55,298 nt of DNA from Phycicoccus flavus (GTDB lineage Bacteria > Actinomycetota > Actinomycetes > Actinomycetales > Dermatophilaceae): positions 1 through 55,298 of the forward strand of contig NZ_SAYU02000023.1 of the NCBI RefSeq assembly GCF_004025965.2. Direction: 5' to 3'. This document shows, in pieces, positions 1 through 55,298 of this stretch; positions within the stretch are counted from its first letter, which is position 1, and each line of letters starts with the position of its first letter. A program made the position numbers and the translations under genes. Below the pieces are notes generated by a model. The model worked only from the letters and a program-made list of their open reading frames with translations, did not search any database and was not told the origin of the DNA.

Positions 1-24
1 CTCGGTGACGAACCGGGGTGTCGG
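1..24. repeat. possible edge-truncated copy of palindromic element 2
   Basis: The first bases, CTCGGTGAC then GGGGTG, match the right half of the element at 8163-8226 (CTCGGTGAC, 5 variable bases, GGGGTG). The left half would lie outside the window. The match is short, so this is tentative. I see no gene in positions 1-126 on either strand. Confidence 0.25.
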
Positions 25-126
25 CGCCTGCGACCGCGGAAGGATCGCGCCGTCGCCGCCGTTGGCACCCGTGTGGGCCGGCCCGCCGGCCGCGCCCCTC
101 TTCCCCCGACGACGCAGGAGAGCCCC

Positions 127-648
127 ATGAGCCTCGACCGCCCGGTCGCCCCCAACCCCTACGAGATGCTGCCCGCGGTGCCCTCGTTCACCGTGACCAG
201 CGACGACGTCACCGACGGCGCCCCGCTGAAGGACGACCAGGTCGCCTCGGCCGGCAACACCTCGCCCCAAGTGTCCTGGTCCGGCGCCCCCGAGGGCACG
301 CAGAGCTACGTCGTCACCGTCTTCGACCCCGACGCCCCGACCCCGTCGGGCTTCTGGCACTGGGTGCTCGTCGACGTGCCGGCCGACGTCACCTCCCTCG
401 ACACCGGCGCAGCGGCCGGCGACCTGCCGGGCCAGGCGTTCCACGTCCGCAACGACGGCGGCGAGCACGGGTTCATGGGCGCGGCCCCGCCGGAGGGCGA
501 CATGCCGCACCGCTACTACCTCGTCGTGCACGCCGTGTCCGAGCCCAGCCTCGGGGTCGACGCCGACGCCTCCCCCGCCGTCGTGTCGTTCAACCTCGCG
601 TTCAAGACCCTCGGCCGGGCCGTCATCCACGGGACGTACCAGCACTGA
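127..648 (+). CDS. YbhB/YbcL-type PEBP (Raf kinase inhibitor-like) protein
   Basis: Encodes 173 residues of the phosphatidylethanolamine-binding protein fold, the bacterial YbhB/YbcL branch. Visible family features are the core [16 protein letters not shown] with its D-P-D-A-P ligand-site signature, a downstream G-x-H-G-F-M-G segment, and [11 protein letters not shown] near the end. Length fits the family (about 160-180). ATG 127 was chosen because GCAGGAGAG sits just upstream; an in-frame ATG at 73 would add a low-complexity extension. No signal peptide is seen, so it is probably cytoplasmic. The physiological ligand of bacterial members is unclear and the neighbours do not point to a role. 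Confidence 0.9.
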
Positions 649-747
649 CGCCGAGCACCGAGGACCACCGCGCCGGGCCGCTCCGGCGACGGAATCCGAA
701 GGTCGCCGCCGCCCTCGCTGCGCTTTCGCGCGGCGGGGGCGGTTCCG

Positions 748-753
748 TATGCT
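748..753 (+). promoter_or_regulatory. -10 box TATGCT, leaderless start of aldehyde dehydrogenase
   Basis: TATGCT lies 7 nt before ATG 761. This is the spacing expected if transcription starts at or next to the start codon. It favours ATG 761 over the overlapping upstream ATG at 749, and 761 also gives the N-terminus (MHQYIGG) usual in the family. Confidence 0.5.
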
Positions 754-760
754 CACCGGC

Positions 761-2269
761 ATGCACCAGTACATCGGCGGTGAGCGGCGCCCGACGAGCA
801 CCGGCGAGACCTTCGAGGTCCTCGACCCCAGCACCGACGAGGTCTACGAGACGGTGACCCTCGCGAGCGCCGAGGACGTCGACGCCGCCGTGGCCGCCGC
901 CCGTGCCGCGTTCCCGAGCTGGGCCGGCGCCACGCCCGCCGAGCGCGCCGCCGTCCTCACCCGCGCGGCCGCGCTGCTGGAGGAGCAGGCCGAGGACCTG
1001 GCCCGGGTGGAGTCCCGTCAGGCCGGCAAGCCGATCCGGCTGGCCCGCGAGTTCGACGTGCCCGGCACGGTCGACAACACCGCGTTCTTCGGCGCCGCCG
1101 CCCGCCGCCTCGACGGCCTGGCCAGCGCGGAGTACTCCGGCGACCACACGAGCTCGATCCGCCGCGAGCCGATCGGCGTCGTCGGGTCGATCGCACCCTG
1201 GAACTACCCCCTGCAGATGGCGGCCTGGAAGGTGCTGCCCGCCATCGCCGCGGGCAACACCATCGTCCTCAAGCCCGCCGAGACCACCCCGCTGACGACG
1301 CTGACCTTCGCCGAGGCGTTCACCGCCGCCGGCGCGCCGCCCGGGGTCGTCAACATCGTCACCGGGACGGGCCCGGTCGCCGGGCAGCACCTCGTCGGGC
1401 ACCCCGACGTCGACATGACCTCGTTCACCGGCTCCACCGCCGTCGGGCGGCAGGTCATGGCCACCGCGGCCGCGACCGGCAAGCGCGTCCACCTCGAGCT
1501 CGGCGGGAAGGCGCCCTTCGTCGTGTTCGACGACGCCGACCTCGAGGCCGCCGTGCACGGCGCCGCCGCGGCGAACCTCATCAACGCCGGGCAGGACTGC
1601 ACCGCCGCCGCCCGGGCCATCGTCCACAGCTCGCTCTACGACGAGTTCGTCGCCGGCGTCGCCGACCTCTACGGCGAGGTGCGGATGGGCCCGACGGACG
1701 ACGAGGCGACCGACCTCGGGCCGCTGTCGTCGCGGGCACACCTGGCCAAGGTGGCGGGGATGGTCGAGCGGGGGCGGGCGAGCGCGCGCGTCGTCCGCGG
1801 GGGTGCGGCGCCCACCGGCGACCTCGCGCGCGGCTGCTACTACGAGCCGACCGTCGTCGCCGACGTCCCCGTCGGCTCCGAGCTCTGGCGCGACGAGGTG
1901 TTCGGGCCGGTGCTCGTCGTCGTGCCCTTCGACGACGACGACGAGGCGATCCGGCTGGCCAACGACACCGCGTTCGGCCTGGCCGCGAGCGCCTGGACCC
2001 GGGACACCTACCGCGCCGGCCGCGCGAGCCGGGAGATCCGGGCCGGCTGCGTGTGGGTCAACGACCACATCCCGATCATCAGCGAGATGCCGCACGGCGG
2101 GTACAGACACTCGGGGTTCGGCAAGGACATGTCGATGTACTCCTTCGAGGAGTACACGAACGTCAAGCACGTCATGCACGACATCACCGGCGTCGCGCGC
2201 AAGGCGTGGCACCGCACGATCTTCGACCTGCCGGGCGCAGGACCCGACCCCCGAGAGGACCCCCGTTGA
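761..2269 (+). CDS. aldehyde dehydrogenase, gamma-aminobutyraldehyde dehydrogenase-like
   Basis: An NAD(P)-dependent aldehyde dehydrogenase of 502 residues. It shows the Rossmann segment PWNYPLQMAAWK, the general-base motif ELGGKAP and the catalytic cysteine in NAGQDCTAAAR. The tail SEMPHGGYRHSGFGKDMS followed by EEYT is close to that of E. coli PatD/YdcW, so oxidation of 4-aminobutanal to GABA (putrescine breakdown) is the best guess; betaine or another amino-aldehyde is possible. Its stop overlaps the start of the downstream aminotransferase (TTGA), so the two are translationally coupled. That pairing suits a transaminase-dehydrogenase route for an amine. Start 761 follows from the -10 box at 748-753. 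Confidence 0.88.
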   Translation: MHQYIGGERRPTSTGETFEVLDPSTDEVYETVTLASAEDVDAAVAAARAAFPSWAGATPAERAAVLTRAAALLEEQAEDLARVESRQAGKPIRLAREFDVPGTVDNTAFFGAAARRLDGLASAEYSGDHTSSIRREPIGVVGSIAPWNYPLQMAAWKVLPAIAAGNTIVLKPAETTPLTTLTFAEAFTAAGAPPGVVNIVTGTGPVAGQHLVGHPDVDMTSFTGSTAVGRQVMATAAATGKRVHLELGGKAPFVVFDDADLEAAVHGAAAANLINAGQDCTAAARAIVHSSLYDEFVAGVADLYGEVRMGPTDDEATDLGPLSSRAHLAKVAGMVERGRASARVVRGGAAPTGDLARGCYYEPTVVADVPVGSELWRDEVFGPVLVVVPFDDDDEAIRLANDTAFGLAASAWTRDTYRAGRASREIRAGCVWVNDHIPIISEMPHGGYRHSGFGKDMSMYSFEEYTNVKHVMHDITGVARKAWHRTIFDLPGAGPDPREDPR

Positions 2270-3642
2270 GCGAGTTCACCGTCCCCGACGTCCGGCCCGA
2301 CCCCGAGCGCGGCGCCCGCGTCGCCGCCGACGACCGGGCCCACGTCCTGCACTCCTGGTCGGCGCAGGCGAAGATCAGCCCGCTGCCGATCGCCGGCGCC
2401 TCCGGGTCGTGGTTCTGGGACTACGAGGGCACCCGCTACCTCGACTTCTCCTCGCAGCTGGTCAACGTCAACATCGGCCACCAGCACCCGCGGTACGTCG
2501 CGGCCATCCAGGAGGCCGCCGCCCGGCAGTGCACCATCGCCCCGAGCTTCGCCGACGAGTCGCGCTCCGAGGCCGCGCGGATGATCGTCGAGCGCGCGCC
2601 CGAGGGCATGGCCAAGGTGTTCTTCACCAACGGCGGCGCCGAGGCCACCGAGAACGCGATGCGGATGGCCCGGCTGCACACCGGCCGGCACAAGGTCCTC
2701 TCGACCTACCGCAGCTACCACGGCGCGACGGCCGGCTCGATCCAGGCCACCGGCGAGCCGCGACGCTGGGGCAGCGAGCCGGGCGGCGCCGGGTTCGTCC
2801 ACTTCTGGGGGCCCTACCCGTTCCGCTCGCCGTTCCACTCGACCTCGGTCGAGGAGGAGTGCGAGCGCGCGCTCCAGCACCTGCGCGACGTCGTCATGGT
2901 CGAGAACCCGGCGTCCATCGCGGCCATCGTCCTCGAGACGGTCGTCGGGACCAACGGCGTGCTCATTCCGCCGGACGGCTACCTCGCCGGGGTGCGCGAG
3001 ATCTGCGACGAGCACGGCATCCTCTGGATCGCCGACGAGGTCATGTGCGGCTTCGGCCGCTGCGGCGAGTGGTTCGCCGTCGACCGCTGGGGGCAGGCGC
3101 CGGACCTCGTCTGCTTCGCCAAGGGCGTGAACTCGGGGTACGTCCCGCTCGGCGGGGTCGTCGTGTCCGCGCAGGTCGCGGCCACCTTCGACGAGCGTCC
3201 CTACCCCGGCGGGCTGACGTACTCCGGGCATCCGCTGGCCTGCGCGTCCGCGGTGGCGTCGATGCGGATCTTCGAGGACGAGGGCATCCTCGAGCACGTC
3301 CGGAAGATGGCCGACACCGTCGTCGGGCCGCGGTTGGCGGAGATCCAGGAGAAGCACCCGTCGGTGGGCGAGGCGCGGGGGCTCGGGATGTTCTGGGCGC
3401 TGGACCTGGTCCGCGACACCCGGACCCACGAGGCGCTCGTGCCGTTCAACGCCTCCGGCGAGGCCGCGAAGCCGATGTCCGAGCTCGTCGCCGCGTGCAC
3501 CTCGCGCGGGATGTGGCCGATGACGCACTACAACCGCATCCACGTCGTCCCGCCGTGCACGACGAGCGCCGACGAGCTGCACAAGGGCCTGGACATCCTC
3601 GACGCCGCCCTCGACGTCGCCGACGCCCACGTCACCGCCTGA
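2266..3642 (+). CDS. class III PLP-dependent aminotransferase (amine/omega-amino acid type)
   Basis: Encodes 458 residues of the class III (ornithine/omega) aminotransferase family. Visible are the N-terminal YLDFSSQLVNVNIGHQHP, the PLP phosphate region FFTNGGAEATENAMRMAR, the D-E-V segment WIADEVMCGFGRCG and the Schiff-base lysine in CFAKGVNSGYVPLGG. The start is TTG 2266, inside the stop of the preceding aldehyde dehydrogenase, with GAGAGG about 10 nt upstream. It would remove the amino group of a diamine, taurine-like compound or omega-amino acid, passing an aldehyde to the coupled dehydrogenase. The precise substrate cannot be read from sequence. The 62-bp tandem array follows directly. 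Confidence 0.85.
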   Translation: MSEFTVPDVRPDPERGARVAADDRAHVLHSWSAQAKISPLPIAGASGSWFWDYEGTRYLDFSSQLVNVNIGHQHPRYVAAIQEAAARQCTIAPSFADESRSEAARMIVERAPEGMAKVFFTNGGAEATENAMRMARLHTGRHKVLSTYRSYHGATAGSIQATGEPRRWGSEPGGAGFVHFWGPYPFRSPFHSTSVEEECERALQHLRDVVMVENPASIAAIVLETVVGTNGVLIPPDGYLAGVREICDEHGILWIADEVMCGFGRCGEWFAVDRWGQAPDLVCFAKGVNSGYVPLGGVVVSAQVAATFDERPYPGGLTYSGHPLACASAVASMRIFEDEGILEHVRKMADTVVGPRLAEIQEKHPSVGEARGLGMFWALDLVRDTRTHEALVPFNASGEAAKPMSELVAACTSRGMWPMTHYNRIHVVPPCTTSADELHKGLDILDAALDVADAHVTA

Positions 3643-3684
3643 TCCCCCACCCCACCCCTCCTCCCCCTCCCCACCCGTCCCGAC

Positions 3685-4023
3685 TTTCCCGCCCCATCCG
3701 TAAATGCCGGGGTTCGCAAGGGAAGACTTCCGGCGCGAACCCCCGGTTTCCCGCCCCATCCGGAGCCGCTGGGGTTCGCAAGGCAAAGCTTCCCGCGCGA
3801 ACCCCGGGTTTCCCGCCCCATCCGTAAAAGCCGGGGTTCGCAAGGGAACACTTCCCCCGCGAACCCCGGGTTTCCCGCCCCATCCGTAAAAGCTGGGGTC
3901 CGCAAGGGAAGACTCCCCGCGCGAACCCCGGGTTTCCCGCCCCACCCGTAAAAGCCGGGGTTCACAAGGGAACACTTCCCCCGCGAACCCCCGGTTTCCC
4001 ACCCCACCCGGCGACGCCGGGGC
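3685..4023. repeat. five 62-bp tandem palindromic repeats plus partial sixth
   Basis: Units start at 3685, 3747, 3809, 3871 and 3933, each exactly 62 bp; a degenerate sixth begins at 3995. Each unit starts TTTCCCGCCCCAYCCG (the second diverges after that) and contains GGGGTTCGC, 17 nt, then GCGAACCCC. In the third unit the outer 9-bp stem is perfect, and the 17-nt spacer itself pairs (GGGAA-CAC-TTCCC inside a 2x2 internal loop). Other units carry one or two changes, some breaking a pair (3896-3904, 3957-3965). The same core and spacing recur at 35147-35201 and 51691-51745. There are no unique spacers and no cas genes, so this is not a CRISPR. Confidence 0.93.
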
Positions 4024-4028
4024 ACGGC

Positions 4029-4034
4029 TAGATT
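4029..4034 (+). promoter_or_regulatory. -10 box TAGATT, leaderless start
   Basis: TAGATT ends 6 nt before GTG 4041 and no Shine-Dalgarno sequence is present. The layout fits a leaderless transcript. The box sits directly beside the degenerate end of the palindromic array. Confidence 0.5.
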
Positions 4035-4040
4035 CGGCGC

Positions 4041-5348
4041 GTGGACCCCGTCGACGACGACGCCGCGCCGGCCGCCGACGCCCGCCGGCAGCTCGGGCTC
4101 ATCGCCGCCGCCGTCGTCCTCGTCCTCTCCTGCTGGTTCGCCGCCTCCGCCGTGGCGCCGACGCTGCGGGCGGAGTGGGGCATCACCTCGCTGCAGGCGA
4201 CGCTGCTCACCGTCGCCGTCCAGCTGGGGTTCGTCGCCGGGGCGGTGACGTCGGCAGCGGTCAACCTCGCCGACCGGTTCCCGGCCCACCGGGTCGCCGG
4301 CCTCTCCGCGCTGCTGGCGGCGCTGACCACGGCCGCCGTCGCCGGGCTCGTCGACTCCCTCGGCCCGGCCGTCGTCCTGCGCTTCGCCACCGGCGTCGCG
4401 CTGGCCGGGGTCTATCCCGTCGCCATGAAGCTCATGACCTCGTGGTTCGACCGCGGACGCGGCTTCGCCCTCGGCGTGCTCATCGGTGCACTCACCCTGG
4501 GCAGCGCCCTGCCGCAGCTCGTGTCCGGGCTGCCGACCCTGCCCTGGCGCGGGGTGCTCGCGGTGTCGGCGACGCTGGCCGCGGTCGGGGGCGGCTTGCT
4601 GCTGGCGCTCGTCCGGCTCGGGCCGCACGCCCGGCCCGCGCCACCGCTCGAGCCGCGCTTCGTCCTCACCCTGTTCCGGGACCGCGGGCCCCTGCTCGCC
4701 AACCTCGGCTACTTCGGGCACATGTGGGAGCTGTACGCGATGTGGACGTGGGTGCCGGCCTTCCTCATCGCCTCCGTCGCCGCGCGCTCGGGCGTCGAGC
4801 TCGGGCGGACGACGGTCGGTGTCACGGCGTTCGTCGTCATCGGGGTCGCGGGGGCGGCCGGGTGCCTGGCCGCGGGACGGCTCGGCGACCGGCTGGGGCG
4901 GGCACGGGTCGCCGGCTGGGCGATGCGGGGGTCGGCGACGTGCTGCGTCCTGGCGGCCCTGGTTTTCGCCGCGCCGCTGTGGCTCGTCGTGCCCGTGCTG
5001 CTGCTCTGGGGCATCACCGTCATCGCCGACTCCGGGCTGTTCTCCAGCTGCGTCGCCGACGTCGTCGACCCGCGCTACGTCGGCACTGCCCTGACCACCC
5101 AGACCGCGGTCGGCTTCCTCCTCACCGTGCTCACCATCAACGCCGTGCCGGTGGTCGTCGACCTCGCGGGCTGGCGGGTCGCCGTGGCGCTGCTCGCCCT
5201 CGGGCCGCTGGCCGGCGCGGTGGCGATGCAGCGCCTCGACGTCCTCCTGCGCACGCCCGAGCCCGTCGGCGACGCGGGGAGGCCGGCCCGGCCGGTCGAC
5301 ACCCCGGAACGTCACCGAGACCCCGGTTCGGAACCGGGGTCTCGATGA
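4041..5348 (+). CDS. MFS transporter, CynX/NarK-like
   Basis: A 435-residue membrane protein with about 12 hydrophobic segments and the MFS topology of two six-helix halves. The loop after helix 2 (NLADRFPAHRVAG) and the equivalent later loop GRLGDRLGRARVAG carry the family's charged D-R/G-R pattern; FATGVALAGVYPVAMKLMTSWF resembles the CynX/NarK branch. The cargo is unknown. The start is GTG 4041 with a -10 box 6 nt upstream. The last dozen codons are encoded by palindromic element 2 (5314-5373), so the hydrophilic Arg/Pro tail is probably a by-product of that insertion. It is convergent with the DHA2 pump. Confidence 0.8.
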   Translation: MDPVDDDAAPAADARRQLGLIAAAVVLVLSCWFAASAVAPTLRAEWGITSLQATLLTVAVQLGFVAGAVTSAAVNLADRFPAHRVAGLSALLAALTTAAVAGLVDSLGPAVVLRFATGVALAGVYPVAMKLMTSWFDRGRGFALGVLIGALTLGSALPQLVSGLPTLPWRGVLAVSATLAAVGGGLLLALVRLGPHARPAPPLEPRFVLTLFRDRGPLLANLGYFGHMWELYAMWTWVPAFLIASVAARSGVELGRTTVGVTAFVVIGVAGAAGCLAAGRLGDRLGRARVAGWAMRGSATCCVLAALVFAAPLWLVVPVLLLWGITVIADSGLFSSCVADVVDPRYVGTALTTQTAVGFLLTVLTINAVPVVVDLAGWRVAVALLALGPLAGAVAMQRLDVLLRTPEPVGDAGRPARPVDTPERHRDPGSEPGSR

Positions 5349-5373
5349 CATTTCGGGGTCACCCCGAAATGTC
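5314..5373. repeat. palindromic element 2, copy A (two consecutive hairpins)
   Basis: Two near-perfect palindromes lie side by side. Arms 5316-5329 and 5331-5344 (CGAGACCCCGGTTC and its complement) are 14 bp with a single central base. Arms 5347-5359 and 5361-5373 (GACATTTCGGGGT and its complement) are 13 bp with a single central base. The element covers the 3' end of the MFS gene and lies between two convergent genes, so it could act as a bidirectional terminator, although no T-tract follows. A homologous copy in the same orientation is at 8163-8226. Confidence 0.88.
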
Positions 5374-5400
5374 CGCCGGGGGGCGGGGCGGGGAGGGGCG

Positions 5401-6906
5401 TCAGTGGGCGCCGGCGTCGGTCCGGGCGCGGCGGGGGAGGAACCAGGCCAGGCCCCAGGCGAGCGCGGCGAGGCCGATGCTCGCGAGCAGGGTGTGCTCG
5501 GCGGCCAGGAGGTGCCGTCCCGCCGCCGCGGCGGCCAGCGGGCCGCCGGACTCGAGGTCGTAGACGTGGAAGAACAGCGTCGCGAGCCCGGCGATGCCGA
5601 GCGAGGCGCCCAGCTGTTCGGTGGCCGTCAGCAGCCCGGTGGCCGACCCGACCTCGTGGTCCTCGATGCCGCCGAGCACGATGGCGAAGAGCGGCACGAA
5701 GATCATGCCCATCCCCAGCCCGAACAGCGCCAGACCGGGCGACAGCGCGGCGACCCCGACCTCGGCGGACCCCCGCAGCGAGAACCACAGGACGAGGCAG
5801 CCGGCGGCCATGGTCGTCGTGCCGACGTGCAGGACCGGACGGCCGACCCGCTGCGCCGCCCACGACCCGACCCCGGCCCCGACGAGCGAGCCGACCGCGA
5901 GCGAGGACAGGTAGAGCCCGGCGTCGAACGCCGACTTATCCAGCCCGACCTGCAGGAACACGCCGACGACGAACTGCACGCCGACGACCGCGCCGAAGAA
6001 CACAGCCATGAAGACGATCCCCGCGACGTACGACGACTTGCGCAGGACGCTGGGCTCGATGACGGTGCTCGCCCCCGCGGCGACCCGGCCGCGCTGGTGA
6101 CGGACGAAGACGACGAGCAGCGGGACGACGGCGAGCAGCAGCCCGAAGACCCACAGCGGCCAGCCGAGCGCGCGCCCCTCGACCAGCGGGTAGGTCAGCA
6201 GCAGGCTGACCGCGCCGAGCATCGCCGTGCCGACGACGTCGACGCGGGCCCCGGGCGCGCGCCGGTTCGCGGGGAGGACCCGCCGGCCGACGGCGATCGC
6301 CGCCAGACCGACCGGGACGTTGACGAGGAAGAGCGAGCGCCAGCCCGTCCCGAACGCGTCCAGCTGCATGAGCGACCCGGCGACCACCGGACCCAGGACG
6401 GTGGAGAGCCCGATGGCCGGGCCCATCGCCCCCATCGCGGTGCCGACCCGCGCCGGGGTGAAGAGCTCGCGGACCAGGCCGAAGCACTGGGGCACCATCG
6501 TCGCCGCGGCCAGGCCCTGGAGCGCCCGGGCGACGACGAGCGCGTCACCGGTGGGGGCGGCCGCGCACGCCACCGAGGTGAGGACGAAGCCGCCGAGGCC
6601 GAGCAGCAGCATCCGCCGCCGGCCGACGACGTCCCCGAGCCGGGCCGACGCGACGAGCCCGACGGCCAGCGCCAGCGTGTACGCCGCGGCGACCCACTCC
6701 AGGCTCGAGGTGCTCATCGCGAGCTCGGCCCGGATGGAGGGGGCCGCGACGTTGACGATCGTGCTGTCGAGGATGTTGAGGACCACGGCGCCGAGGACGA
6801 CGGCGAACCCCGCCCAGGTGCGGCGGGTGGGTCCGGCGGGGGTGGCGTCGGCGGCCGGTGCGGCGCCCGGCGTGGCGGCGGGTGGGGTGTCTGCGGCGGT
6901 CGTCAT
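5401..6906 (-). CDS. DHA2-family (EmrB/QacA-type, 14-TM) MFS drug efflux transporter
   Basis: A 501-residue proton-driven exporter. The first helix carries LDSTIVNVAAPSI, the DHA2 hallmark; later signatures are GDVVGRRRMLLLG in the first cytoplasmic loop and ARALQGLAAATMVP in helix 4. About 14 membrane segments follow, and the N-terminus is Ala/Pro/Thr-rich. ATG 6906 was chosen because AAGGAG lies 7 nt upstream. It is divergent from a WYL regulator with 115 bp between, so that regulator is the likely controller. The substrate is unknown; the family exports hydrophobic drugs and dyes. The stop at 5401 is 27 bp from palindromic element 2. Confidence 0.87.
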   Translation of the reverse strand: MTTAADTPPAATPGAAPAADATPAGPTRRTWAGFAVVLGAVVLNILDSTIVNVAAPSIRAELAMSTSSLEWVAAAYTLALAVGLVASARLGDVVGRRRMLLLGLGGFVLTSVACAAAPTGDALVVARALQGLAAATMVPQCFGLVRELFTPARVGTAMGAMGPAIGLSTVLGPVVAGSLMQLDAFGTGWRSLFLVNVPVGLAAIAVGRRVLPANRRAPGARVDVVGTAMLGAVSLLLTYPLVEGRALGWPLWVFGLLLAVVPLLVVFVRHQRGRVAAGASTVIEPSVLRKSSYVAGIVFMAVFFGAVVGVQFVVGVFLQVGLDKSAFDAGLYLSSLAVGSLVGAGVGSWAAQRVGRPVLHVGTTTMAAGCLVLWFSLRGSAEVGVAALSPGLALFGLGMGMIFVPLFAIVLGGIEDHEVGSATGLLTATEQLGASLGIAGLATLFFHVYDLESGGPLAAAAAGRHLLAAEHTLLASIGLAALAWGLAWFLPRRARTDAGAH

Positions 6907-6978
6907 GACGACTCCTTGCTCTCGGGGCTGTGGGGGCGGACCTCGTCCGCCTGCTGTCGTCGCCGACGCTAGGAGTCC

Positions 6979-7001
6979 ATCAGGCACGTTCCCTTCCTGA
7001 T
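6979..7001. promoter_or_regulatory. candidate operator in the DHA2/WYL divergent region
   Basis: ATCAGG (6979-6984) and CCTGAT (6996-7001) form an inverted repeat with 11 nt between the arms. It lies just upstream of the -10 box of the WYL gene. A dyad in a divergent regulator/pump gap is a usual operator position, but six-base arms can arise by chance. Confidence 0.35.
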
Positions 7002-7008
7002 TCCGACC

Positions 7009-7014
7009 TAGTCT
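7009..7014 (+). promoter_or_regulatory. -10 box TAGTCT, leaderless start of WYL gene
   Basis: TAGTCT ends 7 nt before GTG 7022, with no ribosome binding site between. No clear -35 hexamer is present. Confidence 0.5.
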
Positions 7015-7021
7015 GAGGACC

Positions 7022-8059
7022 GTGTCCGACACCTCCGCCCGGCTCTTCAGGCTCCTGTCCCTGCTCCAGGCGCCGAGGGAGTGGCCGGGGCCGGAGCTCG
7101 CGGCCCGGCTGCACGTCAGCGAGCGGACCGTGCGCAACGACGTCCAGCGGCTGCGCGACCTCGGCTACCCCGTCAACGCCACCCGGGGCTCGGTCGGCGG
7201 CTATCGGCTCGCGTCCGGCACGGCGATGCCGCCGCTGCTGCTCGACGACGACGAGGCGGTCGCCGTCGCGGTGAGTCTGCGGACGGCGAGCGGCGGCGAG
7301 GTCGCGGGGCTCGACGAGTCGTCGGTCCGGGCCCTGACCAAGCTGCAGCAGGTGCTGCCGGCCCGGCTGCGCGGCCAGGTCGAGGCGCTCGGGGCGGCGA
7401 CGTCACGCGCCGAGCCCTGGCGTCGCCGGCAGGCCCCCGTGGACGGGTCGCTGCTTGCGCTGCTCGCCGGCGCCGCGGGAGCCCGGGAGGTCGTCCGCTT
7501 CGGGTACGCCGACCACGCCGGCGCCGGCAGCGAGCGCCGCGTCGAGCCCTACCGCCTCGTCACGCTCGGCCAGCGCTGGTACCTCGTCGCGTTCGACGTG
7601 CACCGGGACGACTGGCGCACCTTCCGCGTCGACCGGGTCCGCGAGGCGCGGTCCGTCGGGCACCGGTTCCGGGCCCGCGACCTGCCGTCCGAGGACGTCG
7701 CGGCCTGGGTGGCGCAGAAGACGCGGCAGGTGCTGCATCGCAGCACGGCGACGGTTCGGGTCGCGGCGCCGGCGGCGGAGGTGCAGGGACGGCTGGGGCA
7801 CTGGGTCGAGGGGACGGTCGAGACCTCGCGGCCGGACTCGTGCGTCGTCCGGCTCGCCGGGCCGAGCGTCACGGGGACCGCGTTCTGGCTGGGGACGCTG
7901 GGTCACGAGTTCGAAGTCCTCGAGCCGCCGGAGCTGCTCGACGCCGTCCGCGACCTCGGTGAGCGCTACGCGCGGGCCGCCGGCGCGAGCGGAGGCGGCG
8001 GCGGGGCGGCGGCGCTGGGGCGTGCACGGCGCGACGGGCCCCGGGCTCCGGCTCGGTGA
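7022..8059 (+). CDS. WYL-domain transcriptional regulator with N-terminal HTH
   Basis: A 345-residue cytoplasmic regulator. Residues about 1-60 form an HTH_11-type winged helix (RLFRLLSLLQ, then HVSERTVRNDVQRLRDLGYPV). Residues about 130-215 hold the WYL fold, with RVEPYRLVTLGQRWYLVAFD as its signature (here Q-R-W-Y-L) followed by RTFRVDRV. A WCX-like C-terminal extension follows and the tail is a Gly/Ala/Arg run. WYL proteins bind a nucleic acid or small-molecule effector and regulate adjacent genes. Its divergent orientation to the DHA2 efflux gene suggests it controls that pump. The start is GTG 7022, placed by a -10 box. Confidence 0.88.
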   Translation: MSDTSARLFRLLSLLQAPREWPGPELAARLHVSERTVRNDVQRLRDLGYPVNATRGSVGGYRLASGTAMPPLLLDDDEAVAVAVSLRTASGGEVAGLDESSVRALTKLQQVLPARLRGQVEALGAATSRAEPWRRRQAPVDGSLLALLAGAAGAREVVRFGYADHAGAGSERRVEPYRLVTLGQRWYLVAFDVHRDDWRTFRVDRVREARSVGHRFRARDLPSEDVAAWVAQKTRQVLHRSTATVRVAAPAAEVQGRLGHWVEGTVETSRPDSCVVRLAGPSVTGTAFWLGTLGHEFEVLEPPELLDAVRDLGERYARAAGASGGGGGAAALGRARRDGPRAPAR

Positions 8060-8162
8060 CCTCGCTGGTGCCGGTGGTGCTCGACGGCACGGGGCGACGG
8101 GGTGCCGGGCCGTCCGACCGCGTCGTTCGGGCGGCCCCGGTCGGCCATCACCCCGGTTTGTC

Positions 8163-8226
8163 ACCCAAACCCCCGGTTCGTAAGCGGGGGCTCGGTGACA
8201 ATTCGGGGTGACCCCGAAATGTCACC
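8163..8226. repeat. palindromic element 2, copy B
   Basis: This copy aligns with copy A (5314-5373) over about 60 bp in the same orientation, including CCCCGGTTCG and the end ACCCCGAAATGTC. The second hairpin has arms 8194-8209 and 8211-8226 with 15 of 16 positions pairing. The first hairpin is weaker (CCCCCG against CGGGGG). It lies between the convergent WYL gene and the secreted Cys-repeat gene, so a transcription-terminating role is possible. Confidence 0.82.
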
Positions 8227-8238
8227 GGGGGGTGGGGG

Positions 8239-8793
8239 TCAGGAGGGGGAGGGGAGGTCGGGGCGGTGGCGGGCGGGGGGCTGGACGCCGCAGGAGCGGG
8301 CGGCCGCGCGCAGGTCGTCGCGCACCTGTCGGCGCTGGTCCTTGGTCATCGGACCCCAGGGCCGGGTGACGTCGGCGTCCCGCAGGCACTGCCGCTGCTC
8401 GTCGGTGAGGCCGCGCCAGAAGCCGTGCGCCCTCCCGCCCGGCAGCTCCACGCCGCAGGCGTCGGCGGCCTGGGCCACCTCCTCACGCAGCGCCCGGCGC
8501 TCCTCCCTGCTCAGCGGCCCGACCGGCCGGGTGATGTCGGCGTCCCGCAGGCACTGCCGCTGCTCGTCGCCGAGGCCCTTCCACCAGTGCCGGCCGGGAC
8601 CCCGACCGTGGTGCCGTCCGGGGTGCCGACGCTCCCCGGGCGCGGCGTCCGGCGCGTCGGCGGACGGCCGGGCCGACGGGGCCGACGGGGCCGCGGCGGG
8701 AGGCGCGGCGGTGGCCGAGACGGCGACGACGCCGCCGGTGACGACGGCCGCCCCGGCGGCGAGGGCGACGAGGGCGGTGCGGACGCGGGACAT
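8239..8793 (-). CDS. secreted protein with two Cys-containing repeats, function unknown
   Basis: Encodes 184 residues. The N-terminus (SRVRTALVALAAGAAVVTGG then AVSATAAPPAA) looks like a Sec signal peptide, followed by a Pro/Ala and His/Arg/Gly-rich spacer. Two repeats of about 45 residues then share the pattern W-[KR]-G-L-x-D-E-Q-R-Q-C-L-R-D-A-D-[IV]-T-R-P and end in C-G-V. Each repeat has two cysteines, so one disulfide per repeat is plausible outside the cell. ATG 8793 has AAGGAG 7 nt upstream. Similar DEQR-x-CL...CG repeats occur in other unannotated actinobacterial secreted proteins as far as I recall; no function is assigned. Confidence 0.75.
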   Translation of the reverse strand: MSRVRTALVALAAGAAVVTGGVVAVSATAAPPAAAPSAPSARPSADAPDAAPGERRHPGRHHGRGPGRHWWKGLGDEQRQCLRDADITRPVGPLSREERRALREEVAQAADACGVELPGGRAHGFWRGLTDEQRQCLRDADVTRPWGPMTKDQRRQVRDDLRAAARSCGVQPPARHRPDLPSPS

Positions 8794-8968
8794 GGGGACT
8801 CCTTGCTGGCGACTCCTCCCCGATGACACCACATCGGGCCGCGGCACGCGAGGGTCGCCGGCACCCTCAAGGATCGGCTCGTGCGATGTCGGCCGCTCGT
8901 CGTACGGTGGGGTGTTCGGGGTCGCCGGTGCAGGGCCGGTGCGCAGCACGCCGCGAGGGAGGTCGCCG

Positions 8969-11900
8969 ATGGCCCGGGTCGTCGCCGCACGACGCCTCGC
9001 CGCGCTCACCAACCGCGAGCTCGGCGACCTCTGCGGCACCGTCACCGTCGCCCGCGGGCTCGCGTACGCGCGGCAGGGTCGGGTCGTCGACGTCGAGGTC
9101 TCCGCCGACGGCGCGCACGCCACCGGCTGGGTCGGCGGCAGCACCGGCCAGACGTACACGACCCAGGTCGCGCTGCGGCCCACCGAGGAGAGCTCCGTCC
9201 GCCTCCCGCTGCGCCGCTGGCACAGCCAGTGCTCCTGCCCGATGACCGGCGACTGCAAGCACGCGGTCGCCGTCGCCGCCACCGTCCGCGACCTCGCCCC
9301 CGAGCCGGTCGACGCCGGTGACCCGCCCGCCCCCACGTGGGAGCAGGCGCTCGGCGGGCTGCTCGAGGACGACACCCCCGACGACGTCACCGCCGTCGGC
9401 CTCCTGCTCGAGGAGGCGACCCCCGCGACGGGCCGCGCCCGCCTCGCCGACGACACCGGCCGCGGCCAGCTCCGGCTGCGGCCCGTGGTCCCCGGCGTGC
9501 GCGGCAGCTGGATCCGCACCGGCGTCTCCTGGGAGACCTTCGCCGGCGGCTACTACGGCTTCGGCGCCAAGACCTTCGACGACGACCAGCGCGACGCCCT
9601 CACCGCCGTCGCCGACGCCCACCGGCGCTCGGTGCGGGCCTTCGGGTACGGCCGGATGCCGGACGCGATCCTCCTGGACCACCTCGGCGCCGGGTGGGTC
9701 GGGCTGCTGCGCGCGGCGGACCGGGCCGGCGTCCGGCTGCTCGCGGACCTGCGCGGCGAGGGCGCCGTGGCCTTCGCCCCCGAGCCCGCCGAGCTCGTCG
9801 TCGACATCGACCGCAGTGACGACGGCGCGACGCTGCGCCCGCACCTGGACCTGCCGGTCACGCCGGGCACGTCGACCCACCTCGTCGGCTCCCCGGCCAC
9901 GGGGTTCTGGCTGCGCGACGAGGACACCCTCGTCCTCGGCTCGCTCGCCGAGCCGCTGGACGCCACCCGCCAGCGCCTCCTCGACCTCGGCACCGTCGAG
10001 GTCCCGGAGGCCGACTGGGCGCGCTTCACCGTCACCCACCTGCCCGGGCTGCGCCGCAAGGCCCACGTGCGCAGCCTCACCGGCGACCTCGACCTGCCGG
10101 AGACGGTGCCGCCGCGCCTCACCCTCGACGTCACCGCCGAGCCCGGCCACCGCACGCACCTGCGCTGGGGCTTCCGCTACGGCGGCCCCACCGGCGTGTC
10201 CGTCGGGCTGGGCTCGGACGAGCCGGACCCGATGCGCGACCGCGCCGCCGAGCGCCGGCTCGTCGAGGCGCTGCGCGCGGTCCCCGAGGCGGCGGAGTTC
10301 GCGCCGCTGTGGCAGGTCGTCGCCCAGCAGCCCCACCTCGTCCCCGAGGTGCGGCTGCACGGCTTCTCCACCATCGGCTTCAGCGCCGTGCTGCCCGTCC
10401 TGGGGGACCTGCCCGACCTCGACGTCACCGTCCACGGGGAGGTCGCCGACTACAGCGAGGCCGACGAGGCGCCGCTCATCCAGGTCTCCGCCACCGACTC
10501 CCGCGGCGGCGGCAGCGCGTCCACCGACTGGTTCGACCTCGGCATCTCGGTCACCGTGGCCGGCGAGGACGTCCCGCTGGCGCCGCTCATCGAGGCCCTG
10601 GCCCGCCACCACGAGCACCTCATCCTCGACTCCGGCACGTGGTTCGCCCTCGACCGCCCCGAGCTCGAGACGCTGCGGCGCCTCGTCGACGAGGCCCGCT
10701 CCCTGCAGGACAAGCCGAGCGACCCGCTGCGCATCTCGGCGGTGCACGTCGGACTGTGGGAGGAGCTCGCGGCGCTCGGCGTCGTCGAGGAGCAGAGCGA
10801 GCGCTGGCAGGCCACGGTCGGACGGCTCGTCGACGGCGTGGGCGTCGAGCCCGCCGAGGTGCCCGCCGGGCTCGACGCGACGCTGCGTCCCTACCAGGTC
10901 GACGGCTTCCGCTGGCTGTCGCTGCTGTGGGACAGCGGCCTCGGCGGGGTGCTGGCCGACGACATGGGCCTGGGCAAGACGGTGCAGATGCTCGCGCTCG
11001 TCCAGCGGGCGCACGAGCGCGGCGAGCTCACCCACCCCGTCCTCGTCATCGCCCCCACCTCGGTGCTGTCGACGTGGGCCGGCGAGGCCGCCCGGTTCGC
11101 GCCCGGGCTGCGCACCGCCGTCGTCGAGCGCACCCGCGGCAAGGACCGCCGCCCGCTCGCCGCCGCGATCGGCGACGCCCAGGTCGTCATCACCTCCTAC
11201 ACCGTGGCCCGCATCGACGAGGCCGCCTGGCGCTCGCGGCCGTGGGCGGCCGTCGTGCTCGACGAGGCGCAGTTCGTGAAGAACCACCAGGCCAAGACCT
11301 ACCAGGCGGTGCGCCGACTGGAGGCGCGGGCGAAGTTCGCGATCACCGGCACGCCGCTGGAGAACTCCCTCATGGACCTGTGGTCGCTGCTCTCGATCGT
11401 CGCGCCGGGGCTGCACCCGCGGCCGGGCGCGTTCAAGGAGCAGTGGGCCACCCCCATCGAGCGCGACGGCGACCGTGACCGGCTGGCGACGCTGCGCGGC
11501 CGGGTCCGCCCGCTCATGCTGCGCCGCACCAAGGAGTCGGTGGCCACCGAGCTGCCGCCCAAGCAGGAGCAGGTGCTCACCGTCGACCTCCACCCCCGGC
11601 ACCGGGCGGTCTACGACCGGCACCTCCAGCGCGAGCGGCAGCGGCTGCTCGGGCTCATCGACGACCTCGACGGCAACCGGATGGCGGTGCTGCGGGCGCT
11701 CACGGCGCTGCGGCAGATGGCGCTCGACCCCTCCCTCGTCGATGACGAGTACGCCGGCCTCGCGACGTCGGCCAAGGTCGACACCCTCGTCGAGCACGTC
11801 TCCGAGCTCGCCCAGGAGGGACACCGGGCGCTGGTGTTCTCGCAGTTCACCGGCTTCCTCGCCATCGTCCGGCGGCGGCTGGAGGAGGAGGGCATCCGCT

Positions 11901-12274
11901 ACGAGTACCTCGACGGGCGCACCCGCGACCGCGCCGACCGGATCGCCGCCTTCCGCGAGGGCGACGCGCCGGTGTTCCTCATCTCGCTCAAGGCCGGCGG
12001 CTTCGGGCTCACCCTCACCGAGGCCGACTACGTCTTCGTCCTCGACCCCTGGTGGAACCCCGCCGCCGAGGCCCAGGCCATCGACCGGGCGCACCGCATC
12101 GGGCAGACCAAGCCGGTCAACGTCTACCGGCTCGTCGCCCGGGACACCGTCGAGGAGAAGGTCGTCGCCCTCCAGGAGCGCAAGCGCGACCTGTTCACCA
12201 AGGTCGTCGACGACGGCGCGGCGCTCGGACAGGCGATGACCGCCGACGACCTGCGCGACCTCCTCGCCACCTGA
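8969..12274 (+). CDS. SNF2/Rad54-family DEAD-like helicase with N-terminal SWIM zinc finger
   Basis: A 1101-residue ATP-dependent DNA translocase. Near residue 90 is a SWIM zinc finger, CSCPMTGDCKH. A long poorly conserved region follows. The SNF2 ATPase core starts near residue 635: LRPYQVDGFRWL, Walker A DDMGLGKTVQ (about 664), Walker B VLDEAQFVKN (about 764), ITGTPLENSLMDLWSLL, then helicase_C with VFSQFTGF, SLKAGGFGLTLT and the arginine-finger segment RAHRIGQ (about 1040). Such proteins remodel protein-DNA or nucleic-acid complexes; the actual target is unknown. ATG 8969 follows GAGGGAGG, and TACGGT (8903-8908) is a possible -10 box about 60 nt upstream. It seems monocistronic. Confidence 0.9.
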   Translation: MARVVAARRLAALTNRELGDLCGTVTVARGLAYARQGRVVDVEVSADGAHATGWVGGSTGQTYTTQVALRPTEESSVRLPLRRWHSQCSCPMTGDCKHAVAVAATVRDLAPEPVDAGDPPAPTWEQALGGLLEDDTPDDVTAVGLLLEEATPATGRARLADDTGRGQLRLRPVVPGVRGSWIRTGVSWETFAGGYYGFGAKTFDDDQRDALTAVADAHRRSVRAFGYGRMPDAILLDHLGAGWVGLLRAADRAGVRLLADLRGEGAVAFAPEPAELVVDIDRSDDGATLRPHLDLPVTPGTSTHLVGSPATGFWLRDEDTLVLGSLAEPLDATRQRLLDLGTVEVPEADWARFTVTHLPGLRRKAHVRSLTGDLDLPETVPPRLTLDVTAEPGHRTHLRWGFRYGGPTGVSVGLGSDEPDPMRDRAAERRLVEALRAVPEAAEFAPLWQVVAQQPHLVPEVRLHGFSTIGFSAVLPVLGDLPDLDVTVHGEVADYSEADEAPLIQVSATDSRGGGSASTDWFDLGISVTVAGEDVPLAPLIEALARHHEHLILDSGTWFALDRPELETLRRLVDEARSLQDKPSDPLRISAVHVGLWEELAALGVVEEQSERWQATVGRLVDGVGVEPAEVPAGLDATLRPYQVDGFRWLSLLWDSGLGGVLADDMGLGKTVQMLALVQRAHERGELTHPVLVIAPTSVLSTWAGEAARFAPGLRTAVVERTRGKDRRPLAAAIGDAQVVITSYTVARIDEAAWRSRPWAAVVLDEAQFVKNHQAKTYQAVRRLEARAKFAITGTPLENSLMDLWSLLSIVAPGLHPRPGAFKEQWATPIERDGDRDRLATLRGRVRPLMLRRTKESVATELPPKQEQVLTVDLHPRHRAVYDRHLQRERQRLLGLIDDLDGNRMAVLRALTALRQMALDPSLVDDEYAGLATSAKVDTLVEHVSELAQEGHRALVFSQFTGFLAIVRRRLEEEGIRYEYLDGRTRDRADRIAAFREGDAPVFLISLKAGGFGLTLTEADYVFVLDPWWNPAAEAQAIDRAHRIGQTKPVNVYRLVARDTVEEKVVALQERKRDLFTKVVDDGAALGQAMTADDLRDLLAT

Positions 12275-12462
12275 GCCGGCAGCTCGCCGGGACGCTCGCC
12301 GGCTTCCTCGTCGTCGACGTCGAGGAGCCACGACGCGCGACACCGCCGGGGTCCGCTGCAGCGTGTCGCGACCCCTCGACCGCGACGTCGCGGCCCGCCG
12401 CGACACGCGCGAGGACGTCCACGGGTTGCCACGTTCCGGGCCGGTGTGGTCGACTCCCTCCC
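12275..12462. other. 188-bp gap with GTGTCGCG/CGCGACAC repeats
   Basis: No gene is convincing here. The stretch holds CGCGACAC near 12336 and GTGTCGCG near 12362, which can pair across about 18 nt, and a further CGACACGCG near 12398. This could be a weak terminator or stem downstream of the helicase gene, without a T-tract. Confidence 0.4.
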
Positions 12463-12681
12463 GTGGATGCGCGCGACGGGGTGCCGGTGCTGACGGTGCG
12501 CGACGTCTCCGCGGCCGTCGAGGCCTTCCGCACGGTGCTCGGGTTCGACGTCGTCCGCGACCTGGGCTGGATGGCCACGGTCGCCGAGCCGGGCGGGGGC
12601 CGGGTGCTCGTCGTCGCCGAGTCGGCCGTGTCGGCCCTGGCGTCGGACCTCGACGCCCAGCCCGTCGTCCGCGTGGCCTGA
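12463..12681 (+). pseudogene. truncated VOC/glyoxalase-like fragment
   Basis: Encodes 72 residues. VPVLTVRDVSAAVEAFRTVL then GFDVV is the first beta-alpha-beta-beta module of a vicinal-oxygen-chelate protein, continuing GWMATVAEP and VVRVA. Full VOC proteins are about 115-140 residues with a second module; here a stop follows the first, and I find no second half in any frame downstream. It is probably a remnant, but a half-size dimerising VOC protein cannot be excluded. The start is uncertain (GTG 12463 or 12481) and no ribosome binding site is clear. Confidence 0.45.
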
Positions 12682-12692
12682 GCCGGCGACCC

Positions 12693-12980
12693 GTGGCCGA
12701 GCACCTGCGGCCGGACCGCTTCGACCTCGCCGTCGTCGACGGGACACCGGTCGTCACGCTCATCGGCGTGCGCCTCGACTCCACCGCCTCCTGGCGGCTG
12801 CTCAACCGGGCCACGCTCGTCGTCGTCGACGGCCCCGAGGACGAGGGCTTCCTCCTCCCCCGGCACCTGGGTGACGGCACCGACGTCGCACCGTCCGGAT
12901 GGGACGACGCCGTCGACGCCCACGGCGGGGCCGAGGTCACCGCGGGCCCGGAGCGGGTCCGCGCCGCGCTCGTGCGCTGA
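12693..12980 (+). CDS. small hypothetical protein
   Basis: Encodes 95 residues from GTG 12693: an AEHLRPDRFDLAVVDGTPVV start, a central LLNRATLVVVDGPEDEGFLL, and an Ala/Arg-rich end. I do not recognise the family. The hydrophobic beta-like stretches and third-position GC look protein-like, but there is no good ribosome binding site, and it starts 11 bp after the stop of the VOC fragment. The two might derive from one disrupted locus. The 3' end lies 12 bp from the convergent nuclease gene. Confidence 0.4.
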   Translation: MAEHLRPDRFDLAVVDGTPVVTLIGVRLDSTASWRLLNRATLVVVDGPEDEGFLLPRHLGDGTDVAPSGWDDAVDAHGGAEVTAGPERVRAALVR

Positions 12981-12992
12981 CCGGGTCGCCCG

Positions 12993-14372
12993 CTACTCGC
13001 AGACCACGCCGTCGTCGTCGGCGTCGCGGTACCAGTCGTACTCCGGGTCCTGGCCGCGGACGTAGGGGCCGTAGCCGGGCGGCAGGTCCTTGCAGTACGG
13101 GAAGCGCGGGTCCGTCCTCGGCGCCGGCGGCTCGGGCTCGGGCGGCCTCGGGGCGGGCGGGGGCTCCGGCGCCGGCGTGACGACGCGGCCGCCGCCCAGG
13201 GGGACCGGCGCCGACCGCGGCACCCCACGGTTCGGGCAGGTCCCCAGCACCCGCCGGACGGCGTCCCGCTCGGCCGCGGTGACCCAGAGGTCGTAGCGCG
13301 CCTTGACGGCCACCTGCCGGGCGACGTAGGCACAGCGGAAGGACCGGCGCGGCGGCAGCCAGGTGGCGGCGTCGCCGTCGCCCTTGGCCGCGTTGGTCGG
13401 TCCGTCCACCGCGAGCAGGTTCAGCGGGTCGTTCGCGAAGGCGGTCCGCCCGGCCGGCGACAGCTGCTGGGCCCCCTTCTGCCAGGCGTCCGACAGCGCG
13501 ACGACGTGGTCGACCTGGACCTCGGCCGAGGTCGCCTCGCCCCGGACGAACGGGATGGTGCGCCCGGTGTACGGCCCGCGCAGGGTGCCGGAGAGGACGA
13601 GGCAGCCGCGGGTCCCGGCCCCCAGGGTGAGACGGGTGAGGTCCCGGCGCAGGACGTCGTTACGGGTGTCGCAGCCGTTGCGGTCGGTGTCGGCCCAGCG
13701 CTGCCCGAACCGGTCCCGGTCGTACCCGGTCCTCGGGGCCCGGCCCTTGACCGGCAGGGTCGCCAGGAGGGCGAGCGCCGTCCCGAGGGCGGGCGGGATC
13801 TCGGTCGGCGTGGGCGTCGGGGACGGGGTGGGCGTCGGAGACGGGGTGGGCGTCGGCGTCGGGGACGGCGTCGTGGACGGGGTGGGCGTGGGGACGGGTG
13901 TCGGGGTCGCGCTCGGGCTCGTCGACCGCGTCGGACGCTGCGTCTCCGGGGCGGCCGAGGTCGCGTCGTCGTCGGGGGGACCGGCCACGGCACCCCCGAC
14001 GCCGGCGAGCACGAGGGCCCCGGTGAGCGCGGCCCCGGCCGCGGCCCGCCCGTTGAGGCGCGCCCAGCGCACCCGACCCCGGACCAGCGCCACGACGGCG
14101 ACGACGAGGGCGTAGAACGCGCCCATGACCAGCGCGTCGCCCGGCCCGCCCGCGGCGCCCAGGAGCACGGCGAGGACCAGCCCGCCCCAGCCGAACCACG
14201 CGGCCGGCCCGGAGCCCACGGGGTCGGCGGCCGCTCGTCCGCCCGGCCGGCCCGCAGCGCCCGGCCCCTGAGCGACGGCGGGGACGACGTGCGCGGTCCA
14301 GGCGGTGCCGTCCCAGTACCGCAGACCCTCGGGGGTCGGGTACCAGCCGGCGGGGGCGGTGCTGCTGCTCAG
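12993..14372 (-). CDS. DUF2510 membrane-anchored HNH (DUF1524/GmrSD-type) nuclease with Excalibur domain
   Basis: Encodes 459 residues if translated from CTG 14372. Order: DUF2510 (AGWYPTPEGLRYWDGTAWTAH), hydrophobic helices at about 55-115, a Pro/Thr/Ser linker at about 135-180, and a DUF1524-like HNH domain at about 190-360. The latter includes DRDRFGQRW, D-T-R-N-D-V-L-R, the metal-site VDHVVALSDAWQKGA, the Asn-rich FANDPLNLLAVDGPTNAAKG and WLPP. A C-terminal Excalibur calcium-binding motif follows (YCKDLPPGYGPYVRG, then DADDDGVVCE). This implies a cell-surface or secreted nuclease. No ATG/GTG/TTG keeps the DUF2510 domain; CTG 14372 has GGGAGG 6 nt upstream. GTG further in would delete DUF2510. 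Confidence 0.82.
   Translation of the reverse strand: MSSSTAPAGWYPTPEGLRYWDGTAWTAHVVPAVAQGPGAAGRPGGRAAADPVGSGPAAWFGWGGLVLAVLLGAAGGPGDALVMGAFYALVVAVVALVRGRVRWARLNGRAAAGAALTGALVLAGVGGAVAGPPDDDATSAAPETQRPTRSTSPSATPTPVPTPTPSTTPSPTPTPTPSPTPTPSPTPTPTEIPPALGTALALLATLPVKGRAPRTGYDRDRFGQRWADTDRNGCDTRNDVLRRDLTRLTLGAGTRGCLVLSGTLRGPYTGRTIPFVRGEATSAEVQVDHVVALSDAWQKGAQQLSPAGRTAFANDPLNLLAVDGPTNAAKGDGDAATWLPPRRSFRCAYVARQVAVKARYDLWVTAAERDAVRRVLGTCPNRGVPRSAPVPLGGGRVVTPAPEPPPAPRPPEPEPPAPRTDPRFPYCKDLPPGYGPYVRGQDPEYDWYRDADDDGVVCE
13795..13925. repeat. degenerate low-complexity repeat encoding Pro-Thr/Ser linker
   Basis: Irregular tandem copies of GGGGTGGGCGTCGG and GGGGACGG encode a P-T/P-S linker in the membrane-anchored nuclease. 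Such linkers span cell-wall material in Gram-positive surface proteins. The region is likely to vary in length between strains. Confidence 0.7.
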
Positions 14373-14470
14373 ACGGTCCTCCCGGGCGGCCGGACCTCGC
14401 CCGCCCGGTGGCGAGGCTATCCGGCGCGCGGCGCCCCCGTCCGGCGTTCGCGGGACCCGGCGGGTCGGCG

Positions 14471-15889
<1,419 letters not shown>

Positions 15890-15895
15890 GCCTCC

Positions 15896-15901
15896 ACCGT
15901 A
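15896..15901 (-). promoter_or_regulatory. -10 box TACGGT of fumC
   Basis: On the minus strand TACGGT ends 6 nt before ATG 15889. The six-base gap GGAGGC also looks like a Shine-Dalgarno sequence, but it is too close to the start to serve, so a leaderless start is preferred. Confidence 0.45.
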
Positions 15902-16058
15902 GGCGTCGCGCCCCGGACCCGCCCCGGGTCACGACCCGGCAACACCGCCCACCAGGGGGTCCCGTGACGAGCCCCGCTCTGCCACACTGACGGCCGGACC
16001 TCGCAGCGCCGCGACGACCAGCCCCGTCGCGGCGCCCGGACCCCGGGAAGGAGCGACG

Positions 16059-16883
16059 ATGACGTCGACAGCGCAGCCCGCCGACGACGCCCCCGGCTCG
16101 GCCGCGGCCCTGCTCGCCGCCCCGCCTCTGCGCGACACCGGGCGCGAGTGGCGCACCGCCCTGGACTGGGCCGCCTCGGCCGTCCGCACCCGCGACCTGC
16201 ACGACTGGCCGGCCGGCGACGGCCACCCGGTCCTCGTCATCCCCGGCTTCCTCGCCGGCCCGGAGTCGACCGCCTTCCTCCGCCAGCACCTGCGCCGCCT
16301 CGGCTACCGCACCTACGACTGGCGGCACGGCCGCAACCTCGGCGTCACCCCGACGCTCGCCGCCGAGCTCGAGGACCTGCTGCTCGAGATCTACGACCGG
16401 TACGGCCGGCGGGTCAGCATCGTCGGCTGGAGCGCCGGCGGCATCTACGCCCGCGAGCTCGCGCGCAGCCTCGCGCACTACACCCGCGCCGTCGTCACCC
16501 TCGGCAGCCCCTTCGCCGGGCACCCCGAGGCCACCCGCGCCTGGGCGATGTACCGGCTCCTCAACCGCGGCGCGCACACCGCCGACCTGTTCACCGCCGA
16601 GGCCATCGCCGCCCGGGCCGCGCCGCTGGAGGTCCCGACGACGAGCATCTGGTCACGGACCGACGGCATCGTCGCCTGGCAGTGCTGCGTCGCCGACGAG
16701 GCGCCCCTCACCGAGAACGTCGAGGTCGGGGCCACCCACCTCGGCTACGGCCACCACCTGGAGACCCTCAAGGTGGTCTGCGACCGGCTGGCCCAGCCCG
16801 AGGGCGCCTGGACGCCGTACGTCCCTCCGGCCGGCGCGGACCCGGCCGCAGCCACGGAGCCACCGACCGCCGAGGCCGGCTGA
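16059..16883 (+). CDS. alpha/beta-hydrolase, lipase/esterase-like
   Basis: A 274-residue alpha/beta-hydrolase. VLVIPGFLAG begins the core sheet and oxyanion region; the nucleophile elbow is GWSAGGIYARELAR (serine in G-W-S-A-G); TLGSPFAG follows as in triacylglycerol lipases. The acid is probably in SIWSRTDGIV and the histidine in ATHLGYGHH. No signal peptide is evident, so it may act inside the cell. ATG 16059 follows GGAAGGAG. It lies 4 bp upstream of a WS/DGAT acyltransferase; the pair suggests turnover of storage lipids (triacylglycerol or wax ester). Confidence 0.85.
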   Translation: MTSTAQPADDAPGSAAALLAAPPLRDTGREWRTALDWAASAVRTRDLHDWPAGDGHPVLVIPGFLAGPESTAFLRQHLRRLGYRTYDWRHGRNLGVTPTLAAELEDLLLEIYDRYGRRVSIVGWSAGGIYARELARSLAHYTRAVVTLGSPFAGHPEATRAWAMYRLLNRGAHTADLFTAEAIAARAAPLEVPTTSIWSRTDGIVAWQCCVADEAPLTENVEVGATHLGYGHHLETLKVVCDRLAQPEGAWTPYVPPAGADPAAATEPPTAEAG

Positions 16884-16887
16884 CGCG

Positions 16888-18288
16888 GTGCCCGCCTCCC
16901 GCTGGGCCTCACCGCTGGACTCGGTCTTCCTCGTCGCGGAGACCCCCGAGACCCTCATGCACGTCGGGTCGCTGCTGCACTTCACCTACCCCCGGGGCCG
17001 GGAGGAGCACTTCCTCCGAGACCTCGTCGCCGAGCTGCGGTCCGCGCCGGTCGAGCCGCCGTGGTCGCTGCGGCTGCAGACGCGCCGGGTGATGCGCCAG
17101 CCGGTGCACCGCTTCGTCGAGGACCGGCGGATGGACATGGGCTACCACGTGCGGCACTCGGCGCTGCCGGCGCCGGGCGGCGAGCGCGAGCTCGGCATCC
17201 TCGTCTCGCGGCTGCACAGCAACCAGATCGACTTCCGGCGCCCGCCGTGGGAGCTGCACCTCATCGAGGGCGTCGGACCGGGGCGGTTCGCCGTGTACGT
17301 GAAGATCCACCACAGCCTCGTCGACGGCTTCACCGGCATGCGCTACCTGCAGCGCGGCCTCAGCGAGAAGGCCCGCGACCGCACCCACCCGCACTTCTTC
17401 AGCCTCGGCCGGCGCGAGCCCAGCGACGCCGCCCGCCCCGAGCCGGTCGGCGACGTCGCGTCGATCCTGCGCAGCGTGTCCTCGGCCACCGGCGCGCTGC
17501 CCTCGGTCGCGCGGACCCTGGCCGGCACCCAGCTGCGGCGGGGCGACACCTCGACCCCCGCGGTGACGTCGTACCAGGCGCCGGACTCGGTCCTCAACGG
17601 CCGGACCGGCCGGGCGCGGCGCTTCGCCACCCAGCAGTACGCGCTGGACCGGCTGCGCGCCGTGGCCCGCGCCCGCGGGGTGACCCTCAACGACGTCCTC
17701 ATGGCCACCTGCGCGGGCGGGCTGCGCCGCTTCCTCGGTGACCTCGACGCCCTGCCCGACCGGCCGCTCGTCGCGTTCGTCCCCGTCAACGTCCGCGCCT
17801 CCGACAGCGACGGCGGTGGCAACTACGTCGGGGCGACGCTGGTGTCGCTGGCCACCGACATCGCCGACCCGGCCGCGCGGCTGGCGGCCGTCACGGCGTC
17901 GTCGCGGGCGGCCAAGGCCCGGATGCGGGGGATGTCCGGGGACGCCGTCATCGCCTACAGCGCGCTGCTGCTGGCCCCGGCGGCCCTGCAGGTGACCCGG
18001 GCGATGAGCGGCTTTCCCCTTCCGGTGCCGCTGACCCTCAACGTCTGCATCTCCAACGTCCCCGGCCCGACGAAGCCGCTGTACTGGCGCGGCGCCCGGC
18101 TCGAGGCCACCTACCCGGTGTCGATCCCCGGGCACTCGATGGCGCTGAACATCACCGCCCAGTCGTACGCGGGCACCCTGAACATCGGCTTCGTCGGCGA
18201 CCGCGACGCCCTGCCGCACCTGCAGCGGCTGGCCGTCCACACCGGCGAGGCCCTCGAGGAGCTGGAGGCCGCGGTCGCCCGGGACTGA
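16888..18288 (+). CDS. wax ester synthase/diacylglycerol acyltransferase (WS/DGAT)
   Basis: A 466-residue member of the bacterial WS/DGAT family, which transfers acyl-CoA to diacylglycerol or fatty alcohols. The condensation-type active-site motif HHSLVDG is intact at about residue 136. The N-terminal ASPLDSVFLVAETPETLMHV, the central TLNDVLMATCAGGLRRFL and the C-terminal NVCISNVPGP are typical. The start is GTG 16888, 4 bp after the lipase-like gene with no obvious ribosome binding site, so expression probably depends on coupling to that gene. Substrate preference cannot be told from sequence. Confidence 0.9.
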   Translation: MPASRWASPLDSVFLVAETPETLMHVGSLLHFTYPRGREEHFLRDLVAELRSAPVEPPWSLRLQTRRVMRQPVHRFVEDRRMDMGYHVRHSALPAPGGERELGILVSRLHSNQIDFRRPPWELHLIEGVGPGRFAVYVKIHHSLVDGFTGMRYLQRGLSEKARDRTHPHFFSLGRREPSDAARPEPVGDVASILRSVSSATGALPSVARTLAGTQLRRGDTSTPAVTSYQAPDSVLNGRTGRARRFATQQYALDRLRAVARARGVTLNDVLMATCAGGLRRFLGDLDALPDRPLVAFVPVNVRASDSDGGGNYVGATLVSLATDIADPAARLAAVTASSRAAKARMRGMSGDAVIAYSALLLAPAALQVTRAMSGFPLPVPLTLNVCISNVPGPTKPLYWRGARLEATYPVSIPGHSMALNITAQSYAGTLNIGFVGDRDALPHLQRLAVHTGEALEELEAAVARD

Positions 18289-18299
18289 CGGCTCCGACG

Positions 18300-18305
18300 T
18301 ACAGT
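18300..18305 (+). promoter_or_regulatory. -10 box TACAGT, leaderless start
   Basis: TACAGT ends 8 nt before GTG 18314. It lies 12-17 nt after the WS/DGAT stop, so the exporter has its own promoter despite the short gap. Confidence 0.5.
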
Positions 18306-18313
18306 TGCGTCAC

Positions 18314-19618
18314 GTGCAGCTCCGTGGCCTGGTGGCAGACACCCGCCCGCTGGCGAACGACCACTTCCGCCGGCTGTGGGTCGCCAACATCGTCACCGTC
18401 GTCGGCGCGCAGCTGACCATCGTCGCCGTCCCGGCCCAGATCTACGCCGACACCGGCTCCTCGGCGTACGTCGGCCTCACCGGGGTCTTCGGCCTCGTGC
18501 CCCTCGTCGTCTTCGGCCTGTGGGGCGGGGCCCTCGCCGACGTCTTCGACCGGCGGACCCTCCTCGTCGTCTCGACGTGCGGCCTCATCGGCACGAGCGC
18601 CCTGTTCTGGCTGCAGGCGGCGCTCGGCAGCACGAACGTCTGGCTCCTGCTCTCGCTGTTCGCCGTGCAGCAGGCGTTCTTCGCGGTCAACCAGCCGACC
18701 CGCAGCGCGGTCCTGCCGCGCCTGCTGGCCCCGGAGCTGCTGCCGGCCGCGAACTCGCTGAACATGACCGTCTTCCAGGCCGGGGCGATCGCCGGGCCGC
18801 TCGTGGCCGGCGTCCTCATCCCGTTCACCGGGTTCTCGTGGCTCTACCTCGTCGACACCATCACGCTGTTCGCGACCCTGTCGGCGGTCCTGCGCCTGCC
18901 GCGGCTGCGCGTCGAGCGCGGCCCCGGGCAGGAGCGGGCGCGCACCCCCGGCCTACGCTCGGTGGTCGAGGGCGTGCTCGTCCTACGCCACCACCCGGTG
19001 CTCATGATGAGCTTCGTCGTCGACATCGTCGCGATGGTCTTCGGGATGCCCCGGGCCCTCTTCCCCGAGATCGCCCACGAGTCCTTCCTCGGCCCGGAGA
19101 CCGGCGGGCTGGCGTTCGCGCTGCTCTTCGCCGCCATCCCCGCGGGCGCGGTGGTCGGCGGCGTCCTCTCGGGCTGGGTGTCGCGCGTCGACGCCCAGGG
19201 CCGGGCCGTCATCGTGTGCATCCTCGTGTGGGGGGTCGCCATCACCGGGTTCGGGGTGGCCGTCGGGCTCGCGGCCCTCGGCGACGGCTGGCGCACCCCG
19301 ATGCTCCTCGCGGCCGTGCTCATGCTGGCCGTCGGGGGCGCGGCCGACATGGCCTCGGCGGCCTTCCGCAGCGCGATGCTCATGACCGCCGCGAGCGACG
19401 AGATGCGCGGGCGCCTCCAGGGCATCTTCATCGTCGTCGTCGCGGGCGGTCCCCGGGTCGCCGACGTCACCCACGGGGCTGTCGCGGCACTCGTCGGCAC
19501 CGCGGTGACGACGGCGGGCGGCGGGATCCTCGTCGTCGTCGGGACGGTGGTCGCCGCGCTCGCCGTGCCCTCGTTCGTGCGCTACCGCCTGAGCAGCGCG
19601 CCGGTGGCCGCGGGCTAG
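18314..19618 (+). CDS. MFS exporter, EntS/DHA3-like
   Basis: A 434-residue, 12-helix transporter of the MFS_3 (DHA3, enterobactin/macrolide exporter) branch. Diagnostic is the NQPTRSAVLPRLL segment after helix 4 and GGALADVFDRRTLLVVS in the first cytoplasmic loop. GTG 18314 was chosen over TTG 18305 because the TACAGT -10 box overlaps the latter. The 3' end overlaps the convergent PPOX gene by 4 bp. The substrate is unknown; nearby genes do not suggest a siderophore pathway. Confidence 0.82.
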   Translation: MQLRGLVADTRPLANDHFRRLWVANIVTVVGAQLTIVAVPAQIYADTGSSAYVGLTGVFGLVPLVVFGLWGGALADVFDRRTLLVVSTCGLIGTSALFWLQAALGSTNVWLLLSLFAVQQAFFAVNQPTRSAVLPRLLAPELLPAANSLNMTVFQAGAIAGPLVAGVLIPFTGFSWLYLVDTITLFATLSAVLRLPRLRVERGPGQERARTPGLRSVVEGVLVLRHHPVLMMSFVVDIVAMVFGMPRALFPEIAHESFLGPETGGLAFALLFAAIPAGAVVGGVLSGWVSRVDAQGRAVIVCILVWGVAITGFGVAVGLAALGDGWRTPMLLAAVLMLAVGGAADMASAAFRSAMLMTAASDEMRGRLQGIFIVVVAGGPRVADVTHGAVAALVGTAVTTAGGGILVVVGTVVAALAVPSFVRYRLSSAPVAAG

Positions 19619-20100
19619 AGGTCGACGGTGTCGCTCTCGCCCGGGTCGGGCCGGCTGCCCGTGGCGCGGGCCTTGACCATCTCGACGAGGGTCGCCGCCT
19701 TGCCCGGGCTGTCCCAGTACTGGGCGCTCTCGCCGTCGACGCGGATGACGGCGACCTGCGGGTCCTCGGGCTCGGTCTGGAACCAGGTCTTCGCGAACTC
19801 GTTCCACAGGTCACGGGCCTTCTCGGCGTCCTGACGCACCTCGGCCCGGCCGGCGACCGAGACCCACGCGCCCTCCTTCGTGAAGGCGACGTTGACCTGC
19901 GGGTGGGCCTCGATCTCCCCGGCGGCGGCGCTGTCGCGCATCCCGAGGAACCACAGCGTGCCGTCCTCGTCGGCCTGCTGGAGGGTCATCGGGCGGGAGG
20001 TGAGCATCCCCGTCTCGCGGTGGACGGTCGTGAGCATCGCCGTGCGCTGGTCGCTCACGAGGTCGTGGACGTGCTTGGCACCCTCGGTGTCGTGGGTCAT
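19615..20100 (-). CDS. pyridoxamine 5'-phosphate oxidase-fold general stress protein (FMN/F420 split barrel)
   Basis: A 161-residue split-barrel protein. VHDLVSDQRTAMLTTV, then SRPMTLQ and LWFLGMRDS form the cofactor-binding strands, and VNVAFTKEGAWVSVAGRAEV matches the general-stress protein 26 branch. The C-terminal DPQVAVIRVDGESAQYWDSP is also typical of that branch. It probably binds FMN or a related deazaflavin; the true substrate is unknown. ATG 20100 has AAGGAG 7 nt upstream. It lies 92 bp downstream of the 6-phosphogluconate dehydrogenase gene on the same strand and may share its transcript. Confidence 0.82.
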   Translation of the reverse strand: MTHDTEGAKHVHDLVSDQRTAMLTTVHRETGMLTSRPMTLQQADEDGTLWFLGMRDSAAAGEIEAHPQVNVAFTKEGAWVSVAGRAEVRQDAEKARDLWNEFAKTWFQTEPEDPQVAVIRVDGESAQYWDSPGKAATLVEMVKARATGSRPDPGESDTVDL

Positions 20101-20192
20101 GTGCTGCTCCTTCTCGGTGATCTCGTCGTCCCGTACCCGCGCGGGCGTCCGCCGACGCGGCCTGTCGAGCCCGAGGTCGGGCCGCCGGCGGG

Positions 20193-21650
20193 TCAGCCGG
20201 CGTCGACCTCGGAGCGGTCCTCGGCCCACAGGGTGTGGAACGTGCCCTCGCGGTCTACCCGCTCGTAGGTGTGCGCGCCGAAGTAGTCGCGCAGCCCCTG
20301 GACCAGCGCGGCCGGCAGCCGCTCGGCGCGCAGGGCGTCGACGTAGGCGAGGACCGCGGAGTACACGGGGGCCGGCGTCCCGGAGGCGACGGCGGCGGTG
20401 ACGACGCGGCGCAGCGCGGGCAGCCGGTCGGCGACCGCGGCGGCGAAGGTCGGGGTGGCGAGCAGGCTCGGCGCGTCGCGGTGCTCCTCGACCGCGTCGG
20501 TGATGTCGCCGAGGAGGCGCGCGCGGATGATGCAGCCGTCCCGCCAGATCCGGGACAGGTCGGCGGGGTCGATGTCCCAGTCGTGCTCGGCCGAGCCGTC
20601 CCGCACCATGTCCAGCCCCTGCGCGTACGACACGACCTTCGCGGCGTAGAGCGCCTGGCGCAGGTCGTCGACGGACACCTCGGCGCCGGCCGGCTCCTGC
20701 GCGACCTCGAGGGCCTCGCGGACCGCGGACCGGCGCTCGGTGTCGCCCGAGGTCGAGCGGGCCATCGTCGCCTCGGCGATGCCGGTGACCGGCACCCCGA
20801 GGTCGAGGGCGGTCTGGACCGTCCAGCGGCCGGTGCCCTTCTGCTCGGCGGCGTCGCGGACGACGTCGACGAAGGGCCTGCCGGTGTCGCCGTCGGTGTG
20901 CGAGAGGACCTCGGCGGCGATCTCGACGAGGTAGGACTCGAGCTCGGTGCCGTTCCACTCCCGGAAGACGTCGGCGATGTCGGCGGGCTCCTGCCCGCCC
21001 GGCCCGCGCAGCAGGTCGTAGGTCTCGGCGATGAGCTGCATGTCGGAGTACTCGATGCCGTTGTGCACCATCTTCACGAAGTGCCCGGCCCCGTCCGGCC
21101 CGATGAGGGTGCAGCAGGGCTCGTCGTCGACGTGCGCGGACGCGACCTCGAGGAACGGACCGAGCTCGGCGTAGGTGTCGCCGTCGCACCCCGGCATGAT
21201 CGACGGGCCCTCGAGGGCACCGACCTCGCCGCCGGAGACCCCGACCCCGGCGTAGCGGATGCCCTTCTCGGCGAGGGCGTCGTGGCGGCGGCGGGTGTCG
21301 GCGAAGTGCGCGTTCCCGGCGTCGGCGACGATGTCGCCCTCGTCGAGGAGCGGCACGAGCTCGTCGATGACGGCGTCGGTGCCCTCGCCCGCCTTGACCA
21401 TGACGACGATGCGGCGGGGCCGCTCCAGCGCGCCGACGAGGTCCTCGAGGCTCCGGGCGAGGGTGAAGTCGCCCTCGTCGCCGAAGTCGCGGACGAGCGA
21501 CTCGGCCTTGCTCGTCGTCCGGTTGTGCACCGCCACCCGGAAGCCGTGGCGTGCGAAGTTGCGGGCGAGGTTGCGGCCCATGACCGCCATCCCGGTCACC
21601 CCGATCTGCGCGGTGCCCGTCGGGGTCGCGGTGGCTGCGGTGTCCGGCAC
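20193..21650 (-). CDS. gnd: 6-phosphogluconate dehydrogenase (decarboxylating)
   Basis: A 485-residue enzyme of the oxidative pentose phosphate pathway: 6-phosphogluconate plus NADP+ gives ribulose 5-phosphate, CO2 and NADPH. Seen are the Rossmann segment IGVTGMAVMGRNLARNFARH with NRTTSKAE after it, the substrate-loop GVGVSGGEVGALEGPSIMPG, the catalytic Lys/Asn region HFVKMVHNGIEYSDMQ, and IWRDGCIIRA in the helical domain. Length is that of the long homodimeric form. The start is GTG 21650, with AGAGGAG upstream. Confidence 0.96.
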   Translation of the reverse strand: MPDTAATATPTGTAQIGVTGMAVMGRNLARNFARHGFRVAVHNRTTSKAESLVRDFGDEGDFTLARSLEDLVGALERPRRIVVMVKAGEGTDAVIDELVPLLDEGDIVADAGNAHFADTRRRHDALAEKGIRYAGVGVSGGEVGALEGPSIMPGCDGDTYAELGPFLEVASAHVDDEPCCTLIGPDGAGHFVKMVHNGIEYSDMQLIAETYDLLRGPGGQEPADIADVFREWNGTELESYLVEIAAEVLSHTDGDTGRPFVDVVRDAAEQKGTGRWTVQTALDLGVPVTGIAEATMARSTSGDTERRSAVREALEVAQEPAGAEVSVDDLRQALYAAKVVSYAQGLDMVRDGSAEHDWDIDPADLSRIWRDGCIIRARLLGDITDAVEEHRDAPSLLATPTFAAAVADRLPALRRVVTAAVASGTPAPVYSAVLAYVDALRAERLPAALVQGLRDYFGAHTYERVDREGTFHTLWAEDRSEVDAG

Positions 21651-21753
21651 GTCGTGTCTCCTCTGCGGTCGCGGAACGTCCTTCTCCTCCGGGCCAACAG
21701 GCCCGCGCCGCCCTCTCTTCCCGCGGCTCGGGCGGCCGGTGGCGCCGACACGA

Positions 21754-22638
21754 TCAGAAGACGGCGAGCGGGTTCACCGGCAGCCCGGTGGCCCCGTGGA
21801 TGCGCGGGGGCGCCACCACGAGCATGAAGGAGGACCGCGAGAGCCGGCCGCAGACCGCCGCCAGGTCCTCGACGCTCGCCCCGTCGACGAGCGGGAGCCC
21901 GAGCCGCGCCAGGCCCACGAGGTGCAGCGGCATCGGCATCTCGCCCTCCAGAGGAGGGAAGGCGTCGCCCACGTCACCGGCGAGCAACGCCACGTCGTGC
22001 CGGTGCAGCCAGGCGACGGCGTCGAGTGTCAGCCCCGGTGTGGGCTCCTCGGCGTCCCAGGCGAAGGTCCAGCCGCCGCGCAGGACGACCGCGTCCCCCG
22101 GCAGGACGGTGACGCCGCCCCGCTCCGCGGCTGCGTCGAGGTCGGTCCCGGTGATGCCGTGGGCGGGCGGCAGCCGGTCACCGGGAGCCAGGTCGAGCAG
22201 GACGCCCTTCGTCACGACCCCGTCGCCGAAGGCAGCGGTGGACCCGTGGCGGACCCCACCGGGGTCGACGCACTCGGCGAGGGGGCGACCGGGGTAGACC
22301 ATGCCGTCGACCGGGATGTGGGCCACGGCGTCCAGGTGGGTGAGCGAGGGGTCGTGCGGGGTGAGGACGAGGGTCTCGGCCATGCCCATCGGCGGCGTCC
22401 CCGTGTACAGGAGCGCCTGCTGGACCGCGCTGGACCGCGGCCCGTCCGGCCCGAACGGGCCCCGCGCCGTGGGGGCCGGGGTGACTGCACGTCCCAGGGG
22501 GACCACCTCCCCCTCACGGGCCTCGGCCACCCCTCGGGCCCGGACCTCGGCCGTCACGAGGTTGAGGGTGCCGAGCTCGTCGTCCTCGCCCCACCGCCCC
22601 CAGTTGGTGGGTAGCTGCTGGTCGGTCCCGTCGGTCAT
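21754..22638 (-). CDS. cyclase-family metal-dependent hydrolase (kynurenine formamidase-like)
   Basis: A 294-residue member of the cyclase superfamily (PF04199). The metal-site region reads LTHLDAVAHI, a variant of the family H-x-G-T-H-x-D pattern; GDAVVLRGGW and ALLAGDVGD are other conserved parts. Members hydrolyse cyclic amides or formamides, or open lactones; the substrate here is unknown. ATG 22638 is divergent from a TetR gene across 64 bp holding a perfect palindrome, so it is probably repressed by that regulator and induced by its substrate. Confidence 0.82.
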   Translation of the reverse strand: MTDGTDQQLPTNWGRWGEDDELGTLNLVTAEVRARGVAEAREGEVVPLGRAVTPAPTARGPFGPDGPRSSAVQQALLYTGTPPMGMAETLVLTPHDPSLTHLDAVAHIPVDGMVYPGRPLAECVDPGGVRHGSTAAFGDGVVTKGVLLDLAPGDRLPPAHGITGTDLDAAAERGGVTVLPGDAVVLRGGWTFAWDAEEPTPGLTLDAVAWLHRHDVALLAGDVGDAFPPLEGEMPMPLHLVGLARLGLPLVDGASVEDLAAVCGRLSRSSFMLVVAPPRIHGATGLPVNPLAVF

Positions 22639-22661
22639 CGAACACTCCGTCCGTCGTCGTT

Positions 22662-22679
22662 GTCATCCAACCGGATGAC
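22662..22679. promoter_or_regulatory. operator palindrome GTCATCC-N4-GGATGAC
   Basis: A perfect 7-bp inverted repeat with a 4-bp centre lies between the cyclase-family and TetR genes. It is 12 bp upstream of the TetR -10 box. Size and place match a TetR-family operator controlling both genes. Confidence 0.7.
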
Positions 22680-22690
22680 TGAGACGACAC

Positions 22691-22696
22691 TACAGT
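22691..22696 (+). promoter_or_regulatory. -10 box TACAGT, leaderless start of TetR gene
   Basis: TACAGT ends 6 nt before ATG 22703; no Shine-Dalgarno sequence is present. Confidence 0.5.
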
Positions 22697-22702
22697 CGAC
22701 CC

Positions 22703-23353
22703 ATGACCGAGAGCGAACCCGCGCCCGACCGCACCGCAGGCCGTGCGGAGTCACACGAGCCCGTGCGAACCCGCCGGCGCGACCCGGAACGGACGAGGCA
22801 GGCCCTGTTGGCCGCGGCGCTCGCCGAGTTCGCCGAGAAGGGGCTGGCCGGCGCCCGGGTCGACGTCATCGCCGAGCGCGCCGGGGTCAACAAGCAGCTC
22901 ATCAGCTACCACTTCGGCGGCAAGCAGGGCTTGTACGACGCCCTGCTCACCCGCTGGCAGGAGCAGGACGACGCGATCACCGACCCCTCGGTCCCCCTCT
23001 CGGAGGTCGCCGTCGCCTACCTTCGCGCCGCCTGCGCCGACCCCGAGCGCGTCCGCTTCTCCGTGCGCGAGGCCCTCGACGGCGACCCGGCGCGCGTCGA
23101 GCACGACCCGGACGCCCCCGAGGTGGCGCACGTGCGGGCCCGCCAGGACGCCGGGGAGGTCACCGACCTCCTCGACCCGGCCTTCGTGCTCATGCTCCTG
23201 CAGGGCGTGGTCATGTCGGGGACGGTCTTTCCCGTCGAGACCGTGCGCCTCGTGGGGCTGCACCCGGGCAGCCCCGAGCACGAGGCCTTCGTGGCCGAGC
23301 AGCTGCGACGGCTGGTCACGCTGCTCGGCCCCGGCTCCCGTCATCCGTCGTAG
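22703..23353 (+). CDS. TetR/AcrR-family regulator
   Basis: A 216-residue repressor-type protein. Residues about 32-78 form the TetR HTH: TRQALLAAALAEFAEKGLAG, then RVDVIAERAGVNKQLISYHF and KQGLYDALL. The C-terminal helical ligand domain is variable. It faces the cyclase-family gene across the palindrome at 22662-22679, so autoregulation and control of that enzyme are likely. ATG 22703 follows the -10 box at leaderless spacing. The 3' end overlaps the convergent SDR gene by 13 bp. Confidence 0.9.
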   Translation: MTESEPAPDRTAGRAESHEPVRTRRRDPERTRQALLAAALAEFAEKGLAGARVDVIAERAGVNKQLISYHFGGKQGLYDALLTRWQEQDDAITDPSVPLSEVAVAYLRAACADPERVRFSVREALDGDPARVEHDPDAPEVAHVRARQDAGEVTDLLDPAFVLMLLQGVVMSGTVFPVETVRLVGLHPGSPEHEAFVAEQLRRLVTLLGPGSRHPS

Positions 23354-24222
23354 TGGCCGGCGGCGATGTCCTCGAGCAGGCCCGGCTGCGTCGGCGTCCA
23401 GCCGGTGAGGGCGCGGGTGCGCTCGGCGGTGCTCGCGTGGTCCATCGTCTGCATGACGCCGAAGAAGCCGAGCCGCTCCGGCTCCACCGAGGTCACCGGC
23501 AGCCCGAGGCGGGCGCCCAGCGCCTCGGCGATGTCCTTGACCGGCACGCCCTCGTCGCCGACGGCGTGCAGCGCGCTGCCCGCCGGGGCGTCCTCGAGGG
23601 CCGCCCGGAACAGGCGTCCGGCGTCGCGGACGTGCACGGCGTTCCACCGGTGCGCGCCGTCGCCGACGTACATCGCGGTCCCGGCCTCGCGGAACATCGC
23701 GACCAGCTGCGGGAGGAACCCGTGGGCGTCGCCCTCGCCGTGGACCGAGCGGGGCAGCCGCACGACCGAGGGCCGGAAGCCCCGGTCGGCGCCGGCCAGC
23801 AGCCGGGCCTCGTTCTCCCCGCGGGCCGCCACCGGGCCCTCGGTGATGGTGTCCTCCTCGGTGGCGGGACGGCCCTGGACCATGGGGATGCCGGAGGCGG
23901 CGACCACGGGCGTGCCGGTGCCGTCCAGCCCGGAGACGAGCGCGGCGACGGCCTCGCCCTCGGCCCGGGCGGCGCCGGCGAGGTCGGCGAGGTCCTCGTG
24001 CGGGAAGGCGAGGTGGACGACGGCGTCGGCGCGCTCGGCCTCGGCCCGGAGCAGGTCGTGCTCGCGCAGCGAGCCGCGGACGGGGGTGGCGCAGCGGGCC
24101 TCGACGGTGGCGGCCGAGGCGTCGGAGCGCGCGAGGCCGCGGACGGTGTGCCCGGCGGCGAGCAGCTCGGGGACGACGGCCGAGGCGACCCAGCCGGAGG
24201 CGCCGGTAACGAAGACGTTCAT
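23341..24222 (-). CDS. NAD(P)-dependent epimerase/dehydratase-like (extended/atypical SDR)
   Basis: A 293-residue Rossmann-fold protein. The N-terminal VFVTGASGWVASAVVPELLA is the SDR nucleotide-binding motif (TGASGW), followed by VRGLARS and a DAVVHLAFPHED segment. The YxxxK catalytic pair is not obvious (the equivalent area reads ARGENEARLL), so it belongs to the atypical branch with enzymatic or NAD(P)-sensing members. ATG 24222 follows AAGGAG. It is divergent from a second TetR gene with three copies of a TGATGTCA motif between. Confidence 0.8.
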   Translation of the reverse strand: MNVFVTGASGWVASAVVPELLAAGHTVRGLARSDASAATVEARCATPVRGSLREHDLLRAEAERADAVVHLAFPHEDLADLAGAARAEGEAVAALVSGLDGTGTPVVAASGIPMVQGRPATEEDTITEGPVAARGENEARLLAGADRGFRPSVVRLPRSVHGEGDAHGFLPQLVAMFREAGTAMYVGDGAHRWNAVHVRDAGRLFRAALEDAPAGSALHAVGDEGVPVKDIAEALGARLGLPVTSVEPERLGFFGVMQTMDHASTAERTRALTGWTPTQPGLLEDIAAGHYDG

Positions 24223-24240
24223 GGGGGTTCTCCTTCGTGG

Positions 24241-24302
24241 TGACAGATCGTGACATCACCCACGGTACGCCTGATGTCAGTCTCTGTCATCACCTGATGT
24301 CA
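24241..24302. promoter_or_regulatory. multi-site operator with TGATGTCA/TGACATCA repeats
   Basis: Within 62 bp are TGACAGA (24241-24247), TGACATCA (24251-24258), TGATGTCA (24272-24279), TCTGTCA (24283-24289) and a second TGATGTCA (24295-24302). The first four form a nested inverted repeat: the two 18-nt half-sites match at 15 positions around a 13-bp centre. This is very likely the binding region of the adjacent TetR protein, with room for two dimers. Confidence 0.72.
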
Positions 24303-24317
24303 GATCCTGCCGTCGGC

Positions 24318-24323
24318 TAGGCT
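24318..24323 (+). promoter_or_regulatory. -10 box TAGGCT, leaderless start of TetR gene
   Basis: TAGGCT ends 8 nt before ATG 24332. The last TGATGTCA repeat covers the expected -35 position, so bound repressor would block this promoter. Confidence 0.5.
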
Positions 24324-24331
24324 CGGACCCC

Positions 24332-24889
24332 ATGGGACGCTGGGCACCGGACGCGCGCGGTCGGCTCGTGCGCGCCGCCCTCGTCCTCGGCGCCGAGCAG
24401 GGCTGGGACGCGACGACGGTCGGGGAGATCGCGGCCATGGCGGGCGTCACCGAACGCACCTTCTACCGCCACTTCCGCGACAAGGCCGACGTCCTCTTCC
24501 CCGACAACGGCGACCTGCTCGCGATGCTCGCGCAGACCACCCGGGACGCCCGGGCCGACGGCGCGGCGCCCGCCGACGCGGCGCTGGCCGCGGTCCGGGC
24601 CCTCGCCGCCCTCGTCATGGAGGAGCCCGAGCGCATCGGCCTGAGCGCCCGGGTCGTCCCCACCTCGCCCGTCCTCGCCGGGCGCGACCTCTACCGCCAG
24701 GGGCAGATCGTCGACGCCGTCACCGGGGCGCTCGTCGAGCACGGGGTGGCCGAGCGCGAGGCCCGCCTCGCCGCCGAGGGCGCGCTCGCCGTGTGGCGGG
24801 TCGCGCTGCGCGAGTGGTCGCAGGCCCCCGACGAGCGCCCGCTCACCGACGTCGTCGCCTCGCTCGAGGACCACGCGCGGACCGGGTGA
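24332..24889 (+). CDS. TetR/AcrR-family regulator
   Basis: A 185-residue repressor-type protein. Residues about 9-55 form the HTH: LVRAALVLGAEQGWDATTVG, then EIAAMAGVTERTFYRHFRDK and ADVLF. The C-terminal domain is alpha-helical and variable. It is divergent from the SDR gene with an elaborate operator between, so it most likely controls itself and that gene. The gene ends 6 bp before the convergent photolyase-related gene. Confidence 0.9.
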   Translation: MGRWAPDARGRLVRAALVLGAEQGWDATTVGEIAAMAGVTERTFYRHFRDKADVLFPDNGDLLAMLAQTTRDARADGAAPADAALAAVRALAALVMEEPERIGLSARVVPTSPVLAGRDLYRQGQIVDAVTGALVEHGVAEREARLAAEGALAVWRVALREWSQAPDERPLTDVVASLEDHARTG

Positions 24890-24895
24890 GCGGGG

Positions 24896-26392
24896 TCAGA
24901 GGCGGCGCACGACCCGGCGGGAGCGCGTGAGCAGGTCCTCGCGCTTGGCCTCGTCGAAGCCGTCCCAGGTGCGGGTCACCATCCGGCTGCGGGCGTTGCC
25001 CTCGAACACCTCGCGGTGGTGGTCGACGAAGCCCCAGTAGAGGGCGTCCCAGTCCTCGCGCCAGTCGCCGGGGCCGAAGTCGGTCATCTTCTTCAGGTAG
25101 TTGCTCCCCGAGACGTACGGCTTGGTCGTGATGCCGGTCCCCGCCGCGAACTGCGACATCGCGTAGACGTTCGGCACCATGACCCAGTCGTAGGCGTCGA
25201 CGAAGAACGCCATGAACCACTCGTAGACCTCGTCGGGGTCGGTGCGCAGCAGGCACATCGCGTTGCCCAGCACCATGAGCCGCTCGATGTGGTGGGCGTA
25301 CCCGCGCTCGATGACGCCGGCGACGACGTGGTCGACCGGGTCCAGGCCGGTCGACGCGTCCCACCAGCCGTCGGCCAGGGACCGGGTGTGCCGCAGGTGG
25401 TTCGAGGTCCGCATGCGCCGGCCGTACAGGTGGTAGGTGGCCCGCATGTACTCGCGCCAGCCGATGACCTGCCTTACGAAGCCCTCGAGCGAGGCCAGCG
25501 GCACGTCCCGCTCGTCGGCGGCGTCGAGCACCGCGTCCAGCACCTCCTGCGGCGTGAGCAGCCCGCAGTTGAGCGGCGGGGTGATGACGGCGTGGAAGAC
25601 GAACGGGTGCTCGGTGGCGACGGCGTCCTCGTACGGCCCGAACTGCTCCAGCCGCTCCTCGACGAACTCGCGCAGGCAGGCCCGTGCCTGCTCGTGGGTC
25701 ACCGGCCAGTCGAAGGTGTCGGCCCGGCCGGGGGCGTCCGGGAACGCCTCCCCGACCCAGGCGATGGCCTCGTCGACCTCGGGCAGCCGCTCCACCGGCT
25801 CCCGCCGCGGCACGTCGTGGCCCTTCGGCAGCTTCTTGCGGTTGTCCTCGTCGAAGGACCACTGCCCGCCCACCGGCCGGTCGTGGCCCTTGCCCTCGAC
25901 GAGGACGTCCAGCCGCTGCCGCTGCCACTCGTAGAACGAGGCCATCCTGGCCCGGTGCGAGTCGAACCACTCGGTGAGCTGCGGCCGCGTCGTGAGGAAG
26001 CACGGTGTCTCCTCGACGTCCTCGGGCGCGAGGTCGACCTTCGCGTCGTGGAAGGCGCGGCGGACGTCGCGCAGCAGCCAGTCGTCGACGACGTCGTGCA
26101 GGCGGACCTCGTCCGGGTCGGCATCGGCGAGGTACTCGGTGAGCCGGGTGCGGGTCTTGCGGCGGGTGTCGGTCTCGATGACGTCGACGTCGAAGCCCTT
26201 CTCGCGCAGCCGGTCCGCGAAGAGCCGCATCGACGCCCGGTGCAGCACGAGCTTCTGGGCGTGGAACGGCTGGTGCCGGAAGAGCAGGTCGTCCTCGACG
26301 AGGACGAACCGGGTGCCCTGGGGCTCCTCGAGCAGCGACTCGAACAGCTGGTGCGGGAAGACGAGGCGCAGCCGGCGGGTGGATCGGGGCAC
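24896..26392 (-). CDS. cryptochrome/photolyase-related protein (FeS-BCP/PhrB-like branch)
   Basis: A 498-residue protein of the deoxyribodipyrimidine-photolyase-related branch. The N-terminal LRLVFPHQLF opens a Rossmann antenna-type domain; the C-terminal FAD domain shows GWREYMRATY, MRTSNHLRHTR, HHIERLMVLGNAMCLLRTDP and FMAFFVDAYDWVMVPNVYAM. After KPYVSGSNYLKKM, where iron-sulfur members carry a C-x-x-C and a third cysteine, this protein reads TDFGPGDWREDWDALYWGF with no cysteine. The cluster is therefore probably absent. Role: light-driven DNA repair or light sensing. It neighbours a carotenoid operon, as phr genes do in light-induced actinobacterial clusters. GTG 26392 follows a TACGGT box. 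Confidence 0.85.
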   Translation of the reverse strand: MPRSTRRLRLVFPHQLFESLLEEPQGTRFVLVEDDLLFRHQPFHAQKLVLHRASMRLFADRLREKGFDVDVIETDTRRKTRTRLTEYLADADPDEVRLHDVVDDWLLRDVRRAFHDAKVDLAPEDVEETPCFLTTRPQLTEWFDSHRARMASFYEWQRQRLDVLVEGKGHDRPVGGQWSFDEDNRKKLPKGHDVPRREPVERLPEVDEAIAWVGEAFPDAPGRADTFDWPVTHEQARACLREFVEERLEQFGPYEDAVATEHPFVFHAVITPPLNCGLLTPQEVLDAVLDAADERDVPLASLEGFVRQVIGWREYMRATYHLYGRRMRTSNHLRHTRSLADGWWDASTGLDPVDHVVAGVIERGYAHHIERLMVLGNAMCLLRTDPDEVYEWFMAFFVDAYDWVMVPNVYAMSQFAAGTGITTKPYVSGSNYLKKMTDFGPGDWREDWDALYWGFVDHHREVFEGNARSRMVTRTWDGFDEAKREDLLTRSRRVVRRL

Positions 26393-26399
26393 GTCCTCG

Positions 26400-26405
26400 A
26401 CCGTA
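26400..26405 (-). promoter_or_regulatory. -10 box TACGGT of photolyase-related gene
   Basis: On the minus strand TACGGT ends 7 nt before GTG 26392, the leaderless spacing seen at other genes here. Confidence 0.45.
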
Positions 26406-26477
26406 GCCGCCGGGGCGGCGAGCGGTGGCGGCCCGCCCGCCGGTGTCGAAGGTCGGCGTCCAGGACGGCCGCCGGGG

Positions 26478-27734
26478 TCAGGACGCCCGCAGGGCCTCCA
26501 GGACCGCGCCCGCCACCCGCTGCCCCGAGACCAGCGCCCCCTGGATCGACGCGGTGTCGCGGTGGTCGCCCGCGACGTAGACGCCCTCGGCGACCCGCGC
26601 CGGCGAGGTGACCCGCAGCGGCGCCGGCTGGGCGGGCAGCGCGTCCCACACGTCGTCGCGCCGGATCGTGTGCCAGCCCGCCGTCGAGGTGCCGAACACC
26701 TCGCCGGCCTGGCGGCGCACGTCGTCCTCGGACGGGTCGTCGTCCGGGCCGAGCAGGGTGGTGACCTCGAGGAGGTGACGGCCCGGCGGGGCGTAGGACG
26801 GCACGGCGTTGCTGACGACGGCGGCGTTGACCATCGGCCCGCGGCGGCGGCCGTCGACGACGACGAGGTCGGAGTCCGTCGGCGCCTCGTCGGCGGCGAA
26901 CCACCAGGTCCGTAGGCCCCGGGTGGTCGGCGCGGGCACGTCCGGGAGCAGGTGCCCGACGGTCTCGGGCCCGACGGCGACGACGACCGCGCGGGCGGTG
27001 AGCGAGGTCCCGTCGGCGCAGACCACGACCGGCTCCGCGCCCGCCTGCACGCCGATGACCGGGTTCGCCAGCCGCAGGTCCGGCGGCAGGGCGCGGCGCC
27101 GCGAGCGGTCGGCGATCCACTCCGGCAGCGCCTGGATCCCGCGGGCCGGCAGCCCGGGCACCCCGAGGGCGAACATCCGCACGAGCAGCCGGACGTAGGC
27201 CTCGGAGGTCTCCCCACGGTCCTCGGCGACGACCCCGGCGAGGAAGGGCTCGACGACCTCGGTGCGCAGCGGGCCGGACACCCCGGCGGCGTCGAGACCC
27301 TCGCGCAGAGGGCGGTCGGGGCCGCGGACGACCGAGCGGGGGGCGGTGAGCGCCGGCGCCGCCCAGCGGCCCAGCGCCGCGAGCCCCGACGGGGAGAGCA
27401 GACCGCTGCGCAGGGTGGCCGCGATGCCGCCCGGCCGGCGCAGCGGGTGCGCCAGCGTCGCCAGCCCGGTCTCGCGGCGCACGAGCAGCCCGGCGCCGAA
27501 GGACCGCAGCGCCAGGTCGGCGACGTCGACGAAGCGCCGCACCGCGGGGTAGGCCGGGTTGAGCACCTGGAAGCCGCGGTCCAGCAGGTAGCCGTCGACC
27601 TCGTCGGTGCGCTGCCGACCACCGACGACGCCCTCGCTCTCGACGTGCACGACGTGGCGTCCGGCCTCGGCCAGACGGTCCGCGCACCGCAGTCCCGCGA
27701 GCCCGGCCCCGACGACGACGACGTCCGCATCCAT
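26478..27734 (-). CDS. FAD/NAD(P)-dependent oxidoreductase (amine oxidase/phytoene desaturase-like)
   Basis: A 418-residue flavoprotein. DVVVVGAGLAGLRCADRLAE and GGRQRTDEVDGYLLDRGFQVL are the FAD-binding motifs of the flavin amine oxidase/CrtI superfamily, and GVYVAGDHRDTASIQGAL is the C-terminal FAD contact. It is shorter and more divergent than CrtI. The role is unknown; position beside the carotenoid operon, divergent from crtE, suggests a part in carotenoid modification or light response. ATG 27734 has a TAGGGT box 6 nt upstream. Confidence 0.8.
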   Translation of the reverse strand: MDADVVVVGAGLAGLRCADRLAEAGRHVVHVESEGVVGGRQRTDEVDGYLLDRGFQVLNPAYPAVRRFVDVADLALRSFGAGLLVRRETGLATLAHPLRRPGGIAATLRSGLLSPSGLAALGRWAAPALTAPRSVVRGPDRPLREGLDAAGVSGPLRTEVVEPFLAGVVAEDRGETSEAYVRLLVRMFALGVPGLPARGIQALPEWIADRSRRRALPPDLRLANPVIGVQAGAEPVVVCADGTSLTARAVVVAVGPETVGHLLPDVPAPTTRGLRTWWFAADEAPTDSDLVVVDGRRRGPMVNAAVVSNAVPSYAPPGRHLLEVTTLLGPDDDPSEDDVRRQAGEVFGTSTAGWHTIRRDDVWDALPAQPAPLRVTSPARVAEGVYVAGDHRDTASIQGALVSGQRVAGAVLEALRAS

Positions 27735-27740
27735 GCCCCG

Positions 27741-27746
27741 ACCCTA
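27741..27746 (-). promoter_or_regulatory. -10 box TAGGGT of FAD oxidoreductase gene
   Basis: On the minus strand TAGGGT ends 6 nt before ATG 27734, consistent with a leaderless transcript. Confidence 0.5.
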
Positions 27747-27776
27747 CGGTCGCGGGGGCCTCCCGGGGCCGCCCAA

Positions 27777-27810
27777 CGCTGTCGAGGGTCGGGGGCCGCT
27801 GTCGAGGGTC
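27777..27810. promoter_or_regulatory. 14-bp direct repeat upstream of the carotenoid operon
   Basis: CGCTGTCGAGGGTC occurs at 27777-27790 and again at 27797-27810, giving a 20-bp period (about two helical turns). It lies between the divergent FAD oxidoreductase and crtE genes, about 55-90 bp upstream of crtE. Such spacing suits an activator binding one face of the DNA. No housekeeping -10 box is obvious before crtE. Confidence 0.5.
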
Positions 27811-27863
27811 CGGGTGCCGGAGTGGGACCCTTTGGTTGAATCGAGTCCCCGGCCCCGACGGAA

Positions 27864-29000
27864 ATGAACGGGTGGTCCATGAGTGCCGAGGCCGTTCCCG
27901 ACGTCACCGACGTCGCGGCAGCCGACGACGCCGCGGTGGTCGACGACGTGCTGAGCGAGGTCCACGCCGAGCTCTCCCGCACGCTCGACGGTCTCCGCGC
28001 CGCCCTGCGGTCGGCGGCCGGCCAGGACGGCCCGCTGCGCCCGGGTGCCCTGCACGTCGACCTCGTCGCCGAGCTCGGTCGGCGACTAGCCGGGCCCGGC
28101 AAGCGGGTGCGTCCGCGGCTGGCCCATCGCGGCTGGCTGCTCGCGGGCGGCGAGGACGCCACCCGGCCCGGCCTGCTCCGGGTCGCCGCCGCCCTCGAGC
28201 TGCTGCACCTCTTCGGCCTCGTGCAGGACGACGTCATGGACCGCTCGGACACCCGGCGCGGCACCCCGACGGTGCACGTCGAGGCCTCGCGCCGGCACAC
28301 CGCGCACGACGGGCTCGGCGACCCGGTGCTCTTCGGCGACAGCGTCGCCGTGCTGCTCGGCGACCTCGCCCTGGCCGAGGCCGCGGCGCTCGTCGCCGGC
28401 TGCCCGCCCGAGGTGCGGCACGTCTGGCGGGTCATGACCGCCGAGCTCGTCGAGGGGCAGCTGCTCGACGTCACGCACACCGCCGACCGCCGCCGCGACC
28501 TCGCCACCTCGCGCCGGATCGCCCGCTTCAAGAGCGGGCGGTACACGATCACCCGGCCGCTGCAGCTCGGCGCGCTCGTCGCCGGGGCGGACGCGGCGCT
28601 CGTCGACCGGCTCGGCACCTGGGGCGACCTCGTCGGCGACGCCTTCGCCCTGCGCGACGACGTGCTCGGCGTCTGGGGCGACCCCGAGGTCACCGGCAAG
28701 CCCGCCGGGGACGACCTGCGCTCCGGCAAGCCGACGGTGCTGCTCGTCTGGGCCGCCGAGGCACTCCCCGACGCCGACCGCCACCTGCTCGACGCCTGCG
28801 ACGCCGGCGGGCTCGACCCGGCGGGGACGCTCGCCCTGCAGCACGCCATGGAGCGGGCCGGGGTGCGGCAGCGTGCCGAGGACGAGATCCGCCGGCTCAC
28901 CACCCGCGCCGACCGCATCGTCCCCCGGCTGACCACCGATCCCGACGCCGCGCAGGCACTGCGCGAGGTCGTCCGCTCCGTCGCCTGGAGGTCCTCGTGA
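27864..29000 (+). CDS. crtE: geranylgeranyl diphosphate synthase (polyprenyl synthetase)
   Basis: A 378-residue trans-prenyltransferase making GGPP from IPP and allylic diphosphates, the entry to the carotenoid route. The first aspartate-rich motif is LVQDDVMDRSDTRRGTPTVH (near residue 122); the second is LRDDVLGVWGDPEVTGKPAG, with G-D-D-L-R-S-G-K after it. The N-terminus is an acidic extension of low conservation. ATG 27864 or 27879 could be the start; neither has a strong ribosome binding site. It heads an operon in which crtI starts inside its stop codon (GTGA). Confidence 0.92.
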   Translation: MNGWSMSAEAVPDVTDVAAADDAAVVDDVLSEVHAELSRTLDGLRAALRSAAGQDGPLRPGALHVDLVAELGRRLAGPGKRVRPRLAHRGWLLAGGEDATRPGLLRVAAALELLHLFGLVQDDVMDRSDTRRGTPTVHVEASRRHTAHDGLGDPVLFGDSVAVLLGDLALAEAAALVAGCPPEVRHVWRVMTAELVEGQLLDVTHTADRRRDLATSRRIARFKSGRYTITRPLQLGALVAGADAALVDRLGTWGDLVGDAFALRDDVLGVWGDPEVTGKPAGDDLRSGKPTVLLVWAAEALPDADRHLLDACDAGGLDPAGTLALQHAMERAGVRQRAEDEIRRLTTRADRIVPRLTTDPDAAQALREVVRSVAWRSS

Positions 29001-30502
29001 AGGTCGTCGTCGTCGGAGCCGGCCTGTCCGGGCTCGCGGCCGCCTGCCACCTCACCGCCGCCGGGCACGACGTCACCGTCCTGGAGCGCGAGGACGTCGT
29101 CGGCGGCCGGGCGGGCACGCTGCGGCTCGGCGACTTCCGCTTCGACCCCGGCCCCGTCGTCATGACCATGCCCGAGCTGCTCGCCGCCCCGATCCGCGCG
29201 GTCGGCGGCGACCCCGAGGCGCTCGTCCCCATGGAGCGGCTCGACCCCGCCTACCGGGCGGTCTACCCCGACGGCAGCGAGCTGTCCGTCCGCGCCGACA
29301 TGGGCGACCTGCGCGAGGAGATCGCGCGGCTCTGCGGTCCCGCCGACGCCGCCGGCTTCGACCGCTTCCTCGACTGGCTGCAGGAGATGTACGACGTCGA
29401 GTTCGACACCTTCATCGACGCCAACTACGGCTCGGTGCTCGACCTCGTCCGCTCGCCCGGGACCGCCGCCCGGCTGCTGCGGCTCGGCGGGCTCGGGGCC
29501 CTCGGGCCGAAGGTCGCCTCGTTCTTCGAGGACGACCGCCTGCACCGCATCTTCTCCTTCCAGTCCCTCTACGCCGGGGTCGCGCCGGCCAAGGCGCGGG
29601 CCGTCTTCGCCGTCATCACGTACATGGACACCGTGCGCGGCGTCTTCTACCCGACCGGCGGGATGCACCGGGTGCCGGTGGGGATGGCGCACGCGCTCAC
29701 CGACGCCGGGGGCACCGTCCACCTCGGGGTCGAGGTGACCGAGGTCCTGCGCCGCGGCGACGGGGCGGTGGCCGGCGTCGCCACCGCGGACGGCGACCGG
29801 CTGGCCGCCGACGCCGTCGTCTGCACCCTCGACCTGCCGGTCGCCTACGACCGGCTGCTGCCCGGCGTCCCCGGCCCGCGGTCGACCCGCCGCGGCGAGT
29901 TCTCGCCGTCGGCGGTCGTCTGGCACGTCGGCGCCACCGGCCGGCCGGGACCGCACCTGCGCCACCACAACATCCACTTCGGCGACGCCTGGGACGGCGC
30001 CTTCGAGGCGCTCGTCGACCGCCGCGAGCTCATGCCCGACCCCTCCCGGCTCGTCACCGTGCCGACGGTCAGCGACCCGACGGCGGCGCCGGACGGCTCG
30101 AGCGCCCTCTACGTCCTGGAGCCGGTGCCGCACCTGGGCTCGCGGCTGGACTGGCAGCGCGAGGCCGGGCCGATGCGCGAGCGGCTGCACGCCTTCCTCG
30201 AGGCCGGGGGCTACCCCACCGACGTCGTCGAGGAGCGGCTCGTGACCCCGCCGGACTGGGCGGCCGCGGGCATGCACCTCGGCACGCCGTTCGCGATGGC
30301 GCACACCTTCGGGCAGTCCGGGCCGTTCCGGCCGAGCAACGTCGACCGGCGGGTGCCGGGGCTCGTGTTCGCCGGGTCGGGGACGACGCCGGGCGTCGGC
30401 GTCCCGATGGTCCTCGTCAGCGGCAGGCTCGCCGCCGAGCGGGTGCAGGAGTACGCCGGGGCCGCCCGCCCCCGGACCCGACCCGCCGGGGTGGCGCGGT
30501 GA
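28997..30502 (+). CDS. crtI: phytoene desaturase
   Basis: A 501-residue FAD enzyme converting phytoene to lycopene in the membrane. The N-terminal VVVVGAGLSGLAAACHL and EREDVVGGRAGTLRLGDFRF are the dinucleotide-binding motif; RIFSFQSLYAGVAPAKA, FYPTGGMHRVPVGMA and the C-terminal LVFAGSGTTPGVGVPMVLVS are typical CrtI signatures. The start is GTG 28997, overlapping the crtE stop by 4 bp, with GGAGG upstream. The stop overlaps the crtB-idi start in the same way, so expression is tightly coupled. Confidence 0.94.
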   Translation: MKVVVVGAGLSGLAAACHLTAAGHDVTVLEREDVVGGRAGTLRLGDFRFDPGPVVMTMPELLAAPIRAVGGDPEALVPMERLDPAYRAVYPDGSELSVRADMGDLREEIARLCGPADAAGFDRFLDWLQEMYDVEFDTFIDANYGSVLDLVRSPGTAARLLRLGGLGALGPKVASFFEDDRLHRIFSFQSLYAGVAPAKARAVFAVITYMDTVRGVFYPTGGMHRVPVGMAHALTDAGGTVHLGVEVTEVLRRGDGAVAGVATADGDRLAADAVVCTLDLPVAYDRLLPGVPGPRSTRRGEFSPSAVVWHVGATGRPGPHLRHHNIHFGDAWDGAFEALVDRRELMPDPSRLVTVPTVSDPTAAPDGSSALYVLEPVPHLGSRLDWQREAGPMRERLHAFLEAGGYPTDVVEERLVTPPDWAAAGMHLGTPFAMAHTFGQSGPFRPSNVDRRVPGLVFAGSGTTPGVGVPMVLVSGRLAAERVQEYAGAARPRTRPAGVAR

Positions 30503-32037
30503 CGGCCCCCGAGGCCGCCCTGCTCGCCGCCGGCTACACCCGCTGCGCCGAGCTGACCCGCGAGCACGGCACGACGTACTTCTGGGGCGCCCGGCTGCTG
30601 CCCGCCGAGCGCCGGCGGCACGTCCACGCCGTCTACGCCCTGGCCCGGCTGGCCGACGACATCGTCGACCTCGCCGGTGACGAGCCGGTGGCGACGACGT
30701 CCGCGCGGCTGGACCGCTTCGAGGCGTCCTTCTGGTCGGCGCTGCACAGCGGGCACTCCACCGACCCCGTCCTCGCCGCGGTCGTCACGAGCGTGCGCGA
30801 GTGCGGCATCCCCGACGAGTGCTTCGCCCGCTTCTTCGGCGCCATGCGCACCGACCTCACCCGGACGACGTACGAGACGTGGGAGGACCTGCTCGGCTAC
30901 ATGGACGGCAGCGCCGCCGTCATCGGCGAGATGATGCTGCCCGTCCTCGAGCCCGGCGCCGAGGTCCGGCAGCCGGCCCGGGCCCTCGGCCTGGCGTTCC
31001 AGCTGACGAACTTCCTCCGCGACGTCGGCGAGGACCTGGACCGCGGGCGCGTCTACGTCCCCCAGGAGGACCTGCGCCGGTTCGGGGCCGACCCCGCCGC
31101 ACGGACGGCGACGCCGGAGTGGCAGCGGCTCATGGCCTTCGAGATCGCCCGCAACCGGCGGCTGTACCGCGAGGCCGACGCCGGGCTGTCCGCGCTGCCC
31201 CCGGCCTCCCGCCGCTGCGTCGCCACGGCCCGCGTCCTCTACGCCCGCATCCTCGAGCGCATCGAGGACGCCGGGTACGACGTCTTCGCCACCCGCGTGC
31301 GCGTCTCCACCCCGGCCAAGGTCGCGCTCAGCGCCCGGATGGTCCTCTCCCGCGACCCGGTGCGGCTCGTCCGGCGCGACCGGGCCGCCGCCCGCCCGGA
31401 CGAGGCCTGGGTCGCCGACCACGACGTCGTCCTCCTCGACGACGCCGGCCGCGCCGTCGGCACCGCCCCGAAGTCGACCGTGCACCACGACGCGACACCG
31501 CTGCACCTCGGCTTCTCCTGCTACGTCGTCGACGACGACGGGCGGCTGCTCGTCACCACCCGCGCGGCGGACAAGCCGAGCTTCCCCGGCGTCGTCACGA
31601 ACAGCGTGTGCGGGCACCCCCGCCCCGGCGAGCCGCTCGAGGACGCCGTCCGGCGCCGTGTGCGCGACGAGCTCGGGGTCGAGGTCGGCCCGGTCCGTCT
31701 CGTCCTGCCCGACTTCCGCTACCGGGCGGTCCAGGGCGGGCTCGTCGAGCACGAGCTGTGCCCCGTCCTCGTGGCGCGGGCGACCGACACCGCCCTCGTC
31801 CCCGACCCGGCCGAGGTGGACGACGCGCACTGGGAGCCGTGGTCGGGGTTCGCCGCCGACGTGCTGGCGGGCCGCCGCGCCGTGTCGCCCTGGTGCGCGG
31901 CGCAGGTGCCGTTGCTCGCCGGGCTCGGCCCCGACCCGTCGGGCTGGCCGGAGGGCTCGCCGGACGCGCTGCCCCCGGCCGCGCGGGTCGACGCGCCCGC
32001 CGCGGGCGTCCGGGCCGACGACGCCGAGGTGGTCTGA
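30499..32037 (+). CDS. crtB-idi: fusion of phytoene synthase and type I IPP isomerase
   Basis: One frame of 512 residues holds two enzymes. Residues 1 to about 295 are phytoene synthase (two GGPP to phytoene): YALARLADDIVD holds the first Asp motif, and NFLRDVGEDLDRGRVYVPQE the second. Residues about 305-470 are a Nudix-type isopentenyl diphosphate isomerase: HHDATPLHLGFSCYV, the catalytic cysteine in TNSVCGHP (about 371), PGEPLEDAVRRRVRDELGV, and the glutamate pair in VEHELCPV (about 417-419). A Pro/Ala tail follows. The junction RLVRRDRAAARPDEAW is continuous, with no stop or internal ribosome binding site. The fusion would couple IPP/DMAPP balance to carotenoid output. GTG 30499 overlaps the crtI stop. 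Confidence 0.93.
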   Translation: MTAPEAALLAAGYTRCAELTREHGTTYFWGARLLPAERRRHVHAVYALARLADDIVDLAGDEPVATTSARLDRFEASFWSALHSGHSTDPVLAAVVTSVRECGIPDECFARFFGAMRTDLTRTTYETWEDLLGYMDGSAAVIGEMMLPVLEPGAEVRQPARALGLAFQLTNFLRDVGEDLDRGRVYVPQEDLRRFGADPAARTATPEWQRLMAFEIARNRRLYREADAGLSALPPASRRCVATARVLYARILERIEDAGYDVFATRVRVSTPAKVALSARMVLSRDPVRLVRRDRAAARPDEAWVADHDVVLLDDAGRAVGTAPKSTVHHDATPLHLGFSCYVVDDDGRLLVTTRAADKPSFPGVVTNSVCGHPRPGEPLEDAVRRRVRDELGVEVGPVRLVLPDFRYRAVQGGLVEHELCPVLVARATDTALVPDPAEVDDAHWEPWSGFAADVLAGRRAVSPWCAAQVPLLAGLGPDPSGWPEGSPDALPPAARVDAPAAGVRADDAEVV

Positions 32038-32040
32038 GGG

Positions 32041-32406
32041 ATGCCGGACCGGTACCAGTACCTGCTGCTCATGGCCGGGTGCCTGGCGGTGACGCTGCCC
32101 CTGGAGTGGGCCTTCCGGGCCCGGGTCTACCGGCGGCCGCGACGCCTGCTGCTCGCGCTGGCACCGGTGCTCGTCGTCTTCGTCGCCTGGGACGTGCTCG
32201 GCATCGTCCGCGGCCACTGGACCTACAGCGAGCGGTACACCACCGGCATCCTCCTGCCGCTGGACGTCCCCCTGGAGGAGCTCGTCTTCTTCGTCGTCGT
32301 GCCCGTCTGCGGGCTGCTGACCTACGAGTCGGTCGGCACCGTCCTGGGCTGGGTGCGGTCCCGGTCGCGCGGCGGCGAGCGGGCGCAGGAGCGCGCCGAT
32401 GCCTGA
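32041..32406 (+). CDS. crtYc: lycopene cyclase subunit, CrtYc-like
   Basis: A 121-residue membrane protein with three hydrophobic segments. It carries the lycopene cyclase domain signature LPLDVPLEELVFFVVVPVC, whose P-x-E-E is the conserved acidic motif of the heterodimeric CrtYc/Yd cyclases. With CrtYd it cyclises the ends of lycopene to rings; beta rings are expected because CrtU downstream acts on them. ATG 32041 is 3 bp after the crtB-idi stop, with GAGGG overlapping that stop. The 3' end overlaps crtYd by 8 bp. Confidence 0.9.
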   Translation: MPDRYQYLLLMAGCLAVTLPLEWAFRARVYRRPRRLLLALAPVLVVFVAWDVLGIVRGHWTYSERYTTGILLPLDVPLEELVFFVVVPVCGLLTYESVGTVLGWVRSRSRGGERAQERADA

Positions 32407-32740
32407 GTACACCGTGCTCGCCGTGCTGTCGGTGCTGCTCGTCCTGGCCGTCGAGCGGCTGTGGCTGCGCACCGGCGTGCTGCGGACGGCGCAGTTCTGG
32501 CTGGCCATGGCCATCGTCGGGGCCTTCCAGGTCCTCGTCGACGGGTGGCTGACCAAGCTGTCGGCGCCGATCGTCCTCTACGACGAGGCGCAGACCCTGG
32601 GCGTGCGCGCCCCCTGGGACATCCCGGTCGAGGACTTCCTCTTCGGCTGGAGCATGGTGACCCTGACGATCATCGGCTGGGCGGCACTCGGCCGCCGGCA
32701 GGAGCCCCGGCGGCAGCCGCGGAAGGACGAGGCGAGATGA
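32399..32740 (+). CDS. crtYd: lycopene cyclase subunit, CrtYd-like
   Basis: A 113-residue membrane protein with about three helices, the second half of the heterodimeric lycopene cyclase. The motif APWDIPVEDFLFGWSMVTL parallels the PLEE segment of CrtYc and supplies the second acidic pair. The N-terminal helix is PEYTVLAVLSVLLVLAVERL. ATG 32399 lies within the end of crtYc, and the stop overlaps the next gene's ATG (ATGA). Homologous pairs (LbtBC, CrtYe/Yf) make C50 rings, but no elongase accompanies this pair, so C40 cyclisation is preferred. Confidence 0.88.
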   Translation: MPEYTVLAVLSVLLVLAVERLWLRTGVLRTAQFWLAMAIVGAFQVLVDGWLTKLSAPIVLYDEAQTLGVRAPWDIPVEDFLFGWSMVTLTIIGWAALGRRQEPRRQPRKDEAR

Positions 32741-33495
32741 CCCCCACCCAGGACTGGACGCTGGCGGAGGCCTTCGACCGCGCGGCGCCGACCTACGACG
32801 CGATGGTCGCGCTCTCCCCCGGCTACCACGACCAGCTGCGGACGGCCGCCGACGCGCTCGTCGCCGCGATGGCCCCCGCGGCCGGCTCGGCCGAGGCGGG
32901 GCGGCCGGTCGTCGTCCTCGACCTCGGCTGCGGCTCGGGGGCCTCGACGCACGCCGTGCTCCAGGCCTGGTCGGCCGCGGGCCACGACCCCGCCCGGCTG
33001 GACGTCACGGGCGTCGACGCCTCCGAGGGCATGGTCGCCGAGGCCCGCCCGAAGCGCTGGGGCCCGGGCGTCTCGTTCGAGGTCGCCGACGCGGTCACCC
33101 ACCTGCGCGGGCTGCCGGACGACTCGGTCGACGGCGTGCTCGGGGCCTACCTGCTGCGCAACGTGCCCGACCGGGAGGCGCTGGTCCGCGAGGTCGCCCG
33201 CGTGCTGCGGCCGGGCGGGGCGTTCGTCGTCCACGACTACTCCGTCGCGGGCAGCGCCCGGGCCCGGGCGATCTGGGCGGCGGTGTGCCACGGCATCATC
33301 ATCCCGCTGGCCGCGGTGAAGCGCTCCGACGTCCCGCTGCACCGCTACCTCTACACGAGCGTGCGCGACTTCGACTCCGTCGCCCTGGTCTGCCACCGCC
33401 TGCAGGAGGCCGGGCTCGTCGGCGTCCGGCACCGCAGCTACCCCGGCTGGCAGGACGGCGTCGTGCACACCGTCGTCGGGAGCGCCCCCGCGTGA
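32737..33495 (+). CDS. crtT: SAM-dependent methyltransferase, CrtT-like
   Basis: A 252-residue class I methyltransferase. VVLDLGCGSGASTHAV is the SAM-binding motif I, VTGVDASEGMVAEAR motif II, and REVARVLRPGGAFVVHDY the UbiE-like post III region. It lies between the cyclase and crtU genes, as crtT does in the crtYTU operon of Streptomyces. The methyl acceptor of CrtT is not settled as far as I know, so the symbol reflects position and family only. The start overlaps the crtYd stop (ATGA), with GGAAGGACGAGG upstream. Confidence 0.78.
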   Translation: MTPTQDWTLAEAFDRAAPTYDAMVALSPGYHDQLRTAADALVAAMAPAAGSAEAGRPVVVLDLGCGSGASTHAVLQAWSAAGHDPARLDVTGVDASEGMVAEARPKRWGPGVSFEVADAVTHLRGLPDDSVDGVLGAYLLRNVPDREALVREVARVLRPGGAFVVHDYSVAGSARARAIWAAVCHGIIIPLAAVKRSDVPLHRYLYTSVRDFDSVALVCHRLQEAGLVGVRHRSYPGWQDGVVHTVVGSAPA

Positions 33496-35144
33496 CGCCG
33501 CTGCTGCCCGTGGGGCGCCGCTCGACGTTCCGCCCGGGCCGGGACCCCCGGGCCGAGTTCCACCCGCCGCCCGCGCCGGCACGGCCGGACCGTCCCGCCC
33601 CACCGGGCGACCGGCACGTCGTCGTGGCCGGGGCCGGGATCGCCGGGCTGACCGCCGCGCTGGCGCTCGCCGAGCGGGGGGTGCGGGTCACCGTGCTCGA
33701 GGCGTCCGGGCGGCTCGGCGGCCGGGTCGCGTCCTGGCCGGTCACCCTGCCGGACGGCAGCCCGAGCCACATGAGCCGCGGCTTCCACGCCTTCTTCCGG
33801 CAGTACTACAACCTGCGCGCCGTGCTCCGCCGCACCGACCCGACGCTGGAGCGGCTGCGCCCGCTGGCCGACTACCCCCTGGTGCGCGCCGGCGGCGGCG
33901 CGGACTCGTTCGCCGGCATCCCCCGCACGCCGCCGTGGAACCTCGCGGCCTTCGTCGCCCGCAGCCCCAGCTTCGACCGGCGCGGCCTGGCCGGGGTCGA
34001 CGTCGAGGCCGCGCTCGGCCTGCTCGACGTCCGCTTTCCCGACACCGTGCGGGCACTGGACGGGGTGAGCGCCGCCGAGGTACTGGACCGGCTGCGCTTC
34101 CCGGAGACCGCCCGCCACCTCGCCCTCGAGGTCTTCGCGCGCTCGTTCTTCGCCGACCCGCGCGAGTTCTCCGGCGGCGAGCTCGTCGCGATGTTCCACA
34201 CCTACTTCGTCGGCTCCGCCGAGGGGCTGCTGTTCGACGTGCCGCGCGACGACTACGACCGCACCCTGTGGGAGCCGCTCGGGCGGCACCTGCACGGGCT
34301 CGGGGTCGACGTGCGGGTGGGCCGGTCGGTGACGACCGTGCTCGACGGCCGCGACCGCGGGCTCGCCGTCCACCACCGGCACACCGGCGGCGACCCCCAC
34401 GGCGAGGTGCTCGACGCCGACGCCGTCGTCCTCGCCCTCGACCCCGTCGGGCTGTGCGAGGTCGCCGCCTCCTCCCCCGGCCTCGGCGGCCCCGGCGACG
34501 CCGGGCGCGCCTGGCGCACGGCCGTCGCCGGGGTGCGGTCGGCTCCGCCGTTCGCGGTGTGGCGGCTCTGGCTGGACGGGCCCGTCGACGCCGACCGGCC
34601 GCCGTTCCTCGGCACGAGCGGGTACGGCCCGCTGGACAACGTCTCGGTCCTGGAGCGGTTCGAGGACCACGCCGCCGCGTGGTCGCGCGCCCACGGCGGG
34701 TCGGTCGTCGAGCTGCACGCCTACGCCGTCGACCAGGACCCGGACGAGGAGGCGCTGCGGGCGCGGCTGCTCGAGGCCCTGCACGAGGTCTACCCGGAGA
34801 CCGTCGGGCTCCGCACGGTGCACGAGGAGTGGCTGCTGCGGGCCGACTGCGTGCTCGTCGGGCTGGAGCCGCACGACTCCCGGCCCGGTGTCGTCACCCC
34901 CGACCCGCGGCTGGTCCTGGCCGGCGACACCATCCGCTCCGACCTGCCCGTCGCCCTCATGGAGCGCGCCGCGACCACCGGCTGGACCGCCGCCGACCGG
35001 CTCCTCACCGGCTGGGGCCTGCCCGGCCACGGCGTGTGGTCGGTCCCCACCGGCCCCCGCCTCGGCCGCCTGCCCGCCCTCGCCCGCCGCGGCCTGCGCG
35101 CCACCCACCCTCGCCCCCGTCCCCGTCGCAACTTTCTCGCCTGA
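33492..35144 (+). CDS. crtU: isorenieratene synthase-type carotene desaturase/methylase
   Basis: A 550-residue FAD enzyme. After a Pro/Arg-rich stretch of about 40 residues comes HVVVAGAGIAGLTAALALAE and GGRVASW, then the diagnostic CrtU sequence MSRGFHAFFRQYYNLRAVLR, FAGIPRTPPWNL, EVFARSFFADPREFSGGELV and LLFDVPRDDYD. CrtU converts beta-ionone rings to aromatic phi rings, giving isorenieratene via beta-isorenieratene. GTG 33492 overlaps the crtT stop (GTGA). The C-terminus is Arg/Pro-rich and runs into a palindromic element (35130-35201). Confidence 0.92.
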   Translation: MTPLLPVGRRSTFRPGRDPRAEFHPPPAPARPDRPAPPGDRHVVVAGAGIAGLTAALALAERGVRVTVLEASGRLGGRVASWPVTLPDGSPSHMSRGFHAFFRQYYNLRAVLRRTDPTLERLRPLADYPLVRAGGGADSFAGIPRTPPWNLAAFVARSPSFDRRGLAGVDVEAALGLLDVRFPDTVRALDGVSAAEVLDRLRFPETARHLALEVFARSFFADPREFSGGELVAMFHTYFVGSAEGLLFDVPRDDYDRTLWEPLGRHLHGLGVDVRVGRSVTTVLDGRDRGLAVHHRHTGGDPHGEVLDADAVVLALDPVGLCEVAASSPGLGGPGDAGRAWRTAVAGVRSAPPFAVWRLWLDGPVDADRPPFLGTSGYGPLDNVSVLERFEDHAAAWSRAHGGSVVELHAYAVDQDPDEEALRARLLEALHEVYPETVGLRTVHEEWLLRADCVLVGLEPHDSRPGVVTPDPRLVLAGDTIRSDLPVALMERAATTGWTAADRLLTGWGLPGHGVWSVPTGPRLGRLPALARRGLRATHPRPRPRRNFLA

Positions 35145-35201
35145 TCCCGGAACCTTCGGGTCCGCGTACCCTTCGTTCCCCGGCGGACCCGAACCTTCCG
35201 G
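35130..35201. repeat. single copy of palindromic element 1 (convergent junction)
   Basis: Arms 35147-35165 and 35183-35201 are 19 nt each with 17 pairing positions around a 17-nt spacer. The core is GGGTCCGC-N17-GCGGACCC, and it is preceded by ACTTTCTCGCCTGATCC. Core, spacer length and lead-in match the tandem units at 3685-3994 and the copy at 51675-51745. Here it overlaps the end of crtU and faces a convergent gene, so it could terminate transcription from both sides. Confidence 0.85.
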
Positions 35202-35219
35202 CGCGTAGGCGACGCCGGG

Positions 35220-35627
35220 CTACGGGACGACGCGCGATCGCCGGCCGAGGCGCAGCGCCAGCCACGGCGTCGCGACGGCGATGCCCATGACGAGGACGAA
35301 GAGCACGCCGGCGACGGCGAGCCGCCAGGCCGGGACGTCACGGGCGGCGGCGTCCTGCAGGCTGCTCACCCCGATGGCGACCCCGGAGTAGAGCAGCAGC
35401 CCCGACGACACGGCGAGCGCGGCCCAGCGGCGCCCGCCGCGCCAGCCGAGTCGTCCCACCGCGGCGCCGCCGACCCCCGCCAGCGCGAAGAGCAGGACGA
35501 TGCCCGCGGTGCCGGAGACGGAGAAGGCCGGCCGGCCCAGCTCGACGAGCGCGACGACGCGCATGAGCACCCGGGCGACGACGGCCGCGACGACGGCGAC
35601 CGCGAGCCCCCACCCCAGCCATCCCAT
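35220..35627 (-). CDS. small integral membrane protein, function unknown
   Basis: Encodes 135 residues with four hydrophobic segments: WGLAVAVVAAVVARVLM, a GTAGIVLLFALAGVGG stretch, a third near LAVSSGLLLYSGVAI and LAVAGVLFVLVMGIAV. It ends in a basic RLGRRSR tail. No known motif is visible. ATG 35627 or GTG 35633 may be the start; neither has a ribosome binding site. It sits between crtU and the Rieske gene on the strand opposite the operon, so a link to carotenoids is positional only. Confidence 0.65.
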   Translation of the reverse strand: MGWLGWGLAVAVVAAVVARVLMRVVALVELGRPAFSVSGTAGIVLLFALAGVGGAAVGRLGWRGGRRWAALAVSSGLLLYSGVAIGVSSLQDAAARDVPAWRLAVAGVLFVLVMGIAVATPWLALRLGRRSRVVP

Positions 35628-35706
35628 CCGCACATGGTGGAGCGGGGCGGGCCCGCTGTCGAGACCGGCGCCACCCGGGCCGGCGTCCGTTCCGGCCGGC
35701 CGCGGG

Positions 35707-36744
35707 TCAGCCGACGAGGCCGCGGCGCAGGGCGTAGCGGCGGGCGGCGTACTCGAGGTCGTCGGTCCACAGCTGGCGCTGCGAGGCGCGCATCCCCATC
35801 CGCACCAGCGGCGCGAGCCCCCGGGCGACCCGGAAGCCCACCCGGTCCGAGGTCGCGACGACGGCCTCGGTCATCACCGTGCGTGCCGGGTGCACCCCGG
35901 GCGCCGTGACGAGGGTGGCGTGCGTCTCGACGACGCTGCCCAGCCCCTCGCCCTCGGTGATCGTCATGACGACGGTCTGGGCGTCGGGGCAGGTGAACTC
36001 GGCGCGCACCGGGACGGCGAAGCGGCGGTCCAGCCGGTAGGCGACGTCGAGGACGAGGCGGTCCGGGGTCGAGGCGTCGTCGTCGACGGTGAGGTCGCTG
36101 AAGGCGTAGGGGTGGAACCAGGCGCCGTGCCACGGGTCGAGCCGGTTGGCGACGATGTCGCGCGGCTCGCAGGTGACGGGCAGGGCGACGACGGACGCCA
36201 CCGCCCCGGACGGCGCCGGACGGGTGGCGAGCACCGGGCGGTCGGTCGGCTCCACACCGTCCTCGATCACGCCGAGGCGTGCCCACAGCAGGACGCCGTC
36301 GTCGTACGCGGCGACCGTCGCCCACGGCGGGTCGGTGTCGCGCCCGAGCGGCATGCCGTGCCAGCGGCAGCGCACGTCGCCGGCGACCACCGGGCAGGCG
36401 TCCAGCCGTGCCCCGAGGTGCGGGCATGCACCCGGCCCGGCCAGCAGCGACCCGTCGACGTCCCGCCACAGCACGACCTCGCGGCCGCCGACGGTGCGGA
36501 CAACTGAGGTGTCGGACGGCACCTCGCCCGAGGCGCCGACGACGACCCAGCCGTGCGTGGGGCGGGCGAGCGCGTCGGCCAGGGCGGCCTCGATGCGGCC
36601 CGGGCGGGCGTCGCGCCAGGTGCCGCGCAGCCGGTCGGGAGTGGCCTGGGGCAGGTGCCGGACCGGCGAGCGGCGCCGCACCTGGTCCAGGACCGAGGAC
36701 CGCACCTGGTCCCGGACGGAGCGGTCGACGCGCAGGAGGCTCAC
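35707..36744 (-). CDS. Rieske [2Fe-2S] domain protein (DUF5914-like)
   Basis: A 345-residue protein. Residues about 65-140 form a Rieske domain with ligands in ACPHLGARLD and RCRWHGMPLG (C-x-H, 16 residues, C-x2-H). The remainder resembles the substrate domain of Rieske oxygenases loosely (LDPWHGAWFHPYAFSDLTVD). From memory, proteins of this type (DUF5914) sit in Streptomyces carotenoid loci, so a role in carotenoid oxidation or in supplying electrons is plausible but unproven. The start is GTG 36744 with a TAGCGT box 6 nt upstream. Confidence 0.8.
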   Translation of the reverse strand: MSLLRVDRSVRDQVRSSVLDQVRRRSPVRHLPQATPDRLRGTWRDARPGRIEAALADALARPTHGWVVVGASGEVPSDTSVVRTVGGREVVLWRDVDGSLLAGPGACPHLGARLDACPVVAGDVRCRWHGMPLGRDTDPPWATVAAYDDGVLLWARLGVIEDGVEPTDRPVLATRPAPSGAVASVVALPVTCEPRDIVANRLDPWHGAWFHPYAFSDLTVDDDASTPDRLVLDVAYRLDRRFAVPVRAEFTCPDAQTVVMTITEGEGLGSVVETHATLVTAPGVHPARTVMTEAVVATSDRVGFRVARGLAPLVRMGMRASQRQLWTDDLEYAARRYALRRGLVG

Positions 36745-36750
36745 CCCGTC

Positions 36751-36756
36751 ACGCTA
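36751..36756 (-). promoter_or_regulatory. -10 box TAGCGT of Rieske gene
   Basis: On the minus strand TAGCGT ends 6 nt before GTG 36744, giving the leaderless layout. Confidence 0.5.
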
Positions 36757-36840
36757 TCGCCGCGCCCACGGCCCGGACCAGCGGACCCGGGCCGAGCCTC
36801 GACAGCCCCGCGGCGGGACCGATGCGGGAGGATGGTCCGC

Positions 36841-37239
36841 GTGTCCCTCGTCACCGGCTCGATGCGCCTCGCCGCGACCGGCCCACTGCCGCCCGAGCAC
36901 GCCTGGGCCCGCTACACCGAGCCGCGCCGCTGGTCGACGTGGGCGCCGCACATCCGCGAGGTCGACTACCCCCACGCGGTGATCGAGCCGGGGTCGAGCG
37001 GGCGGGTCACCGGCGTGGGCGGCGTCGTCGCCGTCTTCACCGTCGACACCGTCGACCACGACGCCCGCACCTGGTCCTGGCGGGTGCGCTCCGGGCCGCT
37101 GCGGCTGCGCTTCGAGCACGGGGTGGACCCGGCCGCGGAGGGCTGCACCGGATGGGTTGTCACGCACGCCCTCTGGCCCGTCGTCGCGGGCTACGCCCCC
37201 GTCGCGCGGTGGTCGCTCGGACGACTCGTGTCGACGTAG
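36841..37239 (+). CDS. SRPBCC (START-like) family protein
   Basis: A 132-residue protein of the SRPBCC ligand-binding fold: EHAWARYTEPRRWSTWAPHI is the family's helix-loop with the W-x-x-W-x-P pattern, VDTVDHDARTWSWRV the following strands, and the ALWPVVAGYAPVARWSLGRL stretch lies in the C-terminal helix. These proteins bind hydrophobic ligands or act as cyclases; a carotenoid or lipid ligand is possible from context only. GTG 36841 was chosen because GGGAGG lies 9 nt upstream; ATG 36832 would abut that site. It is divergent from the Rieske gene. Confidence 0.75.
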   Translation: MSLVTGSMRLAATGPLPPEHAWARYTEPRRWSTWAPHIREVDYPHAVIEPGSSGRVTGVGGVVAVFTVDTVDHDARTWSWRVRSGPLRLRFEHGVDPAAEGCTGWVVTHALWPVVAGYAPVARWSLGRLVST

Positions 37240-37429
37240 GGCCCCTCGGGTCGTGCCGGACGGCCGAGCACGATAGGGTTCCCGTGTTGTTGAGCTTTCC
37301 GATGTTGACGTAGTAGCAGGACGGGCCCCGTCGGGGCCCGGCAGCACTTTCTGAGCAGAGGTACGTACCAAGCATCACAACGCCGGGCGTGCCGACCCGC
37401 GGTGCACCCACTCAGGAAGAGAGATCTCC
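37240..37429 (+). promoter_or_regulatory. promoter and long 5' leader of the cold-shock gene
   Basis: A candidate -10 box TAGGGT (37274-37279) would give a leader of about 145 nt. The leader holds a stable hairpin (GGGCCCC 37323-37329, loop GTC, GGGGCCC 37333-37339). AGGAAGAGAG precedes ATG 37430. Long structured leaders on cold-shock genes control mRNA stability and translation by temperature; that is the likely role here. Confidence 0.55.
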
Positions 37430-37636
37430 ATGGCTACTGGCACCGTCAAGTGGTTCAACTCCGAGAAGGGCTACGGCTTCATCGCCCCCGACGACGGCTC
37501 GGCCGACGTCTTCGCCCACTTCTCCGCGATCAACGGCAACGGCTACCGCTCCCTCGAGGAGAACGCCAAGGTCGAGTACGAGACCCAGCAGGGCCAGAAG
37601 GGCCTGCAGGCGGCGAACATCACCGTCATCGGCTGA
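37430..37636 (+). CDS. cold-shock domain protein, CspA family
   Basis: A 68-residue single-domain nucleic-acid-binding protein. [15 protein letters not shown] holds RNP1 (K-G-Y-G-F-I), and [10 protein letters not shown] holds RNP2 (V-F-A-H-F). It acts as an RNA chaperone, melting structure at low temperature or during growth transitions. Full length, with a strong ribosome binding site, a long leader and its own terminator. Which of the several csp paralogues usual in actinobacteria it is cannot be judged here. Confidence 0.96.
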
Positions 37637-37671
37637 CCTGCCACCCCTCCGCGCCGTTCCGGCGCGCACGA

Positions 37672-37704
37672 CGACCGCCGTCCGGCTCCGCCGGGCGGCG
37701 GTCG
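37672..37704 (+). terminator. strong hairpin terminator after the cold-shock gene
   Basis: Arms CGACCGCCGTCCGG (37672-37685) and CCGGGCGGCGGTCG (37691-37704) form a 14-bp stem with one G-T pair and a 5-nt loop. No T-tract follows, as is common in actinobacteria. A smaller hairpin, GCGCCG-TT-CGGCGC-like, lies just before it (about 37651-37664). Confidence 0.7.
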
Positions 37705-37737
37705 CCCGTGTCGGGCGGTCCTCGCAGGTGGCCGGGG

Positions 37738-38163
37738 TCAGGCGGCTGGCGCCGGATCCACCGTGAGGACGATGCCGGCGCGCGGGTTGCGGCGCAGGCC
37801 GACCCGCGAGGTGACAGCGTCGACGAGGTCGGACAGCCGGGCCGGCCAGCCGTACTTGGCGACGACGGCGGCGCGCACCGCCCGCACCTCGTCCGGGCCG
37901 CGGACGACGACGCCCTCGCCCCGGTAGGTCGGCGCGTCGTCCTTGACCCGGCCGCGGCGGTCGCAGGGGCGCAGCTCGACCCGGCGGGTGTGGTTCAGGC
38001 GCTTGACCTTGCCGGTGTCGTCCACGGTGACGACGACGAGGTGCTCGCTGCCGTCGGCGGCCGGGGCGATCCACACGGCGGTGCGCACGGGCGCGCCGGT
38101 GCGGCGGAAGGTCGTCAGCGAGACGTAGGGGGTGTCGGCCAGGGGATGGCGCGCGGCGTCCAT
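37738..38163 (-). CDS. PPOX-class F420-dependent oxidoreductase-like protein
   Basis: A 141-residue split-barrel protein. PLADTPYVSLTTFRRTGAPV, VRTAVWIAP, then KVKRLNHTRRVELRPCDRRG are the typical strands of the PPOX/F420 family. It probably uses F420 or FMN for redox chemistry; the substrate is unknown. ATG 38163 has TACGCT 6 nt upstream on its strand, so it may be leaderless. It is convergent with the cold-shock gene and divergent from a DHA2 transporter. Confidence 0.8.
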   Translation of the reverse strand: MDAARHPLADTPYVSLTTFRRTGAPVRTAVWIAPAADGSEHLVVVTVDDTGKVKRLNHTRRVELRPCDRRGRVKDDAPTYRGEGVVVRGPDEVRAVRAAVVAKYGWPARLSDLVDAVTSRVGLRRNPRAGIVLTVDPAPAA

Positions 38164-38169
38164 CGCCCC

Positions 38170-38175
38170 AGCGTA
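38170..38175 (-). promoter_or_regulatory. -10 box TACGCT of the PPOX-class gene
   Basis: On the minus strand TACGCT ends 6 nt before ATG 38163, at leaderless spacing. Confidence 0.45.
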
Positions 38176-38295
38176 GGTCCGTCCGCCCGGGCCGCGCCCG
38201 GGCCGCGGCGACGGAAATGCGCGCGCGGTGTCGCGGTGTTCGCTCCTACCGTGGACCAGTTCCGACCCACGACCGCCTCGACCCCGACGGGCCCC

Positions 38296-39789
38296 ATGAC
38301 CGACACCGCACCGCCCCGCACGCTGCCCGAGCCGCCGACGACGGAGGCCGCAGCGTCCTACCCGGTGCTGCGCTGGCTCGTCGCCGCGACCTTCACCGTC
38401 ATCCTCAACGAGACGATCATGGTCAACGCCATCCCGCGCCTCATGGCGGAGTTCGCCGTGAGCGCCCGGTCGGCGCAGTGGCTGTCGACCGCGTTCATGC
38501 TCACCATGGCCGTCGTCATCCCCGTCACCGGCTGGTTCCTCCAGCGCGTGACCACCCGCACGGCGTTCACCGTCGCGATGAGCACCTTCGCCACGGGCAC
38601 CGTGATCTGCCTGCTGGCGCCCGTCTTCCCGGTGCTCGTCGCCGGCCGGGTCGTCCAGGCCGCCGGCACCGCCGTCATGTTCCCGCTGCTCATGACGACG
38701 CTCATGACCGTCGTCGCCGAGCGCGACCGCGGCCGGGTCATGGGCAACGTCACGCTCGCCATCTCCGTGGCACCGGCACTGGGGCCGGCTCTCTCCGGGC
38801 TCGTCCTCGGCGTGGCCGGGTGGCGCTGGCTGTTCGGCGTCGTCCTGCCGGTCGTCGCGCTCGTCTCCGTCGTCGGTCTGCGGCGCCTCACCGACGTCGG
38901 CGAGCCCCGGGACTCGGCGGTCGACTGGCTGAGCGTCGTCATGTCGGCGCTCGGCTTCGGCGGGCTCGTGTACGGCCTCAGCCGGATCGGCGAGGAGAAC
39001 CCCGGCGCCGTCCCCGCCGGGGTGTGGATCGCCGGCGGGCTCGCGGTCCTCGCCGCGTTCGTCCTGCGCCAGCGCGCCCTGACCCGCCGCTCGGAGCCGC
39101 TGCTCGACCTGCGCACCCTCACCCACCGCACCTACGCGCTGGCGCTGTCGGTGCAGGCGCTGGGCTTCCTCACGATGCTCGGGACGATGATCCTGTTGCC
39201 GCTGTACCTGCAGGACCTGCGCGGGCTGTCGCCGCTGCGCACCGGGCTGCTGCTGGCCCCGGGCGGCCTGGCCATGGGGCTGCTCGGCCCCGTCGTCGGC
39301 CGGGTCTTCGACCGACGCGGCGGTCGCGTCCTCGTGGTCCCGGGTGCGCTCGGCGTCCCCCTGGCCCTGGCCGGGCTCAGCCGGATCGGCGAGAGCACGC
39401 CCTACGCCGCGATCCTCGGGGTGCAGGCGCTGCTCATGGTCGGCCTGGCCGCGCTCTTCACCCCCGCCTTCACGCTGGGCCTGGGCGCGCTGCCCCGTCA
39501 CCTGTACTCGCACGGCTCGTCGCTGCTCGGCACCGCCCAGCAGGTGGCCGCCGCCGTCGGCACCGCGGTCACCGTCACCGTGCTGTCCTGGCGCTCGGCG
39601 CAGCTGACCGACGCAGGGGCGAGCGACGCCGCCGCCTACGTCGGCGGCGTCCGGGCCGCGTTCGGGGTCGCCGCCGTGCTGGCTGTCGGGCTCGTGGTCC
39701 TCGCGGCGTTCCTGCCGAACCGGTCGAGCACCCCGGCGGACGAGCCGGCCGTCCGCGAGCCCGCCGGGGAGGGCGCCCCCGTCAGCTGA
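38296..39789 (+). CDS. DHA2-family MFS transporter (Lmr/EmrB-like)
   Basis: A 497-residue exporter with about 14 hydrophobic helices. FTVILNETIMVNAIPRLMAE is the DHA2 helix-1 motif; QWLSTAFMLTMAVVIPVTGW and VAGRVVQAAGTAVMFPLLMT are further signatures. The C-terminus is a hydrophilic Pro/Glu tail. ATG 38296 was chosen as the first Met with a family-like N-terminus; TACCGT (38249-38254) is a possible -10 box giving a short leader. The 3' end overlaps the convergent molybdoenzyme gene by 8 bp. The substrate is unknown. Confidence 0.85.
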   Translation: MTDTAPPRTLPEPPTTEAAASYPVLRWLVAATFTVILNETIMVNAIPRLMAEFAVSARSAQWLSTAFMLTMAVVIPVTGWFLQRVTTRTAFTVAMSTFATGTVICLLAPVFPVLVAGRVVQAAGTAVMFPLLMTTLMTVVAERDRGRVMGNVTLAISVAPALGPALSGLVLGVAGWRWLFGVVLPVVALVSVVGLRRLTDVGEPRDSAVDWLSVVMSALGFGGLVYGLSRIGEENPGAVPAGVWIAGGLAVLAAFVLRQRALTRRSEPLLDLRTLTHRTYALALSVQALGFLTMLGTMILLPLYLQDLRGLSPLRTGLLLAPGGLAMGLLGPVVGRVFDRRGGRVLVVPGALGVPLALAGLSRIGESTPYAAILGVQALLMVGLAALFTPAFTLGLGALPRHLYSHGSSLLGTAQQVAAAVGTAVTVTVLSWRSAQLTDAGASDAAAYVGGVRAAFGVAAVLAVGLVVLAAFLPNRSSTPADEPAVREPAGEGAPVS

Positions 39790-42199
39790 GGTGCACCGGC
39801 TCGACGTCGCTGCGGTTGCCCTGGTCCTCGCCGGCCTTGACCCGTGAGCCCGCCTCGGCGTCGTGCCGCTCGCAGGACCCGTGCGGGGCGAAGCGGACGA
39901 CGACCGACTTGCTCGCCGGGCAGTTGCTGCCCTCGGCCACGTGGTCCAGTGGCACGAGGACGTTGCACTCGGGGTAGTACGCGGCGGCGCACCCGCGGGC
40001 GGTCGGGTAGGGCACGACCTTGTAGCCGTGGGCGACCCGCTCGGAGCCGTCGGTCCAGCCGGACACGACGTCGTACAGCTCGCCCTCCTGCAGGCCGAGC
40101 GCGCTCATGTCCTCGGGGTGGACCATGACGACCTGGCGACCGCCGGCGAGGCCGCGGTAGCGGTCGTCGTGGCCGTAGATCGTCGTGTTGAACTGGTCGT
40201 GGCTGCGCAGCGTCTGCAGCAGCAGGTGGCCCTCGGGGGCGGTGAGCACCGCGATGGGGTTGACCGCGATCTGGGCCTTCCCGGACGGGGTCTCGAAGGT
40301 GCGGGTGTCGCGCGGCGGGTGCGGGAGGGTGAAGCCACCGGGCCGCATCACCTTGTCCTGGTAGGCGTCGCAGCCGGGGACGACGTTGCCGATGTGGTGG
40401 CGGATGCGCGTGTAGTCCTCGGCCATGGCCGCCCAGTCGATGCGCGACCCGCTCGGGCGGTCGCCGAGGGTGGCCTCGGCGATCCGGCACACGATCCACG
40501 GCTCGCCGTGCAGGTGCGCGCTCGCCGGCTCGTTGCGGCCGACCGACAGGTGCACCTCGGACATCGAGTCCTCGACGGTGACGCCCTGCCAGCCGGCGGT
40601 CGTCAGGTCCTTCTCGGTGCGCCCGAGGCACGGGAGGATGAGCATCTGCCGGCCGGGCAGCATGTGGGTGCGGTTCGGCTTGGTCGACACCTGGATGCCG
40701 AGGTCGACCGAGCGCATCGCCTCGTGGGTGACGTCGGAGTCCGGGGTGGCGGCGGCGAAGTTGCCGCCGAGGCCCATGAGGACCTTGACCTTGCCCTCGA
40801 CGAGCGCGCGGACGGTGTTGACGACGTCGTGGCCGCGCTCGCGCGGCGGCTCGAAGCCGAACTCGGCCCTGATCCGGTCCCCGAAGTGGGCGGGCAGCTT
40901 CTCCCAGACGCCCATCGTCCGGTCGCCCTGGACGTTGGAGTGACCGCGGACCGGGCACAGACCCGCGCCCGGCTTGCCGATGTTGCCCTGGAGCAGGGCG
41001 ACGTTGGTGATCTCCTTGATCGTCGCGACGGCGTGCCGGTGCTGGGTCACGCCCATCGCCCAGCAGAACACCGTGCGGGAGGAGGCGGCGAGCAGGTCGG
41101 CGACCCGCTCGATCTGGGCGCGCTCCAGACCGGTGGCGCGCAGCACGTCGTCCCAGTCGAGGTCCTTGACGTGCTCCTTGTACGACTCGAAGCCGGTGGT
41201 GTGCCGGTCGACGAAGTCGGTGTCGACGGCGCCGTTCTCGACGAGCAGCGCGCCGAGCGCCTGGAAGAGCGCGAGGTCGCCGCCGAGCCGGATGGGGAGG
41301 AACTCGCTGGCCAGGTCCGTGCCGACACCGGTGAGGCCCTTGACGGTCTGCGGGTTGTCGAACTTCATCAGGCCGGTCTCGGGCAGCGGGTTGACCGCGA
41401 CGATCCGGCCGCCGCCCTGCACGCACTTCTCCAGCGCGCTGAGCATCCGGGGGTGGTTGGTCCCCGGGTTCTGCCCGGCGATGATGACGAGCTCGGCGTC
41501 GTGGATGTCCTGGAGGCTCACCGAGCCCTTGCCGATGCCGATGGACTCGGCGAGCGCGACGGACGTCGACTCGTGGCACATGTTCGAGCAGTCCGGCAGG
41601 TTGTTCGTGCCGAAGGCCCGGGCGAAGAGCTGGAAGGTGAACGCCGCCTCGTTGGAGGCGCGACCGCTCGTGTAGAAGACCGCCTCGTCGGGGCTGTCCA
41701 GACCGTTGAGGGTGTCCGCGACGAGCCGGACGGCCTCCTCCCAGGTCACCGGCTCGTAGTGGGTGCCGCCCTCGCGCAGGAGCATCGGCTCGGTGATGCG
41801 GCCCTGCTGGCCGAGGCGGAAGTCGCTCCACGTCGCGAGCTCGGCGACCGAGTGCTCGGCGAAGAACGCGGGGTCGGCCTTGCGCTTGGTGGCCTCCTCG
41901 GCCACGGCCTTGGCACCGTTCTCGCAGAACTCGGCGAAGCTGCGGTGCTCGGGGTCGGGGTCGGGCCACGCGCAGCCCATGCAGTCGAAGCCGTCGGCCT
42001 GGTTGAGGCGGCGCAGCGTGTTCAGCGTCCGGGCCGGACCCATCTGGCCGGCGGCACGGTTCACCGAGACGGCGACGGCCTCGACGCCGGCGGCGGCGTG
42101 GCGTCGGCGGTGGACGTCGACGTCCGTCGCGACGACGTCGTCGTCGGGCGCACCGCGCCAGGGCTCGAGCATCCGGGTCACGCGGGAGGAGTCCACCAT
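39782..42199 (-). CDS. molybdopterin oxidoreductase, FdhF/YdeP family
   Basis: A 805-residue cytoplasmic molybdenum enzyme. GFDCMGCAWPDPDPEHRSF near the N-terminus followed by EFCENGAKAV is typical of the YdeP branch. The Mo-bisMGD domain includes YTSGRASNEAAFTFQLFARA, NMCHESTS, IIAGQNPGTNHPRML, the VAVNPLPET segment, LLQGNIGKPGAGLCPVRGHS and a MoCo C-terminal domain with LRSHDQFNTTIYG. It is related to formate dehydrogenases, but YdeP-type proteins have no proven substrate that I know of. ATG 42199 has GGAG upstream. No other oxidoreductase subunits adjoin it. Confidence 0.88.
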   Translation of the reverse strand: MVDSSRVTRMLEPWRGAPDDDVVATDVDVHRRRHAAAGVEAVAVSVNRAAGQMGPARTLNTLRRLNQADGFDCMGCAWPDPDPEHRSFAEFCENGAKAVAEEATKRKADPAFFAEHSVAELATWSDFRLGQQGRITEPMLLREGGTHYEPVTWEEAVRLVADTLNGLDSPDEAVFYTSGRASNEAAFTFQLFARAFGTNNLPDCSNMCHESTSVALAESIGIGKGSVSLQDIHDAELVIIAGQNPGTNHPRMLSALEKCVQGGGRIVAVNPLPETGLMKFDNPQTVKGLTGVGTDLASEFLPIRLGGDLALFQALGALLVENGAVDTDFVDRHTTGFESYKEHVKDLDWDDVLRATGLERAQIERVADLLAASSRTVFCWAMGVTQHRHAVATIKEITNVALLQGNIGKPGAGLCPVRGHSNVQGDRTMGVWEKLPAHFGDRIRAEFGFEPPRERGHDVVNTVRALVEGKVKVLMGLGGNFAAATPDSDVTHEAMRSVDLGIQVSTKPNRTHMLPGRQMLILPCLGRTEKDLTTAGWQGVTVEDSMSEVHLSVGRNEPASAHLHGEPWIVCRIAEATLGDRPSGSRIDWAAMAEDYTRIRHHIGNVVPGCDAYQDKVMRPGGFTLPHPPRDTRTFETPSGKAQIAVNPIAVLTAPEGHLLLQTLRSHDQFNTTIYGHDDRYRGLAGGRQVVMVHPEDMSALGLQEGELYDVVSGWTDGSERVAHGYKVVPYPTARGCAAAYYPECNVLVPLDHVAEGSNCPASKSVVVRFAPHGSCERHDAEAGSRVKAGEDQGNRSDVEPVHLS

Positions 42200-42311
42200 G
42201 GCTCCAGCCTCGCACCCGCACCTGTGCGACGGACGGCCGGTGACCAGGACATCCGTCACGACGTCTCGACTCCCGCCGCCACCGGAGGGGCGCCGGGACG
42301 GAGCCCCGGCG

Positions 42312-42992
42312 TCAGGAGCGCCAGGTGTAGGTGACCTCGGGACGACCGGTGCCGGCGTAGCGGTTGCCGCGGGCGGCCCGGCCGGAGTCGACGAGGTGCT
42401 CGGCGTAGCGCCGGGCCGTCACCCGGCTCACCCCGAGGGCCTCGCCCAGCTCGGCCGCCGACCGTCCGGTGCCCGCCTCGCGCAGCACGACGACGACCCG
42501 GCCCAGCAGGTCCTCGGTCATCCCCTTCGGCACGCTCACCGGGGCCGCCGGCCGCAGCCGGGTGAGCAGGCTGTCGACCTGCGCCTGGGTGTCGGCCTCG
42601 CCGGCGTCGTGGCGGTAGTCGCGGTAGGCCAGGAGGCGCTCGCGCAGCGTCGCGAAGACGAACGGCTTGAGGACGTACTGGACGACCCCGAGCGAGACCG
42701 CCGACCGCACGGTCTCGAGGTCGCGCGCCGAGGTGACGGCGACGACGTCGGCCCGGTGGCCGTGCGCGCGCATCGCCCGGACGACGTCGAGCCCGCGCAG
42801 GTCCGGCAGCCCCATGTCCAGGAGCACGAGGTCGACCCGGTGCTCCCCGAGGTGGCGCAGCGCCTCCCGCGCGGTGTGCACCCGACCCGACACGACGAAG
42901 CCCTCGACCCGGCCGACGTACGTCGCGTGCGCCTCCGCGGCGACGGGCTCGTCCTCGACGACGAGGACGGCGATGGGCTCGTCGGGGCTCAC
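42312..42992 (-). CDS. response regulator, CitB/DcuR-like
   Basis: A 226-residue regulator. The receiver domain (about 6-125) has the acidic pair in VVEDEP, the phospho-acceptor D59 in LVLLDMGLPD and K109 in VLKPF. The C-terminal region includes RSAAELGEALGVSRVTARRY, the HTH of the CitB/DcuR type. GTG 42992 overlaps the stop of the sensor kinase gene (GTGA), so both are co-translated. It probably activates the divergent dicarboxylate symporter gene. Confidence 0.9.
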   Translation of the reverse strand: MSPDEPIAVLVVEDEPVAAEAHATYVGRVEGFVVSGRVHTAREALRHLGEHRVDLVLLDMGLPDLRGLDVVRAMRAHGHRADVVAVTSARDLETVRSAVSLGVVQYVLKPFVFATLRERLLAYRDYRHDAGEADTQAQVDSLLTRLRPAAPVSVPKGMTEDLLGRVVVVLREAGTGRSAAELGEALGVSRVTARRYAEHLVDSGRAARGNRYAGTGRPEVTYTWRS

Positions 42993-44644
42993 CGGCCGAG
43001 GCCGACCCGGTCGGCGGTGTCCACCGGTGCGCCGGCGCCGCCGCGCAGGACCGGCAGCGTCACCGTGACGACGGCGCCGGGTGGGCCGGCGAAGCCCAGC
43101 GTCCCGCCGAGCCGCCCCACCGTGCCGTGCACGAGCGCCAGCCCGACCCCGCGCCCGGCGTCCCCGGAGGCCGGCTTGGTCGAGAACCCGCGCTCGAGGA
43201 CCCGCTCGCGCAGCGCCGGCGGGATGCCGGGGCCGGTGTCGGCGACGACGAGCTCGACCCGGTCGCCGCGGTCGTGGGCGGTGAGCTCGACCCGGCGCTC
43301 GCCGGGCTGCCCGGTGACGGCGTCGAAGGCGTTGTCGACGAGGTTGCCGACGACCGTCACGAGGTCGCGCGGTGAGGCCACCCCGGCCGGCCACCGCAGC
43401 CCGGCGTCGAGGACGAGGTCGATGCCGCGCTCGTGGGCCTCGGCGGCCTTGCCGAGCAGCAGTGCCGACACGACCGGGTCCTCGACGCCGGCGACGACGC
43501 GGTCGGTGAGGTGCTGGGCCCGGCTCAGCTCGTCGGTGGCGAAGGACAGGGCCCGCGAGGTGTCGCCGAGCTCGATGAGCGAGACGATCGTGTGCAGCCG
43601 GTTGCCCGCCTCGTGCGCCTGCGAGCGGAGCGCGTCGGCCAGGCTGCGGGCGGCCCCGAGCTCGCCGGTCAGCTCCTCGAGGTCGGTGCGGTCGCGGATC
43701 GTCACCACCGCCCCGAGGTCCTCGCCGTCGCGCCGGGCCCGGGCCTTGTTGAGGACGAGCACCCGCGACCCGGTGACGTGGAGGTCGTCCTCGCGGACGT
43801 CGGGGTCGCTCATCGCGCGCACCAGCGCCGGCCCCAGCCCGAGGTCCGCCACCGGGCGTCCGGCGGGGTCGTCGGCGAGCCCGAGCAGCCGCCGCGCCTC
43901 GTCGTTGGCCAGCCGCACCCGGCCCTCGGGGTCGAGCAGGACCAGGCCCTCGGTGACCGAGTGCAGCACGGCGTCGTGGTGGTCGTGCATGGCCTGGAGC
44001 TCGGCGGCGCGCAGCCCGCGGGTCTGGCGCCGGACCCGCCGGGCGATGAGGGTCGCCCCGATCCCGGCGAGGACGCCGGCCACGCCCCCGGCGACGAGCA
44101 GGGGCGGCAGCTCGCCCGCCATCCGGGCGTCGACGGCGGGCTCCCCGATCCCGACGGCCACCAGCCCGACGACGGACCCGCCGGCGCCGGTGACCGGGAC
44201 GACCGCCCGCCGGCTCGGCCCGAGCGTGCCGGTGTAGTCCTCGACGACGGTGCCGCCGGCCCGCGCGGCGTCGATGTGGCCGACGAACCGGCGGCCGACC
44301 TGCGCCGGGTTGGGGTGGCTGTAGCGGATGCCGTCCGGGCTCATGACGACGACGAAGTCGGTGCCCGTGCTCGCGCGGACCCCTTCGGCCAGGGGCTGCA
44401 GCACCCCGCCGGGGTCGCCGTCGGTCACCGCCGTGACGACGTCGGGCTCGGCCGCGACCGCCCGCGCGACGGCGAGCACCTGGGCCGTCGACTCGTCGGT
44501 CACCGCCCGCTCGGCCTGCACGTACGCGGCCGCCAGCCCCGCGGCGATGACCCCGAACACGAGCGCGACGACGAGCACGGCGGTCTGCCCCGCGACGCTG
44601 AACCCGCGGCGCTGCTCCTCGGGGGTCGGGGTCACGCCGCTCAC
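42989..44644 (-). CDS. sensor histidine kinase, CitA/DcuS-like
   Basis: A 551-residue membrane kinase. One N-terminal helix (AGQTAVLVVALVFGVIAAGL) is followed by an extracellular PAS-type sensor with IRYSHPNPAQVGRRF, close to the ligand pocket of DcuS/CitA. A second helix lies near PPLLVAGGVAGVLAG; a cytoplasmic PAS follows, then the phosphoacceptor segment SQAHEAGNRLHTI, and ATPase boxes NLVDNAFDAV and DTGPGIPP. It likely senses C4-dicarboxylates or citrate. GTG 44644 or 44635 may be the start. It is divergent from the DctA-type gene. Confidence 0.9.
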   Translation of the reverse strand: MSGVTPTPEEQRRGFSVAGQTAVLVVALVFGVIAAGLAAAYVQAERAVTDESTAQVLAVARAVAAEPDVVTAVTDGDPGGVLQPLAEGVRASTGTDFVVVMSPDGIRYSHPNPAQVGRRFVGHIDAARAGGTVVEDYTGTLGPSRRAVVPVTGAGGSVVGLVAVGIGEPAVDARMAGELPPLLVAGGVAGVLAGIGATLIARRVRRQTRGLRAAELQAMHDHHDAVLHSVTEGLVLLDPEGRVRLANDEARRLLGLADDPAGRPVADLGLGPALVRAMSDPDVREDDLHVTGSRVLVLNKARARRDGEDLGAVVTIRDRTDLEELTGELGAARSLADALRSQAHEAGNRLHTIVSLIELGDTSRALSFATDELSRAQHLTDRVVAGVEDPVVSALLLGKAAEAHERGIDLVLDAGLRWPAGVASPRDLVTVVGNLVDNAFDAVTGQPGERRVELTAHDRGDRVELVVADTGPGIPPALRERVLERGFSTKPASGDAGRGVGLALVHGTVGRLGGTLGFAGPPGAVVTVTLPVLRGGAGAPVDTADRVGLGR

Positions 44645-44758
44645 CGGCCGACGCCGGCGTCGCGCGTGAACACTGCGTACACAAGCGTGACGATAGCCGC
44701 GGGCGGCACCACCCTGTCTGGCAGCGCACCCCCGCGTCGGACGAAGGAGTTCACGCCC

Positions 44759-46192
44759 ATGACCGCATCCACGACGACCACGCCCGAGCGGCCCGAGACC
44801 GGGGGACGTCGCGACCGCACGCACTTCCTCTACATCGCCGTCATCGCGGCGATGGTGCTCGGCATCCTCGTCGGCTTCCTGTTCCCCGAGTTCGGGGTGC
44901 AGCTGAAGCCGCTCGGCACCTTCTTCGTCAACCTCATCAAGATGATGATCAGCCCGATCATCTTCGCGACCATCGTCCTCGGCATCGGCTCGGTCCGCCG
45001 CGCCGCCCAGGTCGGCAAGGTCGGCGGGCTGGCCCTCGGCTACTTCCTCGCCATGTCCACGGTGGCCCTGGCCATCGGCCTCGTCGTCGGCAACATCGTC
45101 AAGCCCGGCGCCGGCCTCAACCTCACCGACGAGCTCGCGAAGAGCGGCCAGTCGCAGGCCGCCACCGGCGGCGCCGAGTCGACGACCGACTTCCTCCTCG
45201 GCCTCGTGCCCGACACGCTCGTGTCGTCGCTCACCTCCGGCTCGGTCCTGCAGACCCTGCTCGTCGCGCTGCTCGTCGGGTTCGCGCTGCAGAAGATGGG
45301 GACGGCGGGCGAGCCGATCCTGCGCGGCATCACCCACTTCCAGCGCCTCGTCTTCCGCCTCATGGCGATGATCATGTGGGTCGCCCCGGTCGGCGCCTTC
45401 GGGGCGATGGCCGCGGTCGTCGGCGCCACCGGCCTGGACGCGCTGAAGAGCCTCGGCCTCATCATGGTCGCCTTCTACGCCACCTGCCTGATCTTCGTCT
45501 TCGGCATCCTCGGGACGATCCTGCGCCTCGTCGCCGGGGTCAGCGTCTTCGCCCTCTTCCGCTACCTGGCCCGCGAGTTCCTCCTCATCCTCTCGACGTC
45601 GAGCTCGGAGTCGGCCCTGCCGCGGCTCATCGCGAAGATGGAGCACGCCGGCGTCTCGCGCCCGGTCGTCGGCATCACCGTCCCCACCGGGTACTCGTTC
45701 AACCTCGACGGCACCGCGATCTACCTGACGATGGCCTCCCTGTTCATCGCCGAGGCCATGGACAAGCCGTTCAGCATCGGCCAGCAGATCGGCCTGCTCG
45801 TCTTCATGATCATCGCGTCCAAGGGCGCGGCCGGCGTCACCGGCGCCGGGCTCGCCACGCTGGCCGGCGGCCTGCAGAGCCACCGCCCGGACCTCGTCGA
45901 CGGCGTCGGCTTCATCGTCGGCATCGACCGGATGATGAGCGAGGCGCGCGCCCTGACCAACTTCGCGGGCAACTCGATCGCGACGGTGCTCATCGGCACC
46001 TGGGTCGGGGCGATCGACCGCGAGCAGCTGGACGAGGTCCTCGCCGGACGCCGCCCGTTCGACGAGTCGACGATGGTCGACGAGCGCGAGCAGGGCAGCG
46101 TCCTGGAGTCCGGGCCCGACCTGGACCGGGCCCCGGCCGCCCCCGCCGTGGCGTCGGCCTCGTCCGGCGGCGCGACGTCCGGCACCCGCTGA
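44759..46192 (+). CDS. dicarboxylate/amino acid:cation symporter, DctA-like
   Basis: A 477-residue DAACS-family symporter. FFVNLIKMMISPIIFATIVLG is an early helix; the serine-rich re-entrant loop STSSSESALPRLI and PTGYSFNLDGTAIYLTMASLF, then AGVTGAG, are the hallmark transport-core motifs. It should import C4-dicarboxylates such as succinate, fumarate or malate with H+ or Na+. ATG 44759 follows GAAGGAG. It is divergent from a CitA/DcuS-type kinase and response regulator and is the obvious target of that pair. A long polar tail is probably cytoplasmic. Confidence 0.92.
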   Translation: MTASTTTTPERPETGGRRDRTHFLYIAVIAAMVLGILVGFLFPEFGVQLKPLGTFFVNLIKMMISPIIFATIVLGIGSVRRAAQVGKVGGLALGYFLAMSTVALAIGLVVGNIVKPGAGLNLTDELAKSGQSQAATGGAESTTDFLLGLVPDTLVSSLTSGSVLQTLLVALLVGFALQKMGTAGEPILRGITHFQRLVFRLMAMIMWVAPVGAFGAMAAVVGATGLDALKSLGLIMVAFYATCLIFVFGILGTILRLVAGVSVFALFRYLAREFLLILSTSSSESALPRLIAKMEHAGVSRPVVGITVPTGYSFNLDGTAIYLTMASLFIAEAMDKPFSIGQQIGLLVFMIIASKGAAGVTGAGLATLAGGLQSHRPDLVDGVGFIVGIDRMMSEARALTNFAGNSIATVLIGTWVGAIDREQLDEVLAGRRPFDESTMVDEREQGSVLESGPDLDRAPAAPAVASASSGGATSGTR

Positions 46193-46197
46193 AGACC

Positions 46198-46239
46198 CCG
46201 GCGCGACCCCGGACGGCTGCAGCCCCGGGGTCGCGCCGG
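46198..46239 (+). terminator. hairpin terminator after the DctA-like gene
   Basis: Perfect 15-bp arms, 46198-46212 (CCGGCGCGACCCCGG) and 46225-46239, with a 12-nt loop, begin 6 bp after the stop codon. There is no T-tract. Confidence 0.7.
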
Positions 46240-46266
46240 CCCGACCCGGGGCGGCAGGCTGGGGGC

Positions 46267-47118
46267 GTGACGACGTCCGACCCCCGCCGTGCCGCCTCGT
46301 CGGCGCTCGAGGTCCTGCGGGAGGGCGGGGTCCCGGAGGACGTCGTCGCCGACGTGGCCGCACTGCTGGAGGCCCGGCTCGAACCCTCCACCGCCGGACC
46401 GGTCGGCCGGCCGGAGCCGCTGGAGGTCACGGCACCGGTGCTCGGCGTCGACGGCTGCCCGGGCGGCTGGGTGGGAGCGCTGCTGGAGCCCGGCGCGCCC
46501 CGTCCGCGGGTCCTCCTCGCACCGGGCATCGGCGAGCTCGTCGAGCTGGCCCGCGAGGCGGTGGGGCTCGCGGTCGTCGGCATCGACATCCCCATCGGCC
46601 TCCCCGACGCCTCGCTGCGGCAGGCCGACGCGCTCGCCCGGCGGGCCCTGCGCGGGAAGGCGTCGTCGGTGTTCACCACCCTCACCCGCTCGGCGTACGC
46701 GCAGCCCGACCGCGCGAGCGCCGACGCGGTGAACCGGCCGCTCACCGGGCAGGGCGTCGGCGCGCAGGCGTTCGCCCTGAGCCGCAAGGTGCTCGAGGTC
46801 GACGCCTGGCTGCGCACCCGGCCCACCGTCACCGTGCTCGAGGTCCACCCCGAGGTCTCGTTCGCCGAGATGGCCGGCGCCCCGCTGCGGCCCAACAAGA
46901 AGACCGACGAGGGGCGCGAGGTGCGGCTGGCCGCGCTGGCCGCCGCGGGCGTCCCCCGGCCGTCGGTGCTGAGCGGGCGCGGCTACGCCGCCGACGACGT
47001 CCTCGACGCCTGCGCCGTCGCGTGGACCGCCGCCCGCCACGTCGCCGGCCGCAGCCGCCGCCTGCCCGACCCGCCGGAGGTCTTCTCCGACGGGATCCCG
47101 GCCGCGATCCACGTCTGA
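46267..47118 (+). CDS. DUF429 family protein
   Basis: A 283-residue protein. After about 60 variable residues comes the DUF429 core: VLGVDGCPGGWVGALLEPG, VVGIDIPIGLPD, ALSRKVLEVDAWLR, VLEVHPEVSFAEMAG with N-K-K-T-D after it, and AADDVLDACAVAWTAARH. The conserved D-x-C-x-x-G-W, D-I-P and D-D-x-x-D-A acids suggest an RNase H-like nuclease fold; no function is established. GTG 46267 has CAGGCT 6 nt upstream, a possible -10 box. It seems monocistronic. Confidence 0.85.
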   Translation: MTTSDPRRAASSALEVLREGGVPEDVVADVAALLEARLEPSTAGPVGRPEPLEVTAPVLGVDGCPGGWVGALLEPGAPRPRVLLAPGIGELVELAREAVGLAVVGIDIPIGLPDASLRQADALARRALRGKASSVFTTLTRSAYAQPDRASADAVNRPLTGQGVGAQAFALSRKVLEVDAWLRTRPTVTVLEVHPEVSFAEMAGAPLRPNKKTDEGREVRLAALAAAGVPRPSVLSGRGYAADDVLDACAVAWTAARHVAGRSRRLPDPPEVFSDGIPAAIHV

Positions 47119-47161
47119 AACCTGCTCGCGCCCGGGGAGCGGCGCTGGCAGGGTGGGCGGC

Positions 47162-47575
47162 ATGACCGCCCGCGTGTCCCACACCTCCGTCGACTGCCGC
47201 AACGCCTACGAGCTCTCACAGTGGTGGAAGGGCGTCCTGGACTACGTCGACGTCGCCGGGGACCCGAACCTGCCGGGGCACGACGAGTGCATGATCCTCT
47301 CGCGCGACGGCGCCCACCGGCTCCTCTTCATCGAGGTGCCCGAGGGCAAGACCGTGAAGAACCGGATCCACCTCGACCTCGAACCGGTGGAGGGCGGCCG
47401 CGAGGACGAGCTCGCGCGCCTCCTCGCGCACGGCGCCACCGAGGTCGCCGACCACCGCGGGCAGTACGGACCCGGCACCGGCTGGGTCGTGCTCGCCGAC
47501 CCCGAGGGCAACGAGTTCTGCATCCTGCGCAGCGCCGACGAGCGCGGCGAGGCATCGCCCTCGCCCGCGACCTGA
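47162..47575 (+). CDS. VOC-family (glyoxalase-like) protein
   Basis: A 137-residue protein with both beta-alpha-beta-beta modules: VSHTSVDCRNAYELSQWWKG and then IHLDLEPVEGGREDELARLL ending in VVLADPEGNEFCIL. The last segment is the usual metal-ligand (Glu) region, D-P-E-G-N-E-F-C. Such proteins include dioxygenases, resistance and glyoxalase enzymes; the substrate cannot be read off. ATG 47162 has CAGGGT 7 nt upstream, a possible leaderless -10 box. Confidence 0.85.
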   Translation: MTARVSHTSVDCRNAYELSQWWKGVLDYVDVAGDPNLPGHDECMILSRDGAHRLLFIEVPEGKTVKNRIHLDLEPVEGGREDELARLLAHGATEVADHRGQYGPGTGWVVLADPEGNEFCILRSADERGEASPSPAT

Positions 47576-47594
47576 CCGCCGCGGACGTCCCGGC

Positions 47595-48005
47595 TCACGA
47601 GCGCCGGCGCACCATCGTCCACACGTTGACGCCGTCGGCGCGGCCGTAGGTCAGCTCGTCCAGCACCGCCGTGGCGAGCGGCAGGCCGCGCCCGCTCTCG
47701 TCCTCGACCCCCGGCATCACCGCGGATCCGACGTCCACGGTCGCCGGCAGCGCCTCCCCGTCGTCTGTGAGCACCCCGACGACCCGGTCCGGGTGGACGT
47801 CCACCCCGAAGGTCCAGCGCACCGCGCCGGGCGGGCGGCCGTGCTCGACGACGTTGTTCGCGATCTCGATGACGGCCGTCTCGAACAGGCCGAGGTCGAG
47901 CGAGGCGAGGTCCGGGTGGTCGCGACCGACCCGCTCCAGCAGGTCGTGCAGCGCCTCGATCTCCTCGGGGACGGCGAACCCGGTCAGCCGGTGGTCACCA
48001 GCCAC
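47595..48005 (-). CDS. anti-sigma factor-type ATP-binding protein (RsbW/SpoIIAB-like)
   Basis: A 136-residue GHKL ATPase of the serine-kinase type. The N-box region is VIEIANNVVEHG; the G-box regions are VGVLTDDGEALP and DESGRGLPLATAVLDEL. Such proteins bind a partner (often a sigma factor) and phosphorylate the STAS antagonist. GTG 48005 lies inside the STAS gene (11-bp overlap), so the two are co-translated, last in the four-gene operon. No sigma factor gene is adjacent, so its target is either encoded elsewhere or is not a sigma factor. Confidence 0.88.
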   Translation of the reverse strand: MAGDHRLTGFAVPEEIEALHDLLERVGRDHPDLASLDLGLFETAVIEIANNVVEHGRPPGAVRWTFGVDVHPDRVVGVLTDDGEALPATVDVGSAVMPGVEDESGRGLPLATAVLDELTYGRADGVNVWTMVRRRS

Positions 48006-48327
48006 GGGCCGCGGCCTCGACGTCCGGGTGCGGCGTGAGGACGCGGTCGAGGTTGGTGAGCGCGAGCACGCTGCCCACCTGGTCGTTCGGTGCGGCGATG
48101 CGCAGGTCGCCGCCGGCGGTCCGGGCCGCGCGCAGGCCGCCGACGAGCGCGCCGAGGCCCGAGGAGTCGACGAAGGTCGTCGCCCCGAGGTCGACGACCA
48201 CGCGGGGGTCGCCGTCGCGCACGGCGGTGTCGACCGCCTCGCGCAGCCGACCGGCGGTCGTCATCGTCAACCGGCCCTCGCAGGCCAGGACGGTGTAGCC
48301 GGAGCCGGCGCGGGTGTGGATCTCCAT
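47995..48327 (-). CDS. STAS-domain anti-sigma factor antagonist (RsbV/SpoIIAA-like)
   Basis: A 110-residue STAS protein. RVVVDLGATTFVDSSGLGAL contains the D-S-S-G phosphorylation site (serine about 55) of SpoIIAA/RsbV. Its dephosphorylated form would sequester the RsbW-like kinase. ATG 48327 overlaps the GT2 stop (ATGA), and its own end overlaps the kinase gene. The cognate PP2C phosphatase is the first gene of the operon, so the module is complete. Confidence 0.92.
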   Translation of the reverse strand: MEIHTRAGSGYTVLACEGRLTMTTAGRLREAVDTAVRDGDPRVVVDLGATTFVDSSGLGALVGGLRAARTAGGDLRIAAPNDQVGSVLALTNLDRVLTPHPDVEAAARGW

Positions 48328-50306
48328 CAGGGGGTGTGCTCCTTCTCGGGCAGCGGGGCGAGGACGGGGGCGGGCTCGGGCTCCGGGGCCCGGTAGAGGG
48401 CGGCCTGGAAGATGACGCTCATGACGACGAGGTCGTAGACGACCCAGGCCAGGTTGACGCCGGTGCCGATGACGCTGTCCGCGGCGCCGGTCCACAGCCG
48501 GACGACGCCGGCGATGGCGGCCAGGACGAGGACGACGGTGGCGAGCAGCTGCGGCCAGACGAGCCGCACCGGGAAGCCGCCGCCCGCGGTGCGGGTCTTC
48601 GGGGTGACGACGAAGCCCAGTGGCCGCTTGAGGAACACGTTGGCCGCCGCCGTCGTGCAGGCGCGGATCCACAACGGGAACAGCGCGAGGCTGTACTGGT
48701 GGCCGCGCCAGGTGCGCACGCCGTACCCGACGACGACGAACATCAGCTGGTTCATCACGACGTACGGCGCGAAGAGCATGAGGAAGGTGAGCCCGTAGGC
48801 GTGCACCGGCAGGACGCCGTAGGTGAGGTAGGCCACCGGCGCGGCGAGGAAGGCCAGCGCCGCGAAGCCGGACAGGTAGCTCCACATCGTCGCGAAGTAC
48901 ATGAGCCGCTGCCCCGGCGCCAGACCGCGCTTGGTCAGCGGGTTCTCGCGCAGCAGGACCTGGAGGGTGCCCTGGGCCCAGCGCAACCGCTGGCCGAGCA
49001 TGGTCCCGAGGTCCTCGGGCGCCAGGCCGTGGGCGAGCACCTCGTGGTGGTAGACCGAGCGCCAGCCCTGGGCGTGCAGCCGCATGCAGGTGGCCATGTC
49101 CTCGGTCACCGAGATCGTCGCCATCGGCATCACCGGCTGGGCCTCGTCCGGCCGGTCGACGTCGACCGCGCGGAGGATGTCGCGCACCGAGGCGACGGCC
49201 CCGAGCGGCGACCACTCGCGGTCGGCGAGCGCGTCGACCGCGACGTCGTCGAGGACGAGCTGCCCGCCCTCGCCGTCGACCCGCACCGGCAGCGCGGCGA
49301 CGGCGGCGAGGTCGGCGCGCATCGTCGCGACGTCGTCCTCGACGACCTCGCGGCTCGCCGTCGCGACGGCCTCGCGGAAGCGGTAGGTGACGTCGGCGAC
49401 CGGCGTGCCCGCCGCCAGCAGCGCCCGGGCCTCCTTGGCCTCGCGGCGCAGGGTGCGCATCGCCTCGGCGGCGCGGGGGGTGGCCCCGCCCAGGTCCTTC
49501 GCGGCCCGCGAGAGGATCCGGTCGGCCGCCCGCAGCGCGTCGGCGACGGCCACCTCGACCTCGCGGACGTACCCGACGATGCCGAGCTGCATGAGCGCCT
49601 CGCGCCGCAGCAGGGCGTTCGAGCCGCAGAAGAAGGCCGCGTTCCAGCCGTCCTTGCCCTGCTGGATGGGGCCGTAGAACAGCGGCGCCTGGCTGCCGAG
49701 CGGGTCGGAGTCGGTGACGTTGGTGAACCACTGCGGCGTCTGGACCAGCGCGACCTCGGGGTCGCGGAACCAGCCGACGGTGCGCGTGAGGATCGCCGGG
49801 TCGGGGATCTGGTCGGCGTCGAGGATGAGCAGCAGCTCCCCCTCCGTGGCGAAGAGCGCGTTGTTGAGGTTGCCGGCCTTGGCGTGGCGCGGCTTGTCGG
49901 CCCAGTCCGGGCTGCGGGTGAGGTAGCCGACCCCGAGCTCGGCGGCCGCGGCGGCCATCTCGGGCCGGGCGCCGTCGTCGAGCACCCACGTCGTGTGCGG
50001 GTAGGTGATGTCGCGGGCGGCGCGGGCGGTCTCGACCACCATCTCGACCGGCTCGTTGTACGTCGTGATGAGGACGTCGACCGTCGTGCCGGGCTCCGGC
50101 TCGGGGGCCGGTCCGCGCTCGCGGGAGCGCCAGACGGTGACGGTGAAGAGGAAGGCGTCGACGAGCGCGTAGGTCTCGGCCAGCGCCAGCGGGACGGCGA
50201 TCCACCAGTGCTCCCAGTAGACCGACATGCTCCAGCGCCAGCCGACGTAGACGACCCCGAAGAGGACGGTCAGCGTGCCGAGCACGCGCACGAGGGCGCG
50301 CTTCAC
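48327..50306 (-). CDS. family 2 glycosyltransferase, cellulose synthase (BcsA/CesA)-like, with large insertion
   Basis: A 659-residue membrane processive glycosyltransferase. Two N-terminal helices precede the catalytic domain: ITTYNEPVEM (about 80-89), WVLDDGARPEM, the D-x-D of ILDADQIPDP (about 161-170), AFFCGSNALLRREAL (about 224-238), SVTEDMAT (about 399-406) and QRLRWAQG (about 439-446), followed by about five helices. Between GSNALLRR and the TED motif are about 150 extra residues, partly helical and charged (AAEAMRTLRREAKEARALL), where bacterial BcsA has about 15. Product: a beta-glucan or other exopolysaccharide. No PilZ domain is evident. GTG 50306 overlaps the phosphatase stop; its own stop overlaps the STAS start. 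Confidence 0.9.
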   Translation of the reverse strand: MKRALVRVLGTLTVLFGVVYVGWRWSMSVYWEHWWIAVPLALAETYALVDAFLFTVTVWRSRERGPAPEPEPGTTVDVLITTYNEPVEMVVETARAARDITYPHTTWVLDDGARPEMAAAAAELGVGYLTRSPDWADKPRHAKAGNLNNALFATEGELLLILDADQIPDPAILTRTVGWFRDPEVALVQTPQWFTNVTDSDPLGSQAPLFYGPIQQGKDGWNAAFFCGSNALLRREALMQLGIVGYVREVEVAVADALRAADRILSRAAKDLGGATPRAAEAMRTLRREAKEARALLAAGTPVADVTYRFREAVATASREVVEDDVATMRADLAAVAALPVRVDGEGGQLVLDDVAVDALADREWSPLGAVASVRDILRAVDVDRPDEAQPVMPMATISVTEDMATCMRLHAQGWRSVYHHEVLAHGLAPEDLGTMLGQRLRWAQGTLQVLLRENPLTKRGLAPGQRLMYFATMWSYLSGFAALAFLAAPVAYLTYGVLPVHAYGLTFLMLFAPYVVMNQLMFVVVGYGVRTWRGHQYSLALFPLWIRACTTAAANVFLKRPLGFVVTPKTRTAGGGFPVRLVWPQLLATVVLVLAAIAGVVRLWTGAADSVIGTGVNLAWVVYDLVVMSVIFQAALYRAPEPEPAPVLAPLPEKEHTP

Positions 50307-51460
50307 GACGCCCTCCGCAGGGCCAGGGCCGTGACGTCGTCGAGGGGGTGCTCGCCCCCCGACGCGGTGACGGCGTCGACGACGTCCTGCACCCGGCGGG
50401 CCCCGGCGACGAGCTCGACGCCGGCCCTGAAGGCGCTCGGGGTGTCGGGGAAGACGTCGAGCACGCCGTCGCTGACGACGAGCAGCGTCTCGCCGGGCGC
50501 GAGCCGGTCGTGGGCGACCCGCCACTCGGTGCCGGGGACGACGCCGACCGGCGGGTGGACCGCCGCGAGGCGGCGGGAGGAGCCGTCGGGGGCGACGACC
50601 AGCGCCAGGCCGTGGCCGGCGTCGATGTACTCGATCTCTCCGGTGGCGGGGGTCAGGCGGGCGCCGAACATCGTGACGAAGGTGACCGCGCCGGTGTCGT
50701 CGTCGGCGAGGAAGCTCTCGATCCGGCCGAGGATGCGCTCCAGCGGGATGAACCGCGAGGCGCCGCGCAGGATGGCCCGCACGCCGGAGGCGACGACCGC
50801 GCCCTCGACGCCCTTGCCCATGACGTCGGCCAGGCAGACCTGCACCGTGCCGTCGGGCAGCGCGAGCCAGTCGAAGTAGTCGCCGCCGACCTCACGGGCC
50901 GGGCGGCAGCCGCCGGCCAGGTCGTAGCCGTCGACGAGGAGCGGACGGGCGGGCAGCAGCCGGGCCTGGATGCGGCGGGCCTGCTCGGCCTCCGCGTCGT
51001 GGACGAGCTCGCGCTCGACCCAGTTCGCGAGGTCGCGCAGCATCCGGGCCTGCTGCGGGTCCAGGTCGCGCGGGCGCGAGTCCAGGAGGCACAGCGTCCC
51101 GACGGCGCTGCCGTCCTGGGCGTGCAGCGGCTCCCCGGCGTAGAACCGGATGCCGGGGTCGGCGCCGACGAAGGGGTTGGCGGCGAACCGGCGGTCGGCG
51201 GCGAGGTCGGGGACGACCAGGGCGGCGTCGGTGTCGACGGCGTGGGCGCAGAAGCTGTCCCGGCGGGGCACGTCGTCCCCGGGGAAGCCGGAGCAGGCCA
51301 GGCTCGACTGGACCTCGGCGTCGACGAGGTTGACGGCCACCATGGGCACGTCGAAGAGGTGCCGGGCGAGCCGGACGACGTGGGCGAACCGCTCCGCACC
51401 CGGGACGGCCTCGGCCGGGGTGTCGATCGTGCGGTCCAGGACGGGAGGCAGGGGGTTCAT
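50303..51460 (-). CDS. GAF-domain PP2C (SpoIIE/RsbU-type) serine phosphatase
   Basis: A 385-residue protein. Residues about 20-165 form a GAF sensor domain (FDVPMVAVNLVDAEVQ, then RRDSFCAHAVD and VGTLCLLDSRPRDLD, the pattern of GAF domains fused to signalling outputs). Residues about 175-385 are a SpoIIE-type PP2C with REVGGDYFDW, the metal-binding LADVMGKGVEGA, a TMFGARL segment, YIDAGHGLALVV and LLVVSDGVLDVF. It should dephosphorylate the STAS protein of the same operon in response to a small molecule or redox/light cue. ATG 51460 is preceded by GAGGA; TACGCT (51496-51501, minus strand) is a likely -10 box. It heads the operon. Confidence 0.92.
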   Translation of the reverse strand: MNPLPPVLDRTIDTPAEAVPGAERFAHVVRLARHLFDVPMVAVNLVDAEVQSSLACSGFPGDDVPRRDSFCAHAVDTDAALVVPDLAADRRFAANPFVGADPGIRFYAGEPLHAQDGSAVGTLCLLDSRPRDLDPQQARMLRDLANWVERELVHDAEAEQARRIQARLLPARPLLVDGYDLAGGCRPAREVGGDYFDWLALPDGTVQVCLADVMGKGVEGAVVASGVRAILRGASRFIPLERILGRIESFLADDDTGAVTFVTMFGARLTPATGEIEYIDAGHGLALVVAPDGSSRRLAAVHPPVGVVPGTEWRVAHDRLAPGETLLVVSDGVLDVFPDTPSAFRAGVELVAGARRVQDVVDAVTASGGEHPLDDVTALALRRAS

Positions 51461-51846
51461 CGGCGTCCTCGGAAGGTGCAGCAGGGTGGTCGTCAGCGTA
51501 GGCAGCGCGCTGCGTGGGCGCCTGCGGAAACGCTTCCCCCGGAGGCGCTCCGTCCCATCGGCGCGCGACCGTGGCCGAACGGCCGACCGACCCCACCCGA
51601 CCGGCCCCCATCCCCTCCCCCCTCTCCGCAACCCTCTTCACCTCCCCCTCCCCTCGCTCGCCCCACCCGTCCGCACTTTCTCGCCTGATCCCGCAACCTT
51701 CGGGTTCGCCCACCCTCCGAAGCTGCGCGAACCCGAAGGTTCCGGGGCGCAGACCGCCCCGGCGGACGGCGCACCGGAACAGGGGTCCCGGCGACGCGGT
51801 TGTCCCCGCCGGACGACACGTCGGGACACGGAAGAGGCGAGCACGG
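51461..51846. other. 386-bp divergent intergenic region with promoters and palindromic element 1
   Basis: From left to right: leader and -10 box (TACGCT, 51496-51501, minus strand) of the phosphatase operon; a C-rich tract (about 51600-51675); a single copy of palindromic element 1 (51675-51745); then about 100 bp leading to the DUF385 gene. No gene is supported. Confidence 0.7.
51675..51745. repeat. single copy of palindromic element 1 (divergent region)
   Basis: Arms 51691-51709 and 51727-51745 are 19 nt each with 18 pairing positions around a 17-nt spacer; the core is GGGTTCGC-N17-GCGAACCC. The lead-in ACTTTCTCGCCTGATCC is identical to that at 35130. Here both neighbours point away, so a terminator role is not sufficient to explain it. 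Confidence 0.85.
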
Positions 51847-52263
51847 ATGTCGGACTGGAACGAGAAGGTCATCGAGGAGTTCCGCAGCAACGGCGGCACG
51901 GTCGAGACGATGGGCTTCGGCCGCCGCCTCGTCCTGCTGCACCACACCGGGGCACGCAGCGGCACCGAGCGCGTCGCCCCGCTGGCCGCGATCCGGGACG
52001 GCGAGGACCGCTGGTTCATCGCCGCGTCCAAGGCCGGTGCGCCGACCAACCCGGACTGGTTCCACAACCTGCGCGCCCACCCCGACACCCGCATCGAGAC
52101 CCCCGACGACGGCACCGTCGAGGTCACCGCCGTCGTCCTCGAGGGCGCCGAGCGGGACGCCGCCTGGGAGCGCTTCAAGGATATGTCCGACGGCTTCCGC
52201 TCCTACGAGGAGAAGACGACGCGGGTCATCCCCGTCGTCGCGCTGGAGCGCCGCGGCGACTAG
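51847..52263 (+). CDS. DUF385-type (deazaflavin-dependent nitroreductase fold) protein
   Basis: A 138-residue protein of the F420-dependent nitroreductase (Ddn-like) family. NEKVIEEFRSNGGTVETMGF, then LVLLHHTGARSGTERVAPLA and ASKAGAPTNPDWFHNLRAHP are the diagnostic segments that hold the deazaflavin phosphate. It likely reduces quinones or other electrophiles with F420H2. ATG 51847 has GAAGAGG upstream. It is monocistronic, divergent from the phosphatase operon. Confidence 0.9.
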   Translation: MSDWNEKVIEEFRSNGGTVETMGFGRRLVLLHHTGARSGTERVAPLAAIRDGEDRWFIAASKAGAPTNPDWFHNLRAHPDTRIETPDDGTVEVTAVVLEGAERDAAWERFKDMSDGFRSYEEKTTRVIPVVALERRGD

Positions 52264-52293
52264 GCCCGCGCACCGCCCGGTGCCCGACCGTGC

Positions 52294-53079
52294 TCAGACG
52301 CCGAGCGCGTCCGCGACCCGGGCCGAGCGACGCAACGCCGGCGCGGACGTCGGGTGCTCCGGTACGAGCAACGCGGTGAGCACCCGGAAGAGCAGCCCGC
52401 GGGCGACCGCGCCCATCGGCACCCCGAGCCGCCGCGGCAGGTCGGCGGGAGCGTCGTGCCAGACCAGCGCGTCGGCGACGAGGACGCCCTCGGCGAAGCC
52501 CACCGGGCGCCAGGCGGGCGTGACGTCGATGACCGCCGGTGGGTGTCCGTCGGCCAGCAGCACGTTGCCGGTGAGGTCCCGGTGCACGAGCCGCGTCGGT
52601 CCTCCCGGGCCGGGGACGACCCGGAGCCGGTCGACGAGGTCGCGGACCGGGTCCGGGACCGGCACGTCGTCCTCGCCCCAGGCCGCGCGGTCGGCGCGCG
52701 ACCAGGGATCGGTGGGCCCGTCCAGGAACTGCGGGCGGGGCAGGGGTGCCACGGCGACGTGGAAGGAGCGCCCGGCGGCCAGCACAGCGGCCCAGTCGGC
52801 GCCCGCCCCGCTCGCCGGGTGGCCGGGCACCCACGCCTGGGCGCCCCAGCCCTCGACCACCCAGCGGCCGTCGGCGGCCCGCAGCACCTCGGGCAGCCGG
52901 AAACCCCGCTGCGGCACGGCGGCGACCTCGGTGGCGAGCCAGCGCTGCACCACCGGGTCGGCCGGCCCGAGCACCGCCCCGCCGGCCCGCCAGGCCCGCC
53001 CCTGACCGCCGGGCAGGTGCGCCGGCGTGCCGGTGAGGCCGAAGGCGGCGAGCACCGTTGGGCCCGGCGCCGCGCTCAC
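52294..53079 (-). CDS. phosphotransferase/kinase-fold protein (TIGR02569-like)
   Basis: A 261-residue protein with an aminoglycoside-phosphotransferase-like catalytic loop, LVHRDLTGNVLLADGHPPAV, followed by IDVTPAWRPVGFAEGV. The loop keeps H-x-D and Asn; the next acid is in VIDV. The N-lobe is short and Gly-rich, lacking a clear P-loop, so activity is uncertain. I place it near the TIGR02569 group of uncharacterised actinobacterial proteins. GTG 53079 overlaps the LutC stop (GTGA), so it is co-translated with the lactate-utilisation genes. Confidence 0.68.
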   Translation of the reverse strand: MSAAPGPTVLAAFGLTGTPAHLPGGQGRAWRAGGAVLGPADPVVQRWLATEVAAVPQRGFRLPEVLRAADGRWVVEGWGAQAWVPGHPASGAGADWAAVLAAGRSFHVAVAPLPRPQFLDGPTDPWSRADRAAWGEDDVPVPDPVRDLVDRLRVVPGPGGPTRLVHRDLTGNVLLADGHPPAVIDVTPAWRPVGFAEGVLVADALVWHDAPADLPRRLGVPMGAVARGLLFRVLTALLVPEHPTSAPALRRSARVADALGV

Positions 53080-53687
53080 CCGGCCGGGTCGACGATAACG
53101 ACGTGCAGCCGCCGCGGACCGTGCACGCCCTCGACCCGGTCCAGCTCGATGTCGCTCGTGGCGCTGGGGCCGCTGACCCAGGTCTGGGGGCGCGCGGGGT
53201 CGAGGGCGGCGACGGCGTCGACGACCCCGCGGACCACCTGCCCGGCCTCGACGACGCACACGTGGAGGTCGGGGACGAGGGTCACCGCCCGGCGGCCCTG
53301 CCCGGGGCCGTGGGTGAGGACGACGGTGCCGGTCTCGGCGACGCCGAGGGCCGCGCGGGTGACGACGGCGTCGAGCGCGTCGAGGTCGGCGGCGGACAGG
53401 TGCTCGTCGGGCACGGCGCCCGGCACGTCGAGGTCCAGTCCGTCCGGCACGAGCACCCGTGCGGCACCGTCGAGGACGGCGGCGACGGTGGCGGCGAGGT
53501 CACCGGCGGCGCAGCGGGTGACGGTGGCGCGGTAGTCGGCGACCCGCTCGGCGAAGAGGTCGACGACGTCCGCGCCCGCGGGCAGCGGGTCGCGGTCGCG
53601 GTAGGCGCGGTCGACCAGGACGGCCGGTCGATCACCGTCGCGCAGGGCCGCCCGCACGGCGGCGAGCACGTCATCGCGGGCGCTCAT
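53076..53687 (-). CDS. lutC: LUD-domain lactate utilisation protein C
   Basis: A 203-residue LUD-fold protein. GVAETGTVVLTHGPGQGRRA is the LutC signature, followed by LVPDLHVCVVEAGQVV and TWVSGPSATSDIELDRVEGVHGP in two parts. It is the small subunit of the LutABC L-lactate oxidising complex, giving pyruvate. ATG 53687 overlaps the LutB stop (ATGA). Length is normal for the family. Confidence 0.9.
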   Translation of the reverse strand: MSARDDVLAAVRAALRDGDRPAVLVDRAYRDRDPLPAGADVVDLFAERVADYRATVTRCAAGDLAATVAAVLDGAARVLVPDGLDLDVPGAVPDEHLSAADLDALDAVVTRAALGVAETGTVVLTHGPGQGRRAVTLVPDLHVCVVEAGQVVRGVVDAVAALDPARPQTWVSGPSATSDIELDRVEGVHGPRRLHVVIVDPAG

Positions 53688-55189
53688 CGCCGGTCCTCCC
53701 GGCCGCCCGCGACGCCGGGTCCCTCGTCGCGGCCGGTCCGGGCCCACCACGCGCGGAAGGACTCCGCGGGCGGGGTGGGCAGGTCGCGGGCGCCGGTCCA
53801 GCGCGAGCCCGGGAAGGGCAGCCACGTGAGGCCTCGCCGTCCCCCGGGCATCCCGCGCCCCAGCGGCAGCCGGCCGGCCAGCGCCGCGGCCCGCTCGGCC
53901 AGGCCCGTCCGGCGCGCGTCCGCGAGGCCCCAGGCGGCGGCCCGCATCGCGAGCGCCTCGGCCTTGGGGCGGGCGTCGGCGCGGTGGGCGTCGACGACCT
54001 TCGTCCGCTCGTGGACGAGGATCCCGGGGATGTCGATGGCGACGGGGCAGACGTCACCGCAGGCGCCACAGAGGGTGGAGGCGTAGGGCAGCGAGTCCGT
54101 CGTGGGGTCGGAGCCGACCCCGTGCAGCAGCGGGTTGAGGATCGCCCCGATCGGCCCCGGGTAGACCGAGGCGTAGGCGTGGCCGCCGACCCGCTCGTAC
54201 ACCGGGCAGACGTTCAGGCAGGCCGAGCAGCGGATGCAGCGCAGCGCCTGCCGGGCGTAGCTGTCGGCCAGGGCCCGGGTGCGGCCGCCATCGAGGAGCA
54301 CGACGTGCACCTCCTGCGGTCCGTCGCCGGGCGTCACGCCGGTCCACGTCGAGGTGTACGGGTTCATCCGCTCGCCCGTCGACGAGCGCGGCAGCAGCCG
54401 CAGGAACAGGTCGAGGTCGGCGAAGGTGGGCACGACCTTCTCGATGCCGACGACGGACACGAGCACCTCGGGCAGGGTCAGGCACATCCGGCCGTTGCCC
54501 TCGGACTCGACGACGACGAGCGTCCCGGTCTCGGCGACGGCGAAGTTCGCTCCCGAGACGGCCATCCGGGCGGAGAGGAACTTCTCGCGCAGGTGCAGCC
54601 GGGCGGCGTTCGCGAGCTCGGCGGGCTGGTCGGTGAGGTCGTCCGGGGCGGCCCGGCCGGCCGCGGACATCCGGCGCCGGAAGATGTCGCGGATCTCGGC
54701 CCGGTTCCGGTGGATGGCGGGGACGAGGATGTGGCTCGGCAGGTCCTCCCCGAGCTGGACGATGAGCTCGGCCAGGTCGGTCTCGACGGCCGCGATGCCG
54801 CGCTCGGCCAGGGCCTCGTTGAGCCCGATCTCGGCGGTGGCCATCGACTTGACCTTGACGACCTCGTCGATCCCGTGGCCCGCGGCGACGTCGCCCACGA
54901 CCCGGCATGCCTCCGACGCGTCCCGGGCCCAGTGGACCGTCGCGCCCCGGGCGGTGAGGGCGGCCTCCAGGGCGAGCAGGTGGGTGTCGAGGTGGGCCAG
55001 GGTGTCGTCCTTGACCGCGGCCGCCTGCACGCGCAGGTCCTCCCAGTCCTCGACCTCGGCGACGACGCGGGCCCGCTTCTCCCGGATCGTGCTCGTCGCG
55101 TGCGCCAGGTTGCGCCGCAGCTGGGGGTCGGCGAGGGCCTCGCGGGCCGCGACGGGGAACGGGGGCATCCCGACGAACGTGCGCGGCAT
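53684..55189 (-). CDS. lutB: lactate utilisation iron-sulfur protein B
   Basis: A 501-residue iron-sulfur protein of L-lactate oxidation. The N-terminal LUD domain includes VKVKSMATAEIGLNEAL and GANFAVAETGTLVVVESEGN. Two 4Fe-4S motifs follow, in ALRCIRCSACLNVCPVYERV and TLCGACGDVCPVAID (C-x2-C-x2-C-x3-C). The C-terminal tail (SRWTGARDLPTPPAESFRAW) is typical. ATG 55189 lies 4 bp after the LutA stop. It transfers electrons within LutABC. Confidence 0.95.
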   Translation of the reverse strand: MPRTFVGMPPFPVAAREALADPQLRRNLAHATSTIREKRARVVAEVEDWEDLRVQAAAVKDDTLAHLDTHLLALEAALTARGATVHWARDASEACRVVGDVAAGHGIDEVVKVKSMATAEIGLNEALAERGIAAVETDLAELIVQLGEDLPSHILVPAIHRNRAEIRDIFRRRMSAAGRAAPDDLTDQPAELANAARLHLREKFLSARMAVSGANFAVAETGTLVVVESEGNGRMCLTLPEVLVSVVGIEKVVPTFADLDLFLRLLPRSSTGERMNPYTSTWTGVTPGDGPQEVHVVLLDGGRTRALADSYARQALRCIRCSACLNVCPVYERVGGHAYASVYPGPIGAILNPLLHGVGSDPTTDSLPYASTLCGACGDVCPVAIDIPGILVHERTKVVDAHRADARPKAEALAMRAAAWGLADARRTGLAERAAALAGRLPLGRGMPGGRRGLTWLPFPGSRWTGARDLPTPPAESFRAWWARTGRDEGPGVAGGREDRR

Positions 55190-55193
55190 CGCC

Positions 55194-55298
55194 TCAGGCC
55201 ACCCCCGCCGGGTCGTCGGCGGTGGCCGCGAGCACCTCGGCCAGGTGCAGGGTGCGCACCCCGGCCCGCTGCCGCGACAGCAGCCCTCCGACGTGCAT
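55194..55298 (-). CDS. lutA: lactate utilisation protein A, C-terminal fragment (cut by window end)
   Basis: The last 34 codons of a gene that continues beyond the window. The reading MHVGGLLSRQRAGVRTLHLA followed by EVLAAT is the conserved C-terminus of LutA/YkgE-type (Fe-S) oxidoreductases (two CCG domains). It is first in the lutABC order, 4 bp upstream of lutB. The initial Met shown is internal, not the true start. Confidence 0.85.
   Translation of the reverse strand: MHVGGLLSRQRAGVRTLHLAEVLAATADDPAGVA

Follow-up and report, generated by a model that had tools for sequence, protein, structure and literature searches.

The window, that is, the whole 55,298-nucleotide stretch of Phycicoccus flavus DNA analysed here, is contig C70 (GC 71-79%) of a 4.26-Mb genome. 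On its minus strand, four genes in succession encode a GAF-SpoIIE phosphatase, a glycosyltransferase (GT2), a STAS protein and an RsbW-type ATPase. An earlier note on this DNA had placed the same four genes here, and both the sequence and Pfam confirm them. The genes and the features discussed below are:

50303..51460 (-): GAF-SpoIIE (PP2C) phosphatase, 385 aa, the predicted switch input (Pfam; ATG at 51460)
about 51394-51005 (-): GAF domain of the PP2C (Pfam GAF, 56.7 bits, 4.8e-15)
about 50857-50312 (-): SpoIIE domain of the PP2C (Pfam SpoIIE, 111.5 bits, 6.3e-32)
50303..50306 (-): GTGA overlap of 4 bp, PP2C stop and GT2 start (sequence)
48327..50306 (-): BcsA-like processive GT2 without PilZ, 659 aa (Pfam; nearest solved structures are BcsA)
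49122..49580 (-): GT2 insert, residues 243-395, candidate docking site (alignment; AF2 models)
49098..49106 (-): TED catalytic motif, residues 401-403 (invariant in 104/104 cassette GT2s)
48597..48614 (-): BcsA-type gating-loop motif FVVTPK, residues 565-570 (aligned to BcsA)
48327..48327 (-): TGATG junction, GT2 stop and STAS start, 1-bp overlap (sequence)
47995..48327 (-): STAS protein, RsbV-like, 110 aa (PF01740, 59.1 bits, 4.2e-16)
48163..48165 (-): predicted phospho-acceptor Ser55 in DSSG (first serine assigned by analogy)
47995..48005 (-): 11-bp overlap, STAS end and RsbW start (sequence)
47595..48005 (-): RsbW-type HATPase kinase, 136 aa (PF13581, HATPase_c_2, 39 bits, 9.5e-10)

The junctions had been read previously as GTGA, ATGA and 11 bp; the first and the last stand, but the GT2/STAS junction is TGATG. 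Across 104 loci, a set in which some genomes, identical or nearly so, are represented twice (for example L039/L062), and with start codons picked by script, PP2C and GT2 overlap in 74 of 88 same-strand pairs (by exactly 4 bp in 63/88), GT2 and STAS in 86 of 99, and STAS and RsbW in 85 of 97 (by exactly 11 bp in 61/97). Because they recur across the 104 loci, these overlaps are not due to chance. They suggest translational coupling without implying a fixed stoichiometry, and the claim of the earlier note that production is "stoichiometrically linked" exceeds what the sequence tells.

STAS and RsbW are each present in 100/104 loci and are fused into one protein in L079. The STAS residues D54-S55-S56-G57, of the DS[ST]G phospho-site type, are invariant in 100/100 sequences, as are E47, N51, G105, R106, G107 and W129 of RsbW (N-box E/N and GxG box). 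For PP2C, alignment and Pfam scan cover 77 of 101 sequences, most near-duplicates and some truncated ones having been left out; all 77 contain a SpoIIE domain, with G193, D197 and G332 invariant and D194, D212, D331 and D374 at least 90% conserved, positions that we take to be metal-binding residues. Given the invariant STAS and RsbW motifs and the retained PP2C motif residues, the switch looks functional, with a predicted phosphorylation cycle. The N-terminal part of the PP2C is less uniform, with a GAF domain in 70 of the 77, a receiver domain in 4 and MASE1 in 2. A role for GAF as the sensor, as had been proposed, thus fits most PP2Cs but is not universal, and judged by domain content the input of the cassette varies while its output is constant. 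Ser55 is the predicted phospho-site of STAS by analogy with Ser56 of SypA and Ser55 of BtrV (PMC8256260).

The cassette is widespread in actinomycetes. Besides the window, GT2 orthologues occur in 2 of 57 relatives (L010 at 83%, L011 at 66%) and, counting the window's own genome, in 23 of 394 genomes of the class and 2 of 396 of the phylum sample. STAS and RsbW adjoin GT2 in 22 of the 24 loci L010, L011 and L039-L060; of the other two, L039 stops at a contig end and L060 is a fragment of a GT2 that was left out of every cassette count, and no PP2C was seen within the 1.5-kb flanks of L059. A scan of genome contigs gave at least 551 stretches that encode a GT2 relative, cassette membership of each not being implied, and we kept the best 80 of these, all actinomycetes by title and including Phycicoccus, Serinicoccus, Nocardioides, Microbacterium, Arthrobacter, Cellulomonas, Rhodococcus, Gordonia, Mycolicibacterium and Pseudonocardia. 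Of these best 80 of at least 551, 77 have the complete four-gene set within 4 kb, and 61 of the 77 share the window's gene order and strand. The earlier note had allowed that the neighbourhood might not be conserved; we find it strongly conserved. Among the three exceptions, L062 reaches the edge of its contig, whereas L109 and L128 are extra GT2 copies, orphans without adjacent regulators in genomes that have GT2-STAS-RsbW elsewhere. PP2C is a fragment only in L127 and matches in two pieces in L066 and L074, the regulators are divergent from GT2 in L099, and the stop at residue 110 of the L159 STAS is the normal protein end. In L093-L095, RsbW and a PP2C are encoded on the opposite strand, STAS remaining with GT2; the layouts of L093 and L094 are identical and may be one case. 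Clustering of reading frames in 81 neighbourhoods revealed no fifth conserved gene, with no other family in more than 13/81; because the frame caller picked up RsbW in 72 of the 81, PP2C in 50 and STAS in no more than 31, a further small gene may have escaped it.

The catalytic motifs D, D, TED and QxxRW are invariant or nearly so in the 104 cassette GT2s and the gating-loop residues F, V, T and K are invariant in 104/104, and the cassette GT2 has both the BcsA fold and the gating loop. In BcsA, PilZ and c-di-GMP release this loop. As had been noted before, the Pfam scan gives no match to a PilZ domain in the window GT2, and the C-terminal tails in the 104 loci run no further than 48 residues past residue 640, which is too short for a PilZ domain. 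The GT2 also does not reach the TIGR03030 equivalog cut-off (342.8 versus 699.1 bits; NCBIfam). Just upstream of TED, an insert of 150-167 residues is present in 104/104 aligned cassette GT2s. Lying between the RRxAL helix and the TED motif, it emerges from the GT-A domain; AF2 models it as a three-helix bundle, with low confidence for the stretch closest to TED (pLDDT <50 at 339-352 and 356-364); the structure alignment covers 76 of the 104 GT2s, most near-duplicates and some truncated ones having been left out. A motif-distance script returned 166-183 residues for 101/104; its values for the other three (89, 107 and none) are put down to the script, because all 104 have 150-167 insert residues in the alignment. 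The insert is absent, with 0-1 residue between the flanking motifs, in 14 non-cassette loci in which both GT2 halves were matched (9 distinct genes, some loci overlapping), the remaining 13 of 27 non-cassette loci having matched one half or neither and being uninformative on this point. STAS, RsbW and PP2C were not found in the examined flanks of the 14, the downstream flanks being short (none to about 1.8 kb), and a PilZ domain was present in 1 of 7 non-cassette GT2s scanned with Pfam (L035). By these comparisons, the insert is a mark of the cassette.

The association recurs outside the Actinobacteria. A plasmid search with Pfam identified a BcsA-like GT2 with STAS, SpoIIE and RsbW-type genes on a Nostoc plasmid, the one plasmid from which cyanobacterial occurrence is known, and with this GT2 as query 26 plasmid records matched. 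We inspected 12 of the 26, picked for diversity and annotation and not randomly. GT2, SpoIIE, STAS and ATPase occur together in nine of the 12 regions, from Nostoc, Sphingobium, Pantoea stewartii, Pantoea agglomerans, Vibrio, Paracoccus seriniphilus, Pseudooceanicola, Chimaeribacter and Rhodobacteraceae SC52, that is, from Alpha- and Gammaproteobacteria plus Nostoc, with the three switch genes assigned by Pfam in Nostoc and Vibrio and by record annotation in the others. The region from Paracoccus liaowanqingii has SpoIIE and part of an ATPase gene, and STAS was not seen there. None of these ten GT2s has a PilZ domain by Pfam, and the Sphingobium cluster includes a stand-alone PilZ protein. Eight of the nine complete regions (not Sphingobium) contain DUF3131 genes, and six of the eight also OpgC or acyltransferase genes. 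The switch-associated plasmid GT2s carry a shorter insert at the same site as the actinomycete insert: the distance from the CGxx motif to S/TED is 60-64 residues in nine proteobacterial enzymes and 40 in Nostoc, whose GT2 has a further insert of ~120 residues elsewhere, versus 18 in the PilZ-type enzymes of Proteus and L035, a figure based on these two, since among 9 PilZ-type or ordinary GT2s the script left 7 without a value. The two other records among the 12, from Proteus and Rhizobium, encode PilZ-bearing BcsA. The Proteus cluster is an ordinary-looking bcs cluster in which no switch gene was recognised by eye; upstream of the Rhizobium gene (L171) are SpoIIE and weak matches to DUF6272 and to STAS, which shows that PilZ enzymes, too, can have a switch nearby.

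Altogether, we favour, with moderate confidence, a model whereby the cassette is a self-contained partner switch whose output is the polysaccharide synthase encoded with it rather than a sigma factor, and whereby STAS most likely docks on the insert. In our model, the GAF-PP2C would sense a signal and dephosphorylate STAS, the RsbW kinase would phosphorylate STAS on Ser55, and unphosphorylated STAS would most likely dock on the helical insert beside TED; docking would switch the synthase on or free its gating loop and would replace the PilZ/c-di-GMP control known from BcsA. Phosphorylation, STAS-GT2 binding, its activating sign and the polymer are what we infer. Direct post-translational control is the simplest account because the sole retained non-regulatory gene is a synthase, because this synthase has an extra domain linked to the switch, and because the contig encodes no sigma factor. 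Of the two options left by the earlier note, a remote sigma factor or direct control of GT2, the second is favoured: the neighbourhood is conserved, the phylogenetic profile agrees, GT2 has its specific insert, and the association recurs in other phyla. Its suggestion that phosphorylation replaces c-di-GMP fits the missing PilZ domain, but the phospho-protein would be STAS and not the enzyme, and the genome does encode one GGDEF protein. With that protein and the stand-alone PilZ of the Sphingobium cluster in view, c-di-GMP might still serve as an additional input. Points that run against direct control are the L099 layout, the orphan GT2s of L109 and L128, the sigma-like frames near some cassettes and the PilZ-bearing BcsA of L171. 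A broader proposal, for which we consider the chances evenly balanced, is that these enzymes form a class of c-di-GMP-independent processive synthases gated by unphosphorylated STAS on a TED-side stalk and present in many actinomycetes and, with this stalk shortened, in Proteobacteria and at least one cyanobacterium.

Gene layout and precedent make STAS the likelier contact partner of GT2: it keeps with GT2 in L093-L095 while RsbW and PP2C change strand, and the STAS-like SiaC binds and activates SiaD via its stalks, binding that is prevented by SiaB phosphorylation (PMC8457831). Both observations speak against the alternative, which we judge unlikely, that RsbW rather than STAS contacts GT2 and sequesters or inhibits it until unphosphorylated STAS pulls RsbW off. 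RsbW equals STAS in its presence across the 104 loci, and contact through RsbW would have the canonical topology of a partner switch, as for RsbW with sigma-B. A mirror-tree comparison, run on the 79 of 99 loci that passed a 93% identity filter, gave nearly the same result for the two: STAS distances correlate at 0.66 with the insert and at 0.68 with the gating loop/C-terminus, RsbW behaves alike, and the partial r with the insert is 0.372 for RsbW versus 0.382 for STAS. The distances of STAS, RsbW and PP2C all correlate with all GT2 regions, and for this reason the mirror-tree cannot name the binding partner.

That the switch acts on a sigma factor encoded elsewhere, with GT2 merely co-transcribed, seems to us quite improbable. 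In agreement with the earlier note, contig C70 has no Sigma70_r2 match. Cross-talk is possible, since the genome has 23 such matches elsewhere and, for the RsbW-type ATPase family, 21 matches of which 10 exceed the cut-off; one strong match of this family is 1.2 kb away from a sigma match on contig C146. The cassette RsbW resembles anti-sigma factors in giving a weak NCBIfam RsbA match (29.6 bits versus a cut-off of 210). Sigma-like frames are also present within 8 kb in 10 of the best 80 of at least 551 loci, and 5 of the 10 share ~90% identity with the top-scoring sigma factor of their genome. By eye, L011 has an ECF-like frame beginning a few hundred bases past RsbW. However, these nearby frames are of different kinds and have no constant place, in a check that covered 12 of 23 sigma loci and took the longest frame at each centre, in some cases perhaps not the right one. 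The annotation of nine inspected plasmid regions with a GT2 names no sigma factor in its incomplete gene tables. GT2, by contrast, is the one non-regulatory gene retained throughout, and a remote sigma factor would leave its specific insert unexplained.

The distribution of STAS argues in the same direction. A STAS search of the class sample gave a match at E 1e-15 in 105/394 genomes, in two groups. The cassette type (at least 50% identity, 85-227 bits) is found in 21/394 genomes, all GT2-positive and with STAS directly adjoining GT2; the next-best STAS has 43% identity and 72.7 bits, and this lower-scoring group is taken as general anti-sigma antagonists. No cassette-type STAS without GT2 was found among the 394 genomes, and only two class genomes, those with L039 and L060, were GT2-positive but had no STAS of this type. 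Because the hits form two groups and the top group always lies beside GT2, the cassette STAS seems not to be a general regulator placed beside GT2 by chance.

Finally, we regard it as very improbable that the switch works via c-di-GMP, for example on a diguanylate cyclase, with GT2 reading c-di-GMP through a separate PilZ protein, because the actinomycete cassette shows no fifth conserved gene within the limited sensitivity of the 81-neighbourhood clustering and the GT2 tails are short, although control of diguanylate cyclases by partner switches is documented for SiaC, HsbA and BgrV (PMC8457831), the genome has its one GGDEF protein and the Sphingobium cluster its stand-alone PilZ.

Several known systems resemble the cassette in part. 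With BcsA, the cassette GT2 shares catalytic motifs, fold and gating loop; it differs in having no PilZ, no further co-conserved gene seen, a helical insert before TED and a score below the TIGR03030 cut-off. The RsbU/V/W-sigmaB and SpoIIE/AA/AB-sigmaF switches comprise, like the cassette, a PP2C, a DSSG STAS and a HATPase kinase with conserved motifs, whereas the cassette has no sigma factor on its contig and a synthase gene in the output position. SiaABCD of Pseudomonas aeruginosa, in which SiaA is a PP2C, is described as a partner-switching cluster with an enzyme as its direct output, as we propose for the cassette, but SiaC is a DUF1987 protein and SiaD a GGDEF diguanylate cyclase, in contrast to the STAS protein (PF01740), HATPase_c_2 kinase and membrane polysaccharide synthase found here. 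In Vibrio fischeri, the unphosphorylated STAS protein SypA promotes biofilm formation from a polysaccharide locus; there, in contrast, the target of SypA is described as not known and SypE alone is both serine kinase and phosphatase (PMC8256260).

Partner switches are known mainly for sigma factors and, more recently, diguanylate cyclases, and the excerpts of open-licence literature on partner switches available to us list as outputs sigma factors, diguanylate cyclases or targets not known, with no polysaccharide synthase as a direct output among them. If our model is true, the synthase would be a new output of partner switching, which would control polymer synthesis itself, with neither transcription nor a second messenger in between; cellulose-synthase-like enzymes would have a second control route beside PilZ/c-di-GMP, and a so far uncharacterised cassette would gain a function. 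The prediction is easy to test because the enzyme, the switch and a candidate docking site are all named. Two entries in the excerpted literature touch on the same combination of parts: an Anabaena protein has STAS and glycosyltransferase parts (PMC8256260), and for Klebsiella pneumoniae an apparently similar gene set is listed, as genes only and with no mechanism, which by gene list alone resembles the Pantoea-type cluster (PMC12974863).

Further regulatory genes lie near the GT2 gene and its partner-switching trio (the PP2C phosphatase, the STAS protein, and the RsbW-type kinase) in some related actinomycete loci. In five of these (L067, L068, L073, L084, and L089), a sigma-like frame lies near the cassette, roughly 2–7 kb downstream of the GT2 gene, and this frame has ~90% identity to the best-scoring sigma factor of the P. 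flavus genome. Additional PP2C genes occur on the opposite strand, ~2–4 kb upstream of the GT2 gene, in L108, L113, L120, L122, and others; the three that were scanned (L108, L120, and L122) all contain MASE1/PAS-like sensor domains. A single switch may be fed by more than one input.

In Arthrobacter sp. ISL-30, a stretch resembling the GT2 C-terminus is present between PP2C and STAS (~1857–1991 of locus L160), and this locus is perhaps a cassette that has lost its synthase; the same genome has further copies elsewhere. STAS and RsbW are naturally fused in Microbacterium ureisolvens (L079:9935–10669), and Nocardioides sp. CFH 31398 carries two cassettes of identical layout on separate contigs (L124 and L125). 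The match in a Sphaerisporangium cinnabarinum contig (L090) equals that in Cellulosimicrobium funkei (L088), down to the STAS and RsbW positions, and the S. cinnabarinum assembly may be contaminated or misnamed.

Among plasmid regions, a stand-alone PilZ protein is encoded immediately ahead of a switch-linked GT2 without PilZ in Sphingobium sp. RAC03 (L164:5945–6313), where c-di-GMP might act in trans. On a Rhizobium sp. CC-CFT758 plasmid (L171:2273–9671), a SpoIIE phosphatase gene together with weak DUF6272 and STAS matches precedes a PilZ-bearing BcsA, possibly representing another switch adjoining a canonical cellulose synthase gene. The GT2 of Nostoc sp. UHCC 0926 plasmid pn1 (L163:4801–12149) contains a helical-looking insert of ~120 residues at a site different from that of the cassette insert, between LDDG and HAKAGN, and a transposase-like ORF separates the SpoIIE and ATPase genes of this plasmid.

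Elsewhere in the window (42300–46200), inspection by eye only suggests a CitA/DcuS-like sensor kinase and a response regulator that are divergent from a dicarboxylate-type symporter.
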